A stretch of DNA of 31,519 bases from a virus, in IMG/VR virus record IMGVR_UViG_3300042514_001038, positions 1-31,519 of that record; one strand, given 5' to 3'. Position 1 is the first letter of the stretch; each line of letters opens with the position of its first letter. Shown piece by piece: positions 1 to 31,519 of this stretch. Under the pieces are notes generated by a model. That model did no database searches and had not been told where the DNA came from. It was given only the letters and a program-made list of their open reading frames with translations. Both the position numbers and the translations under genes were made by a program.

Positions 1-699
1 CTTGATTATGGTACAGGTCGCCGTGGTACATGTTCAAACATGGAACCACCAGAAATTCTTCAACTTGGTGGAACGCCACTGAATGAGGCAGTGATCTCAG
101 CATTCAAAGTTATTCCGAAGTTCAAGGCAGAAAACAAACTTGAAATTGTGAATAGTGTGTTTCTGACTGACGGTGAAGGTTCTACAATCTATGGCCGTAT
201 CGATGCTATCGAGGGTGAACGTTACGAATGTTCTTCAGTTGATACTAACTATAAAATGAGAAGTTTCTTCCGTGATCCGACCACTAAAGCATCAGTTGAA
301 GTGATTGAGTGTTCTGGATATGGTCCACGTGGCGCGGCTCAAACTACTGCACTTCTGAAACTACTGAAACAGCGTACAGATGCAAACGTGATTGGTTTCT
401 ATGTTGCGAGAATACGTGATGTTCGTCACGCACTTGTAATGTATTCACCGAAGTCGGAAGAAAGTAAAATTGATCACCGTGTGGCAGAGTTCCGTAAGAA
501 CAACTTTACGTATCTAAATAACGTTGGATACGATGAATATTACTTTATTCGTTCAGATAAACTGGACACTGATGAAGATGATGAATTCGAAGTTACTTCA
601 ACAACAACCCGTGGGCTTGTTTCTGCTTTCTCAAAGTACACAAGCAACCGTGTTTCAAATCGTATCGTGTTGAACCGCTTCATTAACTTGATTGCATAA
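1..699 (+). CDS. CobT-like VWA-domain protein, C-terminal part (5' end outside window)
   Basis: The frame is open from base 1, so this is the last 232 codons of a longer gene. It reads as the second half of a von Willebrand A domain. GGTPLNEA carries the MIDAS threonine and FLTDGEGS the MIDAS aspartate. The DxSxS strand would lie upstream of the window. In phages such proteins resemble CobT and normally work with a CobS/MoxR-type AAA+ ATPase; one is encoded at 14718-15869. By analogy with MoxR-VWA systems the pair may remodel or assemble a protein or metal complex; a role in cobalamin synthesis is not implied. The domain is clear, the biological role is not. Confidence 0.75.
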   Translation, partial: LDYGTGRRGTCSNMEPPEILQLGGTPLNEAVISAFKVIPKFKAENKLEIVNSVFLTDGEGSTIYGRIDAIEGERYECSSVDTNYKMRSFFRDPTTKASVEVIECSGYGPRGAAQTTALLKLLKQRTDANVIGFYVARIRDVRHALVMYSPKSEESKIDHRVAEFRKNNFTYLNNVGYDEYYFIRSDKLDTDEDDEFEVTSTTTRGLVSAFSKYTSNRVSNRIVLNRFINLIA

Positions 700-700
700 T

Positions 701-1246
701 ATGATTAGTATTTTAACTGATGTTCTCTCTGAGGACTTCATTCAACAACTCCTAGCATGGAACGAGGAGACAAAGGCTGGTGATGTTTGGGCATCAAACC
801 AGACGAAATGGGTGGATGTCCTGAAGTATGCCACAGGAGGCACGATACTTTCGAGGGCGCTTCCGGACGAATGGAAGAATCCAATTTACTATGAGTTAGT
901 AAACCGTGGTAAATTGGATTATCTTCCATATTCTTCAGCCGCCATTTTCTACATGGGCTTTCCGACCTCTTGTGTGAACTGGCATCCAGATTACGCAGAC
1001 TATGATGCTATGTCAATTTATCTCAATAAAGAATGGGACTCTAATTGGGGTGGTTGGTTTGCATGGACAGAGGAGAATAAGGGCAGAGATGATTATGGTA
1101 TTAATCCAAAACAAGGGCAGTTCTATTCTCCGCAGTACAACACAGCCATTCACTCAACAGAAAGAGAATGGCACTCTACGACACCGATTTCAACAACGGC
1201 GCCTCTGAGATTGTCTATCCAGCTTTTCTTCTCTAAGAAGCCATGA
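701..1246 (+). CDS. 2OG-Fe(II) oxygenase-like protein
   Basis: This 181-aa protein has the layout of a 2-oxoglutarate/Fe(II) dioxygenase. An HxD motif (His95, Asp97 in NWHPDYAD) is followed by the core strands, a distal His (151 or 158) and an Arg near 170 in RLSIQLFF that would bind 2OG. Such enzymes in T4-like phages may hydroxylate protein or nucleic acid; the substrate cannot be read here. The ATG at 701 is preferred over an in-frame TTG at 692 because it directly follows the stop of the VWA gene. It ends in an ATGA overlap with the next gene, which suggests translational coupling. Confidence 0.75.
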   Translation: MISILTDVLSEDFIQQLLAWNEETKAGDVWASNQTKWVDVLKYATGGTILSRALPDEWKNPIYYELVNRGKLDYLPYSSAAIFYMGFPTSCVNWHPDYADYDAMSIYLNKEWDSNWGGWFAWTEENKGRDDYGINPKQGQFYSPQYNTAIHSTEREWHSTTPISTTAPLRLSIQLFFSKKP

Positions 1247-1638
1247 CGGTTCAGAAAAAGCAATTCAAAGCCGCACTTATCAAGTACCGTCAATCTGAGA
1301 TGGAGAGTGCAGTCTGGTTCTGGATTAATCCGGGTTCCGGAGCACCACTCTCACCGAAGTTTGAAACACAAGAAGAAGCCGAATTTTGGTTCGAGAGTGT
1401 TGTCTCTATACACGAAGAAACGTATGATTTAATTGACCGCATTAAAAACGGCAAGTTCTACACGTTAAAAGGTAGAATTGACGTTGGTGATGTTATTTCT
1501 TCCAAAAAAGCAAACGAATGCCCCTTTACAATGCACCTGAAAGATGATATACTCCAGTTAGAAATTCTTGCGACATCCTTTAAACATGCTAAGGAGCGTG
1601 CTGAAGAATACTTTGAAATTCTCGAATGGATAGATTAA
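1243..1638 (+). CDS. hypothetical protein, 131 aa
   Basis: No family is recognised. The protein is soluble, mixed alpha/beta and acidic near the C-terminus, with an early Trp/Phe-rich stretch (AVWFWINPG). The start overlaps the oxygenase stop (ATGA) and the stop overlaps the next start (TAATG), so it sits inside a translationally coupled run of genes. Confidence 0.7.
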   Translation: MTVQKKQFKAALIKYRQSEMESAVWFWINPGSGAPLSPKFETQEEAEFWFESVVSIHEETYDLIDRIKNGKFYTLKGRIDVGDVISSKKANECPFTMHLKDDILQLEILATSFKHAKERAEEYFEILEWID

Positions 1639-1835
1639 TGAATAATTTTACACTACTTGTCTTGCTACTCATCGGTATCGGAGTGTTTGTCTTTGGACCG
1701 CTTATCACTATCTGGTCACTCAACACAATCTTTTCCCTATCGATTGCGTATGAACTCGAAACATGGTTTGCAACTGTCTGGCTTTTAATGGTTACATTTG
1801 GTAGTCTGGCTTCTACAATCAAAACAAAAAAATGA
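1638..1835 (+). CDS. small two-helix membrane protein
   Basis: The 65-aa product has two hydrophobic stretches (about residues 5-30 and 43-60) separated by a short loop and ends in a Lys-rich tail, as expected for a small inner-membrane protein. The ATG at 1638 shares a base with the preceding TAA and is preferred over the in-frame ATG at 1626. Function unknown. Confidence 0.6.
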   Translation: MNNFTLLVLLLIGIGVFVFGPLITIWSLNTIFSLSIAYELETWFATVWLLMVTFGSLASTIKTKK

Positions 1836-2092
1836 TCTCAAAAAAAACAATCGAGATATTCGAGAGTGCTAATCGTGATTATCCGAAAGAAAATACGATC
1901 TACACTCCAGAACAAATGAAGTATGGTTACACACAAAAAGTAATTGAACTTACACTGAGGAAAGCAGAGAGTGCTGTGGAGAGAGCCGACCTAAGGGGAA
2001 AGACATATACGACCTACGATAAGGGAATAATGGACTTCTGTAGAAGCCAAATAAAAAAAGAGATTGAAAGCATACTGAATGAACCTAGCTGA
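1832..2092 (+). CDS. hypothetical protein, 86 aa
   Basis: A charged, mostly helical protein of unknown family. Its ATG overlaps the previous stop as ATGA, continuing the coupled gene string. It overlaps the next gene by 14 nt. Confidence 0.6.
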   Translation: MISKKTIEIFESANRDYPKENTIYTPEQMKYGYTQKVIELTLRKAESAVERADLRGKTYTTYDKGIMDFCRSQIKKEIESILNEPS

Positions 2093-2318
2093 ATACTTCA
2101 AAGAGAACCGATATAAAGCGAGTTTCGAGATGGGTGAGCGAGTTTCCGGACGGAGCGAAGGTATACCCTTTATTGGTACAGTGGGGAACGACACAGAAAT
2201 TTCTAAGGAAGAAGGACCGAGAGTGACAGTGCATCTCGACCTTCCGTTTCCAAAGACTGGAAGCACCATTCTTTTCGTAAAGCCAAACACCATAAAGAGA
2301 TTGAAAAGCTATGACTAA
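2079..2318 (+). CDS. hypothetical protein, 79 aa
   Basis: An unrecognised small protein with probable beta structure in its second half (RVTVHLDLPF). It overlaps the gene before and the gene after by a few bases, so the reading frame is well supported by context. Function unknown. Confidence 0.6.
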   Translation: MNLAEYFKENRYKASFEMGERVSGRSEGIPFIGTVGNDTEISKEEGPRVTVHLDLPFPKTGSTILFVKPNTIKRLKSYD

Positions 2319-2520
2319 AAGATGGAGTATCACCTTCCCCGGAGAGTTTGGGCAAGATGTTGTAGAGACATTCACAGAGGAACAGATACTGAAGTCCTAC
2401 TATACGTACTGGTCAACTAAGATGATTGAGAATGGTAAAGGTGACGATATATCAAAAGAGAAGTGCATCGAAGACTGGTGCGTAGTCCATTGGGCGTGGG
2501 AAAATTCGAAAACCGTGTAG
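2311..2520 (+). CDS. hypothetical protein, 69 aa
   Basis: A small acidic protein ending in a Trp-rich segment (CIEDWCVVHWAWENS). I have the impression that similar short proteins occur in other T4-like phages but can name no function. It is the last gene of the left plus-strand run; downstream lies a gene-free convergent zone. Confidence 0.6.
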   Translation: MTKRWSITFPGEFGQDVVETFTEEQILKSYYTYWSTKMIENGKGDDISKEKCIEDWCVVHWAWENSKTV

Positions 2521-2682
2521 GGGGTCCGGAGAAAATCCGAGAGGAGAAGAAAACTTGAAAATGTGCTTCCGGCCCCAGAAAATAAATTTAGGGAAAAAAG
2601 AGTTTGGGCCATAGCACAAAATTACTTACATAGTATTACCTTTAAGGTACAGTGGTCCAGATTTTTAAGCAGGCGCCAAGCC
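2521..2682. other. gene-free convergent intergenic segment
   Basis: No gene is seen here. A GGGG(T)CCGGA arm at 2521-2530 can pair with TCCGGCCCC near 2569-2577 across a long loop, and may help end plus-strand transcripts. A perfect 13-bp palindrome TACCTTTAAGGTA lies at 2637-2649. Neither has a proven role. Confidence 0.4.
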
Positions 2683-2706
2683 AAAAAAAGGACGCCGAAG
2701 CGCCCT
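2683..2706 (-). terminator. rho-independent terminator of the minus-strand cluster
   Basis: Read on the minus strand, GGGCGC-TTCG-GCGTCC forms a 6-bp stem (one G-U) closed by a TTCG tetraloop and followed by seven Ts. It ends the minus-strand cluster that starts at the 4153-4201 promoter. Confidence 0.8.
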
Positions 2707-2729
2707 TCCCACCAACTGGTGTCCAACCT

Positions 2730-2831
2730 TTAACCTGGTCTCCAGTACACCAGGTCCAGCAACACAACCACCACACCCAACACCAGCACCACCTTGAATG
2801 CAAGGTCTTCCCACTTGTTTTCTGAAAACAT
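2730..2831 (-). CDS. single-pass membrane peptide, 33 aa
   Basis: A short minus-strand frame starts at 2831 behind a good ribosome site (AAGGAG, 8 nt upstream). The peptide has a soluble start (MFSENKWEDL), one strongly hydrophobic Val/Leu helix and a short YWRPG end. It lies just upstream of the terminator and is the last gene of this cluster. An in-frame ATG at 2837 is too close to the ribosome site. Function unknown. Confidence 0.55.
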   Translation of the reverse strand: MFSENKWEDLAFKVVLVLGVVVVLLDLVYWRPG

Positions 2832-2843
2832 ACTCATTACTCC

Positions 2844-3041
2844 TTACTTGTTTGCGTTAATGTAAACCAAGGTACTCATAACCTCTTTTTTAGCCTTGGG
2901 GCTGAGGTGGCAGAGTGTACCAATGAGACCCTCAAGGTAGCCAACGGTGTAAGAGTTGGCGGCGTGGAGTTCCTCGCCACGGGCGAATTGGCGGTCCTGA
3001 ATGGCAGCCACCAGTGCCTTGGCCAAGTCTTGATTTGTCAT
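2844..3041 (-). CDS. hypothetical protein, 65 aa
   Basis: A small, mostly helical protein beginning MTNQDLAKALVAAI. The start at 3041 follows AAAGGAAAC at proper spacing. A second in-frame ATG at 3065 lies 7 nt after the -10 box of the promoter at 3073-3101, so a leaderless form with eight more residues is possible. Function unknown. Confidence 0.65.
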   Translation of the reverse strand: MTNQDLAKALVAAIQDRQFARGEELHAANSYTVGYLEGLIGTLCHLSPKAKKEVMSTLVYINANK

Positions 3042-3072
3042 TTTGTTTCCTTTCAAATTCAACATGGAATGG

Positions 3073-3101
3073 ATTATGGCGGATGGGCGTGAAAATGGCA
3101 A
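3073..3101 (-). promoter_or_regulatory. sigma70-type promoter (TTGCCA, 17 nt, CATAAT)
   Basis: On the minus strand TTGCCA (3101-3096) and CATAAT (3078-3073) are 17 nt apart. The CCATTCCATG after the -10 is the same start region seen at other promoters in this window. It would drive the 65-aa gene and the membrane peptide. Confidence 0.65.
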
Positions 3102-3134
3102 CCTAGTACCTTAGTTCTCCAGCCAGAGGGAGGG

Positions 3135-3356
3135 TCAATCCAGGAGAACCATATATTCTCGGGCATAATGACGGCGAAACCAATCCAGCCCCTTTTGCAT
3201 TCTCTTATAATCACCGACCATTTGGCAACCCATAATGGTATCATATACTGCCACAGCCTCTGGAGATAATGTAATTGATTCTCCAGAGAATGGATTGGTT
3301 ACCACCTCATTTTCGGTTCCAACCATGCATTCGAATGGGAGTTTGATTTTGGACAT
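3135..3356 (-). CDS. hypothetical protein, 73 aa
   Basis: A small protein of unknown function with a Tyr/Met-rich helical half (VYDTIMGCQMVGDYKRM). Its start follows a clear AAGGAAAC ribosome site. It is the second gene behind the GP88-family gene and is probably co-transcribed with it. Confidence 0.65.
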   Translation of the reverse strand: MSKIKLPFECMVGTENEVVTNPFSGESITLSPEAVAVYDTIMGCQMVGDYKRMQKGLDWFRRHYAREYMVLLD

Positions 3357-3372
3357 AATGTTTCCTTTCAGT

Positions 3373-4122
3373 TTAAACGGATGCCATCATAATGGCGGGA
3401 TACTTTACAAAACCAGTGGTATCTTTTTTGGCTTTGCCTTTGGCATATAAGCCGATAACGGAGCCTTTTGGATCCAGAAAACGGAGGTCCGACTCATCGC
3501 CATTAAATACTGGCATACTCAGATAATCAGCCGGCATTGGGAGGGTCTTTTTAATACCAAACACCACGGCTACATTATAACCTTGGGCAATAGCCTTTTC
3601 AACGTCCGAATCATTACCATCGGCGGCTGAGAATGTCAGGTGATAATTGGGATAATCGGCAATTTTACGTCCGAGAATCTTGGTATAATCGTAGAATTGA
3701 ATTTCAGGGAATGCCATGAAAATGTTTTTATATTCCACGCCATTACGGATGGCGGCATACTTTTCAAAGGCTAGGTCCGAAGTGCCATTAAGGCGAATCA
3801 CTGGAACCATATTGATTTTAGCCGATTGTTTAATAGCCAATTCAATATCCTTGACCAGCCATTCCATAAAACCGGTGCGAGCCTCGAAAAACATTTGGGT
3901 TTTGCGGATTCGAGCCTGCTGGATAATGTTGGTGGTTTCACCTTTTTTGAACATACCGCCACGGCCAGCAAGGTTCAGGCAGGCAGCCGTGCAACCTTTG
4001 GTCCGTTTGGCGCAGGTCTCAAAACCGGACAGGTCGGCTGGAGCGAGGTGCAGGATGTAGGTATTGTAACCCTGAGCCAGGCCTTTGAGGACCTTAGGGT
4101 TACCAGTGGAGAGTAAATTCAT
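3373..4122 (-). CDS. phage GP88-family protein
   Basis: This 249-aa protein resembles the phage gene-88 domain family (mycobacteriophage gp88 type). It has an early STGNPKVLKG stretch, then a cysteine cluster (Cys37, Cys44, Cys48) in a C-x6-C-x3-C arrangement followed by LNLAGRGG, and a later VVFGIKK region. The cysteines suggest metal binding, but no biochemical function is established for the family. It has its own promoter at 4153-4201 and heads the minus-strand cluster. The family call is from memory of the motif pattern, so moderately sure. Confidence 0.65.
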   Translation of the reverse strand: MNLLSTGNPKVLKGLAQGYNTYILHLAPADLSGFETCAKRTKGCTAACLNLAGRGGMFKKGETTNIIQQARIRKTQMFFEARTGFMEWLVKDIELAIKQSAKINMVPVIRLNGTSDLAFEKYAAIRNGVEYKNIFMAFPEIQFYDYTKILGRKIADYPNYHLTFSAADGNDSDVEKAIAQGYNVAVVFGIKKTLPMPADYLSMPVFNGDESDLRFLDPKGSVIGLYAKGKAKKDTTGFVKYPAIMMASV

Positions 4123-4152
4123 TTTTTGACCTTTGCTTGATTTGATGGTTGG

Positions 4153-4201
4153 ATTATACCAGAACCAGAGGAAATGGCAACCATCCGTGGAATAGTTGAC
4201 C
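4153..4201 (-). promoter_or_regulatory. promoter with upstream GGTCAA half-site
   Basis: Minus strand: half-site GGTCAA (4201-4196), 15 nt, TTGCCA (4180-4175), 16 nt, TATAAT (4158-4153) with an extended TGG before the -10. It drives the GP88-family gene. Confidence 0.75.
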
Positions 4202-4212
4202 GGCTGGCTGGG

Positions 4213-4455
4213 TTATTGTACGCCATGATACCGCAGGAGGGACCGACCTTGGTACCGTACATGGGAGAGGAGCCGCCCACCCATTACATTTTCAGGTCGG
4301 ACCAAGCCTTGGGAAGGATGCAACCAAAGCACCGTTCCATCGGCATACACCTGGAAAATAGCCTCTTGACCATGGTACACCTCGGCGTAGAATCCGCCAC
4401 GGGCTTTCCGGAGGTAGGAGCGGCAGTGCCGGAGGACTATATGGGGCTGGTACAT
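4213..4455 (-). CDS. hypothetical basic protein, 80 aa
   Basis: An Arg- and His-rich protein beginning MYQPHIVLRHCRSYLRKA. It is supported by an AAAAGG ribosome site 7 nt before the ATG and by a promoter of the standard class immediately upstream (4487-4546). The open frame on the opposite strand (4174-4533) has neither and is judged a shadow. Function unknown. Confidence 0.55.
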   Translation of the reverse strand: MYQPHIVLRHCRSYLRKARGGFYAEVYHGQEAIFQVYADGTVLWLHPSQGLVRPENVMGGRLLSHVRYQGRSLLRYHGVQ

Positions 4456-4486
4456 TTTGCAACCTTTTCAATTTACTATGGAATGG

Positions 4487-4546
4487 ATTGTACCAGAACC
4501 AGCGAGAATGGCAACCATCCTTTGGATACTTGACCGGATTGGTCAA
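4487..4546 (-). promoter_or_regulatory. promoter with full TTGACC-N5-GGTCAA palindrome
   Basis: The palindrome TTGACC-N5-GGTCAA occupies 4546-4530 on the minus strand. It lies 15 nt upstream of TTGCCA (4514-4509), with TACAAT at 4492-4487 after a 16-nt spacer that contains CTGGTTCTGG. It drives the 80-aa gene. The palindrome partly overlaps the end of the upstream 66-aa gene. Confidence 0.75.
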
Positions 4547-4743
4547 CCTTTGGCATGGGAGAGACCAACATTCCGAAGGGTGGCAGCCTTGGCTCCAAGG
4601 TTGGCGACCGAATACTTGGCACCAGCCGACCAAGTCCGTTCCGACCTACGGGGGCGGGCAGGCTTGCAAATGGTAACCAATACACCGTCCAGCAGGTATT
4701 GGGCTTGGACCTTGCGGTCGGTTGGTTGAATTGATTTTATCAT
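4543..4743 (-). CDS. hypothetical protein, 66 aa, probably leaderless
   Basis: The ATG at 4743 lies 7 nt after the -10 box of its promoter, which is where transcription should start, and no ribosome site precedes it. The likely reading is a leaderless mRNA. The product is basic (CKPARPRRSERTW) and of unknown family. The frame stays open further upstream, but that part crosses the promoter and is not expected to be translated. Confidence 0.5.
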   Translation of the reverse strand: MIKSIQPTDRKVQAQYLLDGVLVTICKPARPRRSERTWSAGAKYSVANLGAKAATLRNVGLSHAKG

Positions 4744-4750
4744 GGAATGG

Positions 4751-4791
4751 ATTGTACCAGAACCAGCGAGAATGGCAACCAATAGTTGACC
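4751..4791 (-). promoter_or_regulatory. minus-strand promoter of a divergent pair
   Basis: Minus strand: GGTCAA (4791-4786), 7 nt, TTGCCA (4778-4773), 16 nt, TACAAT (4756-4751), extended TGG. The half-site is shared with the plus-strand promoter at 4819-4846, so one bound protein could control both directions. Confidence 0.75.
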
Positions 4792-4846
4792 GGAAGAATG
4801 GAGAACTATTGTGCTATATTGCCATTCTGGCCTGCTATGATATAAT
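4786..4846 (+). promoter_or_regulatory. plus-strand promoter of a divergent pair
   Basis: TTGACC half-site (4786-4791), 27 nt, TTGCCA (4819-4824), 16 nt, TATAAT (4841-4846). The same 27-nt distance and the intervening GGAGAACT recur at 8313-8373. It drives the gene at 4878. Confidence 0.75.
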
Positions 4847-4877
4847 AACATCATTGTAAACGAAACGAAAGTGAAAA

Positions 4878-5114
4878 ATGAAAGTAGTACAAACGTATTC
4901 AAGTGTGGAATGTAATGAGTATTCTGTATTCAATTCTGACAATGTTCAGGTTGCATACTATATTGAACACTATGTTCACCCAATTGATGAAGAAGTATTA
5001 GAAACCCCGGTCTTCGAGATATATTATGATTACAATGAAGAAGACGATGAATACGAAAGTTCTCTTATTTCTGAGAATTTTGACGATATTCAGGAAATAA
5101 TCGATTCGTTCTAA
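4878..5114 (+). CDS. hypothetical acidic protein, 78 aa
   Basis: A very acidic, Tyr-rich protein (YYDYNEEDDEYES) of unknown family. It follows its own promoter with a 25-nt leader and a GAAAGTGA ribosome site, and ends just before a hairpin terminator. The composition is like that of small phage host-takeover proteins or DNA mimics, but that is only a resemblance. Confidence 0.65.
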   Translation: MKVVQTYSSVECNEYSVFNSDNVQVAYYIEHYVHPIDEEVLETPVFEIYYDYNEEDDEYESSLISENFDDIQEIIDSF

Positions 5115-5120
5115 TCTAAT

Positions 5121-5141
5121 AACCCAGCAACGGGCTGGGTT
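5121..5141 (+). terminator. hairpin terminator after the 78-aa gene
   Basis: AACCCAGC and GCTGGGTT form a perfect 8-bp stem around a 5-nt loop. The tail (ATCTCTT) is only weakly T-rich, and the next promoter's -35 box starts 6 nt later. Confidence 0.55.
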
Positions 5142-5146
5142 ATCTC

Positions 5147-5174
5147 TTGCCTTCCCTGCTGGTTCTGGTATAAT
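5147..5174 (+). promoter_or_regulatory. promoter TTGCCT-N16-TATAAT
   Basis: TTGCCT (5147-5152) and TATAAT (5169-5174) with spacer motif CTGGTTCTGG and extended -10 TGG. An ATG at 5182 lies 7 nt beyond the -10. The transcript begins with a 19-nt element also found at 7330-7348. Confidence 0.7.
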
Positions 5175-5181
5175 TGGTACC

Positions 5182-5229
5182 ATGATTCGAAGCGGAAGGC
5201 GGGGTGGACGTGGAGGCTGGGCGTCATAA
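5182..5229 (+). other. possible 15-codon leaderless peptide or small RNA start
   Basis: An ATG 7 nt downstream of a strong -10 opens a 15-codon frame rich in Arg and Gly. Inside it lies GGGGTGGACGTGGAGGCTG (5201-5219), repeated with one mismatch at 7330-7348 in a similar position behind a promoter. The shared part may be RNA or DNA signal rather than peptide, because the peptide frame is not kept in the second copy. Confidence 0.3.
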
Positions 5230-5246
5230 TAATAACCCAGCACTCC

Positions 5247-5295
5247 GGTCAAGTATATCCAAAATGGTTGCCAAACCTGCTGGAACCTGTAGAAT
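5247..5295 (+). promoter_or_regulatory. promoter with GGTCAA half-site
   Basis: GGTCAA (5247-5252), 15 nt, TTGCCA (5268-5273), 16 nt, TAGAAT (5290-5295). The spacer carries CTGGAACCTG. The ATG of the next gene lies 7 nt after the -10. Confidence 0.7.
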
Positions 5296-5302
5296 CCAAG
5301 AC

Positions 5303-5515
5303 ATGATGAACACAAAAACCTACACTGTAGAACACCACGACAAAACCATGGACTTCCATGTGATCCGCTGGTCCCCATTGTCCAACGGTGTCCACACTGG
5401 CGAGTCCGTAGAACGGTTCCAATGTGAGGATGAGGCCATGGAAGTGGCTCGAATCCTGAACCAAGCCGAGGAACTGAGCCTGTACCTGGACCAGTCCTGC
5501 GAATTTGATAGTTGA
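5303..5515 (+). CDS. hypothetical protein, 70 aa, leaderless
   Basis: The start (ATGATG at 5303) is exactly 7 nt downstream of the -10 TAGAAT and has no ribosome site, so the mRNA is probably leaderless. The open frame extends upstream to 5204 but crosses the promoter. The protein has a beta-rich first half (TYTVEHHDKTMDFHVIRW) and an acidic helix (EDEAMEVARILNQAEEL). Unknown family. The next gene's operator follows at once. Confidence 0.6.
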   Translation: MMNTKTYTVEHHDKTMDFHVIRWSPLSNGVHTGESVERFQCEDEAMEVARILNQAEELSLYLDQSCEFDS

Positions 5516-5563
5516 CCATTCCGGTCAAGTATTGGTTGACAATACTACCGGAACCTGTATAAT
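5512..5563 (+). promoter_or_regulatory. promoter with full TTGACC-N5-GGTCAA palindrome
   Basis: TTGACC (5512-5517), ATTCC, GGTCAA (5523-5528), 7 nt, TTGACA (5536-5541), 16 nt, TATAAT (5558-5563). The consensus -35 makes this probably the strongest member of the class. It drives the 95-aa gene. Confidence 0.8.
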
Positions 5564-5595
5564 CCAATCCATATTGTGAAAGAAAAGGAAAGAAA

Positions 5596-5883
5596 ATGTC
5601 CCGTTTAATATCTGAGCGCACCGCCCATGCATGGTTTGATGAGATGCTGGACGACTGTGAAGGTCCGGTGGAACTGTGCGGAATGACCTATTCCGCTTCC
5701 GAGGTCCTGCGTGAGGTCGACCCGGTAGCCTATCGGTGCGGTTTTAACGACTACGTGGATTCCTTGACCGAGGAAGACGTTTTCGTGGAAGGTCTCACCG
5801 AGGATGAGATGGAGACCGAGGATGAGGATGACGGTCAGCCGGACGAAGCCCAAGAGTGGGCGGATTTTGATGCTGATTGTTGA
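5596..5883 (+). CDS. hypothetical acidic protein, 95 aa
   Basis: A strongly acidic protein whose C-terminal third is nearly all Glu/Asp (EDVFVEGLTEDEMETEDEDDG). It has four Cys residues but no clear finger spacing. It follows AAAGGAAAG and its own promoter. Its stop codon lies inside the next operator palindrome (5880-5896). The acidic charge could mimic DNA, but no family is recognised. Confidence 0.65.
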   Translation: MSRLISERTAHAWFDEMLDDCEGPVELCGMTYSASEVLREVDPVAYRCGFNDYVDSLTEEDVFVEGLTEDEMETEDEDDGQPDEAQEWADFDADC

Positions 5884-5932
5884 CCTGTCCGGTCAAGTAT
5901 TGGTTGCCAGAACCTGCTGGTTCTGGTATAAT
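5880..5932 (+). promoter_or_regulatory. promoter with full TTGACC-N5-GGTCAA palindrome
   Basis: TTGACC (5880-5885), TGTCC, GGTCAA (5891-5896), 7 nt, TTGCCA (5904-5909), 17 nt, TATAAT (5927-5932) with TGG extension. It drives the AAA+ gene at 6003 through a structured leader. Confidence 0.8.
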
Positions 5933-5935
5933 CGA

Positions 5936-5982
5936 TACCATATTCAAAAGCACCTCTCCCGGTGGTGTTTTTCAACATGGTA
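5936..5982 (+). promoter_or_regulatory. structured 5' leader, possible attenuator
   Basis: TACCAT (5936-5941) can pair with ATGGTA (5977-5982). Inside, AAGCACC (5948-5954) pairs with GGTGTTT (5964-5970), followed by more Ts, giving a terminator-like inner hairpin before the AAA+ gene. Confidence 0.4.
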
Positions 5983-6002
5983 TTGCAATTGAAAGGAAAA
6001 TT

Positions 6003-6884
6003 ATGATTGAAGTGAAGTTTGTCGGTGGTAAATACGTTGCCAACATCAATGGCAAGGTGGTCAAGCGTGCCAAAAAGGAACACATGGACTATGTGATCCG
6101 CAAGGCTACAGGTGCCACCGGTGGTGCTCCTGTCAATGTCAAGGAGTCCCGCTTCACCATCAACCAGCGGTTCGGCTTTGTCTCCGACATGGTCGCCATG
6201 TTGGTGAAAGGTGACCAGTCCTCGGTGGTTGTATCTGGTCCCGGTGGTCTCGGCAAGTCCCATACCGTCACCAAGGCACTGAATGATGCCGGCATGAAGG
6301 ATGTCACCCTCCTGGATGAATTCGAGGTCGGTGGCAAAATCAACACCACCAAGTCCTACCGTGTTATCAAGGGCTACTCCACTCCAAAGGGCCTGTACCG
6401 TACACTGTATGAAAACAAGGACGGCGTGGTTGTTTTTGACGACTGCGACTCGGTGCTGAAGGATCCAGTGTCTCTGAACCTGCTCAAAGGTGCTCTGGAC
6501 TCCTACTCCCGCCGTGTCATCTCATGGCGTGCCGACATGAAGGATGACGAACTCCCACAATCCTTTGAATTCAAAGGCCGGGTGGTGTTTATCTCTAACC
6601 TGTCCTCTGATTCGATGGACCAAGCCATCATCACCCGTTCGATGGCTGTTGACCTGACAATGACAACGGAGCAAAAAGTGGAGCGTATGCGCCACCTGGT
6701 GTCCCTCCCAGAGTTTATGCCTGAGTATTCGAAGACAGAAAAGTCCGATGCACTGGACCTGATTGACAACCTCCAAGATGAGGTGAAAGAGTTGTCACTC
6801 CGTACACTCATCCAGACCACTAAAATCCGCAAGTCTGCTGGTGCCAAGTGGAAAGACCTTGCAGAATACACCATCTGCGGTTGA
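6003..6884 (+). CDS. AAA+ ATPase, 293 aa
   Basis: A P-loop ATPase with Walker A GPGGLGKS (79-86), Walker B VVVFDDCDS (142-150), a sensor-1-like VVFISN strand, and a small helical end after about residue 220. The N-terminal 60 residues are a short phage-specific region. Related proteins are common in large phages but without assigned function; a loader or remodelling role is an inference. The ATG at 6003 follows AAAGGAAAATT, and the upstream frame is not used because it crosses the leader. GC-richer third positions distinguish this gene and its neighbours from the AT-rich small genes at 8-9 kb. Confidence 0.8.
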   Translation: MIEVKFVGGKYVANINGKVVKRAKKEHMDYVIRKATGATGGAPVNVKESRFTINQRFGFVSDMVAMLVKGDQSSVVVSGPGGLGKSHTVTKALNDAGMKDVTLLDEFEVGGKINTTKSYRVIKGYSTPKGLYRTLYENKDGVVVFDDCDSVLKDPVSLNLLKGALDSYSRRVISWRADMKDDELPQSFEFKGRVVFISNLSSDSMDQAIITRSMAVDLTMTTEQKVERMRHLVSLPEFMPEYSKTEKSDALDLIDNLQDEVKELSLRTLIQTTKIRKSAGAKWKDLAEYTICG

Positions 6885-6906
6885 TTTTTACTATAAAGGA
6901 ATGATT

Positions 6907-7038
6907 ATGACAAACACTCAAGCATTTGGTTGGAAGTATATGGTGAATTGGTTGGCTCGGAGAGAGCATAAAATTCCTGATATTACATTCACCGCCCGCA
7001 CCACACACAAAATGAAAGCGACTAATGAGCAAATTTAA
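6907..7038 (+). CDS. hypothetical protein, 43 aa
   Basis: A short frame starting MTNTQAFGWKYMVNWLARR behind AAAGGA. It overlaps the next gene by 14 nt. Unknown family; context and ribosome site are the only support. Confidence 0.5.
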   Translation: MTNTQAFGWKYMVNWLARREHKIPDITFTARTTHKMKATNEQI

Positions 7039-7246
7039 AGACTTGATTATCGATATCGAATCGTGCATCACCAATGGTGATACGTTTGAGGACATTATTC
7101 AATTCGTTATGACCTCCACTGGATGTGACGAAAAGACAGCCACGGACCTGGTGTTCGAGGTCGAGGGCAACCTGTGCATGGAGGAGGAACGGAACTATTA
7201 TGAGGACCAAATAGTGCTGATTGAAGGATTCTCCGAAGAGGAGTGA
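7025..7246 (+). CDS. hypothetical acidic protein, 73 aa
   Basis: A helical acidic protein. The segment FVMTSTGCDEKTATDLVFEVEGNL looks like a small helix-turn-helix or UBA-like bundle, but this is not a firm call. It is the last gene before the origin-like intergenic region and is followed by a terminator. Confidence 0.6.
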   Translation: MSKFKDLIIDIESCITNGDTFEDIIQFVMTSTGCDEKTATDLVFEVEGNLCMEEERNYYEDQIVLIEGFSEEE

Positions 7247-7260
7247 TGTTGCGTAGATGA

Positions 7261-7301
7261 GACACCTGGTGGTTGCCAGGTGGTCTTTTTTAGAGTACAA
7301 T
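7261..7301 (+). promoter_or_regulatory. overlapping terminator and promoter
   Basis: GACACCTGG (7261-7269) pairs with CCAGGTG-G-TC (7276-7285, one bulge), followed by six Ts: a terminator for the upstream genes. The -35 TTGCCA (7273-7278) overlaps the start of the 3' arm and TACAAT (7296-7301) follows after 17 nt. One DNA segment therefore ends one transcript and starts the next. Confidence 0.7.
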
Positions 7302-7329
7302 GGATCCATTGGTTCGAACAGCAAGACTG

Positions 7330-7348
7330 GGGGTGGACGTAGAGGCTG
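7330..7348 (+). repeat. 19-nt element shared with 5201-5219
   Basis: GGGGTGGACGTAGAGGCTG differs in one base from the copy at 5201-5219. Both copies lie 26-28 nt after the -10 box of a standard promoter, inside the first 50 nt of a transcript. Confidence 0.6.
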
Positions 7349-7428
7349 CCTGATGGTTTTCCAATGGGCATCCAGCACCACTCTGAGACATTCTGAGACC
7401 CACACAGAGCAAAACATTCCAAACCGTG

Positions 7429-7468
7429 CTGGAACCCACTGGAACCCATTGGAACGTGCGGAAACGTG
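7429..7468 (+). repeat. four 10-bp tandem iterons
   Basis: CTGGAACCCA, CTGGAACCCA, TTGGAACGTG and CGGAAACGTG follow one another without gaps, all centred on GGAA. The 10-bp period puts each copy on the same face of the helix, as expected for cooperative protein binding. CTGGAACC also occurs in the spacers of some promoters in this window. Confidence 0.65.
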
Positions 7469-7610
7469 CTGTCACCTCTGAGACACTCTGTGAAATTTTC
7501 AGGCGTTGGCAGCCAGCAACTAAGACTAAATAGCAACCCAACACTTCCGACACACCGCGACACATCCAGCGACCTACTGACTGACTGGTCAGTTATTAAG
7601 GTCCTCAAAG

Positions 7611-7653
7611 ATATCCACAACTTATCCACAACTTATCCACACACTTATCCACA
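7611..7653 (+). promoter_or_regulatory. cluster of four DnaA boxes
   Basis: Three exact TTATCCACA boxes (7622-7630, 7633-7641, 7645-7653) and one ATATCCACA (7611-7619) stand in the same orientation at 11, 11 and 12 bp steps. TTATCCACA is the high-affinity box of bacterial DnaA. The dense head-to-tail array suggests that the phage recruits host DnaA. Confidence 0.8.
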
Positions 7654-7696
7654 GTCTCTTTTATACAACAGACGAAGTTTTCCGCAAAATATTCCA

Positions 7697-7724
7697 TTGC
7701 CATTCCTACCAGTACCGCTATAAT
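7697..7724 (+). promoter_or_regulatory. promoter TTGCCA-N16-TATAAT
   Basis: TTGCCA (7697-7702) and TATAAT (7719-7724). The ATG at 7732 is 7 nt beyond the -10, giving a leaderless transcript. Confidence 0.75.
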
Positions 7725-7731
7725 ACCATCC

Positions 7732-7974
7732 ATGACACAAACAAACACACCCAAACAATTCATTCAAGTCTCCGCACATAAGGACTCCAATAACTTTGCT
7801 CACTGGAGCAACCTGAGCCTAATGGCAAGCATGGGTCTGAATGCTGAACAAGCCCTCCGCCGTCTCCAGGCTATGGCTGATAACTATGCACTGAACGGAT
7901 ACACCATCGAATGGATTCGGAATGATTTTGATTCGTTTGATGAAGAAATGTATGGAGATTTATTCAATGTATAA
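7732..7974 (+). CDS. hypothetical protein, 80 aa, leaderless
   Basis: Starts at the predicted transcription start with no ribosome site. The protein has a helical middle (NAEQALRRLQAMADNYAL) and an acidic end. Unknown family. It overlaps the next gene by 8 nt. Confidence 0.65.
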   Translation: MTQTNTPKQFIQVSAHKDSNNFAHWSNLSLMASMGLNAEQALRRLQAMADNYALNGYTIEWIRNDFDSFDEEMYGDLFNV

Positions 7975-8182
7975 AGTTTCAAAACAAAACTATTTTCCCA
8001 CTCTGAATTCTGCATTAGAATCAGAAGGATTATTGGAATCTTGGGAACTTAACTTCCCTCCGCTCTCTTACGATTCTTCTTTCTCATATACTTTTGATGA
8101 TGGTTCAAAGCACGGTCATTATGTTTCTCTCTATCGGGATTCTGATGGTCGTTATGAGCGCCCTGTTCATTATAAGCGGTAA
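7967..8182 (+). CDS. hypothetical protein, 71 aa
   Basis: A Ser/Tyr-rich small protein of unknown family. The ATG at 7967 overlaps the end of the previous gene and is preferred over an in-frame ATG at 7922, which lies well inside it. Confidence 0.55.
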   Translation: MYKVSKQNYFPTLNSALESEGLLESWELNFPPLSYDSSFSYTFDDGSKHGHYVSLYRDSDGRYERPVHYKR

Positions 8183-8184
8183 TT

Positions 8185-8316
8185 ATGTTTGATTTTTTTG
8201 GCTTTATACTTAATATACTTAAAGCGGTTTTCATTTTTCTTTTTGTATTCATGTGGACAATCTTTATAATTCCCATATTTTACCATTTATTCAAATTCTT
8301 ATTTCTCAATACTTGA
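8185..8316 (+). CDS. small membrane protein, 43 aa
   Basis: Nearly the whole peptide is hydrophobic (Phe/Ile/Leu-rich), enough for one long or two short membrane helices. It starts 2 nt after the previous stop. Its own stop TGA is part of the TTGACC half-site of the next promoter. Function unknown. Confidence 0.5.
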   Translation: MFDFFGFILNILKAVFIFLFVFMWTIFIIPIFYHLFKFLFLNT

Positions 8317-8373
8317 CCGGACGGATGGAGAACTTTTCTAGTAGGTTGCCATTCTCTACGGAACCTGTATAAT
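8313..8373 (+). promoter_or_regulatory. promoter with TTGACC half-site at 27 nt
   Basis: TTGACC (8313-8318), 27 nt, TTGCCA (8346-8351), 16 nt, TATAAT (8368-8373). The GGAGAACT after the half-site and the exact 27-nt distance match 4786-4846. It drives the run of small genes from 8406. Confidence 0.75.
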
Positions 8374-8405
8374 TCTCTCTATTGAAACACAACAAGGACT
8401 TTTTT

Positions 8406-8573
8406 ATGAAACAATACTCTGTTTATTTTGACGGTTCATTCATTGAAGCTACTGGTTATTTTGAATCAGTTTCCAAGGTTCGTGCATTCTTGAAACTCCG
8501 TTATTCTAATACTAACGGAATGACATTTCAAGCGGTTTATCCTGCTCTTGAACAAACTGTTTATGAGGTTTAA
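8406..8573 (+). CDS. hypothetical protein, 55 aa
   Basis: Begins MKQYSVYFDGSFIEATGYF, a short beta-type protein. The ATG at 8406 has AAGGAC upstream; the ATG at 8382 lies too near the promoter. Its YSVYFDGSFIEA resembles the YEVFYSGTFLEA of the 47-aa gene at 8769, so the two may be diverged copies. Confidence 0.55.
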   Translation: MKQYSVYFDGSFIEATGYFESVSKVRAFLKLRYSNTNGMTFQAVYPALEQTVYEV

Positions 8574-8574
8574 T

Positions 8575-8769
8575 ATGAAAATTACTACTGCGATTTCTAT
8601 CCTCGAAAAGGAACGGAACTTTCTCTCTATTGGTTTTCTTGAAGTCTTACAGGACATTCAGAAACATGGTCGTATGGTCTATTCTGAAAAGACTATGGAA
8701 GCGTTTTCTGTCTTTATGGACGAAGGTGCTAAACTCTTTGCAACCGTTGATGAAAATGAGGAAGAATAA
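8575..8769 (+). CDS. hypothetical protein, 64 aa
   Basis: A helical small protein (ITTAISILEKERNFLSIGFL) with an acidic tail. GAGGTTT precedes the ATG at 8575. Its stop overlaps the next start as TAATG. Confidence 0.55.
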   Translation: MKITTAISILEKERNFLSIGFLEVLQDIQKHGRMVYSEKTMEAFSVFMDEGAKLFATVDENEEE

Positions 8770-8912
8770 TGTTTGTTATATCTGAAAAATTTGGTTTTCT
8801 CTATGAAGTATTCTATTCTGGTACTTTTCTTGAAGCATTCTATACTCTCTCTGATGCTGAAGAATATGTAAACTTCACTAAATTTGAAATGGAGAATTAT
8901 TATGGCGCATGA
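8769..8912 (+). CDS. hypothetical protein, 47 aa
   Basis: A Phe/Tyr-rich peptide whose start overlaps the previous stop (TAATG) and whose end overlaps the next gene by 11 nt. FLYEVFYSGTFLEAFYTLSD resembles the start of the 55-aa protein at 8406. Function unknown. Confidence 0.5.
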   Translation: MFVISEKFGFLYEVFYSGTFLEAFYTLSDAEEYVNFTKFEMENYYGA

Positions 8913-9123
8913 AGTTTTCCGTTTCTGGTCACGGAGAGATACTGCCGCAGTGTTCACTAACATACCAGTTCATCTCCTGGATGAGTTTCGGTCCTATTAC
9001 CCCGGTAAATACAAAATCCGTTACCGTGGTCCACGTTCCCATCGGAGGAATGATTCTTGGATGAACCGTGCATCATATTGTCTCATGAAGGATGCAAAAA
9101 CATTCTCGGCTTACCGTTATTAA
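8902..9123 (+). CDS. hypothetical basic protein, 73 aa
   Basis: An Arg/Tyr-rich protein (YYPGKYKIRYRGPRSHRRND) that could bind nucleic acid. The ATG at 8902 follows GGAG at 8 nt and is preferred over the in-frame ATG at 8884. Unknown family. Confidence 0.55.
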   Translation: MAHEVFRFWSRRDTAAVFTNIPVHLLDEFRSYYPGKYKIRYRGPRSHRRNDSWMNRASYCLMKDAKTFSAYRY

Positions 9124-9137
9124 TAGGAGTATATAAA

Positions 9138-9332
9138 ATGAACGAACGAATTCTAGAACTTGCTGATAAGGCTGTTGAAGACATGCCCTCTGGTCCTTGG
9201 AACATTCCTGATGAATTTTGCAAAAAATTCGCCGAGTTGATTGTTCGGGAATGTGTCAATGTTGTTAGTAAAGCAACTGCTAGTCCAACTGGATATCAGG
9301 CTCTTATGAAACATTTTGGAGTTGAAGAATGA
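9138..9332 (+). CDS. small phage protein, FAELI...HFGVE type, 64 aa
   Basis: Follows TAGGAGTATATAAA. The signature is FCKKFAELIVRECVNVV and the ending LMKHFGVEE. The next gene shares both blocks, so the two are tandem paralogues. Proteins of this pattern recur in T4-like phages with no known function. Confidence 0.65.
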   Translation: MNERILELADKAVEDMPSGPWNIPDEFCKKFAELIVRECVNVVSKATASPTGYQALMKHFGVEE

Positions 9333-9559
9333 ATGAAATAATGAAAGAACTTTCAAATATTGCATACATGAACCACATGGAGAGGAATCCACATTCTTCT
9401 TTTGGTCGCCGATACGATTATGATAAAGAGTTCGCCGAGTTAATTCTCAAAGAAACTATCTCCGTCCTACAAAAACGGTTCATGGGTGATTTGAACCGTG
9501 AGGACATGGAAGTCCGTAGGTGTATTGCAGACGTAAAAAAACATTTTGGGATTGAATGA
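9329..9559 (+). CDS. small phage protein, FAELI...HFGIE type, 76 aa
   Basis: A paralogue of the 64-aa protein just upstream. It shares the FAELI block (YDKEFAELILKETISVL) and the ending VKKHFGIE, and overlaps it as ATGA. Function unknown. Confidence 0.65.
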   Translation: MNEIMKELSNIAYMNHMERNPHSSFGRRYDYDKEFAELILKETISVLQKRFMGDLNREDMEVRRCIADVKKHFGIE

Positions 9560-9723
9560 TGGACGAACAAACTAAAGAATATTTTGATTATCTCGTTGCA
9601 CTACGGGATTCTGGTGCCACCAATATGTGGGGTGCGGCACCGTATCTGGAAACTGAATTCGGTATTTCTCGCACCGAAGCTAGGAAGGTTCTGGTTGCAT
9701 GGATTGAATCATTCAATAAATGA
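9559..9723 (+). CDS. hypothetical helix-turn-helix-like protein, 54 aa
   Basis: A small helical protein. The segment YLETEFGISRTEARKVLVAW looks like a helix-turn-helix, with GISRTEARKVL as the recognition part, so DNA binding is possible. An alternative in-frame start at 9556 would form an ATGA overlap with the previous gene. Confidence 0.55.
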   Translation: MDEQTKEYFDYLVALRDSGATNMWGAAPYLETEFGISRTEARKVLVAWIESFNK

Positions 9724-9738
9724 GAACTTCTAGCTGAC

Positions 9739-9767
9739 TTGCCAAGTACCAAGGACTCTGGTACAAT
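9739..9767 (+). promoter_or_regulatory. promoter TTGCCA-N17-TACAAT
   Basis: TTGCCA (9739-9744), TACAAT (9762-9767), extended TGG. It drives the long run 9798-12733 with a 30-nt leader and a normal ribosome site. Confidence 0.7.
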
Positions 9768-9797
9768 AGACACACAAACACTTGAAAAGGAAATCTC

Positions 9798-10208
9798 ATG
9801 GGTACACGTTCACTCACTTTTGTTTATACCGACCATTATGGCTCTACCACTGGTCCTGAGCCTATTATCAATATGTACCGCCAGTTTGACGGCTACCCAA
9901 CTGGTCATGGCTCCGAACTATCCGCATTCTTGAATCAGTTTGAAGCCATCACCAATGGTATTCCTGTTGGTGATACACGGAAACTGGCTAATGGCATGGG
10001 TTGCTTAGCCGCCCAATTGGTAGCACATTTTAAAGTTGGTGCTGGTGGTTTCTATCTCTACCCAGTTTCATCCGATGATTGTGGTCAAGAATATGAATAC
10101 CACATTTACTCCGACCGTATCACCGTTTTTGGTTGGGAACGTGAGCACCTGTTTACTGGTCCATGGGTTCAATTCACTAAATTTTGCACTGAAAAGGAGA
10201 ATGCATAA
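9798..10208 (+). CDS. conserved phage protein (MGTRSLT family), 136 aa
   Basis: Begins MGTRSLTFVYTD, with MYRQFDGYPTGHGSEL further on. This pattern is familiar from many bacteriophage genomes, but the family has no established function. The fold is probably mixed alpha/beta. AAAAGGAAATCTC precedes the ATG, and the stop overlaps the next start. First gene behind the 9739 promoter. Confidence 0.7.
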   Translation: MGTRSLTFVYTDHYGSTTGPEPIINMYRQFDGYPTGHGSELSAFLNQFEAITNGIPVGDTRKLANGMGCLAAQLVAHFKVGAGGFYLYPVSSDDCGQEYEYHIYSDRITVFGWEREHLFTGPWVQFTKFCTEKENA

Positions 10209-10438
10209 TGCCGTACGTAAACACCTATGTTGATTCTGAGGATATTCTTGATGAACTCTCTGATGATGAACTTATTACCGAACTGGAAAAACGGGGTAAG
10301 GACTATAATCTAAATTTTGTTGATGGTGATAAAATGAAAGAGGTTCTCCAGTCACTCTATGAAAAGCGTAGGATTGGTAACGATTATCAATCTGAACTAG
10401 ACCAATTGATTTACGGCATTCTCGGTAAAGTTATTTAA
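10208..10438 (+). CDS. hypothetical acidic protein, 76 aa
   Basis: A helical acidic protein with DILDELSDDELITELEKR near the start, a pattern common in small phage proteins of unknown role. Its start overlaps the previous stop (TAATG). Confidence 0.6.
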   Translation: MPYVNTYVDSEDILDELSDDELITELEKRGKDYNLNFVDGDKMKEVLQSLYEKRRIGNDYQSELDQLIYGILGKVI

Positions 10439-10449
10439 AGGAGTATATT

Positions 10450-10869
10450 ATGGATGATTTTGATTTTGAAGATGGTCCGATTGTCATTTCATATGATAAT
10501 GTGATGAGGGCGAAGGACTTTCTACCCATTACCCGTACACTGGCAATGGACCTCTCTGAGTCTGGTTATATTCGACCAGGTGATTTTCTAAAGGCACTCA
10601 CGGATTCGGATGTAGATGCACTTCTAAAAATTGCCGATAATGAGGAAAACCCACGCCTTTCGGAAATTCTATTGATTTCGGAGATGCTAGCCACCGGTGA
10701 AGGCCTCGAACAATCACAAGACTCCGATGGGATTACACTCCGTATGAATTCATTCTGTGGTTTCCTTGCTATTGAAGGACTCTCCCGTAAAGGGTTAGTG
10801 AAGGTTTACCATGAGAATATCTCATTTGGCGAAGATTTTGGAAATAAAATTATTGTGGAAAAACTATGA
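10450..10869 (+). CDS. hypothetical protein, 139 aa
   Basis: Follows AAAGGAGTATATT, one of the best ribosome sites in the run. The N-terminus is acidic (MDDFDFEDG) and the rest alternates helix and strand. No family is recognised. It ends in an ATGA overlap with the next gene. Confidence 0.65.
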   Translation: MDDFDFEDGPIVISYDNVMRAKDFLPITRTLAMDLSESGYIRPGDFLKALTDSDVDALLKIADNEENPRLSEILLISEMLATGEGLEQSQDSDGITLRMNSFCGFLAIEGLSRKGLVKVYHENISFGEDFGNKIIVEKL

Positions 10870-11096
10870 CTGTACCTGTAGAACGTACTAGTGCGGTGAT
10901 TCGAACTGAAAAGTTTCTTATCTCACTACTTGATCCAAAGAAAACACCACGTGTGCCTCTATCCGTTCGGAGGGATGCAAAGTCACTGCTCCGTCATTAT
11001 CCATCGGAGTTTGATATGAATACGATTGCCGACCGTGAGGATGGTGTTGGTAACAAGATGTGTATTCACAAGATTTTTGGTAAGGATTATAAATGA
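10866..11096 (+). CDS. BPSL0761-like small protein, 76 aa
   Basis: The sequence VPVERTSAVIRTEKFLISLL, then DPKKTPRVPLSVRRDAKSLL and RHYPSEFDM, resembles the BPSL0761 family, short proteins seen in Burkholderia and other betaproteobacteria with no known function. The match is recalled by motif and not checked. It would fit a betaproteobacterial host. ATGA overlaps join it to both neighbours. Confidence 0.6.
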   Translation: MTVPVERTSAVIRTEKFLISLLDPKKTPRVPLSVRRDAKSLLRHYPSEFDMNTIADREDGVGNKMCIHKIFGKDYK

Positions 11097-11530
11097 GATT
11101 TTTTCTTGATACTGAATTTAATGGCTTTGGTGGTAAACTAATGTCGATGGCTCTGGTGCCAGAGAATGATTCTAAACCCGAATTCTATGTGGAACTGGAG
11201 ATGAATGACCAGCTGGACCCATGGGTGCGCGAGAATGTGGTGCCTCACCTTTTTCAGCCTCCGGTTACTCGGCAAGAGTTTCAACTCTCATTCTCAAGGT
11301 ACCTCCTGAATATTGAATATGACGAAATCATAATCGTTGCAGATTGGCCAGATGATATTCGATATTTCTGTGAAGCAATGATTACAGGTCCCGGTGAGAG
11401 AATTGTAATGCCAACGAATATTAAGTTTGAACTCAACTTTAGTATTGAGTATGAATCATTGGTGCCACATAATGCACTTCATGATGCAAGAGCGATTCGT
11501 GATTCTTATATGAAAAGAGAATATAAATGA
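11093..11530 (+). CDS. DEDD-type 3'-5' exonuclease (RNase T/DnaQ-like)
   Basis: A compact 145-aa exonuclease domain. The acidic motif I is FLDTEFNGFGG (Asp6, Glu8), motif II is around VADWPDDIRYF, and the last motif is HNALHDARAIRD with the catalytic His and Asp, so it is of the DEDDh class. Such phage proteins degrade RNA or short single-stranded DNA; which substrate cannot be told. ATGA overlaps on both sides place it in the same coupled run as the kinase at 11865. Confidence 0.8.
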   Translation: MRFFLDTEFNGFGGKLMSMALVPENDSKPEFYVELEMNDQLDPWVRENVVPHLFQPPVTRQEFQLSFSRYLLNIEYDEIIIVADWPDDIRYFCEAMITGPGERIVMPTNIKFELNFSIEYESLVPHNALHDARAIRDSYMKREYK

Positions 11531-11868
11531 GCCTTGATGTAAATTTGATGGTGGTGCAACCGGTGTCGATTTATTACAATAATATCACACACAATCTAGG
11601 TAAAATGGCCGGAGAGGTTAAACTCTCAAATGGCCTGTCACTGTATGATGTGATGTGGCGACCTGATGAGCACTCCTTGAAGTTTGCGAAAGATATATCC
11701 GAACTCCTGGATGAAGGATGGAATATTCTGCTATCTGACCCGGAACATTTTAAGACCTTTAACCCTGAGAATGGTTGGGGTTCATATGATGGTCTTCAGA
11801 ATTTTGTATACAAGTATCGTAATGCATGTTTCGATAATCCTGATGCTGAACTGAGTATATCAAGATGA
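11527..11868 (+). CDS. conserved phage protein (NITHNLGKMA family), 113 aa
   Basis: The pattern YNNITHNLGKMA, then YDVMWRPDE, then FNPENGWGSYDGL and a final aromatic helix is a familiar protein of phages and bacteria without known function. It overlaps both neighbours by four bases. Confidence 0.7.
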   Translation: MSLDVNLMVVQPVSIYYNNITHNLGKMAGEVKLSNGLSLYDVMWRPDEHSLKFAKDISELLDEGWNILLSDPEHFKTFNPENGWGSYDGLQNFVYKYRNACFDNPDAELSISR

Positions 11869-12338
11869 ACAAAAAACCTAAACTATACATGCTGGTCGGT
11901 GTACCAGGTTCTGGAAAGTCCACTTGGGTGAAGAACCAAGAGTTTTGGATGAAAGATTGTGCGTACATTTCCACCGACAAGTATGTGGAAGAATGGGCTG
12001 AAAGTGTTGGTAAAACCTATACCGAAGTGTTTGAAGAATACATGCCCGTAGCCGTTACAAGGATGGCAGGTGCCGTGAATGCCGCACGTGATGTGGGAAA
12101 GGACATTATCTGGGACCAAACCTCTACCACTATTGCCACAAGGGCGAAGAAATTCCGAATGCTCCCGGAATATTATGCGATTGCTGTGGTTTTTCGGATC
12201 CCAGAGCCGGAAGAACTCCAGAAAAGGCTTGCCAGCCGACCTGGAAAAGTGATACCATCGGAGGTACTACAATCTATGATTGATAGGTGGGAAGAACCCA
12301 CATTGGAAGAAGGCTTTAATGAAATTTGGAGAACATAA
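11865..12338 (+). CDS. P-loop kinase, polynucleotide-kinase-like
   Basis: Walker A GVPGSGKST (12-20) opens a 157-aa AAA_33-type kinase. ISTDKY gives the usual substrate-side Asp, WDQTST follows, and RLASRPGKVIPSEVLQSM is the lid region with Arg residues. This is like the kinase half of T4 Pnk (5'-OH polynucleotide kinase). The phosphatase half of Pnk is absent. With the DEDD exonuclease two genes upstream it may act in RNA or DNA end repair; that link is an inference. Confidence 0.75.
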   Translation: MNKKPKLYMLVGVPGSGKSTWVKNQEFWMKDCAYISTDKYVEEWAESVGKTYTEVFEEYMPVAVTRMAGAVNAARDVGKDIIWDQTSTTIATRAKKFRMLPEYYAIAVVFRIPEPEELQKRLASRPGKVIPSEVLQSMIDRWEEPTLEEGFNEIWRT

Positions 12339-12532
12339 TGACAGAAAAACTTGAAATTGATTGTGAAACGGCTGACCGTATTACTTTGTTGGCACTCAAA
12401 GACCACAGAAAATACCTTAAAAAGGAATTGAAACGCCACAGGAAGGGTGAATGGTTGCATCCAGAGGATGTTGTGTACAATACACAATTACTTGAAGCAC
12501 TGGATGTTATTATTGATTATTATGGTGGTTAA
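12338..12532 (+). CDS. conserved phage protein, 64 aa
   Basis: A charged helical protein with TLLALKDHRKYLKKELKR, GEWLHPEDV and LLEALDVIIDYYG. Short proteins with a central HPEDV are common in T4-like phages and have no assigned role. It starts in a TAATG overlap with the kinase gene; the upstream in-frame ATG at 12326 is less likely. Confidence 0.65.
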   Translation: MTEKLEIDCETADRITLLALKDHRKYLKKELKRHRKGEWLHPEDVVYNTQLLEALDVIIDYYGG

Positions 12533-12733
12533 ATGAAAGAGCCAATCGTAAAATCTGATATCAATCGACACCTTCATGCCATGCTAGGCCGTTCCGAACT
12601 GGTTGATGGATGGTGGGATTCACCAAACAAGGCATTTGATGGTAAAACACCTAATGAGGTGTACCAAACTGGTGCGGAAGGTCGGCTGAGTGTTTATCAA
12701 TACGTGATTGGTTGTTCCGATGAGCATTGGTGA
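12533..12733 (+). CDS. small protein, possible MbcA/ParS-type fold, 66 aa
   Basis: The segment LVDGWWDSPNKAFDGKTPNEV resembles the core of the MbcA/ParS (DUF2384) toxin-binding domain, which often has an FdG.tP motif. Here it stands alone without a toxin gene next to it. It begins directly after the previous stop, and a terminator module follows. The family call is tentative. Confidence 0.55.
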   Translation: MKEPIVKSDINRHLHAMLGRSELVDGWWDSPNKAFDGKTPNEVYQTGAEGRLSVYQYVIGCSDEHW

Positions 12734-12736
12734 AAT

Positions 12737-12799
12737 GTTGTAAAAAAACAACAAAAGGCAATCTTTATGGTTGCCTTTTTTTTATATATGGTATATAAT
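12737..12799 (+). promoter_or_regulatory. terminator/promoter module, copy 1
   Basis: GTTGT and ACAAC (12737-12752) form a small hairpin. AAAAGGCAA (12753-12761) then pairs with TTGCCTTTT (12771-12779), followed by more Ts, as a terminator. The same TTGCCT is the -35 of a promoter with TATAAT at 12794-12799 (17-nt spacer). A near-identical module stands at 14213-14273, on the other side of the DUF262-HNH gene. Confidence 0.8.
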
Positions 12800-12824
12800 A
12801 GAGTTTTCAATAATTGGACCTAAA

Positions 12825-14210
12825 ATGGCAAAACAACATAGTGTAACAGTAGCGTTGAATCGTACAATGAAACTTATTTCCACCAATATGCGGTATTTTA
12901 GGGAAAGAGTTGCTCTTGATACATCTTTTCAATCTGAAAGTCGATGGGAAGAAAAACAAGCCACAGCATATATGACCTCACTTATTACTGGTATGGCACC
13001 ATCAAAAATTGTTGTTGCTAATATCAAAGAGTGTATGGACAAATGCATGGTAGAATCAAAAGATTATGAATACTACAATGATTGGCTTCAAAAAGGTTTT
13101 GAATGGATTTCCATTGACGGAAATAACCGTACTATCACAATCGACCAATATCTGAATGGTTCTGTTAAATTAAAGCATGGTCAATATCCATTGCCCAATG
13201 GTGTCGTTGATATCAATGATAAGAATGACACATACAAAAAGCATCCAAAAATTCTTTTAGATTTTATTGAAAGTAGTGTCGAGATTACTGTTGCTGAGTA
13301 TGTTTCTGCCACACGTAATGATTTGTCCAATATTTTCATTAACGTGAATGATGGTGTTTCACTGAATGCACAAGAATTACGTAATGCACGTTTGGTGCCA
13401 TTTGCTGGTTGGGTGCGTGACACTGTAAAGAAACATAAGAATGAATTCCGTAAAGTATTTACCACGGAAAAACAAGAGAAGCGCCGATTGATTGACGATT
13501 TTGTTGTTGGTCTTGCCATCTATTCTTCTTTTGGTGCTGAACATGGTGTTGCAAAATCTGATAAAGATAATGCATATGAAGATGATTCTGTTGTATCAAA
13601 ACAAACTAAGAATGCAAGTTCTAGTATTGATTCGATGTGCAAGATTGTCAAGAAACATGCAACAACTGGATTTAAAGACCATTCGACAATGTTGAATTTC
13701 TATATGGTGATTGATTATCTCCGTAAAAACAATTTTGGTATTATCGATGACGCAAAACTATTTCAATGGTTTATGCGTACAGAGAATCGCCGCCTTGGAA
13801 GTAAAAAGATTCTGGTAGAATCTCCAAAATCAGGTGAACTCCGTACATATGCATCATGTTGCAATACAATGTCAAAGTTAGAATTAACGGCACGTTATAA
13901 AGCCATTATGGAAGACTTTGAAATTATTGAAAGCGGTATCGTAGCACAACGGGACTCTGAACGCCTTTTCACACCACAACAAAGGTATGAAGCATGGGCA
14001 CGCCAAGCTGGTGTATGTCCAATAACTGGTGAACATATTCCAGAGGAGGAAATTAACGACCATGAAAAATGGGCGGCAGACCACATTGTTCCACACACCT
14101 TTGGTGGTCCATCCAAAGGTACCGATGGTACAAATAACTGCCAATTGGTTGCGAAGTCTGCCAATCTTAAAAAAGGTAGTAAAATGACACTCGGAGAAGT
14201 TCTGGTCTAA
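12825..14210 (+). CDS. DUF262-HNH protein (GmrSD/SspE-like), 461 aa
   Basis: The N-terminal half is DUF262-like: DGNNR (98-102) in place of the usual DGQQR, and INVNDGVSLNAQELRNA (around 173-188). The C-terminal 65 residues form an HNH nuclease with CPITGEH, ADHIVPHTFGG and an Asn/Lys-rich end. This is the layout of GmrSD type IV restriction and SspE, where DUF262 binds nucleotide and senses modified DNA. In a phage it may attack competing phage or host DNA, or act as a mobile endonuclease. ATG 12825 fits the promoter and leader; an upstream in-frame TTG lies inside the terminator. It is flanked by matching regulatory modules, which suggests arrival as a cassette. Confidence 0.75.
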   Translation: MAKQHSVTVALNRTMKLISTNMRYFRERVALDTSFQSESRWEEKQATAYMTSLITGMAPSKIVVANIKECMDKCMVESKDYEYYNDWLQKGFEWISIDGNNRTITIDQYLNGSVKLKHGQYPLPNGVVDINDKNDTYKKHPKILLDFIESSVEITVAEYVSATRNDLSNIFINVNDGVSLNAQELRNARLVPFAGWVRDTVKKHKNEFRKVFTTEKQEKRRLIDDFVVGLAIYSSFGAEHGVAKSDKDNAYEDDSVVSKQTKNASSSIDSMCKIVKKHATTGFKDHSTMLNFYMVIDYLRKNNFGIIDDAKLFQWFMRTENRRLGSKKILVESPKSGELRTYASCCNTMSKLELTARYKAIMEDFEIIESGIVAQRDSERLFTPQQRYEAWARQAGVCPITGEHIPEEEINDHEKWAADHIVPHTFGGPSKGTDGTNNCQLVAKSANLKKGSKMTLGEVLV

Positions 14211-14212
14211 GT

Positions 14213-14273
14213 GTTGTACCAAAACAACAAAGGCAATCTTTATGGTTGCCTTTTTTTTGGTTTCTGGTATAAT
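14213..14273 (+). promoter_or_regulatory. terminator/promoter module, copy 2
   Basis: Same design as 12737-12799: GTTGT/ACAAC hairpin (14213-14228), AAAGGCAA (14229-14236) with TTGCCTTT (14246-14253) and a T run, then TATAAT (14268-14273) 16 nt from the TTGCCT. The terminator core with its 9-nt loop TCTTTATGG is identical in both copies. Confidence 0.8.
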
Positions 14274-14302
14274 AGAGTCTTATTCAATGTGAAAGGCATG
14301 TA

Positions 14303-14554
14303 ATGCGTACAAAACAACTGATTTGGGGTCTGAATAACACTCAGAAGTTCCGTGCTATCGTGAATGGTGTTGGCTTCATTATGAAGGTGAAAGACCTTGA
14401 AGATAAATTTGTGTTCACCACACAGAGGGTTGCAGTATGGAATGCATTGGCAACCTGTGCAAGAGAAAACGTTAGTGGTTTTGGTACCACATACACCTAC
14501 TATGATGAAAAGATGGTGGCCACTAAGGTGGATATACAGGTGAACCTTCTTTGA
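14303..14554 (+). CDS. hypothetical protein, 83 aa
   Basis: A basic N-terminus (MRTKQLIWGLNNTQKFRAIV) and a beta-rich remainder; no family recognised. It follows the second terminator/promoter module with a GAAAGG ribosome site. Confidence 0.65.
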   Translation: MRTKQLIWGLNNTQKFRAIVNGVGFIMKVKDLEDKFVFTTQRVAVWNALATCARENVSGFGTTYTYYDEKMVATKVDIQVNLL

Positions 14555-14604
14555 AGGATGGACATACCTACTTATGCAACAAACAAGAATGGAAAGAGGT
14601 TAAT

Positions 14605-14685
14605 ATGGATATAAACTGGTACATGATTGTTGTCTCCATGCAACATGTCTACCAAAAAATGGTTGCCATCTGGCAAAAACTGTGA
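14605..14685 (+). CDS. possible 26-aa amphipathic peptide
   Basis: A short frame behind AGAGGTTAAT encodes an amphipathic, Trp/Met/Val-rich peptide. The promoter of the next gene (-35 at 14663) lies inside it and its stop overlaps the base before the -10. The fair ribosome site is the main support. Confidence 0.35.
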   Translation: MDINWYMIVVSMQHVYQKMVAIWQKL

Positions 14686-14691
14686 TATAAT
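14663..14691 (+). promoter_or_regulatory. promoter TTGCCA-N17-TATAAT
   Basis: TTGCCA (14663-14668), TATAAT (14686-14691). Drives the CobS/MoxR-like ATPase. Confidence 0.75.
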
Positions 14692-14717
14692 AGAAACACC
14701 TTGTTATGGAGAACTTT

Positions 14718-15869
14718 ATGAATCGTAATGCAAAAGCATTCGTCCAAGCCGCATCTGAGATTTTCGGTGAGAATGCAATTTTGAGCCGTGACCAAATTCA
14801 ACGTGTCGTTGATGAACGGTCTGTTCCTTATCCCTTCTGGTTTGTCACTCGCCAAGAGTTTCGTTCTGGTCGTGGCCAATACCTTCTTCCTAATGCACCA
14901 AACGCCGTGTCATGTGATGTTGCAGTTGAAGAACCTGCCGTTGTCGAATTGACACAAACTGCCACTGTCCATGTTCTCCGTCAAAAGAAACTTGAAGACC
15001 ATGCAGATACTTCTATCCCTGAAAAATACCAAGGCTATGTCCCCTTTGGTTTCTACAAAGACCTGACCTCCATTGTACTCTCACAGGAATTCTTCCCTGT
15101 GTTCATTACTGGTATGTCTGGTAATGGTAAGACACTCATGGTTGAACAAGTGTGTGCCACACTCAAACGTGAATGTATCCGTGTGAACATCTCCGTTGAG
15201 ACTGATGAATCTGACCTGATTGGTGGTCCAACACTTATCGATGGTAACGTGGTGTACCGTGATGGTCCTGTGATGACTGCCATGAAACGTGGTGCAATTC
15301 TCTTGATTGACGAAGTTGACCGTGGTTCAAACAAACTGATGTGCCTTCAAGGTATTCTTGAAGGCAAACCTTACTTCAACAAAAAGTCTGGTGAATACAT
15401 CTATCCAAAACGTGGCTTCAACGTTGTTGCAACTGCTAACACCAAAGGCCGTGGCTCTGAAGAGGGTCGTTACCTGTCACAGATTCTTGATGATGCGTTC
15501 CTTGAGCGTTTCAACATCACCGTTGAACAGGAATATCCTGAAGCCAAGGTTGAACTCAAGATTCTCAAACCATTGTTGAATGATGATGAGTTTGCCGAGA
15601 ACCTTGTGAAGTGGGCTGACGTTATTCGTAAAACATTCGCCGAAGGTGGTGTTGATGAGATTGTCTCCACTCGCCGTTTGGTACACATTGCAAAGACTTA
15701 TTCAATCTTCAAAGACCGTTCGAAGGCAATTCAACTCTGTGTGAATCGTTTTGACCAAGAAACCAAAGATTCGTTCCTTGACCTGTACTCGAAAGTTGAT
15801 ATCAAAGTGGCGGAGGCAAACACTGCACCTGTGATGCCGACCTCACCTGATGATGAAGTGCCATTCTAA
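14718..15869 (+). CDS. CobS/MoxR-like AAA+ ATPase, 383 aa
   Basis: A MoxR-branch AAA+ ATPase. After a variable N-terminal 105 residues come Walker A GMSGNGKT (132-139), the GGPT insert, Walker B ILLIDEVDRG (194-203), a VVATANTKGRG sensor-1 and a DAFLERF arginine-finger strand, all close to cobaltochelatase CobS. Phage members pair with a CobT-like VWA protein, here encoded at 1-699, over 13 kb away. The ATG at 14718 is chosen because GGAG lies 7 nt before it; the ATG at 14706 overlaps that ribosome site. Confidence 0.8.
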   Translation: MNRNAKAFVQAASEIFGENAILSRDQIQRVVDERSVPYPFWFVTRQEFRSGRGQYLLPNAPNAVSCDVAVEEPAVVELTQTATVHVLRQKKLEDHADTSIPEKYQGYVPFGFYKDLTSIVLSQEFFPVFITGMSGNGKTLMVEQVCATLKRECIRVNISVETDESDLIGGPTLIDGNVVYRDGPVMTAMKRGAILLIDEVDRGSNKLMCLQGILEGKPYFNKKSGEYIYPKRGFNVVATANTKGRGSEEGRYLSQILDDAFLERFNITVEQEYPEAKVELKILKPLLNDDEFAENLVKWADVIRKTFAEGGVDEIVSTRRLVHIAKTYSIFKDRSKAIQLCVNRFDQETKDSFLDLYSKVDIKVAEANTAPVMPTSPDDEVPF

Positions 15870-15895
15870 ACTGTGGTATTTTTCCAACAGAGTGG

Positions 15896-15924
15896 TTGCC
15901 ACCAGACTGTCACTCTGTTACAAT
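15896..15924 (+). promoter_or_regulatory. promoter TTGCCA-N17-TACAAT
   Basis: TTGCCA (15896-15901), TACAAT (15919-15924). Drives the 105-aa gene and probably the two that follow. Confidence 0.7.
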
Positions 15925-15958
15925 TGAATCTGGTAAACTTTTTCTCAAAGGATATATT

Positions 15959-16276
15959 ATGCGTACTACCACTAAAATCAACCGTCACGAAAAAATTGCT
16001 TGCGTTATGCTCTCTGGCAAGCCTGTCTCTCCCGCTGAGATTGAGGCTTGCTTCAAAGGCAGTGACCAAGAAGGTGTTCTCTATCGCCTCTCCACAAACA
16101 TCTACAACATCCGCAAAGATGGTGGAATTGTCCGTGTTTACAAAGATGGTCGAAAAGTGACTGCATATCAGTTGGTAAACTTTGACGAATTCTCTCCTGA
16201 AGGTCGTTATATCGGTAAAACTAAAACCGCACAAGTTGCCGTACAAGTAACCGAACAAGTTGCTGAGACTGTGTAA
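15959..16276 (+). CDS. possible winged-helix protein, 105 aa
   Basis: The order HEKIACVMLSGKPVSPAEIE, then LYRLSTNIYNIRKDGGIVRV and YKDGRKVTAYQLV reads like a winged helix: helix, helix-turn-helix, then a beta wing (IVRVYKDGRKVTAYQL). It may be a small phage transcription or DNA-binding factor. The Thr/Val/Gln-rich tail is probably flexible. AAAGGATATATT precedes the ATG; the stop overlaps the next gene. Confidence 0.6.
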   Translation: MRTTTKINRHEKIACVMLSGKPVSPAEIEACFKGSDQEGVLYRLSTNIYNIRKDGGIVRVYKDGRKVTAYQLVNFDEFSPEGRYIGKTKTAQVAVQVTEQVAETV

Positions 16277-16887
16277 TGGCAATCAATACTCCTAATTGGG
16301 GTATTGACCCATATACCGATATCAATTTCACATATAAAGATATTGATATAGACCACATGAATCATATCAAAAAGGTTTTGTTTGCAAAATTAAATTTATT
16401 GTTTTCTGGACTTCCAAGTGAATTGAGTGGCTTTCTACGTGACAAAGCAATTCTCACGGGTGGTGCAATTTCTTCACTCATGCATGATGAACCACCTAAA
16501 GACTATGATTTGTATCTACAGGACAAAAATGACATAATGTTCTTCAAACAATATGTCAATGACATGAATAAAGATTTTATTCAGGACGCCGATGAAAAAT
16601 ATGTTGAAGTGCAGGTCGAAGGTAAATTGGTGACTGCAAATGCCACCACATTTAAAAATGGCCTTCAAGTGATTACACTTGCTACTGCTGATTCACGAAG
16701 CACATTTGATTTTGTGCATTGTATGCCGTGGTATAAAATTTCAAGCCACACACTTTACATTTCGAAGAAGCAATACAATGCAATTCTAAACAAACAATTG
16801 ATTAAGAATCCGCATAAAAATGCATTTGCACTTTCACATAAACGTATTGAAAAATACACTGCCAAAGGATGGAGTTTCCCTAAATGA
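16276..16887 (+). CDS. nucleotidyltransferase-like protein, 203 aa
   Basis: LTGGAISSLMHDEPPKDYDLYL (GG at 62-63, Asp76, Asp78) is the GG-x-D-x-D signature of the pol-beta/CCA-adding nucleotidyltransferase fold, and FDFVHC later gives a third acidic residue. The remaining domains of a tRNA nucleotidyltransferase are missing, so this is a stand-alone catalytic unit with unknown acceptor. It could act on RNA or as a toxin-like nucleotidyltransferase. ATGA coupling leads to the next small gene. Confidence 0.7.
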   Translation: MAINTPNWGIDPYTDINFTYKDIDIDHMNHIKKVLFAKLNLLFSGLPSELSGFLRDKAILTGGAISSLMHDEPPKDYDLYLQDKNDIMFFKQYVNDMNKDFIQDADEKYVEVQVEGKLVTANATTFKNGLQVITLATADSRSTFDFVHCMPWYKISSHTLYISKKQYNAILNKQLIKNPHKNAFALSHKRIEKYTAKGWSFPK

Positions 16888-17060
16888 TTCGTATTATTTT
16901 TGCATTCATTGTGGTCTTTTTGATTTTCTTTTTCGGAATCAAAGTGTTCACCCAACTAAGTGGTAAAGAAAAGTGGGTTCTAACAAAACTATTTGCATAT
17001 AGCATGGTCTGTGCTATAATCACTGTTGTGTTCCTTGCTTCTATTGTTGTTCTCTTTTAA
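16884..17060 (+). CDS. two-helix membrane protein, 58 aa
   Basis: Hydrophobic helices at about residues 3-22 and 37-57 are separated by a basic loop (SGKEKWVLTKL). It starts in an ATGA overlap with the nucleotidyltransferase gene. The promoter of the lipoprotein gene (16993-17020) lies inside its coding region. Function unknown. Confidence 0.65.
   Translation: MIRIIFAFIVVFLIFFFGIKVFTQLSGKEKWVLTKLFAYSMVCAIITVVFLASIVVLF
16993..17020 (+). promoter_or_regulatory. internal promoter TTGCAT-N16-TATAAT
   Basis: TTGCAT (16993-16998) and TATAAT (17015-17020) lie within the membrane-protein gene and would give the SPFH lipoprotein its own transcript. Confidence 0.6.
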
Positions 17061-17069
17061 AGGATTATT

Positions 17070-17882
17070 ATGTCTCGCTTTCTGAAAATTTCTGTTATCG
17101 CCGCCGCTGTTGCTATGACTGCCGCATGTACCCGTATTGAAACGGGTGAGGTTGGTGTTCGTGTTGGCTTTGATAAACAAGTTCAATCTGGTGAATTGCT
17201 TCCAGGTTCTTTCAACCAAACTTTGATTGGTAATGTACTTACATTCCCCGTTAAGGATGTGAACGTGGTCTTGGAGAATATGACTCCAGTGGCTAAAGAC
17301 AACTCTACCATGAAAGACTTTGATGCTGTAGTTGTTTACAACATCAATCCACAAACTGTTGCTGAATTGTACTCCACTAAGAATAAAAGTTTCCACGCTG
17401 AATTCAAGGGTGATACATATGTGATGTATAATTATGTTGTGCAAAATGCTCGTAATGCTATCTACAAAGCCGCTCGAAAGTATGAAGCATTGGACATGGC
17501 AGATGCCCGATCCGACATGGAGAACTTTATCAAGGACGAAATCGTTCGCAACTTGGCAGAAGAAAAGTTGGATGGTCCCATCACTATCAGCCAAGTTATG
17601 ATTCGTAGCGTTGTACCTGCTGATTCTGTTGTTGCATCGGCTAACGATTTGGTTCGTTCAAAGAATGAATTCAAACAAAAGACTGTTGAAGTTGAAACTG
17701 CAAAGAAAGAAGCTGAACGTATTGCCGCTTTGAATTCAAATGCTGGTGCTATTCAATACATGGATGCTCAAACACGTATGACCCTTGCTGAAGCCGCTAA
17801 GATTCAAGCACAAGGTATCGCCGCCTTTAAGGGTAACACATTGGTGATTGGTGCTGGCGCTAACGTGAACGTAGGTAAATAA
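17070..17882 (+). CDS. SPFH/prohibitin-like lipoprotein, 270 aa
   Basis: A signal peptide ending in a lipobox (MTAAC, Cys20) precedes a band-7/SPFH domain: GEVGVRVGFDKQVQSGEL, the VVVYNI strand, and a long Ala/Glu coiled-coil after residue 190 (KTVEVETAKKEAERIAA). Prohibitins and HflK/HflC form large rings that cage membrane proteases such as FtsH. A phage copy could shield phage proteins from FtsH or alter the membrane; that is an inference. AAAGGATTATT precedes the ATG. Confidence 0.8.
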   Translation: MSRFLKISVIAAAVAMTAACTRIETGEVGVRVGFDKQVQSGELLPGSFNQTLIGNVLTFPVKDVNVVLENMTPVAKDNSTMKDFDAVVVYNINPQTVAELYSTKNKSFHAEFKGDTYVMYNYVVQNARNAIYKAARKYEALDMADARSDMENFIKDEIVRNLAEEKLDGPITISQVMIRSVVPADSVVASANDLVRSKNEFKQKTVEVETAKKEAERIAALNSNAGAIQYMDAQTRMTLAEAAKIQAQGIAAFKGNTLVIGAGANVNVGK

Positions 17883-18073
17883 TGAAACTCAAATGCGGAC
17901 CAAAAGACTATTCCGGTAAAATGCAATGGCACGATTGGTTCGCATGGTTTCCTGTTACTGTGGCAAACAACGACTGTCGATGGCTTGAAACTGTTGACAG
18001 GCGTGGTAACATAGAGTACACTATGGATGGTCGTCCTTATTGGAACTTTGAATACAGAGCAAAAGGAATTTAA
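17882..18073 (+). CDS. hypothetical Trp-rich protein, 63 aa
   Basis: Many aromatic residues (QWHDWFAWFPVTV, YWNFEYR) but no known family. It overlaps the lipoprotein stop (TAATG) and is probably co-expressed with it. Confidence 0.6.
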   Translation: MKLKCGPKDYSGKMQWHDWFAWFPVTVANNDCRWLETVDRRGNIEYTMDGRPYWNFEYRAKGI

Positions 18074-18074
18074 A

Positions 18075-18203
18075 ATGGAATTTTTTCACTTCTATCTTGA
18101 TGCATGGAAATTTTGTACAGACAATCACATTGATACAAACAATATTAAGCGCCAAGATTGGGCGACATGGGTGGTAGAAGTAGATGCGCCGGAGGAGATT
18201 TAA
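18075..18203 (+). CDS. hypothetical protein, 42 aa
   Basis: A short frame beginning MEFFHFYLDAWKFCTDNH, placed two bases after the previous stop. Its end (GGAGGAGAT) would serve as the ribosome site of the next gene. Unknown function. Confidence 0.5.
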   Translation: MEFFHFYLDAWKFCTDNHIDTNNIKRQDWATWVVEVDAPEEI

Positions 18204-18418
18204 AATCAACAAAAGCAGGTCTGCCGTATCCAAAAGAATTGATAGATGGCTTGCTGAAATTGGAAGAGGTGAATCACGGAGTGGTTCCAGGAAAACTAGA
18301 AAAAAACATGTTATATGGGCTGGCATCAACAATATGTCTAAATTTAGAGCAAAAAGAATTGGTCACAAAACACCACCAAAAAGATTACTGTGGTGGAAAA
18401 ATGAAGGTATACAAATGA
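18158..18418 (+). CDS. hypothetical protein, up to 86 aa, start unclear
   Basis: Two frames are open here. The one reading LPYPKELIDGLLKLEEV then KNMLYGLASTICLNLEQK has normal composition and ends in an ATGA overlap with the next gene, the usual junction here. The other is Arg/Lys-rich with many AGA codons and runs into the AAA+ gene; it is rejected as coding. No ATG lies at a good distance from the strong GGAGGAG at 18190-18196, so the real start may be a rare codon. The position given is the first in-frame ATG. Confidence 0.5.
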   Translation: MGDMGGRSRCAGGDLKSTKAGLPYPKELIDGLLKLEEVNHGVVPGKLEKNMLYGLASTICLNLEQKELVTKHHQKDYCGGKMKVYK

Positions 18419-19413
18419 ATGATAATAACGGTGAAATTTTCTTAGGTGCAAATGATATTGCGGACCTGCTCATAAGCAAAATTTTAAAAGAGCGTTCTGA
18501 ACGCCAACTTGAAACCTTTCAAACTAGGTTGAGCATGTATGCGACCAAAAAAGAATGGTTGGATTACATCGACACAATTCAGGATCTCCGCCGTTTTCAA
18601 TATGAAAATGGAACCGGATATTTCTTTAATGATGATTCTTTGTCTTATTTGTTTTTCAACATTCACTCTACACACGTATCTGTTGAACTTGTGGGTGATG
18701 ATGAATTTGTTGAGAAGTATGAAAAACAATTCGAAAATGATTTTGAGTTTGTAACGAACCAAATCGAATGGATCTATGCCGCTGATGGTTCTTCTATTGA
18801 GATTCCACTCCGCCATGACCGTATGCCAGTTGAAGAAATGTATCCGTTTCTTGAAGATCAAACACTCGCTGAATTCTATGACAACTTCATGCATTCATCT
18901 GCATCTATTCTGTTGTTGATTGGACCACCAGGTACTGGTAAGACTACATTCATTCGTGGTCTACTACAACACTCTGAAGCATCCGCTATTGTGTCTTATG
19001 ATTCAAACGTGTTGGAAAAAGATTATGTGTTCGCCAACTTTATTGAAGGTGAAAAGAACGTTCTCGTTCTCGAAGATGCTGATATGTTCTTGAAAGCACG
19101 TGCTGAAGGTAACACAATGATGCACAAGTTTCTAAACGTTGGTGATGGTCTTGTGACTACACGAAACAAGAAACTCATTTTCTCAACAAACCTCCCATCT
19201 GTTCGTGATATCGATCCTGCACTGATTCGTCCAGGTCGTTGCTATGACATTATACACTTTGAAGAACTGACACAATCACAAGCTGAAAAGCTGGCAACAA
19301 AAGTTGGAACTAAATTGAATCGTGAACGTATATCATGGTCCATTGCCGATGTGTTTTTTGAACAAAACACAAACATGAAAAAGCCTGTAGAAAGAAAAAT
19401 GGGGTTTATATGA
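18415..19413 (+). CDS. AAA+ ATPase, BCS1/FtsH-branch-like, 332 aa
   Basis: After an N-terminal half of unknown fold come Walker A GPPGTGKT (170-177), Walker B VLVLEDAD (around 216-223), a sensor-1 STN, and a second region of homology with DPALIRPGRC, whose arginines (272, 275) include the finger. This resembles classical AAA proteins (BCS1, FtsH-like) more than the MoxR-type ATPase at 14718. The ATG at 18415 has GAAGG at 7 nt and overlaps the previous stop. The substrate is unknown. Confidence 0.8.
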   Translation: MNDNNGEIFLGANDIADLLISKILKERSERQLETFQTRLSMYATKKEWLDYIDTIQDLRRFQYENGTGYFFNDDSLSYLFFNIHSTHVSVELVGDDEFVEKYEKQFENDFEFVTNQIEWIYAADGSSIEIPLRHDRMPVEEMYPFLEDQTLAEFYDNFMHSSASILLLIGPPGTGKTTFIRGLLQHSEASAIVSYDSNVLEKDYVFANFIEGEKNVLVLEDADMFLKARAEGNTMMHKFLNVGDGLVTTRNKKLIFSTNLPSVRDIDPALIRPGRCYDIIHFEELTQSQAEKLATKVGTKLNRERISWSIADVFFEQNTNMKKPVERKMGFI

Positions 19414-19610
19414 GATATGAAATTTCTGATCAGTATCAACAATATCAATATTTTCTCGATGTTGAAGATATTCGTGAACTAAAACATGTAACACTTTCGA
19501 TTAAATATCAAGGTGCTAAGTTTCCTGATGCCATCCAGTCTAAGGTTGAGTTTTTCCTGAACCCTGGTGAATGGAATCGACTGGTCGACACTCTGGCTAG
19601 CATTAAGTGA
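19410..19610 (+). CDS. hypothetical protein, 66 aa
   Basis: A Tyr/Gln-rich start (MRYEISDQYQQYQYFLDVED) and a beta-type remainder; no family recognised. ATGA overlap with the ATPase gene and a terminator right after the stop define it as the last gene of this unit. Confidence 0.6.
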   Translation: MRYEISDQYQQYQYFLDVEDIRELKHVTLSIKYQGAKFPDAIQSKVEFFLNPGEWNRLVDTLASIK

Positions 19611-19614
19611 CCTA

Positions 19615-19646
19615 GGCGCTCCAGGACGTTCCTGGTGCGTCTTTTT
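19615..19646 (+). terminator. rho-independent terminator
   Basis: CGC-T-CCAGGA pairs with TCCTGG-T-GCG around a 3-nt loop, followed by five Ts. It closes the unit that ends at 19610. Confidence 0.8.
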
Positions 19647-19680
19647 CTGTTGTTTTTTTGCAACAAACGTGAAATAACAC

Positions 19681-19709
19681 TTGCCATTCTACTTGGTTTA
19701 TGTTATAAT
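19681..19709 (+). promoter_or_regulatory. promoter TTGCCA-N17-TATAAT
   Basis: TTGCCA (19681-19686), TATAAT (19704-19709). The ATG of the next gene is 5 nt beyond the -10, so the mRNA is leaderless or nearly so. Confidence 0.75.
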
Positions 19710-19714
19710 ATATT

Positions 19715-19972
19715 ATGAACGCAAATTATTTTCGTATGTTAATCTCAGATGAGATTCGTGAAACTATCATGTGGTCCGGTCTCGCTGAAAATTTCCGTGA
19801 TATCCGAACCAAAGAAGTTGATTCAAAAGGTAAAACCTTTTATCGCCTGAAAATGATTGAAGGTGAGATTTTGGTGTATTCACCGAAGGTCATCTATATC
19901 AATGGCCACAAAACCCATTCGGTACATGAGGCTAAACGGCACCTTCAATACAACTACATTGAAAAACTTTAG
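19715..19972 (+). CDS. hypothetical protein, 85 aa, leaderless
   Basis: Starts at the predicted transcription start, without a ribosome site. The protein is mixed helix and strand with a basic end (KVIYINGHKTHSVHEAKRH). No family recognised. Confidence 0.65.
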   Translation: MNANYFRMLISDEIRETIMWSGLAENFRDIRTKEVDSKGKTFYRLKMIEGEILVYSPKVIYINGHKTHSVHEAKRHLQYNYIEKL

Positions 19973-19996
19973 ACATGGCATTCTATGGAATCCATG

Positions 19997-20025
19997 TTGC
20001 ACTGCAACAAAAACTCCTATATAAT
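19997..20025 (+). promoter_or_regulatory. promoter TTGCAC-N17-TATAAT with leader inverted repeat
   Basis: TTGCAC (19997-20002), TATAAT (20020-20025). TAATCTA, which starts within the -10, is matched by TAGATTA near 20047-20053, so the start region can fold or be bound as an inverted repeat. The leader is about 60 nt and ends in a strong AGGAG. Confidence 0.65.
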
Positions 20026-20089
20026 CTAAGTAGTAACGCTAATGTAGATTACTATTTTTATTAACCCTCGCTAAATTTAGGAGAAAAAA

Positions 20090-20308
20090 ATGTTCGCAAC
20101 AGACACATTCATCGATACCGTCCAAGGTTCTAAAAAGTATTTTGTATCCGCTTTCATTACTGATGAAAAGATTCGCAAGCCATTAAATGCATTTGTTGAT
20201 GCACAAACTGCATTCACAAAACAAATCTTCAAATCATTTACTGAAGTTTCGAAACATATAACAGACGAAGCTACAAATGCTGTTCAAAAAGCGGCTAAAG
20301 CTGTCTAA
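20090..20308 (+). CDS. phasin-like protein, 72 aa
   Basis: A fully helical small protein with FVDAQTAFTKQIFKSFTEV and a following amphipathic Ala/Lys helix, the pattern of phasins (PhaP), which coat polyhydroxyalkanoate granules. It is shorter than cellular phasins (usually 110-190 aa) and lacks their C-terminal coiled coil. It has its own promoter, long leader and the best ribosome site nearby (TTTAGGAGAAAAAA), so it may be highly expressed. It could mobilise or bind storage granules of the host. Family call by pattern only. Confidence 0.6.
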   Translation: MFATDTFIDTVQGSKKYFVSAFITDEKIRKPLNAFVDAQTAFTKQIFKSFTEVSKHITDEATNAVQKAAKAV

Positions 20309-20324
20309 ATAATTGGAGACAAAC

Positions 20325-20411
20325 ATGTCTTTAATTAAACAAACATTGGAAATGATTTGCGATTTTCTAACTGAATTTCGTAAGAATCCAAAGAATACAG
20401 GAATGTACTAA
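20325..20411 (+). CDS. small peptide, 28 aa
   Basis: A short frame (MSLIKQTLEMICDFLTEF then a basic end) behind a clear TTGGAGAC site. It sits between the phasin-like gene and the next small coiled-coil gene. Function unknown. Confidence 0.5.
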   Translation: MSLIKQTLEMICDFLTEFRKNPKNTGMY

Positions 20412-20412
20412 A

Positions 20413-20577
20413 ATGCAAGAAAAAATTGAACAAGAATTTGATAAGATGATTGCTGAAATGCAAGCATTGGAAAAAAGAATTCAAGAATTGAATGTTAGTG
20501 GTATTCGTGTGAACGAAGAATTATCCGCAACAGTTGAAATTTTAAAGAATCAGATTGATGCCGTGACACCTAAATAA
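20413..20577 (+). CDS. coiled-coil peptide, 54 aa
   Basis: Heptad-like Ile/Leu/Met spacing from residue 4 to 50 (EQEFDKMIAEMQALEKRIQE) predicts one coiled coil. It starts one base after the previous stop. With the phasin-like protein it could form a granule- or oligomer-related set; that is a guess from position. Confidence 0.55.
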   Translation: MQEKIEQEFDKMIAEMQALEKRIQELNVSGIRVNEELSATVEILKNQIDAVTPK

Positions 20578-20604
20578 ATCATCTGAAACAATTCTGGTTT
20601 TATT

Positions 20605-20742
20605 ATGGACAATTTTGAGTTATTCCTGGAACAGGTAAAGATATATCAAGAAATCGAAGAACGCCGAAAAAAGAGGCTTTATGCCTTGACATTCGGCGTT
20701 TTTTGTTTTATAATGTCAGTTGGGTTTTATTTTTTTTATTGA
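20605..20742 (+). CDS. single-pass membrane peptide, 45 aa
   Basis: A charged N-terminal helix (YQEIEERRKKRLYAL) is followed by a hydrophobic membrane segment rich in Phe/Tyr. The coding part contains the hairpin and promoter at 20660-20714, so gene and signals overlap. No good ribosome site is visible, which lowers confidence. Confidence 0.45.
   Translation: MDNFELFLEQVKIYQEIEERRKKRLYALTFGVFCFIMSVGFYFFY
20660..20714 (+). promoter_or_regulatory. overlapping terminator and promoter
   Basis: AACGCCGAA (20660-20668) pairs perfectly with TTCGGCGTT (20692-20700), followed by Ts. TTGACA (20686-20691) touches the 3' arm and TATAAT (20709-20714) follows at 17 nt. It drives the 102-aa gene at 20752. 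Confidence 0.65.
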
Positions 20743-20751
20743 GAGGTTATT

Positions 20752-21060
20752 ATGTCTACATTCGTTGAAGTTAATTCGATTGCACCTAAAAACTGCAAAC
20801 TCATTGTCAATCTTGACAATATCATTGAGATTGCTCCACTTGTTGCTGGTGGTTGTGTTCTTTATTTCTCCGCAATTGAAGCTGGCGGTCCACGTACCAT
20901 GACGGTATCTGATGACTATAAAGCATTCATGCAATTTGCAATGCAAACAGTTTCTGCTGATGATATTGCGAAACGTTTTCCCAAAGCAAAGCCTAATATG
21001 TCAAACATCAAAGCACAAGAGGAAGGCAAGGGTGTTGAGTTTGATATTCCAAAATTATAA
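20752..21060 (+). CDS. hypothetical protein, 102 aa
   Basis: The N-terminal half is beta-rich (LIVNLDNIIEIAPLVAGG), then a helix and a charged tail (KAKPNMSNIKAQEEGKG). No family recognised. GAGAGGTTATT precedes the ATG and a strong promoter lies just upstream. Confidence 0.65.
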   Translation: MSTFVEVNSIAPKNCKLIVNLDNIIEIAPLVAGGCVLYFSAIEAGGPRTMTVSDDYKAFMQFAMQTVSADDIAKRFPKAKPNMSNIKAQEEGKGVEFDIPKL

Positions 21061-21065
21061 AATAA

Positions 21066-21353
21066 ATGAATAATTTATTTTTAGGTATATTTGGATGGAT
21101 CAAAGATGATTATCGTACTCATCCTATTCGGTTTGCTATTGAGTTGCTTGCTTGGGCTATTTCTATTGGCTGTTCGATCACCATGGCTCTTACTGTGCCT
21201 AACCCACCACTTTTGGCGTTATACCCTATCTGGATTATTGGTTGTTCTCTGTATGCTTGGGCTGCTTATACTAGGAAATCTTTTGGGATGCTTGCTAACT
21301 ACATGTTACTTGTAACAATTGATTCAGTTGGTTTGATAAGAATGATTATGTGA
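21066..21353 (+). CDS. three-helix membrane protein, 95 aa
   Basis: Hydrophobic segments at about residues 22-43, 47-66 and 75-93 predict three membrane helices, after an amphipathic N-terminus. Similar short membrane proteins occur next to replication genes in other T4-like phages, as far as I recall, without known role. Confidence 0.6.
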   Translation: MNNLFLGIFGWIKDDYRTHPIRFAIELLAWAISIGCSITMALTVPNPPLLALYPIWIIGCSLYAWAAYTRKSFGMLANYMLLVTIDSVGLIRMIM

Positions 21354-21364
21354 GTTATATGTAG

Positions 21365-21547
21365 ATGAAGTACAAACTTAATCAATATCTGAAATATTGG
21401 TGGAGCCTATGGGCAAAAGCGTTAGGTGAAAAAGCACATCCCAATGACCACAAAGCCGATAAGGTTGCCATCATACGCACTCTTATTGTATTATTGTATA
21501 TCATCACAAATTTTTTTATTATTGCAGGCGTAATCCGCCATTGGTGA
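21365..21547 (+). CDS. single-pass membrane protein, 60 aa
   Basis: A basic, Trp-rich N-terminal part (LKYWWSLWAKALGEKAH) and one membrane helix (TLIVLLYIITNFFIIAGVI). No ribosome site is obvious. Follows another membrane protein, with which it may act. Confidence 0.5.
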   Translation: MKYKLNQYLKYWWSLWAKALGEKAHPNDHKADKVAIIRTLIVLLYIITNFFIIAGVIRHW

Positions 21548-21551
21548 AAAC

Positions 21552-22097
21552 ATGAACATCTTTTATCTTGACCCACATCCAAAAACTTGTGCTGAGATGC
21601 ATATCTCAAAACATGTTGTAAAAATGATTATTGAGTATGCACAACTTATGTCTACTGCACACCGTGTACTTGACGGTGAAGAATACATCGATGCATCATC
21701 TGGCCGTAAAATCAAACGCTGGCGCCTTGATGATGAACGTGAGCAACAGTTGATGAAAGCCTCACACATCAATCATCCTTCTGCTATCTGGTGCCGTGAA
21801 AATCTTGCAAACTATATGTGGCTCTACCGCATGTGGCTACACTTGCTAGAAGAATACACGTTTCGTTACGGTAAAATTCATGCATGTGCAAGGCTCAAAG
21901 ATGCCCTCCGTTTTCCTCCAACCAAAATTGCAATCGGTGACTTCACTGAACCGACACCAGCGATGCCAAATGATATAAAAATTCCAGGTAATTCCTTGGC
22001 GTCTTATCACAACTACTACAATATTTCGAAGCGTGGCTTTGCAACATGGCAAGGCAAAATCAATTCACGCCCAACTCCAACATGGTATCAACAATGA
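21552..22097 (+). CDS. conserved phage protein, 181 aa, unknown function
   Basis: Begins MNIFYLDPHPKTCAEMHISK, then KHVVKMIIEYAQLMSTAHR, later HPSAIWCRENLANYMWLY and a final HNYYNISKRGF-type aromatic block. This arrangement with paired His residues is typical of a protein family widespread in T4-like marine and freshwater phages that has no assigned function. The gene ends in an ATGA overlap with the MazG-like gene. Confidence 0.65.
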   Translation: MNIFYLDPHPKTCAEMHISKHVVKMIIEYAQLMSTAHRVLDGEEYIDASSGRKIKRWRLDDEREQQLMKASHINHPSAIWCRENLANYMWLYRMWLHLLEEYTFRYGKIHACARLKDALRFPPTKIAIGDFTEPTPAMPNDIKIPGNSLASYHNYYNISKRGFATWQGKINSRPTPTWYQQ

Positions 22098-22363
22098 GAA
22101 ATACACAAACGGTGATGGCCGTACTTCAGGAAGAATGTGCAGAAGTGATTCAAGCTGTATCTAAAATCAATCGTTTTGGTATGCACGGTGAATGGCAAGG
22201 CGTCACAAATAGACAGTCACTTGTTACAGAGATTGGTGATGTTTTAGCAATTATCAAAGTATTGATGGAAGAAACCGATATAAATATCACTGAGAACGAT
22301 TTAAATGTCGCCATTCAGGCCAAACTTAAAAAACTTGAAATATTTTTACCATATGATACTTGA
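22094..22363 (+). CDS. mazG: MazG-like NTP pyrophosphohydrolase
   Basis: The helical core has LQEECAEVIQAVSKI (Glu13, Glu14, Glu17) and LVTEIGDVLAIIKVL (Glu46, Asp49), the metal-binding ExxE and ExxD pairs of all-alpha NTP pyrophosphatases. At 89 aa it is a single minimal domain. Phage MazG proteins hydrolyse (d)NTPs; a role in cleaning nucleotide pools or in lowering ppGpp has been discussed. The ATG at 22094 forms the usual ATGA junction; in-frame ATGs at 22046 and 22082 are less likely. Confidence 0.75.
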   Translation: MRNTQTVMAVLQEECAEVIQAVSKINRFGMHGEWQGVTNRQSLVTEIGDVLAIIKVLMEETDINITENDLNVAIQAKLKKLEIFLPYDT

Positions 22364-22934
22364 TAATTTTTTCCCATCTACGATTGGTCGAGAAGACCAT
22401 CCAGAATGGGTTGATGTTCTTTTACCTAAAGTGAAGAACTATTTCGAAACACAACCATCGAATCAAGATTTTTATGCGAATGGTAAGACCACGCATAACA
22501 TGAACTTAGATTTGCCTACGCATCCGGACTATGCCGAATTCTGTCAATTCATTATGGGTAAGGGTCGCAACTTTCTGGAACTACAAGGTTACGATCCAGG
22601 TCCAATCAAATTTAATCCATACTTCTTTTTGAATCATTTCAAAGAAGGTTCGGCACATCCAAAACATGTACACTCACAATGTACTATCTCAGGTATTTTC
22701 TACCTGCAAACACCACCAGGCTCCGCTGACATTAGGTTTTCACCTAATCAACCATTCAGAGATTTCTTTGATTACATGTTTCATGTAAAAGATCCAACCA
22801 ACTGGTACGCATACAAACACTTTGATTACAAACCATATCCAGGTCTCTTGATGATGTGGCCTGCATGGCTTTACCATGAAGTGATGCCAAATCAATCCAC
22901 CGATCCACGTATTTCAATTGTATTTAATTTATAA
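22353..22934 (+). CDS. 2OG-Fe(II) oxygenase-like protein, 193 aa
   Basis: This is like the TIGR02466 family of phage oxygenases. HPKHVHSQCTISGIFYLQTP holds the metal ligands (His102/105/107 region), WPAWLYHEVMPN holds the distal His175, and DPRISIVFNL the 2OG-binding Arg186. It is a different subfamily from the oxygenase at 701. The substrate is unknown. It overlaps the MazG gene by 11 nt and the next gene by one base. Confidence 0.75.
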   Translation: MILDNFFPSTIGREDHPEWVDVLLPKVKNYFETQPSNQDFYANGKTTHNMNLDLPTHPDYAEFCQFIMGKGRNFLELQGYDPGPIKFNPYFFLNHFKEGSAHPKHVHSQCTISGIFYLQTPPGSADIRFSPNQPFRDFFDYMFHVKDPTNWYAYKHFDYKPYPGLLMMWPAWLYHEVMPNQSTDPRISIVFNL

Positions 22935-23215
22935 TGCCTACCTACACATTCAAAAACTCAAACACAGGTGAAGTTGAGGAACATATTCTTAAACTATCCG
23001 AATACGATAAATTCAAAGAAGATAACACACATCTGGAGCGTTACTTTGCTTCGGAAGATTTGCCTAGGTTCTCCGATGCGGCTCGTATGAGCGTTCCAGG
23101 AACCAAGTCTTACGATTCTGCATTCGAGAAAGGGGTTATTCAACGTATTAAAGAGTCTGTCCCAGGAAACACGTTAGCAAAATCACACAAAACGAAAATG
23201 GGCAGGGAATGGTAA
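22934..23215 (+). CDS. conserved phage protein, FmdB-like start, 93 aa
   Basis: MPTYTFKNSNTGEVEEHI resembles the first strand pair of FmdB-type zinc ribbons, but no cysteine pairs follow, so the zinc site is missing. The C-terminal half is basic and probably unstructured. Similar proteins stand beside replication genes in cyanophages, as far as I recall. Confidence 0.6.
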   Translation: MPTYTFKNSNTGEVEEHILKLSEYDKFKEDNTHLERYFASEDLPRFSDAARMSVPGTKSYDSAFEKGVIQRIKESVPGNTLAKSHKTKMGREW

Positions 23216-23238
23216 TCAACTAACAACAAGGGGTATTA

Positions 23239-24009
23239 ATGGCCAGTAGAAAATCTCCGGTACAAAAAAGAAATGATGTTATTAGTATGGATGAATATAC
23301 ACATACACATCAACCGGCAATAAACAATACACTAAAAATCAAATTAGATCATCTAAAAACGTTTGAGCCATTAACAGAAAATCAAAGGTTATTCTTTGAT
23401 GCATACAAAAGAGGAGACTATTTCTTAGCACTCCATGGTGTAGCAGGCACCGGAAAAACATTCTGTGCATTGTATAAGGCACTAGAAGAAGTTCTCGATA
23501 AAAATAATCCATTTAAGAAAGTTATCATTGTTCGTTCTGCCGTACAAGGTCGGGAAATCGGTCACTTGCCAGGTGATGTAACGGAGAAAATGGAGATTTA
23601 TCAACAACCATATGTTCAAATTTGTGATACACTTTTTGGTAGAAAAGATGGTTATCAAAGGTTGGCTGAACAAGGTTTTGTAGAATTCATCTCAACCTCA
23701 TTCATTCGGGGTATGTCATTTGATGATGCAATTATTATTGTGGATGAAATGCAGAACATGACATTCGAGGAAATTGATACTGTAATGACACGTGTTGGTT
23801 ACCGTTCAAAGATTATTTGGTGTGGTGATTACCGCCAAACAGACTTAAACAAGAAGAAGAATGATGTATCTGGTATTCTCAAATTCTTTGATGTTGCATA
23901 TCACATGAAAGCATTTACAAAGATTGAATTTACTGTTGATGATATCGTCCGTAGTTCTCTCGTTAAAGATTACATTATTGCCAAACTTAAATATGAGGAT
24001 GCAGAATGA
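23239..24009 (+). CDS. phoH: PhoH-like ATPase, 256 aa
   Basis: Walker A GVAGTGKT (67-74) and Walker B IIIVDEMQN (165-173) frame a RecA-type ATPase with the PhoH signature RSAVQGREIGHLPGD and WCGDYRQTD. PhoH proteins are frequent in T4-like phages and may act as RNA helicases or nucleases; they are used as marker genes. The ribosome site is AAGGGG. ATGA overlap with the next gene. Confidence 0.85.
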   Translation: MASRKSPVQKRNDVISMDEYTHTHQPAINNTLKIKLDHLKTFEPLTENQRLFFDAYKRGDYFLALHGVAGTGKTFCALYKALEEVLDKNNPFKKVIIVRSAVQGREIGHLPGDVTEKMEIYQQPYVQICDTLFGRKDGYQRLAEQGFVEFISTSFIRGMSFDDAIIIVDEMQNMTFEEIDTVMTRVGYRSKIIWCGDYRQTDLNKKKNDVSGILKFFDVAYHMKAFTKIEFTVDDIVRSSLVKDYIIAKLKYEDAE

Positions 24010-24254
24010 GTACCGAACATGATAAAATCAAACACAGCAAACGCATTCATGCTGATGAAACGGCAATAAAAAAACAGGTGAAGATTGCAAAGTCTCATGG
24101 TATTGAAGTGAAAGAGCCACACAAGCTGGCGAAACACCATGCATTAGACTGTGGTCGACCTGGTTGTATCATGTGTGGAAATCCACGCAAAATTTGGAAA
24201 GAAGAAACGATACAAGAGAAACGTTTCAAACAGATTGAGGTTGAATTAGAATAA
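24006..24254 (+). CDS. small Cys-cluster protein, 82 aa
   Basis: A basic helical N-terminus with several His residues is followed by DCGRPGCIMCGNPRKI, a C-x4-C-x2-C cluster that probably binds zinc, and a charged helix. Such short proteins occur in many phages without assigned function. It lies between PhoH and the nuclease. Confidence 0.65.
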   Translation: MSTEHDKIKHSKRIHADETAIKKQVKIAKSHGIEVKEPHKLAKHHALDCGRPGCIMCGNPRKIWKEETIQEKRFKQIEVELE

Positions 24255-24255
24255 T

Positions 24256-24915
24256 ATGTTTACACATTGCCCACCAATGGTCCTTCCTGACCTAAAATCG
24301 GAAACACACTCTGACGGTAAACGTTATTACACCTCTCCGAGCGGTAAGCGTTTACCATCGGTCACGACCGTTGTTGGTGCAATGAAAAAGCAAGCCATCA
24401 TGGAATGGCGGAATCGTGTTGGTGAAGTAGAAGCCAACCGAATTTCAAAACTTGCCACCGGTCGTGGAAATCGTGTGCATGATCTTGCAGAACGGTATCT
24501 AAAGAATGAAAAGATTGATTGGGTTCGTGAAATGCCTGATGCTGTGGAGATGTTTCGCACACTGATTCCACACATACAAAAAATCAATAATATACATTAC
24601 ATAGAACAAGCACTCTGGTCTGAACGCATCGGTCTGGCTGGTCGTGTTGACCTGATTGCTGAATGGGATGGTGTTCTATCGGTTATTGACTTTAAAACAT
24701 CGAAAAAGATTAAGAAATCGGAAGACATTCAAGATTATTTTGCACAATGTACTGCATATTCTGGAATGTATGAGGAACATGTTGGTGTCTCCATTGACCA
24801 GATTGTGATTGTTATGGCTGTGGAAAATGAAAGTCCACTCATTTTTATTGAGAAAACTGATGACCACATCGGAACATTAGTGGAACATATTGATTTTTAC
24901 CATAAAAACTCTTGA
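24256..24915 (+). CDS. PD-(D/E)XK exonuclease (RecB/Cas4-like), 219 aa
   Basis: Core residues are His75/Glu79 in NRVHDLAERYL, Asp132 in GRVDLIAEWD, and Asp145-x-Lys147 in VIDFKTSKK, the order of RecB/Cas4/MGME1-type nucleases. LPSVTTVVGA near residue 33 is the usual N-terminal block. In T4-like phages it may process DNA ends in recombination or replication. Its TGA stop is part of the TTGACA -35 box of the tmRNA promoter. Confidence 0.8.
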   Translation: MFTHCPPMVLPDLKSETHSDGKRYYTSPSGKRLPSVTTVVGAMKKQAIMEWRNRVGEVEANRISKLATGRGNRVHDLAERYLKNEKIDWVREMPDAVEMFRTLIPHIQKINNIHYIEQALWSERIGLAGRVDLIAEWDGVLSVIDFKTSKKIKKSEDIQDYFAQCTAYSGMYEEHVGVSIDQIVIVMAVENESPLIFIEKTDDHIGTLVEHIDFYHKNS

Positions 24916-24940
24916 CAACTAAATAAAGAACCTTTATAAT
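24912..24940 (+). promoter_or_regulatory. strong promoter of the tmRNA gene
   Basis: TTGACA (24912-24917), 17 nt, TATAAT (24935-24940): full sigma70 consensus. Transcription should start near 24947. It is among the strongest promoters in the window, as suits a stable RNA. Confidence 0.8.
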
Positions 24941-24947
24941 AAAGGTT

Positions 24948-25011
24948 ATGGTTGTATGAAGCAACTAGAAACGGATTCAAGACGCGGGGGCAGTGCCCGC
25001 CAGGTCCACCA
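24948..25011 (+). ncRNA. ssrA: tmRNA acceptor piece
   Basis: GATTCAA (P2 strand, 24974-24980), then T-stem GCGGG (24984-24988), loop GGCAGTG, CCCGC (24996-25000), acceptor strand CAGGTCC, and ACCA (25008-25011). The spacing matches the 3' end of E. coli tmRNA exactly, with discriminator A and encoded CCA. A small GTTG/CAAC hairpin may lie at the 5' end. Only the T-loop sequence is atypical. Confidence 0.8.
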
Positions 25012-25023
25012 CAAGGATTTTAT

Positions 25024-25182
25024 GTGGATGATACAGATAAACTAAAAGAGTTACAAGAAAACTTGGCCAAGGATCTAGTTCAACTAGAACAGAATAAATC
25101 AGTAACTGAAAATCAGTTAGATGATATAACCGAAATATACTCTAAAGTTTATGATATCGTTTCCAAAATAAAATCTTTATGA
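25024..25182 (+). CDS. 52-aa coiled-coil ORF inside the tmRNA intervening segment
   Basis: A GTG at 25024 stands 7 nt after AAGGA and opens a frame ending at 25182, two bases before the tmRNA coding piece. The product is a charged heptad-patterned helix (DKLKELQENLAKDLVQLEQ and further). The frame is also open upstream to a TTG at 24952, but that would read through the acceptor piece. If translated, the message is either the unprocessed precursor or the excised spacer. Codon composition looks like a real gene; function unknown. Confidence 0.5.
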   Translation: MDDTDKLKELQENLAKDLVQLEQNKSVTENQLDDITEIYSKVYDIVSKIKSL

Positions 25183-25183
25183 T

Positions 25184-25356
25184 GGGCCTGACACAGGATC
25201 GATTGGGTCAAGAGTACAGAAGTGGACAACTCACCAGAGTAGGTGTAAAAACTAAATCAAAGTAAAAGCAAACGAAAGTCGCTTTTTGATGGCTGCTTGA
25301 TAGCCATCTAGGGTTTTTGACAGTTTATCCTCGTAACAGAATTAAACTGTCTTTTT
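25184..25356 (+). ncRNA. ssrA: tmRNA coding piece with tag ANESRFLMAA
   Basis: Acceptor strand GGGCCTG (25184-25190), D-region ACACAGGATCGA, P2 strand TTGGGTC, about 58 nt that should hold pseudoknot PK1 (not resolved), then A-rich AAAGTAAAA and resume codon GCA at 25268. Ten codons give ANESRFLMAA, close to the betaproteobacterial ANDERFALAA, then two stops (25298-25303). GATGGCT/AGCCATC (25288-25308) puts the stop codon in a hairpin loop, as helix P5 does. AGGG (25310-25313) with TCCT (25328-25331) and GACAGTTTA with TAAACTGTC form an H-type pseudoknot, followed by five Ts as terminator. Confidence 0.8.
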
Positions 25357-25731
25357 GGTATATTGATTGTTTGATGATTTACCCACTTTGGCCTTGGACA
25401 TTTTCTGCAAAGTTTCTTTTGAGTAAATGTTCTTTTTGCCCTTATTCCAAGGTGATGAACCGGAAGGACGACCATTTTTTAGATTGTAGTATTTTTTACC
25501 GAATTCAGATTCTTTAATCATGCGAAGAAATCTAGCTTCCTCTTTTATAGCAGACTTCCTATCATTAAAGGTTTTGATTATTTTACGTTTGAAGTCGTTG
25601 GGTCTATATTGATGTTCTCCGTTAAACCAGCGTGATGAAGACACATAACTATCTGCTATGTCACCCTCATGCACACCAACATAGAACATTTTTCGGCTTT
25701 TGTCGAACCAGACGTATAAAAAGTATTGCAT
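25342..25731 (-). CDS. GIY-YIG endonuclease with NUMOD-like tail, 129 aa
   Basis: The N-terminus FLYVWFDKSRKMFYVGVHEGD fits a GIY-YIG domain in which GIY has become LYVW and YIG is YVG. SSSRWF and a downstream Glu/Arg helix follow. The C-terminus (SPWNKGKKNIYSKETLQKMS) is a NUMOD3-type DNA-binding motif of free-standing homing endonucleases such as T4 Seg proteins. A strong GGAGG precedes the ATG. The gene is antisense to its neighbours and its last codons overlap the tmRNA pseudoknot by 10 nt. It lies between the two pseudoknot copies, which points to insertion. Confidence 0.75.
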   Translation of the reverse strand: MQYFLYVWFDKSRKMFYVGVHEGDIADSYVSSSRWFNGEHQYRPNDFKRKIIKTFNDRKSAIKEEARFLRMIKESEFGKKYYNLKNGRPSGSSPWNKGKKNIYSKETLQKMSKAKVGKSSNNQYTKKTV

Positions 25732-25759
25732 TATAATCCTCCAAGATATAATGTATTTA

Positions 25760-25828
25760 GCAAATGCGAACTTTCAAGAACGCATTTGCAGGGTTTCGGT
25801 TGGTTTCCTCGTAACAGAATAACCAACC
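25760..25828 (+). ncRNA. second copy of the tmRNA-type hairpin and pseudoknot
   Basis: GCAAATGCG (25760-25768) pairs perfectly with CGCATTTGC (25781-25789). Then AGGGTTT (25790-25796) is followed by GGTTGGTT (25798-25805), the 15-nt loop TCCTCGTAACAGAAT and AACCAACC (25821-25828). Loop and AGGGTTT are identical to the tmRNA copy at 25310-25351, while the stem is entirely different yet fully paired. The AGGG/TCCT pairing is again possible. It lies in the leader of the SleB-like gene and could be a displaced tmRNA pseudoknot or a regulator. Confidence 0.7.
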
Positions 25829-25847
25829 ACCACAACGAAAGGAAATA

Positions 25848-26402
25848 ATGCAAAGTAAACCAATACTTTTAAGCATACTATTTTCCGCAGTCATTATAAC
25901 GTTGTCAATGGTAAATATAAACTTATACAATTTACCATTCAAGGCCAGTTTTAGTTCTCTAGACAGAGAAACACAAAAACAAATAACATGCCTTGCCGAC
26001 AATATTTATTTCGAAGCCGCACATGAACCTCTCAAAGGTAAGAAAGCTGTTGCTTTTGTCACCTTCAATAGAGTCATGTCTGGCAACTATGCTGATGATA
26101 TTTGCGGAGTAGTTTATCAAAAAACCGGTAGTGTTTGTCAGTTCTCTTGGTATTGTGAAAGCAAACATACCAATAATCGCTTGACAATTAGAAGCACTTC
26201 ATTGTATAATGAGATTCAACAGTTAGCTGTCAATATGGTTGTCAATTTTGAACGTTATGAAGACGTTACAAATGGTGCAACATATTACCATGCAGACTAC
26301 GTGAATCCTCAATGGAATTTAAAAAGGATAGAGCAAATTGGAAGACACATCTTTTACAGAAGCAACAAAGACAAAATTGACAGAAACAAAGGAATCATCT
26401 AA
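25848..26402 (+). CDS. SleB-type cell-wall hydrolase, 184 aa
   Basis: An N-terminal membrane anchor or uncleaved signal (LLSILFSAVIITLSMV, about 7-26) precedes a Hydrolase_2/SleB domain: LADNIYFEAAHEPLKGKKAV with the catalytic Glu, then FNRVMSGNYADDICGVVYQ and CQFSWYC. Such enzymes cut peptidoglycan and can serve as signal-anchor endolysins. The C-terminal GATYYHADYVNPQW is also typical. AAAGGAAATA is the ribosome site, placed just after the second pseudoknot. Confidence 0.85.
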   Translation: MQSKPILLSILFSAVIITLSMVNINLYNLPFKASFSSLDRETQKQITCLADNIYFEAAHEPLKGKKAVAFVTFNRVMSGNYADDICGVVYQKTGSVCQFSWYCESKHTNNRLTIRSTSLYNEIQQLAVNMVVNFERYEDVTNGATYYHADYVNPQWNLKRIEQIGRHIFYRSNKDKIDRNKGII

Positions 26403-26403
26403 G

Positions 26404-26619
26404 ATGAATAAAGAAGTTATCACAGTAATCATTTGTATCACAGTAGCGATATGTTCTTCTATTGCCGCTTTTACAATTTACAATATCAATGATCGAAACA
26501 ACATGGCAAAGAACATTGAATCGGCTATTCAAAAAGGAATTGATCCGATTTCAGTGAAATGTGCATATGAAACAAATACAAATGCAGTTTGTATTGCGTA
26601 TTCAATGGGCAAAAAATAA
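26404..26619 (+). CDS. small anchored protein, 71 aa
   Basis: One N-terminal membrane helix (VITVIICITVAICSSIAAF), then a soluble part with two cysteines (VKCAYETNTNAVCIAY) that may form a disulphide in the periplasm. It begins two bases after the hydrolase stop, so a role beside it at the envelope (spanin-like or lysis-linked) is possible but not shown by motifs. Confidence 0.55.
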   Translation: MNKEVITVIICITVAICSSIAAFTIYNINDRNNMAKNIESAIQKGIDPISVKCAYETNTNAVCIAYSMGKK

Positions 26620-26840
26620 TGGCTACGAAAGAGGAGCAACGGAATTTCTCGGCCATCATCGAAGAAATCGTAAAGATTAAGAGAATTGGCTATATGGATG
26701 CGGTACTACTTCATTGTCAGGAGACCGGATTTGAAGTGGAGATTGCGGCAACACTCCTTACTACACCGCTGAAATCTAAAATTTCTGATGAAGCACAAGC
26801 CGCAAATATGATTAAGAAAGTGAATAAGTTGTTCATATGA
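26619..26840 (+). CDS. 33: gp33-like late transcription coactivator, 73 aa
   Basis: The pattern IIEEIVKIKRIGYMDAVLLHC, ETGFEVEIAATLL then LKSKISDEAQAANMIKK matches the T4 gp33 core, which binds the RNA polymerase beta flap and links the sliding clamp to late transcription with gp55. At 73 aa it is shorter than T4 gp33 (112 aa), as in marine T4-like phages. The position directly before gene 59 matches T4. ATG at 26619 overlaps the previous TAA. Confidence 0.75.
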   Translation: MATKEEQRNFSAIIEEIVKIKRIGYMDAVLLHCQETGFEVEIAATLLTTPLKSKISDEAQAANMIKKVNKLFI

Positions 26841-27445
26841 ATGAAGCCGGTGGGTTTGAAGCATATGCGTTGTTTCATGCATTGAAACTACATTTCACTT
26901 CAAAATATGATTATGTGAAGTATTCTGGTAAGACAAATGTAACCAAAGAACAATTCATGCTCCGTAAGGATAAGTTTCAATTCTATAAACTATCCCGAAA
27001 ATACAAGCGTGATGAACTCTTTGGTTTCTTTGTCTCCAATATGCTAGTGAATCCGAAGATATGGGTGGGTGACCTCCTGTCCGAGGATGCCGAATCTGAG
27101 TACAAGGTGTGGCAAAAAACTCAACAATCTCTTTCCTATGTGTTCGAACAGGACCTCCACAGGCTGTTTGATTCGGTAAATAATCCGGAAGAATTACTGA
27201 AAGTGGTTGACGGGCAGTACCCCTTGTTGTATAATCTTTATATGCAAGGAAACACCACTAAAGAGACTTTAATTATCTTAAATGAGTTGTTAAACTTTTT
27301 GCCGATGTGGGTGAAAAAAATTGAAGATGACATTATCTTTCCAGAATTCGTAAAGAGTTGTGAGAAGTATAAACCATTTCTAAATTTTGATAAGCCTAAA
27401 ATGCTTGATACACTCAAGAAAAACTTAAATCTGATCACAACATGA
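26837..27445 (+). CDS. 59: gp59 helicase loader
   Basis: The N-terminal block YALFHALKLHFTSKYDYVKYSGKT followed by RKDKFQFYKLSRKYK is the signature of T4 gp59, which loads the gp41 helicase onto gp32-covered forked DNA. The length (202 aa) is close to T4 (217 aa), and the C-terminal helical domain is present. It overlaps gp33 as ATGA, as expected for the 33-59-32 order. Confidence 0.85.
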   Translation: MNEAGGFEAYALFHALKLHFTSKYDYVKYSGKTNVTKEQFMLRKDKFQFYKLSRKYKRDELFGFFVSNMLVNPKIWVGDLLSEDAESEYKVWQKTQQSLSYVFEQDLHRLFDSVNNPEELLKVVDGQYPLLYNLYMQGNTTKETLIILNELLNFLPMWVKKIEDDIIFPEFVKSCEKYKPFLNFDKPKMLDTLKKNLNLITT

Positions 27446-27921
27446 TTGATACAATATACATTGATATGGATGGCGTCATTGCCGATTTCTCGAAACGTTA
27501 CAAGGAAAAGTTCCGTGTAACACCAGAGGAAACACGGAGCAATAAAGAATTCAATGGTTACTTTAAAAAGTTCATTGATGATGCAGAATTCAGCACACTT
27601 GATTTGATGTCAGATGCGGAAGAACTGTTGCAGTTTTTGCATGAGTTGGATGTACACAAAGAAATTCTTTCGTCAACTGCACGACCTGAAAATCACGGAA
27701 TGATTGCACCACAAAAACAAATGTGGTTGCTCAAGCACAACATTCACTATAAGGCAAACCTTGTTCCAGGTAAATCACTGAAATACAAGTACGCCACACC
27801 CAATTCCATAATCATCGATGACACTCAATCTGTTATTGATGATTGGAACAAAGCCGGCGGTATTGGTATTCTTCACACAGATGCCAAATCTACCATCGCA
27901 ATCCTCAAGATGTATCTTTGA
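27442..27921 (+). CDS. HAD-family 5'(3')-deoxyribonucleotidase-like, 159 aa
   Basis: IDMDGVIADF (Asp8, Asp10) is HAD motif I, LSSTAR motif II, KSLKYKY supplies the motif III Lys, and IIIDDTQ is motif IV. The layout matches 5'(3')-deoxyribonucleotidases (NT5C-like), which dephosphorylate dNMPs. In this phage it is inserted between genes 59 and 32. ATGA overlap with gp59. Confidence 0.8.
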   Translation: MIDTIYIDMDGVIADFSKRYKEKFRVTPEETRSNKEFNGYFKKFIDDAEFSTLDLMSDAEELLQFLHELDVHKEILSSTARPENHGMIAPQKQMWLLKHNIHYKANLVPGKSLKYKYATPNSIIIDDTQSVIDDWNKAGGIGILHTDAKSTIAILKMYL

Positions 27922-28003
27922 GTGTGCCTATATAATTCATACATTATGAAATATGTGGATAATTCGAAATACATTTAATACAACGTCATACAAGGAAAAT
28001 ACT

Positions 28004-28879
28004 ATGTCTTCATTCGCAAATCTCAAGAGCAGTTCTAGTAACCTAGACAAACTCGCCAAGGCTATTGAAAAACTCAATTCAGCCGAAACTCCCACCAAAG
28101 ATGACAATTTCTGGAAACCAGAAGTCGATAAAGTCGGCAATGGTTATGCAGTTATTCGTTTCTTGCCTCAGCCATCGGTTGATGGTGATGATGCACTCCC
28201 GTGGGTAAAAGTATTCAATCACGGTTTCCAGGGTCCTGGTGGCTGGTACATTGAAAACTCTCTTACAACCTTGAATCAAAAAGATCCAGTTTCTGAATAC
28301 AACTCTCAGTTGTGGAACTCTGGCATCGAAGCAAACAAGGAAGTTGCACGTAAACAAAAGCGCCGTCTGTCTTACATTGCAAATATCTACGTTGTTGAAG
28401 ATTCTAAGAATCCTCAGAATCAAGGTAAAGTGTTTCTGTACAAGTTTGGTAAGAAAATCTTTGATAAGATTAACGAAGCGATGAATCCTGCTTTCGAAGA
28501 TGAAAAGCCACTCAACCCATTTGATATGTGGGAAGGTGCAAACTTCAAACTCAAGATTCGTAAAGTTGAGGGTTATCAGAACTATGATAAGTCTGAATTT
28601 GAGTCACCATCTGCATTGTTGAATGACGATGCAAAGCTAGAAGCTATCTGGAAGAAAGAATACTCACTCAAAGAGTTTCTGTTGCCAGAAAACTTTAAGT
28701 CTTATGATGAGTTGAAGGCTCGCCTAGACAAGGTTCTCGGCCTTGATGGTTCACCAGTAGTTGCTAAGACTACAGTTGAACAAGCTAAAGCAATGCCACG
28801 TAAGCCAGTGATGGCGGATGCCGGTATTGCCGAAGATGATGATGATTTGGCTTATTTCTCTAAGCTAGCCGAAGAATAA
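28004..28879 (+). CDS. 32: gp32 single-stranded DNA-binding protein
   Basis: A 291-aa homologue of T4 gp32 (301 aa). It has an N-terminal basic helix (SSNLDKLAKAIEKL) for cooperative binding and the core blocks WYIENSLTTL, RLSYIANIYVVED, FLYKFGKKIFDKI, FDMWEGANFKLKIRK and FKSYDELKARLDKVLGL. An acidic tail (AEDDDDLAYF) recruits other replication proteins. The Cys ligands of the T4 zinc site are absent: that loop reads NQKDPVSEYNSQL. AAGGAAAATACT precedes the ATG. A strong two-hairpin terminator follows. Confidence 0.9.
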   Translation: MSSFANLKSSSSNLDKLAKAIEKLNSAETPTKDDNFWKPEVDKVGNGYAVIRFLPQPSVDGDDALPWVKVFNHGFQGPGGWYIENSLTTLNQKDPVSEYNSQLWNSGIEANKEVARKQKRRLSYIANIYVVEDSKNPQNQGKVFLYKFGKKIFDKINEAMNPAFEDEKPLNPFDMWEGANFKLKIRKVEGYQNYDKSEFESPSALLNDDAKLEAIWKKEYSLKEFLLPENFKSYDELKARLDKVLGLDGSPVVAKTTVEQAKAMPRKPVMADAGIAEDDDDLAYFSKLAEE

Positions 28880-28880
28880 A

Positions 28881-28928
28881 CCTATCGAATTCGATAGGTT
28901 TGAAGCCCGCCGTGTGCGGGCTTTTTTT
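28881..28928 (+). terminator. two-hairpin terminator after gene 32
   Basis: CCTATCGAATTCGATAGG (28881-28898) is an 18-bp perfect palindrome. Next AGCCCGC (28904-28910) pairs with GCGGGCT (28916-28922), followed by seven Ts. It separates the replication block from the convergent virion genes. Confidence 0.9.
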
Positions 28929-30399
28929 ATACTGGCGACATATAACCCTGCATCACATGTGCAAGTATCGGTGTCGTATCTCTCACTGTTGCGGTAGCAG
29001 GAATAGGCCTGTCAGGTAAATCAACTGAACTCGATGATGATGAAATAACAGGTGCAGCAGAGCCAGATGAACCAGAATCGTAACTTTGCAAATTCAAATT
29101 TTGATTTTCATCTACCGCTTCATTCATTCTATTTGAAACAGGTGCTGCTGGAACCGGTGTTACAGTTTCAGGTATTGGTATACTCTTTATACCCATAGGT
29201 TTCACACCAAAAGCCGCTTTGCCTCCAGTTTCCTGTTCTAATTGCCTTGCTCTGTAATCATCTAAAGCAGCAGTGCCCCGGCCGGCTTCGGCGGTAGATT
29301 CTTCTACACCAGAGAGTAAAGGCTTAGCCGTTGTTGTGACTTTTGGTGTACCATCTGGATTATGAGTTTTACCGAACTCTCTATCCCAATTTCTAGCTCT
29401 GTCTTGATTTTTTCCTCCTGTTGTGTCGGGTCTAGGTGGAACAGAAGGTAACTGTGTTTCTGTTCGTAGTGGAACTTTAAGACCTTTTTGTGAGGCAATT
29501 TCTTTAAGTGTAGTTTCTCCGCCAAGATTTTGTAATTCTTTGAATGAGATTTTACCTTCTGCAAAATCATCTAATGCTTTTTGTGCCTCGTCTGGACCTT
29601 CTGTTATTCTTTTAGCGAGAAAATCATATCCACCCATACCTTTAATGTCATACTCGGAACCCATCAATGCTGCCTGAGCCCTTTCTGGTGTAAGTACCTT
29701 AGTATTTGGCATAAAATCAGCTATTTTTTGTAATCCGTATGCTGCGGCTAAAACTGCACCTATAGTAAGAGTAAGTGGATTAATTAAAAACGGCACTAAA
29801 AGTTTCGCAAGAGATAATAGTTTTTTTGAATTTTTAAATAAATCAAATAAACCTCCACCATCTTCTTCTTCTTTTTTGCTAACCAATGTTGTTGTACTAC
29901 CCAAAGAAGTATATTCTTTTAATACTTTTAAGAACTCATTGTGTCTGCGTTGTTCTTCAACTTTTTGTTCTTCGGTAAATTGTTTGGCGGTATCTTTTCT
30001 TTTCATATCATCTTCACGGGAACTCTGCATAAAGGCTAACATTCTGTTCAATACTTCAACAGCAGAACCGCCTAGCCCTCCACCCGGTGTGGACATTGAT
30101 GATGGCATTTGTGTATAACCAGACCTCTTGTTCTTATCACCAGCAAAGTAATTAATATCAGACTGTTTACGTCCTGTAAGTCTACCGAGAATTGCAGGTG
30201 CAAGTCTACTACCACCTGTCATAAACTTTGCAATATTCATTGGATCAAATTTCTCTTTGATACCAGTTGCGCTTGCCTTGAACTTTGATGATATTGCACC
30301 AGAGAGTGAGGAGCCAATGCCTTTACCTGATGTTATATTATCAGTCATCATAGATGAAAGAGATTTACTTCTAATGTTGCTTGCTACTCTGTAATCCAT
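28927..30399 (-). CDS. putative virion structural protein, 490 aa
   Basis: The order of parts is a Ser/Lys-rich start, a Gly/Pro-rich linker (around 85-110), a charged coiled coil (about 120-165, SSREDDMKRKDTAKQFTEEQ), and a hydrophobic region (LLSLAKLLVPFLINPLTLTI then GAVLAAAYGL). The long C-terminal half is disordered, Pro/Thr/Ser-rich. This layout is seen in tail or internal virion proteins of T4-like phages. It sits one base downstream of the lysozyme-like virion gene and is transcribed with it. The exact location in the particle is unknown. Confidence 0.6.
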   Translation of the reverse strand: MDYRVASNIRSKSLSSMMTDNITSGKGIGSSLSGAISSKFKASATGIKEKFDPMNIAKFMTGGSRLAPAILGRLTGRKQSDINYFAGDKNKRSGYTQMPSSMSTPGGGLGGSAVEVLNRMLAFMQSSREDDMKRKDTAKQFTEEQKVEEQRRHNEFLKVLKEYTSLGSTTTLVSKKEEEDGGGLFDLFKNSKKLLSLAKLLVPFLINPLTLTIGAVLAAAYGLQKIADFMPNTKVLTPERAQAALMGSEYDIKGMGGYDFLAKRITEGPDEAQKALDDFAEGKISFKELQNLGGETTLKEIASQKGLKVPLRTETQLPSVPPRPDTTGGKNQDRARNWDREFGKTHNPDGTPKVTTTAKPLLSGVEESTAEAGRGTAALDDYRARQLEQETGGKAAFGVKPMGIKSIPIPETVTPVPAAPVSNRMNEAVDENQNLNLQSYDSGSSGSAAPVISSSSSSVDLPDRPIPATATVRDTTPILAHVMQGYMSPV

Positions 30400-30400
30400 T

Positions 30401-31519
30401 TTAGTTTCCTATTCTCGGATTTAATTCACCCAATGGTGCTGAAGGTGATTGTATAGTTTTTTGTTTATTTGTAGTGTTGTTTTGAATAATCACTGGAGAA
30501 CCACTTGCTGAACCTTGTGACATATCTTTTTTCATGTTGGCATTTTTCATAGAAGAATCATTTAATGAAGATCCAACAGTAGTATCATTTGTTTGTAATT
30601 TTGCTTTTGATGCTCGGTCGGCATCTAGAGCCACACCAACTTCTTCAGGAGAATTGTGTGCTTTATTACCACCAATACCAGAATAATACGATGAACCCTT
30701 TTTTAATTCAACCCTCACCTCTTTTATTGATCCGTCTTTTTGTTTAATCTTATCTATTCTATATGTATCAAAGGGCACACCAACTGAAGCAAACTCTTTT
30801 GAAAGTTGTAAAATTGCCTCATTTCTTGCATCTATTCCATTAGTTTTACCTTCTATGTAATTTGATACTTTTTTACGATTTATATCAATTAATCCTTTAG
30901 AAAACAAATGATCTTGCACAGTAGGTGTTAAGTAAGTGGTATTTGGATCTATCTTTAATTGTTCTATGAGACCTCGCATAGTTTTAGGTATAATTTGATA
31001 CCTGCCCACTGCAAATAAACGGTCTGGGTCATCGATTGGTAATTCTGATCTTCTAAGATATTCCGAAATTGTAATTTTACTAAAATCAACAGGTGCAATT
31101 GCTCCAAGAATTTTATTATCTTTTGTACCTCTATTGTAGGCATTATATTCATTACCAGCAAAAGATTTTCCAGCAGAAGCGGTGCTTTCATATTTGGCAA
31201 TATTGGTAGCCAAGGCTTCTTTTCCAGCGAGAACGGCTGTCACGGCGGCCGCACCAGTAATTACTTTTGAAGCCGATGGTTGTGTGGTTGGTATGGGTTC
31301 TTGTTTTTTTGCCGTATCTGCGGCTTTTTTAGCATCAGCCGCATCCTTAATTCGTTTAGCATCAGCCGCATCTTTGGCTTTCTTGGCCGCATCAGCCGCA
31401 TCTTTGGCTTTCTTGGCCGCACTGGCGGCATCAGCGGCATCCTTAGCCTTCTTGGCCGCACTGGCGGCATCAGCGGCATCCTTAGCCTTCTTGGCCGCAC
31501 TGGCGGCATCAGCGGCATC
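30401..31519 (-). CDS. virion protein with lysozyme-like domain and Ala/Lys repeats (5' end outside window)
   Basis: The frame stays open to the edge, so at least 372 residues are encoded and the N-terminus is missing. The first ~65 visible residues are an Ala/Lys/Asp-rich repeat, then KYESTASAGKSFAGNEYNAY and DDPDRLFAVGRYQIIPKTMR, the pattern of a phage lysozyme-like or transglycosylase domain with Glu at the start and an FAVGRYQI motif. The C-terminus is Ser/Asn-rich and likely flexible. It is probably a virion-associated peptidoglycan hydrolase. A GTG at 31243 is not the start because coding clearly continues upstream. Confidence 0.7.
   Translation of the reverse strand, partial: DAADAASAAKKAKDAADAASAAKKAKDAADAASAAKKAKDAADAAKKAKDAADAKRIKDAADAKKAADTAKKQEPIPTTQPSASKVITGAAAVTAVLAGKEALATNIAKYESTASAGKSFAGNEYNAYNRGTKDNKILGAIAPVDFSKITISEYLRRSELPIDDPDRLFAVGRYQIIPKTMRGLIEQLKIDPNTTYLTPTVQDHLFSKGLIDINRKKVSNYIEGKTNGIDARNEAILQLSKEFASVGVPFDTYRIDKIKQKDGSIKEVRVELKKGSSYYSGIGGNKAHNSPEEVGVALDADRASKAKLQTNDTTVGSSLNDSSMKNANMKKDMSQGSASGSPVIIQNNTTNKQKTIQSPSAPLGELNPRIGN
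31325..31519 (-). repeat. Ala/Lys/Asp-rich repeats within the virion gene
   Basis: On the minus strand units such as AAKKAKDAADAAS recur several times to the window edge, with longer DNA-level repeats of about 45 nt at 31420-31519. The repeats give a TolA-like straight helix that may serve as a stalk before the lysozyme-like domain. Confidence 0.75.

Follow-up and report, generated by a model that had tools for sequence, protein, structure and literature searches.

The window, as we call the whole stretch of DNA that was analysed, comprises 31,519 bases of the virus record of a T4-like phage with CobS- and PhoH-like genes. A composite module occurs in it twice, at 12737-12799 and at 14213-14273. 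Each copy consists of a dyad (TGTTGT-N6-ACAACA), a terminator hairpin and a promoter with its -35 in the 3' arm of the hairpin; promoter and terminator activity are predicted. A sequence-only reading had placed modules with GTTGT/ACAAC, a terminator and TATAAT at 12737 and 14213, and we located both, flanking the gene for a DUF262-HNH protein (12825-14210). The features of the locus are as follows.

12533-12733, + strand: gene F, 66 aa, left neighbour; conserved left flank of the empty site
12737-12752, + strand: left dyad, GTTGTAAAAAAACAAC, assigned to the recipient; genus-type loop AAAAAA; 18 nt before the -35
12753-12783, + strand: left terminator hairpin (12753-12779) plus T tract
12771-12799, + strand: cassette promoter; -35 TTGCCT at 12771, 17-nt spacer, -10 TATAAT at 12794-12799
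12784-14258, + strand: inserted unit, 1475 bp; -10 region, DUF262-HNH gene, ACCAAA dyad and terminator core
12825-14210, + strand: DUF262-HNH protein, 461 aa, ATG start
12867-13394, + strand: DUF262/ParB-Srx-like N-terminal domain, residues about 15-190
13971-14186, + strand: Cas9-type HNH domain, residues about 383-454; ADHIVPH at 418-424, N438, N447, K450
14213-14228, + strand: right dyad, GTTGTACCAAAACAAC, assigned to the incoming DNA; ACCAAA loop; 17 nt to the -35
14229-14258, + strand: right terminator hairpin (14229-14253) and T tract, second copy of the 30-nt core
14246-14273, + strand: recipient promoter of the G-CobS operon; -35 TTGCCT at 14246, 16-nt spacer, -10 TATAAT at 14268-14273
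14303-14554, + strand: gene G, 83 aa, no family; conserved right flank of the empty site
14706-15869, + strand: CobS-like AAA ATPase, the query used for finding relatives

The module separates an operon ending in genes E and F from the G-CobS operon. The longest block common to both copies is an exact match of 30 nt, the terminator core AAAGGCAATCTTTATGGTTGCCTTTTTTTT (12754-12783, identical to 14229-14258). Its 19-nt hairpin GGCAATCTTTATGGTTGCC, with T8, was found at these two places alone when the window was scanned with 3 mismatches allowed, and in none of 100 shuffles. Among the neighbouring genes, F gives a weak match to PF09722 (MbcA/ParS antitoxin C-terminal domain; 23.4 bits, cut-off 24.5), and a gene for an AAA_33/zeta-toxin-like kinase lies two genes before F; judging by these matches, the kinase and F (together spanning window 11865-12733, + strand) are possibly the remnant of a toxin-antitoxin-like pair.

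To find related phages, we searched with the neighbouring CobS protein and obtained 80 related loci. The arrangement F-module-G, with one module and no DUF262 gene, was found in L016-L023 and L041, whose CobS proteins are 91-97% identical to that of the window (L016 and L017 are the same in sequence, as are L019 and L020). The single-module empty site that the duplication had implied thus exists, between the same two flanking genes. No close relative lacks the gene while keeping both modules, nor is the module common at unrelated sites in them: it is single-copy in each close relative, one of which is a 166-kb contig, and strong terminators are scarce as a class in these phages, our scan giving no more than four per strand in 166 kb.

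Comparison with the closest known relative (L018/G007, hereafter the sister) delimits the inserted unit. The left module is the same as in the sister up to 12783, and so is the right module from 14229 onward; the G-CobS promoter at 14246-14273 is identical to that of the sister's empty site. Removing 12784-14258 (1475 bp) from the window yields a reconstructed empty site that aligns to the sister gap-free at 97.0% over 526 bp, and perfectly over the 71 nt to the left and the 114 nt to the right of the junction; this places both crossovers within the 30-nt terminator core. The inserted unit is for the most part lower in GC content (0.34-0.37) than its flanks. In the CobS tree the window joins the sister (0.978), then L016 (0.997) and then more empty relatives, so that the occupied phage is nested inside an empty clade. 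With the sister and more distant relatives empty, the history is most simply read as a gain in the window lineage. The insertion is known from one contig; no second occupied copy was found among the phage contigs searched, whose sampling is uneven and may miss records very near the window. Together, the single-module sites, the gap-free match, the tree and the single-copy module strongly support the earlier proposal of a cassette insertion that copied its junction.

The two dyads of the window differ in their loops. The intact F-G dyads of close relatives have the loop AAAAAA, as does the left module of the window (the dyad of L021 is degenerate); the ACCAAA loop of the right dyad is the common type in other phage contigs, and an exact search for ACCAAA dyads returned 70 stretches in other viral contigs. 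One of these ACCAAA-dyad contigs, G049, holds the closest homolog of the window gene (49% identical), beside CobS and a gene H. The two closest homologs adjoin CobS-H, in L248 and L249, and are 85% identical to each other; these loci bear ACCAAA and ACCAGA dyads, the L249 gene lying near ACCAGA. We found no donor with a module at the gene, which in L248 and L249 has no such module on either side. More distant family members (22-27% identical) occur in other phage contigs and in the Synechococcus phages S-SSM7 and Sf-FS3. Homologs were found only via alignment and dyad-bearing contigs; direct peptide patterns gave no close homologs in viral contigs and GTDB genomes, and the gene has no DNA match among GenBank phages. 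In the leader of the closest homologs (L245 1290-1500, L249 1820-1903) we observed a conserved hairpin in which the paired positions change together (CCTCGG/CCGAGG in one form, CCTTGG/CCAAGG in the other) and, besides it, another conserved stretch; the leader gave no Rfam match. In the L098-L102 subclade the HNH histidine is lost (GDAI for DHIV), and these proteins may be nuclease-dead.

We consider it likely that the DUF262-HNH cassette was gained after the split from the sister by exchange inside the 30-nt terminator core. A promoter-gene-terminator cassette would have entered at the composite dyad-terminator-promoter module, and exchange within the core would leave one module copy on each side of the gene. 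F would still have a terminator at its end and G its original leader, -10 and -35; between them the new gene would have a terminator of its own and its own -10, the TATAAT at 12794-12799, which comes from the incoming DNA. The recombination would have been homology-driven and carried out by the machinery of the phage itself; G001 and G006, two of the relatives, carry a RecA/UvsX-family gene. The incoming unit would probably derive from a related T4-like lineage with ACCAAA-loop dyads. In the sequence-only reading, the duplication allows the genes downstream to retain a promoter of their own; gene G does have an unchanged -10 and leader, but the dyad upstream of them has been replaced by one of the incoming ACCAAA type. 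At sites C-D and E-F the relatives carry further accessory genes whose insertion is seamless, no bracketing repeat or module having been found, which indicates that the module route is not usual in this group.

The same arrangement could also result from loss, if the gene between two modules were ancestral and recombination between the 30-nt direct repeats had removed it from the relatives, so that a single module remained. Deletion between the cores would yield exactly the sequence of the sister, but the site is empty in the sister, in the next-nearest relative and in those more distant relatives that retain it, so that several losses would be needed, and the loop type of the incoming dyad is foreign to the close relatives at the F-G site; we regard this history as unlikely. 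Equally improbable in our view is a selfish homing-type element, whose HNH protein would cut the empty module site and copy itself during repair. Free-standing homing nucleases are common in T4-like phages, and the HNH nuclease gene here forms a precise insertion between conserved genes; its closest homologs, however, lie elsewhere, after CobS-H in L248 and L249, other F-G sites are empty, and a DUF262-like NTPase-type domain with a BrxU-like fold is not a known homing architecture.

An assembly artefact, in which two phage populations were joined at the 30-nt repeat during metagenome assembly, would account for both joins lying in the repeat, for the single occupied contig and for the lower GC content of the insert. 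Yet 30 nt is shorter than an ordinary read, an artefact would require two false joins in one contig, and the left and right flanks agree with one and the same sister phage; we consider such a chimera very improbable. Gain by exchange in the terminator core is the reading we retain, and the gene looks like a recent addition to a water-borne T4-like phage and a clean natural case of a known T4-like gene-swapping route.

We characterized the dyad beyond this locus. In the phage DNA collected, GTTGT-N6-ACAAC occurs at 285 distinct strand-sites (2-10 for scrambled versions), and in loci chosen only by CobS at 82 (0-12 scrambled); its consensus extends to TGTTGT-N6-ACAACA. After clustering at 75% identity, a sigma70-type promoter lies downstream of 70 of the 207 strand-sites, compared with 76 of 4000 random 60-mers. 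The spacing between dyad and -35 has two maxima, at 6-7 nt (32 clusters) and 16-17 nt (24 clusters), one helical turn apart and with almost none between. Some loci were picked for the ACCAAA form, which inflates the counts and leaves the distances unaffected; both maxima recur in the 25 clusters not picked for ACCAAA. Both orientations of the loop are represented (ACCAAA 13, TTTGGT 12). In some modules (window, L153, L174) a terminator lies between the dyad and the -10.

The dyad is thus present in both modules, as first described, but as a wider promoter-upstream element and not as part of the terminator. We rejected a terminator RNA hairpin, because the dyad occurs without a terminator, in both loop orientations and at two fixed phases, all of which indicate a DNA site. 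Its position upstream of promoters, at two spacings one helical turn apart and in either orientation, suggests that it is probably the operator of a regulator, bound by protein on one face of the DNA. On balance we lean slightly towards a broader model, in which TGTTGT-N6-ACAACA is the operator of a putative regulator in a broad group of T4-like aquatic phages, used in either orientation at two helically equivalent placements before early-type promoters, and, where joined to a terminator, would serve as a landing site for whole-gene exchange in which the operator of the downstream operon is swapped together with the cassette. As a bacterial host regulon the ACCAAA dyad found no support, with 17 scattered exact matches in 257 Gb. 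A GGACATACCTACTTAT-like sequence after gene G (window about 14567-14582) recurs near the ACCAAA dyad in other phage contigs, including L183 and L208.

Several other elements were observed in the window. A different hairpin-promoter family clusters at 4.5-5.9 kb, where a second dyad, TTGACC-N5-GGTCAA (4530-4546, 5512-5528 and 5880-5896), immediately precedes TTGCCA/TTGACA...TATAAT promoters in a cluster with small genes, and G001 and G002 have similar numbers of it. An exact 40-nt direct repeat (4478-4517 and 4742-4781, 264 bp apart) contains a minus-strand promoter and brackets a region of small genes; in G001 and G002 this region is rearranged. Between 3200 and 8400, TTGCC-N17-TATAAT promoters on both strands number 29 against a mean of 12, above all 100 shuffles, and some of their spacers are palindromic (AGAACC..GGTTCT). 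A permuted two-piece tmRNA, missed by ARAGORN, lies at 24950-25300 on the + strand (Rfam RF04321, 91.3 bits, gathering 47); its tag reads ANESRFLMAA-stop, and it is also present in 5 of 9 related contigs. Two-piece phage tmRNAs are already known, for example in Melnitz (PMC9004378). Tandem 30/39-bp repeats occupy 31329-31514, at the end of the contig, within a reading frame on the minus strand.

Turning to the inserted gene, we compared its 461-aa product with known families. In Pfam the N-terminal domain matches PF03235 (GmrSD_N, DUF262) at 23.4 bits, below the cut-off of 33.2, and carries IDGNNR at residues 97-102 and FINVNDG...NAQELRNA around 171-188; the C-terminal domain matches PF13395 (HNH_4) at 22.7 bits (cut-off 22), and PF07510 (DUF1524) has no match. 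The HNH profile matches Cas9 (E 2.8e-11) and the domain keeps catalytic-type DH...N...N residues; across the family, the conserved motifs are DG(N/G)NR in place of DGQQR and DHxxP...N...N at the C-terminus. An AlphaFold model built with 22 relatives reached a mean pLDDT of 82.3 (a single-sequence prediction, at 33.5, was useless). The best match of the model to a solved structure was BrxU (Z 9.5, 278 aligned, rmsd 11.0), with ParB N-domains matching residues 15-179 at Z about 7, the Cas9 HNH residues 383-461 at Z 7.2 and the DUF262-like N-domain of SspE at Z 5.5-5.8. Searching the model against the PDB alone, Foldseek gave weak matches, none with E below 0.001, and against viral predicted structures it matched ones named GmrSD N-terminal (E 6e-10). 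The best PADLOC match was 'NsnA', for which a literature search found no paper.

From these data the protein is predicted to combine an NTP-binding DUF262 sensor with a nuclease of the Cas9 HNH type; it may cut competing phage or host DNA and probably works like GmrSD, BrxU and SspE, with a nucleotide-sensing domain controlling an HNH nuclease. Known enzymes of that group are defined by DUF262 plus DUF1524 (PMC4619093, PMC10952713), and DGQQR is nearly invariant in GmrSD (PMC4619093). Because DUF1524 is not matched and a Cas9-type HNH stands in its place, we do not assign the protein to GmrSD/BrxU/SspE; its earlier description as GmrSD/SspE-like holds loosely, for the DUF262-like fold, and not for IDGNNR or the Cas9-type HNH. 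The roles that this description suggested, restricting modified DNA and keeping out other phages, are putative. PF00303 (dCMP-hydroxymethylase-type, a hint of modified DNA) was found in none of G001, G002, G005, G006 and the window, which are mostly fragments.

The locus provides a before/after pair for T4-like module exchange, with the crossovers within one 30-nt terminator core, and this placement makes the minimum sequence and the role of the phage recombinase directly testable. It also draws attention to a promoter-upstream dyad common to many uncultured phages, pointing to a putative regulator, and to a phage-borne DUF262/Cas9-type-HNH protein family without an assigned function.

According to passages of PMC4503421 that cite Arbiol et al. 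2010 (10.1093/gbe/evq006) and Comeau et al. 2014 (10.1093/gbe/evu129), PeSL (promoter early stem-loop) cassettes mediate shuffling in T4-type phages, and the shuffled regions have a high module density. Judged by its sequence, the window case is module shuffling of the PeSL kind: a terminator stem-loop and a sigma70-type, early-type promoter lie between T4-like phage genes, and copies flank an exchanged gene variably present among relatives. It differs in that the module is solitary in each close-relative genome and occurs twice in the window, not in a dense array, that the window modules carry an upstream dyad, and that an empty-site sister shows the pre-exchange state and places both crossovers in the 30-nt core. 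With the type IV restriction enzymes BrxU and GmrSD the protein shares an N-terminal DUF262-like fold, a helical middle and a C-terminal HNH-superfamily nuclease, but it has IDGNNR instead of DGQQR and a Cas9-type HNH with no DUF1524 match. SspE, which senses phosphorothioate, likewise has the DUF262-like N-domain, whereas the window protein lacks DGQQR and DUF1524; no sspABCD partner genes were seen among the scanned neighbours. A free-standing homing endonuclease would share the HNH nuclease domain, but the homologs here lie at another insertion site. The uncharacterised DUF262-HNH proteins ('HNH Cas9-type') of S-SSM7 and Sf-FS3 have the same domain order over 92% of the length, with DG(G/N)NR and the HNH residues, although they are only 25% identical to the window protein and come from marine cyanophages.
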